Shown here: in pieces, positions 1-6,020 of the stretch | How the letters are laid out: each line of letters opens with the position of its first letter | Numbering within the stretch: the stretch's first letter is position 1 | DNA from: an uncultured bacterium | GTDB taxonomy: Bacteria; Chloroflexota; Anaerolineae; JACIWP01 | Assembly: GCA_903872005.1 (NCBI GenBank) | Contig: CAIQJD010000540.1 | Location: forward strand, 1-6,020 | Direction of reading: 5' to 3' | Length of the DNA stretch: 6,020 bases | The notes under the pieces: model-generated | Databases searched by the model: none | What the model saw: the letters and a program-made list of their open reading frames with translations, nothing else | What the model was told of the DNA's origin: nothing | Position numbers and translations under genes: made by a program

Positions 1-170
1 CCCGCCTTGGGCGTCTTGCCTGGATCCACGATGCCGGAGACATCCAACTCCATCTCCTGCAGGACCTTGTCGAGGTTCTCCCGCTCGACGAGGTTGAAGA
101 CGGTCGAATGGCTGAGCCTTTCCTTTATGTACGCAGCCAGGGTCGGATCTATCGAGGCCCGCTTGGGATT
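1..170 (-). CDS. Fragment of a CsgG-like domain protein (no start; runs off the window edge)
   Basis: Read on the minus strand, this stretch is open without a stop for 56 codons and continues past position 1. It is in a different frame from atpB, which overlaps its first bases. Its protein includes VFNLVERENLDKVLQEMELD followed by VSGIVDP and, near the edge, GKTPKAG. In CsgG-type domains (curli secretion pore, LpoB/FlgO-like and many envelope lipoproteins) a strand of the form F-x-VVEREnLdkVlxEqxL is followed by xSGlvDP and an alanine/glycine helix, and the match here is close. No ATG, GTG or TTG start with a ribosome site lies upstream in this frame, because that region is atpB coding sequence. 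The 5' part of the gene is therefore missing. The frame assignment is seen directly; the family is recognised from motif memory. It may be a real gene remnant left by a deletion or one half of an assembly chimera. Confidence 0.5.
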
Positions 171-961
171 TCGCCGGCGAAGACGTTGCCAAAGAGACGG
201 AAGGTGAAGGAGATGATCTTGGCCAGCTCGCTGATCGTCTCAAAGACGCCGACGAGGATTCCGACCACGCCATTGAACACGCCCTTCTTGAAGTTGATCG
301 AGACGAACTTACTGAAGTAGCGCAAGCCTAGCGAGCGCACCCCAAAGAATTGCGTCAGGACGACGGAGATGAGCGCCAACGCCAGCGGCAGGTTCAGGTC
401 CGTGGCCGCCGAGCGCAGGAATGGCTCTAATTCGTAGCCGGTCTCGCCTTCGGTGGCTTTGTTGCCGGTGAGGATTTCCACTTCGCCGGCCAGTGGCTGC
501 GCGACATAGCCAGCGCCCTCTTCTCCATGTACTTCTTTCAGAAAGCCGATGCTGCCATAGAGCGGCAGCATGCCCATCCAGTTGGAGACGAGGAGGAAGA
601 GGAAGATGGTCATGACGATGGGAAAGAAGCGCCGCGCCCACTTTACGCCGGCCATGTTCTCGACCAGCCCGTAGAAGGCTTCGACGACGGTTTCCATGAC
701 GTTTTGCAGGCCGGTGGGGATGAGGGTCATGCGCCGCGTGGCGAAGAAGGCCAGCACGATCAAGACGATCATGGAGATCCAGGAGGTGATCATCGTGTTG
801 GTGATGGCGAATCCGCCGATATGGAAGACCGGCTCTGCGGCGATCTTAATCGCCGGCAGGGCGACGCGCGGCACGATGAGAAAGAGCGCCACTATGAGCG
901 CAAGGACAAGGAGCGCGGGGAGCAAGACTTTCGGAGACAAGAGCTTCGAGCGCTTTGACAC
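149..961 (-). CDS. atpB: F0F1 ATP synthase subunit a, C-terminally truncated
   Basis: Subunit a is the membrane stator of F0 that forms the two proton half-channels against the c-ring. The 270-residue frame begins with a membrane segment (about residues 10-35). It continues with a second segment around 52-76, the family element GLQNVMETVVEAFYGLVEN, the helix FFPIVMTIFLFLLVSNWMG, the ATDLNLPLALAL element and the aMT4 signature FRLFGNVFAGE near the end. Arg255 in FRLFGN corresponds to the essential Arg210 of E. coli. After Glu264 the family pattern stops: IPSGPR and a stop follow instead of the last membrane hairpin (E. coli His245/Gln252 region). About 50-70 residues are therefore missing and the product should not work as written. 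The GTG start at 961 is supported by an AAGGAGGG ribosome site at 971-978. The c-subunit gene expected next in an atp operon is absent; a CsgG-like fragment follows instead. Confidence 0.9.
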   Translation of the reverse strand: MSKRSKLLSPKVLLPALLVLALIVALFLIVPRVALPAIKIAAEPVFHIGGFAITNTMITSWISMIVLIVLAFFATRRMTLIPTGLQNVMETVVEAFYGLVENMAGVKWARRFFPIVMTIFLFLLVSNWMGMLPLYGSIGFLKEVHGEEGAGYVAQPLAGEVEILTGNKATEGETGYELEPFLRSAATDLNLPLALALISVVLTQFFGVRSLGLRYFSKFVSINFKKGVFNGVVGILVGVFETISELAKIISFTFRLFGNVFAGEIPSGPR

Positions 962-970
962 GATGCCGAC

Positions 971-978
971 CCCTCCTT
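971..978 (-). promoter_or_regulatory. Ribosome binding site deciding the atpB GTG start
   Basis: The minus strand reads AAGGAGGG, nine bases before the GTG at 961. No in-frame ATG lies nearby, so this site is the main support for the GTG start. Confidence 0.75.
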
Positions 979-1031
979 CACTCTATCGTTGAACGACCTG
1001 TTCCTCGCCTGGGGCTGGATACAACGGCGCT

Positions 1032-1060
1032 ATTATAGCAAAGGCTTTACGATATGGCAA
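1032..1060 (-). promoter_or_regulatory. Sigma-70-type promoter for atpB
   Basis: On the minus strand TTGCCA (1055-1060) is separated by exactly 17 bases from TATAAT (1032-1037). The -10 is preceded by TGC, giving an extended -10. The predicted transcript starts near 1025, leaving a leader of about 65 bases before the atpB GTG. It lies in the gap between the 105-residue ORF and atpB, so atpB can be transcribed independently of that ORF. Confidence 0.75.
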
Positions 1061-1076
1061 ATGACAAGCGAAATGT

Positions 1077-1394
1077 TCAAGAGGGGTGTTTCAATTCGGC
1101 CAGCGTGTCCAGGATGGCGCGCCGGCTGGCTTCCAGATAGGTGAGGTTCATGACATTTTGCCACAGCTCGCTCTGCGGGCTATCAATGTCCCACAGGGTG
1201 AATCTGGGCGACGATTCGCGCCGCTGCTGCATGACAGCATCAATCAGCAGCTCAATTTCCATGAGCCGGGTTTCCAGGTAGCGCCGGCGGGCGAGGCGAT
1301 CCATCTGTTCCAGGTCAGGCGGCAGGCGAGGGCCAGTCCAGGCGCGGCGGGCGGCGCGTTGTTTCGGCTTCTTGTCCACAGGCGGGTGTCGCAT
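1077..1394 (-). CDS. Hypothetical small helical protein upstream of atpB
   Basis: I do not recognise this 105-residue protein. It has a basic, proline-containing N-terminus (about residues 1-25), then a long charged helical stretch rich in Arg, Glu and Leu (about 28-62), and a second helical part (about 77-103) ending ELKHPS. There is no membrane segment or signal peptide, so it is not an AtpI- or AtpZ-like membrane protein despite its position before atpB. Codon third positions are strongly G/C, like the neighbours, which supports real coding. The ATG at 1394 has only a weak ribosome site, but a good promoter lies just upstream (1439-1467). A regulatory or scaffold role would be a guess. Confidence 0.7.
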   Translation of the reverse strand: MRHPPVDKKPKQRAARRAWTGPRLPPDLEQMDRLARRRYLETRLMEIELLIDAVMQQRRESSPRFTLWDIDSPQSELWQNVMNLTYLEASRRAILDTLAELKHPS

Positions 1395-1438
1395 TCAGCG
1401 TGAGAAATCGCCGGCTGAGATGCGCCGGCGTCACGCGC

Positions 1439-1467
1439 ATCTTAGCATCTCGCGGCCGCTTTGTCAA
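1439..1467 (-). promoter_or_regulatory. Sigma-70-type promoter for the 105-residue ORF
   Basis: On the minus strand a perfect TTGACA (1462-1467) is followed after 17 bases by TAAGAT (1439-1444), again preceded by TGC. The predicted start is near 1432, about 38 bases before the ATG at 1394. Spacing and position fit the 105-residue gene. Confidence 0.7.
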
Positions 1468-1500
1468 AGCGCCTGACGCCTGATTTCCCCACTTTGGGTG

Positions 1501-1575
1501 GGACGCGGATAAGGCGCAAAATCAGGGCGCCTTCGGCCCCAAAAATCCACGTCTGTCCGCGTTCGTCCGCGTCCA
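1501..1575 (+). repeat. Tandem 10-base units with an inverted arm
   Basis: Three adjacent 10-base units occur at 1546-1555 (TCCACGTCTG), 1556-1565 (TCCGCGTTCG) and 1566-1575 (TCCGCGTCCA). A perfect 9-base inverted copy, GGACGCGGA at 1501-1509, pairs with TCCGCGTCC at 1566-1574. The units resemble the TCTGCGTTCATCTGCG-type short interspersed repeats found between genes in many bacterial genomes, a resemblance from memory. The block lies in the non-coding gap 1395-1597. Confidence 0.5.
1518..1540 (-). terminator. Possible terminator of the gatCA-nucleotidyltransferase unit
   Basis: On the minus strand GGGGCC-GAA-GGC, one bulged G, and CCC form a short GC-rich hairpin (1525-1540), followed by TGATTTT (1518-1524). 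It lies about 60 bases past the stop codon at 1598, where the minus-strand transcript would end. The T-run is short and interrupted, so the call is weak. Confidence 0.3.
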
Positions 1576-1597
1576 AATTCCGAAAACCGGGTAAGAG

Positions 1598-1930
1598 TCA
1601 GTCCTGACGCGGTTCGCAGCCGGCGCATCCCTCTGGGGCGCAAGGCGTGACCGACCAGCGCCCCAGGGCTTCATCATAGGCGAGGATGTATTGGCCGAGG
1701 GCGCAGACGGCGCGGAACGCCGGCCCGGCCGGCGTGCGCCAGCGCGCTGCGATGTGGGTGATGGGATACACGCCGGCGTCGCCGACCAGGGCGGTGGGTT
1801 CCTGGGCGTAGGCATATTCGGAACGGCACTGGACGGAAAACGAGATCAGCGTTTCACTCCCGTCGTGGCGACGATCTCCGACGAATCGCCCACGTTGAAC
1901 TGCTCGAAGGCGCCGCGCACATGGGCGCAT
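1598..1930 (-). CDS. Hypothetical small protein overlapping the end of the nucleotidyltransferase gene
   Basis: The part between about 1849 and 1598 has the very high G/C third positions typical of genes here. Its protein looks strand-rich and natural (GVYPITHIAARWRTPAGPAF, later YILAYDEALGRWSV), ending with a Cys cluster, CAPEGCAGC. I do not recognise the family; the W-R-x-P, FR, YDE and RW spacing recalls small beta-rich proteins of unknown function, which is only an impression. The start is uncertain. The only canonical in-frame start is the ATG at 1930, which forces an 85-base overlap with the upstream gene and an Arg-rich N-terminus that looks like a shadow. A CTG at 1849-1847 overlaps the upstream stop as CTGA, with GGGAGTG just before it, and would give 83 residues by translational coupling. 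The coding call for the C-terminal part is firmer than the start. Confidence 0.5.
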   Translation of the reverse strand: MRPCARRLRAVQRGRFVGDRRHDGSETLISFSVQCRSEYAYAQEPTALVGDAGVYPITHIAARWRTPAGPAFRAVCALGQYILAYDEALGRWSVTPCAPEGCAGCEPRQD

Positions 1931-2889
1931 TCGCCGATCAGCGAATGGGTCAACGTGGCCTCTTCAAGCTTCGACCCTTCGTTGATGATGGAATCCGTGA
2001 CGATGGAGGCGCGCACCTCCACATGATCGGCCAGGCTGACGTGTGGCCCGATGATGGACGACTGGATGACGCAGCCGTCGCCGACATGCACATACGGCCC
2101 GATGATGGAGGCGCTGATTTTGGCGCTGGGGTGGATTTCGGCCGGCGGGATGATGATGGACTGCGCGCCGATGGCCGGCGCGTCGCTCAACTTCTCCAGC
2201 AGATAGCGGTTGGTCTGCAAGACCGCGTCGGGCGTGCCGCAATCTTCCCAAACCTGCACCGGGCCGGCGTTCAGCTTGGCCCCGCGATCCACCATCAGTT
2301 GCAGCGCATCGGCCAGGAAGTACTCGCCCTTCGTCTGGATATTGCGCTCGATCAGCTCGTCAATGCATTCGAAGAGGAGCGCCGAATTCTTGAGGTAATA
2401 GACGCCGATGACCGCCAGGTTGGAGACCGGCTGGGCCGGCTTCTCCACGAAGCGCGTGATGATCCCATCGCGCAGGGTGACGACGCCAAAACGGCGCGGG
2501 TCTTCGACTTCGCGCACGTAGATGACGCCATCGGTGGTGAGGGTTTTCAGCGGCAGGAGATCCGCCTCGAAGATGGTGTCCACGAAGATGATCAGCGCCG
2601 GCCCGTGGATGTAGGGCCGCGCCAGTTTGATGGCATGGGCCTGGCCCTTCAGCTCTTTCTGCTCCACGTAGTGGGCAGAAAAGTGGTAGTTGCGGCTGAC
2701 ATATTGCTGGATCTGCTCGCCCAGATAGCCGGTGATGAAGACGATGTCGTCCACATCCAGGCCGGCCAGCTTGTCCAGGATGTGGCCCAGCACCGGCTTG
2801 CCGGCGACATTCACCAGGGGCTTCGGCTTGGTGTAGGTGTGCGGGCGCAGGCGCGTCCCAAAACCCGCCAACGGGATGATCACTTGCAT
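1846..2889 (-). CDS. Sugar-1-phosphate nucleotidyltransferase with left-handed beta-helix tail (long RmlA/GlmU-like)
   Basis: The 347-residue protein transfers a nucleotidyl group from an NTP to a sugar 1-phosphate, making an activated sugar for wall or polysaccharide synthesis. The N-terminal domain shows LAGFGTRLRP (7-16) and KPKP (21-24), the NTP-binding signature. It continues with KGQAHAIKLA (81-90), a metal-site aspartate in FVDT (D104), EDPRRFGV (129-136), VEKP (148-151), a GEYFLADAL element (188-196) and WEDCGTPD (214-221). From about 246 to 320 hexapeptide-like repeats (for example ISASIIGPYVHVG) form a left-handed beta helix, as in long glucose-1-phosphate thymidylyltransferases. 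The sugar and the base cannot be fixed from sequence alone. The ATG at 2889 follows AGGAGGT at 2902-2908. It lies 89 bases after gatA with no convincing terminator between, so co-transcription is likely although the functions are unrelated. Confidence 0.88.
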   Translation of the reverse strand: MQVIIPLAGFGTRLRPHTYTKPKPLVNVAGKPVLGHILDKLAGLDVDDIVFITGYLGEQIQQYVSRNYHFSAHYVEQKELKGQAHAIKLARPYIHGPALIIFVDTIFEADLLPLKTLTTDGVIYVREVEDPRRFGVVTLRDGIITRFVEKPAQPVSNLAVIGVYYLKNSALLFECIDELIERNIQTKGEYFLADALQLMVDRGAKLNAGPVQVWEDCGTPDAVLQTNRYLLEKLSDAPAIGAQSIIIPPAEIHPSAKISASIIGPYVHVGDGCVIQSSIIGPHVSLADHVEVRASIVTDSIINEGSKLEEATLTHSLIGECAHVRGAFEQFNVGDSSEIVATTGVKR

Positions 2890-2978
2890 AGGGCTTCGTT
2901 GACCTCCTCTTGCTCTGGTTCTGTTCTGGCAGATTTGCCTATGGCGTACAGGAAAGGCAAGGCGGCGTCAGGGCCGGC

Positions 2979-4430
2979 TCATAGCGCCGGCTTCAGCTGT
3001 CGCCATTGCGTCGCCTGCTCATAGGCGTAGGCGGCGCGCAGGATCGTCGGCTCGGCGAAGGCCCCGCCCATGATCTGCAAGCCCACCGGCATCCCTTCGC
3101 TCATGCCGCAGGGCAGGACGATGCCGCACATGCCGGCCAGGGAGAGCGGTAGGGTGAAGATGTCCCCCAGATACATCTCCAGGGGAGAGGCGGCCTTTTC
3201 GCCGATCTTGAACGCGACCGTCGGCGCGGTGGGGCCGACCAGGACATCGTATTCCTCGAAGGCGCGCTCGAAATCGCGCTTGATGAGGGTGCGTACCTTT
3301 TGCGCCTTGAGGTAATAGGCGTCGTAGTAGCCGGCCGACAGGGCATACGTCCCCAACATGATGCGGCGCTTGACCTCCGGGCCGAAGCCGCGCCCGCGCG
3401 TTTGGCGGTAGCCGTCCCACATGGTCTCGGCCGGCGCGGAGAGGCCATACTTCACGCCATCGTAGCGCGCCAGGTTGGCCGAGGCTTCGGCCGGCGCGAT
3501 CAGGTAATAGACCGGCAGGCCGTATTCCGTGTGCGGCAGAGAGACTTCGCTGACCTGCGCGCCCAGCTCGCGCAGCGTCTCGATGGCGGCGCGGATGGCC
3601 GCGACCACGCCGGCTTGAATCCCTTCGGCCAGATATTCGCGCGGCACGCCGACCCGCAGGCCGCGCAGGTGCGGGATCAAGGCGTCGCCATAGCGCGGCG
3701 TCGGGGTGTTGACCGAGGTGGAGTCGCGCCGGTCATAGCCGGCGATGACGCTCAAGACCGACGCCACGTCGGCGACCTCGCGTCCGAAGGGGCCGATTTG
3801 ATCCAGCGACGAGGCGAAGGCCACCAGCCCATAGCGCGAGACGCGGCCGTAGGTCGGCTTCATGCCGACGATGCCGCAGAAGGCCGCCGGCTGGCGCACG
3901 CTCCCGCCGGTGTCCGAGCCGAGGGCGGCCAGAGCCTCGCCGGCGGCCACGGCCGCCGCGCTCCCGCCGCTGGAGCCGCCGGGGACGCGCGTCAAATCCC
4001 AGGGGTTGCGCGTCGTATGATAGGCCGAATTCTCCGTGGAGGAACCCATGGCGAATTCGTCGGTATTGGTCTTGCCCAGCAGCACCGCGCCGGCCGCGCG
4101 CAGCTTGCTGATGACGGTGGCGTCGTAAGGTGGGACGAAGTTTTCCAGGATGCGAGAGCCGCAGGTGGCCGGCGCGCCGCGCACACAGATGACGTCTTTG
4201 ATGGCGATGGGGATGCCCAGGAGCGGCGATTCCTCGCCGGCGGCGCGCCGCGCATCCGCCTCGGCGGCCTGCTCCAGGGCAGCCTCTGGCGTCACGGTCA
4301 GGTAGGCGCGCACGCGCTCGTCTACGCAAGCGATGCGCTCCAGGACGGCGCGGGTCAGCTCGACCGAGGAAATCTCACCGCGTTGCAGCCGGCTTTGAGC
4401 TTCGCGGATGGTCAGATCATAGAGTGACAC
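2979..4430 (-). CDS. gatA: Asp/Glu-tRNA(Asn/Gln) amidotransferase subunit A
   Basis: GatA is the glutaminase of the GatCAB complex. It releases ammonia that GatB uses to convert Glu-tRNA(Gln) or Asp-tRNA(Asn) to the amide form. With the GTG start the protein has 483 residues, the usual length. The amidase-signature triad is complete: Lys78 in IAIKDV, Ser153 in [10 protein letters not shown] and Ser177 in [15 protein letters not shown], matching K79/S154/S178 of S. aureus GatA. The motif [20 protein letters not shown] follows. An upstream ATG at 4481 is possible but would add 17 unusual residues and overlap gatC. The GTG at 4430 has GGAGG five bases ahead and gives a typical GatA N-terminus ([10 protein letters not shown]). 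It follows gatC by 17 bases. gatB is not in the window. Confidence 0.96.
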
Positions 4431-4435
4431 GGACG

Positions 4436-4442
4436 CCTCCCA
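4436..4442 (-). promoter_or_regulatory. Ribosome binding site deciding the gatA GTG start
   Basis: The minus strand reads TGGGAGG, ending five bases before the GTG at 4430. It lies mostly in the 17-base gap after the gatC stop (4448-4450), which favours the shorter GatA over the ATG at 4481. Confidence 0.75.
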
Positions 4443-4447
4443 GCCGG

Positions 4448-4738
4448 CTATTCGCCGAAGATCGCTTTGACGCGGAAACAATCATCTTGCACGGCCGGCG
4501 CGTTGGCAAGGATATCCTCGCGGGGGAACGATGGCGCCGCCTGATCGGGGCGCAGCACTGTATCCAGGGGCAGCACCGAAGCGGTGGGGGGGATCGCCTC
4601 GGTATCGAGGCGCTGCAGCATGTCGGCGTAATCCAGGATCGCCGAGAGCGTCTCGCGGTAGTCTTCTTGCTCCGCGTCGGTCAGGCTCAATTTCGCCAGC
4701 TCCGCGATATGTTCCACTTGCTCCAAAGTCAGTTTCAT
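4448..4738 (-). CDS. gatC: Asp/Glu-tRNA(Asn/Gln) amidotransferase subunit C
   Basis: GatC is the small subunit that wraps around the GatA-GatB interface and stabilises the amidotransferase. The 96-residue length is typical. The N-terminus [19 protein letters not shown] is the family signature, followed by [16 protein letters not shown] and a C-terminal part with [15 protein letters not shown] and FRVKAIFGE that resembles the usual LR-D-x-x-x-xxAP...F-V-P end. The ATG at 4738 lacks a clear ribosome site, so translation may depend on a weak site or on the leader. It is the first gene of the gatC-gatA unit, with a promoter about 50 bases upstream, and is divergent from the PHP gene. Confidence 0.95.
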
Positions 4739-4787
4739 CGCCCGCGTCCATTCGTGATGTTAGAGTTCAGTCCGGCCCGCGCCGGCC

Positions 4788-4816
4788 ATTATAGCATGGG
4801 GGCAAGGGGCTTACAA
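4788..4816 (-). promoter_or_regulatory. Sigma-70-type promoter for gatC-gatA and downstream genes
   Basis: On the minus strand TTGTAA (4811-4816) precedes TATAAT (4788-4793) by exactly 17 bases, and TGC sits directly before the -10. The transcript would start near 4781, leaving a leader of about 43 bases before the gatC ATG. The region is divergent with the PHP-gene promoter. Confidence 0.75.
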
Positions 4817-4847
4817 ATCGTTTGGCGCAAGTTGGGCCGGCGCAAGG

Positions 4848-4886
4848 TTAACACAATGCTAAAGGGGCGTTAACAAGTTCCTAACA
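4848..4886 (+). promoter_or_regulatory. Putative Pho box: four TTAACA-like repeats every 11 bases
   Basis: The hexamers are TTAACA (4848-4853), CTAAAG (4859-4864), TTAACA (4870-4875) and CTAACA (4881-4886), each start exactly 11 bases after the last. Direct TTAACA-like repeats with 5-base gaps are the known binding site of the response regulator PhoP in Bacillus, and 11-base periodic repeats also make the E. coli PhoB box. The last repeat ends 9 bases before a -10 box, as in Pho-activated promoters where the box replaces the -35. The second repeat is the weakest. That a PhoP/PhoB-type regulator binds here is inferred; no pho regulator gene is in the window. Confidence 0.6.
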
Positions 4887-4895
4887 TCGGCGCGG

Positions 4896-4901
4896 TACAA
4901 T
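4896..4901 (+). promoter_or_regulatory. -10 box of the PHP-gene promoter
   Basis: TACAAT at 4896-4901 would start transcription near 4908, about 54 bases before the ATG at 4962. At 16-18 base spacing the upstream hexamers (such as ACAAGT) do not resemble TTGACA, and no TG precedes the -10. That suggests a promoter needing an activator, consistent with the repeats at 4848-4886. Confidence 0.55.
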
Positions 4902-4961
4902 GGGGTTGCATAGAGGCGCTCAAGGAAGGCGCTGGACGAGTAGGAAGGCGAGGGTAGCGCA

Positions 4962-5726
4962 ATGGGTCTGGCAGATCTTCACATTCATAGCATTCATAGC
5001 CCGGATGGCATCGCTTCCGTGCCGGCGATCCTGAAGCATGTGGCTCAGAATACCGACCTGGACGTCATCGCCATCACCGATCACAATAGCATGGCCGGCG
5101 TGCGCCAGGCCCTCGACCTGGCCCCCCGCTACGGCGTCGCGGTGATCCCCGGCTGCGAGGTCTCCACATCCGAGGGGCATCTCCTGGCGCTCTTCATCGA
5201 GCGGCTTGTGCCGGCCGGCCTTTCTCTGGCCCAGACCTTGCGCCGCGTGGCCGCGCAGGGCGGGCTGTGCGTGGCCCCGCACCCGCTGGCGCGCGGCTGT
5301 CACAGCTTGAGCCTCGACGCGATTCGGGCGGCCTTGCGGGATGTGTCCCTGGCGCGCACCCTCGCCGGCGTCGAGGTATACAATGGCGGCCTGATTTACA
5401 CCCGGCGCAACCTGGCCGTGGCCGCGCAGGCGCGCCAACTGCCGACCGCCGACATCGGCGCCAGCGACTCGCATGTCTTGCATACTATCGGACAGGGTTC
5501 AACGCACTTCGCCGGCAAGACCGCCGCCGACCTGCGCCGGACCCTGGAAATGGCGACTACGACCGCCCTGGGGGGCGTGGGACTGGGCGGCCTGGCCCTG
5601 TTGCGCTCCTGGGCGCCGCGCTATCTGTTACGCGCCCTGGGCTGGGCGCCCTGGAATTCTGACCCGCGGAGGCCGATTGAATATGCTCGCGTGCATCACA
5701 TCATGGCTCAGCGGCAACTTGTGTAG
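4962..5726 (+). CDS. PHP-domain metal-dependent phosphoesterase
   Basis: This 254-residue protein has the PHP-fold metal-binding motifs in order: DLHIHS (5-10, with H7 and H9), AITDHNS (38-43, with D40 and H41), GCEVST (64-69, with E66), GHLL (72-75), APHP (105-108, with H107) and GASDSH (166-171, with D169 and H171). Such proteins hydrolyse phosphate esters with a di- or trinuclear metal centre. The closest type is the YciV/TrpH family (nucleoside 3',5'-bisphosphate phosphatase or 5'-3' exoribonuclease), but the substrate cannot be fixed here. The C-terminal part beyond about 200 is Gly/Leu-rich and moderately hydrophobic, followed by Trp- and Arg-rich residues; this may be a membrane-associating tail. 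No signal peptide is seen, so it is probably cytoplasmic. AGGAAGGCGAGGG upstream of the ATG serves as a ribosome site. The Pho-box-like promoter suggests expression under phosphate limitation, which suits a phosphatase. Confidence 0.9.
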   Translation: MGLADLHIHSIHSPDGIASVPAILKHVAQNTDLDVIAITDHNSMAGVRQALDLAPRYGVAVIPGCEVSTSEGHLLALFIERLVPAGLSLAQTLRRVAAQGGLCVAPHPLARGCHSLSLDAIRAALRDVSLARTLAGVEVYNGGLIYTRRNLAVAAQARQLPTADIGASDSHVLHTIGQGSTHFAGKTAADLRRTLEMATTTALGGVGLGGLALLRSWAPRYLLRALGWAPWNSDPRRPIEYARVHHIMAQRQLV

Positions 5727-5727
5727 G

Positions 5728-5768
5728 CGCGCCGGCGCATCCTGCTCGCCCATTCGCCGGCCGGCGCG
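5728..5768 (+). terminator. GC-rich inverted repeat after the PHP gene
   Basis: CGCGCCGG (5728-5735) pairs perfectly with CCGGCGCG (5761-5768) across a 25-base loop, starting two bases after the TAG stop. No T-run follows, so it is at best a weak or factor-assisted terminator. Part of the match reflects the frequent GCCGGC word. Confidence 0.3.
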
Positions 5769-5838
5769 GCTCTGCGCGCCGTACCCAAGAGCTTAATCTT
5801 AAACGTCCGTTTCGTCTCTTCTGTCGCAGCCGGGAATG

Positions 5839-5847
5839 TGCTATAAT
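5839..5847 (+). promoter_or_regulatory. Extended -10 promoter for the lipoprotein gene
   Basis: TGCTATAAT combines a consensus -10 (5842-5847) with the TG of an extended -10. The upstream TTCTGT at the 17-base position is a poor -35, which an extended -10 can compensate. Transcription would start near 5854, leaving a 73-base leader before the ATG at 5927. Confidence 0.6.
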
Positions 5848-5852
5848 AGTCT

Positions 5853-5897
5853 CGGCGCGCTCCTATGCGTTTTCGCGCCACGCGCCGTCATTGGCGC
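5853..5897 (+). other. GC-rich leader with two alternative stem-loops
   Basis: CGGCGCG (5853-5859) can pair with CGCGCCG (5881-5887). GCGCCA (5875-5880) can instead pair with TGGCGC (5892-5897). The first stem encloses the 5' arm of the second, so both would not readily coexist with simple nesting. The leader lies between the predicted start and the lipoprotein ATG. It could be incidental GCGC-rich sequence; no known riboswitch is recognised. Confidence 0.25.
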
Positions 5898-5926
5898 AGC
5901 ATGAAGGGCTTGCGAGGAGAGAGACG

Positions 5927-6020
5927 ATGCGCAGGTTGTGGCCGGCCGTGGGATTGGGCTTCATCTTATTCTGTGTGGCCCTTTGCTCGGCCGCGTGTCG
6001 CGCCCCGGAGCCGCCGGCCC
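5927..6020 (+). CDS. Probable lipoprotein, N-terminal part only
   Basis: The frame starts at an ATG with AGGAGA (5915-5920) six bases upstream and runs off the window. It encodes a positively charged start (MRRLW), a hydrophobic stretch of about 16 residues (VGLGFILFCVALCS) and then SAAC-R-A-P-E-P-P-A. The cysteine after SAA, followed by a Pro-rich linker, resembles a lipobox and mature lipoprotein N-terminus, though serine at -3 is not the usual leucine. The protein would be exported and lipid-anchored on the outer face of the membrane. Its function cannot be told from 31 residues. A distinct promoter and the gap after the PHP gene suggest separate transcription. Confidence 0.65.
   Translation, partial: MRRLWPAVGLGFILFCVALCSAACRAPEPPA

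Follow-up and report, generated by a model that had tools for sequence, protein, structure and literature searches.

A predicted Pho box upstream of a PHP phosphoesterase gene in Chloroflexota

The window, that is, the whole stretch of 6020 nucleotides that was analysed, has a GC content of 64%, and its recognisable genes encode an atpB-like protein, a sugar-nucleotidyltransferase, GatA, GatC and a PHP phosphoesterase. The PHP gene and the divergent gatC are separated by a region that carries an array of short direct repeats. The elements of this region are listed below; the pstS-only matrix mentioned there was built from 17 pstS promoters of related genomes.

4848–4853, plus strand: unit 1 of the putative Pho box, TTAACA (direct reading; 11-base period)
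4859–4864, plus strand: unit 2, CTAAAG, a poorer match to the TTAACM of relatives
4870–4875, plus strand: unit 3, TTAACA (direct reading; pstS-only matrix)
4881–4886, plus strand: unit 4, CTAACA, with 9 bases between its end and the −10 element
4896–4901, plus strand: −10 element of the PHP promoter, TACAAT (direct reading; TANNNT in relatives)
4848–4901, plus strand: whole operator-promoter, comprising the four units at their 11-base period, a 9-base gap and the −10 element; top site of the window with the pstS-only matrix
4962–5726, plus strand: PHP/PHP_C phosphoesterase of 254 aa (profile match to PF02811 and PF13263; conserved residues)
4788–4816, minus strand: gatC promoter TTGTAA-17-TATAAT (sigma-70 scan), with the −35 element TTGTAA at 4816–4811, 31 bases from the array
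4448–4738, minus strand: divergent gatC, Glu-tRNA amidotransferase subunit C, judged to lie outside the system

Array, promoter and PHP gene in the window

The preliminary description of this DNA had reported four hexamers at an exact 11-base period, the last of them 9 bases before TACAAT, and a distance of 31 bases from the array to the gatC −35 element. Direct reading agrees with the repeat layout (starts at 4848, 4859, 4870 and 4881), and the distance is correct. The same description held that the PHP promoter has neither a −35 element nor a TG extension. Consistent with this, no TG precedes the −10 TACAAT, and a sigma-70 scan did not report the PHP promoter; the sole promoter that it reported between 4700 and 6020 was that of the divergent gatC. 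Direct repeats at an 11-base period and their placement ∼9–10 bases before a −10 element that lacks a −35 are two marks of a Pho box, and both are present here. On the plus strand, the motif YTAAMR occurs four times in all 6020 bases, every time inside the array (4848–4886), and on the minus strand it occurs twice in the same 6020 bases. A four-hexamer pattern with up to three mismatches, which was composed after the site was known, was found in none of 200 dinucleotide shuffles. With the pstS-only matrix, position 4848 on the plus strand ranked first of 11,934 window positions, with 25.4 bits. The second-ranking position (4831 on the minus strand, 14.6 bits) overlaps the near-palindromic TTAA repeats of the array read backwards and has no −10 element. 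The predicted RNA fold of the 5′ end showed nothing beyond the ordinary. Elsewhere in the window, the atpB-like ORF (149–961, minus strand) covers just positions 1–160 of the 217 of ATP-synt_A, and its early end perhaps reflects a frameshift in the assembly or an atypical C-terminus.

The 254-residue protein belongs to the PHP family according to its profile match (PF02811 and PF13263) and its conserved putative metal residues. H7, H9, D15, H41, E66, H107, D169 and H171 are invariant in an alignment of 30 sequences, and we take them to be the metal ligands, as in the PHP family. In a fold search, the predicted model (pLDDT 89.8) matched 3e38 and 2anu (PHP proteins without an assigned function), RNase AM, and Chromobacterium 2yb1, which is presumably a nucleoside 3′,5′-bisphosphate phosphatase (its PDB title reads amidohydrolase with AMP and phosphate). 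The PHP fold is common to the window protein, 2yb1 and RNase AM (7ug9, 9etk), but the identity to these structures is just 17–25% by fold search. With 40.9 of the 400 bits of the NCBIfam cut-off for the 3′,5′-nucleoside bisphosphate phosphatase equivalog and 30.9 of the 375 bits for the RNase RNM equivalog, the protein falls outside both. Inspection of the protein by eye revealed no obvious secretion signal.

The array before PHP and pstS genes of relatives

From named genome records, 58 PHP loci were obtained, of which the 31 closest (L001–L031) were used; the other 27 were distant and were set aside. Judging by their titles, 30 of the 31 loci presumably come from Anaerolineae or Chloroflexi-type organisms, and L028 has an Actinobacteria title. 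Among the matches listed, the organisms of the PHP homologues, where named, are Anaerolineaceae, Levilinea, Thermanaerothrix or Chloroflexi. An iterative matrix search covered 200 bases upstream of every PHP start and looked for three or four units in an 11-base register, followed by TANNNT at a gap of 8–10 bases, gap 9 being given a bonus of 1 over 8 and 10. This geometry fits 29 of the 32 PHP promoters (the window and the 31 orthologue loci), and the matrix converged on TTAAYM units; in the same search no array was found before the PHP genes of L025, L027 and L030. One of the loci with the box before PHP, L007, belongs to the cultured Leptolinea tardivitalis YMTK-2. Because the matrix had been fitted to these same upstream regions, two checks free of fitting were added. 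Pairs of TTAA[CT][ACT] at 11, 22 or 33 bases number 20 in the 32 PHP upstream regions, compared with a mean of 0.22 and a maximum of 3 in 1000 mononucleotide shuffles. In the 17 pstS upstream regions, which had been picked beforehand by the matrix, there are 15 such pairs, with 0.14 expected. When the PHP arrays were located by their repeats alone, TANNNT stood at gap 9 in 15 of 29, the second commonest gap being 1 (n = 4); gap 9 was also found in 12 of the 17 pstS arrays, a set located with a matrix that includes this gap. When the 29 PHP promoters were aligned by their fitted boxes, column identity was 0.58 in the repeats, 0.31 in the spacers and 0.29 in the upstream flanks (391 of 406 promoter pairs; near-identical flanks excluded).

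The pstS-only matrix provided a comparison in the other direction. With it, 26 of the 32 PHP upstream regions scored above 300 random segments of their own locus (25.4 for the window, against a control maximum of −2.9), and the other six failed to beat every control segment. The genome scan lists further sites in L001 and L017, so that the controls that outscore the PHP upstream region in these two loci may themselves be boxes. Among 59 new genomes, 20 PHP homologues were found at E ≤ 1e-30; the array is present before each of the five closest (at least 265 bits), with scores above all 300 shuffles, and of the other 15 only L227 has it. The 14 homologues without an array all score below 253 bits. 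The box therefore tracks this orthologous group and not PHP proteins in general. The genome of L025 (G202) contains a second PHP gene (L272), which shares 53% identity with that of L001, has a matrix array 65 bases upstream and is followed by SurE; L025 thus seems to be a box-free paralogue. Conservation before orthologues of the PHP gene, one of the checks proposed in the preliminary description, is thus seen both in the 29 fitted promoters and in the five closest homologues of the new genomes, with the proviso that the counts are not independent, because the orthologues share ancestry with the training set, as some of the new genomes may do too.

For the pst loci, 28 of the 31 relatives' genomes were searched for pstB, phoU and PBP_like_2. 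The three genomes excluded at that stage (those of L025, L027 and L030) are those whose fetched PHP gene has no array, and they were searched later with the site model alone. The PHP-trained matrix found the array before the first pstS in 18 of 19 phoU-linked loci, the exception being L131. In 17 of the 18 it beat all 200 mononucleotide shuffles, and in L129, where the array is weak, it beat 199. In the second, paralogous PBP loci, which have no phoU nearby, the array was present in 1 of 17 (L104). These counts omit L093, L116, L121 and L128, for which no pairing with a PBP gene was made, as well as two additional PBP matches (L118, L124) that fall within the ORF of the first match. In each of the three genomes searched later (G202, G203 and G204), a box precedes pstS, with SurE just upstream of the box (L267–L269). 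In G204 the GT-B-like gene found behind PHP in many relatives also has a box before it (L270), and two more box matches (L273, L274) lie near none of the proteins searched.

Occurrence before pst genes of the same group of organisms is a further mark of a Pho box that is found in the relatives, as is the presence of a regulator of the PhoB/PhoP class with a kinase. A PhoB-like regulator gene lies upstream of pstS in 10 of the 13 pst loci checked, and an ORF of kinase size (584–588 codons) lies between regulator and pstS in 7 of 9. The regulators score below the NCBIfam PhoB cut-offs. The nearest solved chain to that of L119 (L119:1501–2217) is RegX3, with a score below the curated cut-offs, and the L119 ORF, the only one profiled, matches WalK/PnpS/PhoR kinase models, also below the curated cut-offs. 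In L233, a PhoB-like regulator, a 407-codon ORF, PHP, SurE, pstS, pstB and phoU follow one another on one strand, and in L234 the order is GT-B-like gene, PHP, SurE, pstS, pstB and phoU. In 19 of 31 loci, the gene immediately behind PHP (e.g. L001:3797–4825) encodes a conserved protein of ∼343 residues with no confident family, for which no counterpart was found in the window. According to its predicted model (pLDDT 82.8), this protein is similar to GT-B folds, among them UDP-GlcNAc 2-epimerase and TagF; the L010 copy is broken, and in L270 the gene has its own box.

Genome-wide matches and the genes behind them

A sequence-only site model was built from 36 sites (20 PHP and 16 pst) and used on the 28 genomes, with up to 150 candidates scored per genome and a threshold of E ≤ 0.01. 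Among the scored candidates there were 54 matches, which were classified by hand, and 28 of them are training sites, so that just 28 of the 36 training sites were recovered. The 26 other matches precede 6 pstS, 5 PHP, 1 pstB-phoU, 4 SurE and 2 PhoU_div-Pit genes, together with 2 arsenate-reductase-like (LMWPc), 2 GGDEF-HD, 1 SBP_bac_6 transporter, 1 CAAX-protease-like and 2 nameless genes. The match G011:C211:937 was left without annotation. In 59 held-out genomes of the class, the model gave 29 matches in 22 genomes at E ≤ 0.01, and the reversed model gave none in the same 59 genomes and one in G007. Of these matches, 28 were classified (G081:C48 had no locus): pstS lies downstream in 13 (in L202 a possible ORF of 85 residues intervenes), an ABC gene followed by pstS in L200, PHP in 2, a transporter of the SBP_bac_6 type in 2 and a glycosyltransferase in 1; the remaining 9 precede other genes, for few of which a phosphate link was found. 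The enrichment before phosphate genes that the preliminary description had put forward as a check thus holds in the relatives (18 of 19 phoU-linked against 1 of 17 paralogous loci) and recurs outside the training genomes, where 13 of 28 match loci precede pstS. A draw of 121 genomes across the phylum, some of which overlap earlier sets, was scanned with the forward model alone and yielded 32 genomes with matches. Only the 26 new loci were classified; 17 of them have pstS downstream, and the order in L265 is box, PHP, SurE. Other searches returned little: a strict two-unit pattern gave 3 matches in the 28 genomes, fewer than its backwards control, a single-protein scan of genome contigs gave 204 stretches, none of them a relative, a scan of viral contigs gave nothing useful, and a plasmid search gave 17 records, every one with less than 60% identity.

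SurE genes with a box were found as matches of the model in L162, L163, L164 and L174 and as matches of the matrix in L105 and L113, and SurE directly adjoins PHP or pstS in L233, L234, L265, L267–L269 and L272. The SurE nucleotidase thus appears to be a second new member of the Pho regulon. PhoU_div-Pit and arsenate-reductase-like genes of relatives also carry the box.

Several less certain associations were also observed. LMWPc genes stand behind box matches in L169 and L172 (E ≤ 0.01) and in L175 (E 0.012), and that of L169 matches arsenate-reductase models, with scores that stay under the cut-offs. GGDEF-HD proteins, which perhaps act in cyclic-di-GMP turnover, are encoded behind box matches in five genomes (L168 and L170 at E ≤ 0.01; L162, L163 and L164 at E 0.07–0.12). 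In seven small genomes of 1.4–1.9 Mb (L241, L243, L245, L247, L248, L253 and L264), a box is followed by a short, similar-looking ORF and by pstS at ∼640–710 bases. In the two that were profiled (L243 and L247), the ORF encodes an MGS-like (methylglyoxal synthase) domain protein, which is perhaps a phosphate-freeing bypass. A GPP34 (Golgi phosphoprotein 3-like) gene, L166:3542–4256, follows PHP at a distance of two genes, behind another box match (E 0.04). Related 11-base arrays precede genes of HlyD-type, DUF2680-like or small exported proteins in L176, L178, L179, L180, L198 and L206. Those of L176, L178, L179 and L180 have E above 0.01, and a response regulator lies near some of them; all these related arrays are perhaps operators of a paralogous OmpR-type regulator.

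Interpretation and comparison with known Pho boxes

On sequence grounds, we class the array as a Pho box of the PhoB/PhoP/SphR type. The sequences show directly how the array is built, that it recurs before PHP genes and also precedes pstS and further phosphate genes, and that a regulator gene adjoins pst; on this basis we infer with high confidence that a PhoB/RegX3-like regulator would switch on the PHP gene in phosphate shortage. When phosphate is short, such a response regulator would bind the 11-base direct repeats head-to-tail, substitute for the missing −35 contact and recruit RNA polymerase to TACAAT, and this recruitment would turn on the phosphoesterase. In the cytoplasm, the enzyme would most likely release phosphate from small nucleotide-like phosphoesters; the SurE nucleotidase gene is adjacent in several relatives. 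Because SurE keeps company with PHP, nucleotide phosphates are our best guess for the substrate. The PHP enzyme is very probably part of the phosphate-shortage response, as its array matches the switch before the phosphate-uptake genes of related Chloroflexota. The membership in the phosphate-starvation response that had been predicted from the window is supported by the sharing with pstS and by the conservation before PHP in relatives, and the PHP phosphoesterase can be regarded as a well-supported predicted member of the Pho regulon in Chloroflexota.

An origin of the array as chance AT-rich promoter sequence scarcely merits belief. AT content is higher in promoters than in genes, and AT-rich DNA often contains TTAA, but the plus strand of this GC-rich window has no further YTAAMR, and the conservation together with the held-out enrichment (29 matches, against 0 for the reversed model of the same composition) in effect excludes chance; the counts of TTAA[CT][ACT] pairs against shuffles and the held-out scan against the reversed model led us to reject it. 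The array lies close enough to the gatC −35 element for the preliminary description to have suggested an effect on that gene, and the repeats could in principle control the divergent gatC promoter instead of PHP. Against this, a single orientation of the array is kept, mostly with the 9-base gap to the −10 element on the PHP side, and tblastn found neither gatC nor gatA in the fetched flanks (up to 3 kb) of PHP in the 31 relatives. The suggestion is therefore without support, and we rejected control of gatC, whose likelihood we consider negligible.

A different OmpR-family regulator with a similar 11-base repeat might also bind the array, and the PHP gene would then respond to another signal. 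The weaker matches before HlyD-type and DUF2680-like genes (L176, L178, L179 and L180), some with a response regulator nearby, point in that direction, as do box matches before response regulators (L203, L204) and the occurrence of two or more PhoB-like regulators (E ≤ 1e-60) in each of the 28 genomes. However, the PHP-site and pstS-site matrices find each other's sites in both directions, pstS is the largest single class of matches in the new genomes, and in L233 the PHP gene lies between the regulator gene and pstS, which makes a different regulator improbable. Control of PHP by the phosphate-responsive regulator thus remains the preferred reading. More speculatively, and with rather less than even confidence, a Chloroflexota Pho regulon with SphR-like TTAACM boxes might include a cytoplasmic phosphate-recycling pair, in which PHP would trim nucleoside bisphosphates or short oligonucleotides and SurE would strip the resulting nucleotides. 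If so, the cell's own RNA would serve as a phosphate source during starvation. The analysis provides a testable Pho-box definition for Chloroflexota and brings both SurE and this family of PHP phosphoesterases under predicted phosphate control; this narrows the search for the substrate of the PHP enzymes and hints at how phosphate-poor anaerobes may recycle phosphate.

The preliminary description had matched the array to the geometry of PhoP/PhoB sites. This holds, and the hexamer itself is nearest to the cyanobacterial SphR box (PMC1906773). In the available part of that paper, the SphR box has the consensus CTTAACCT, is made up of three or more 8-base repeats in tandem, separated by 3-base linkers (an 11-base period), and stands before sphX, pstS and phoA; the consensus is very near the (C)TTAACM units of the Chloroflexota arrays, and PHP is not among the box genes named there (PMC1906773). 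The Chloroflexota system differs from SphR in its phylum and in the frequent degeneracy of the unit that precedes the last one by 11 bases. The array hexamer is also near the PhoP boxes of Bacillus subtilis, which are built of TT(A/C/T)ACA-like units; PhoP is a Firmicutes regulator, unlike the Chloroflexota system, and to our knowledge PHP is not among its known targets. The repeat layout of the B. subtilis boxes, with an 11-base period, is the same, and 11-base direct repeats form the Pho boxes of several groups; the main text of the paper concerned contains neither 'chloroflex' nor 'php' (PMC4415409). The E. coli PhoB box likewise consists of 11-base direct repeats, located ∼10 bases upstream of a TAN3T/A −10 element, and shares with the Chloroflexota array the repeats and the placement before the −10; its motif, however, is different, being CTGTCAT in one paper and CTGTACTA in the other (PMC1906773, PMC4415409).

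A link between PHP and low phosphate had been described as not standard for the family, which needs qualification, as partial precedents exist in cyanobacteria. The transcript of the Synechococcus PCC 7002 PHP gene A0549 was altered at 24 h of phosphorus starvation, and growth of an A0549-A0550 knock-down, a double one that includes purF, was 91% of wild type in phosphorus shortage; the available sections mention no Pho box for A0549 (PMC11358556). In Nodularia, a PHP phosphoesterase is placed in the section on phosphate acquisition (PMC3610870). These cyanobacterial genes are likened to the window gene by PHP family only, with no orthology implied. Titles and abstract openings of the open-licence literature yielded no Chloroflexota Pho box or Pho-regulated PHP gene. 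Since published Pho boxes and partial PHP precedents exist, the operator is of a known kind; within the literature searched, the definition of the Chloroflexota box and the placement of PHP and SurE genes under it appear to be new.
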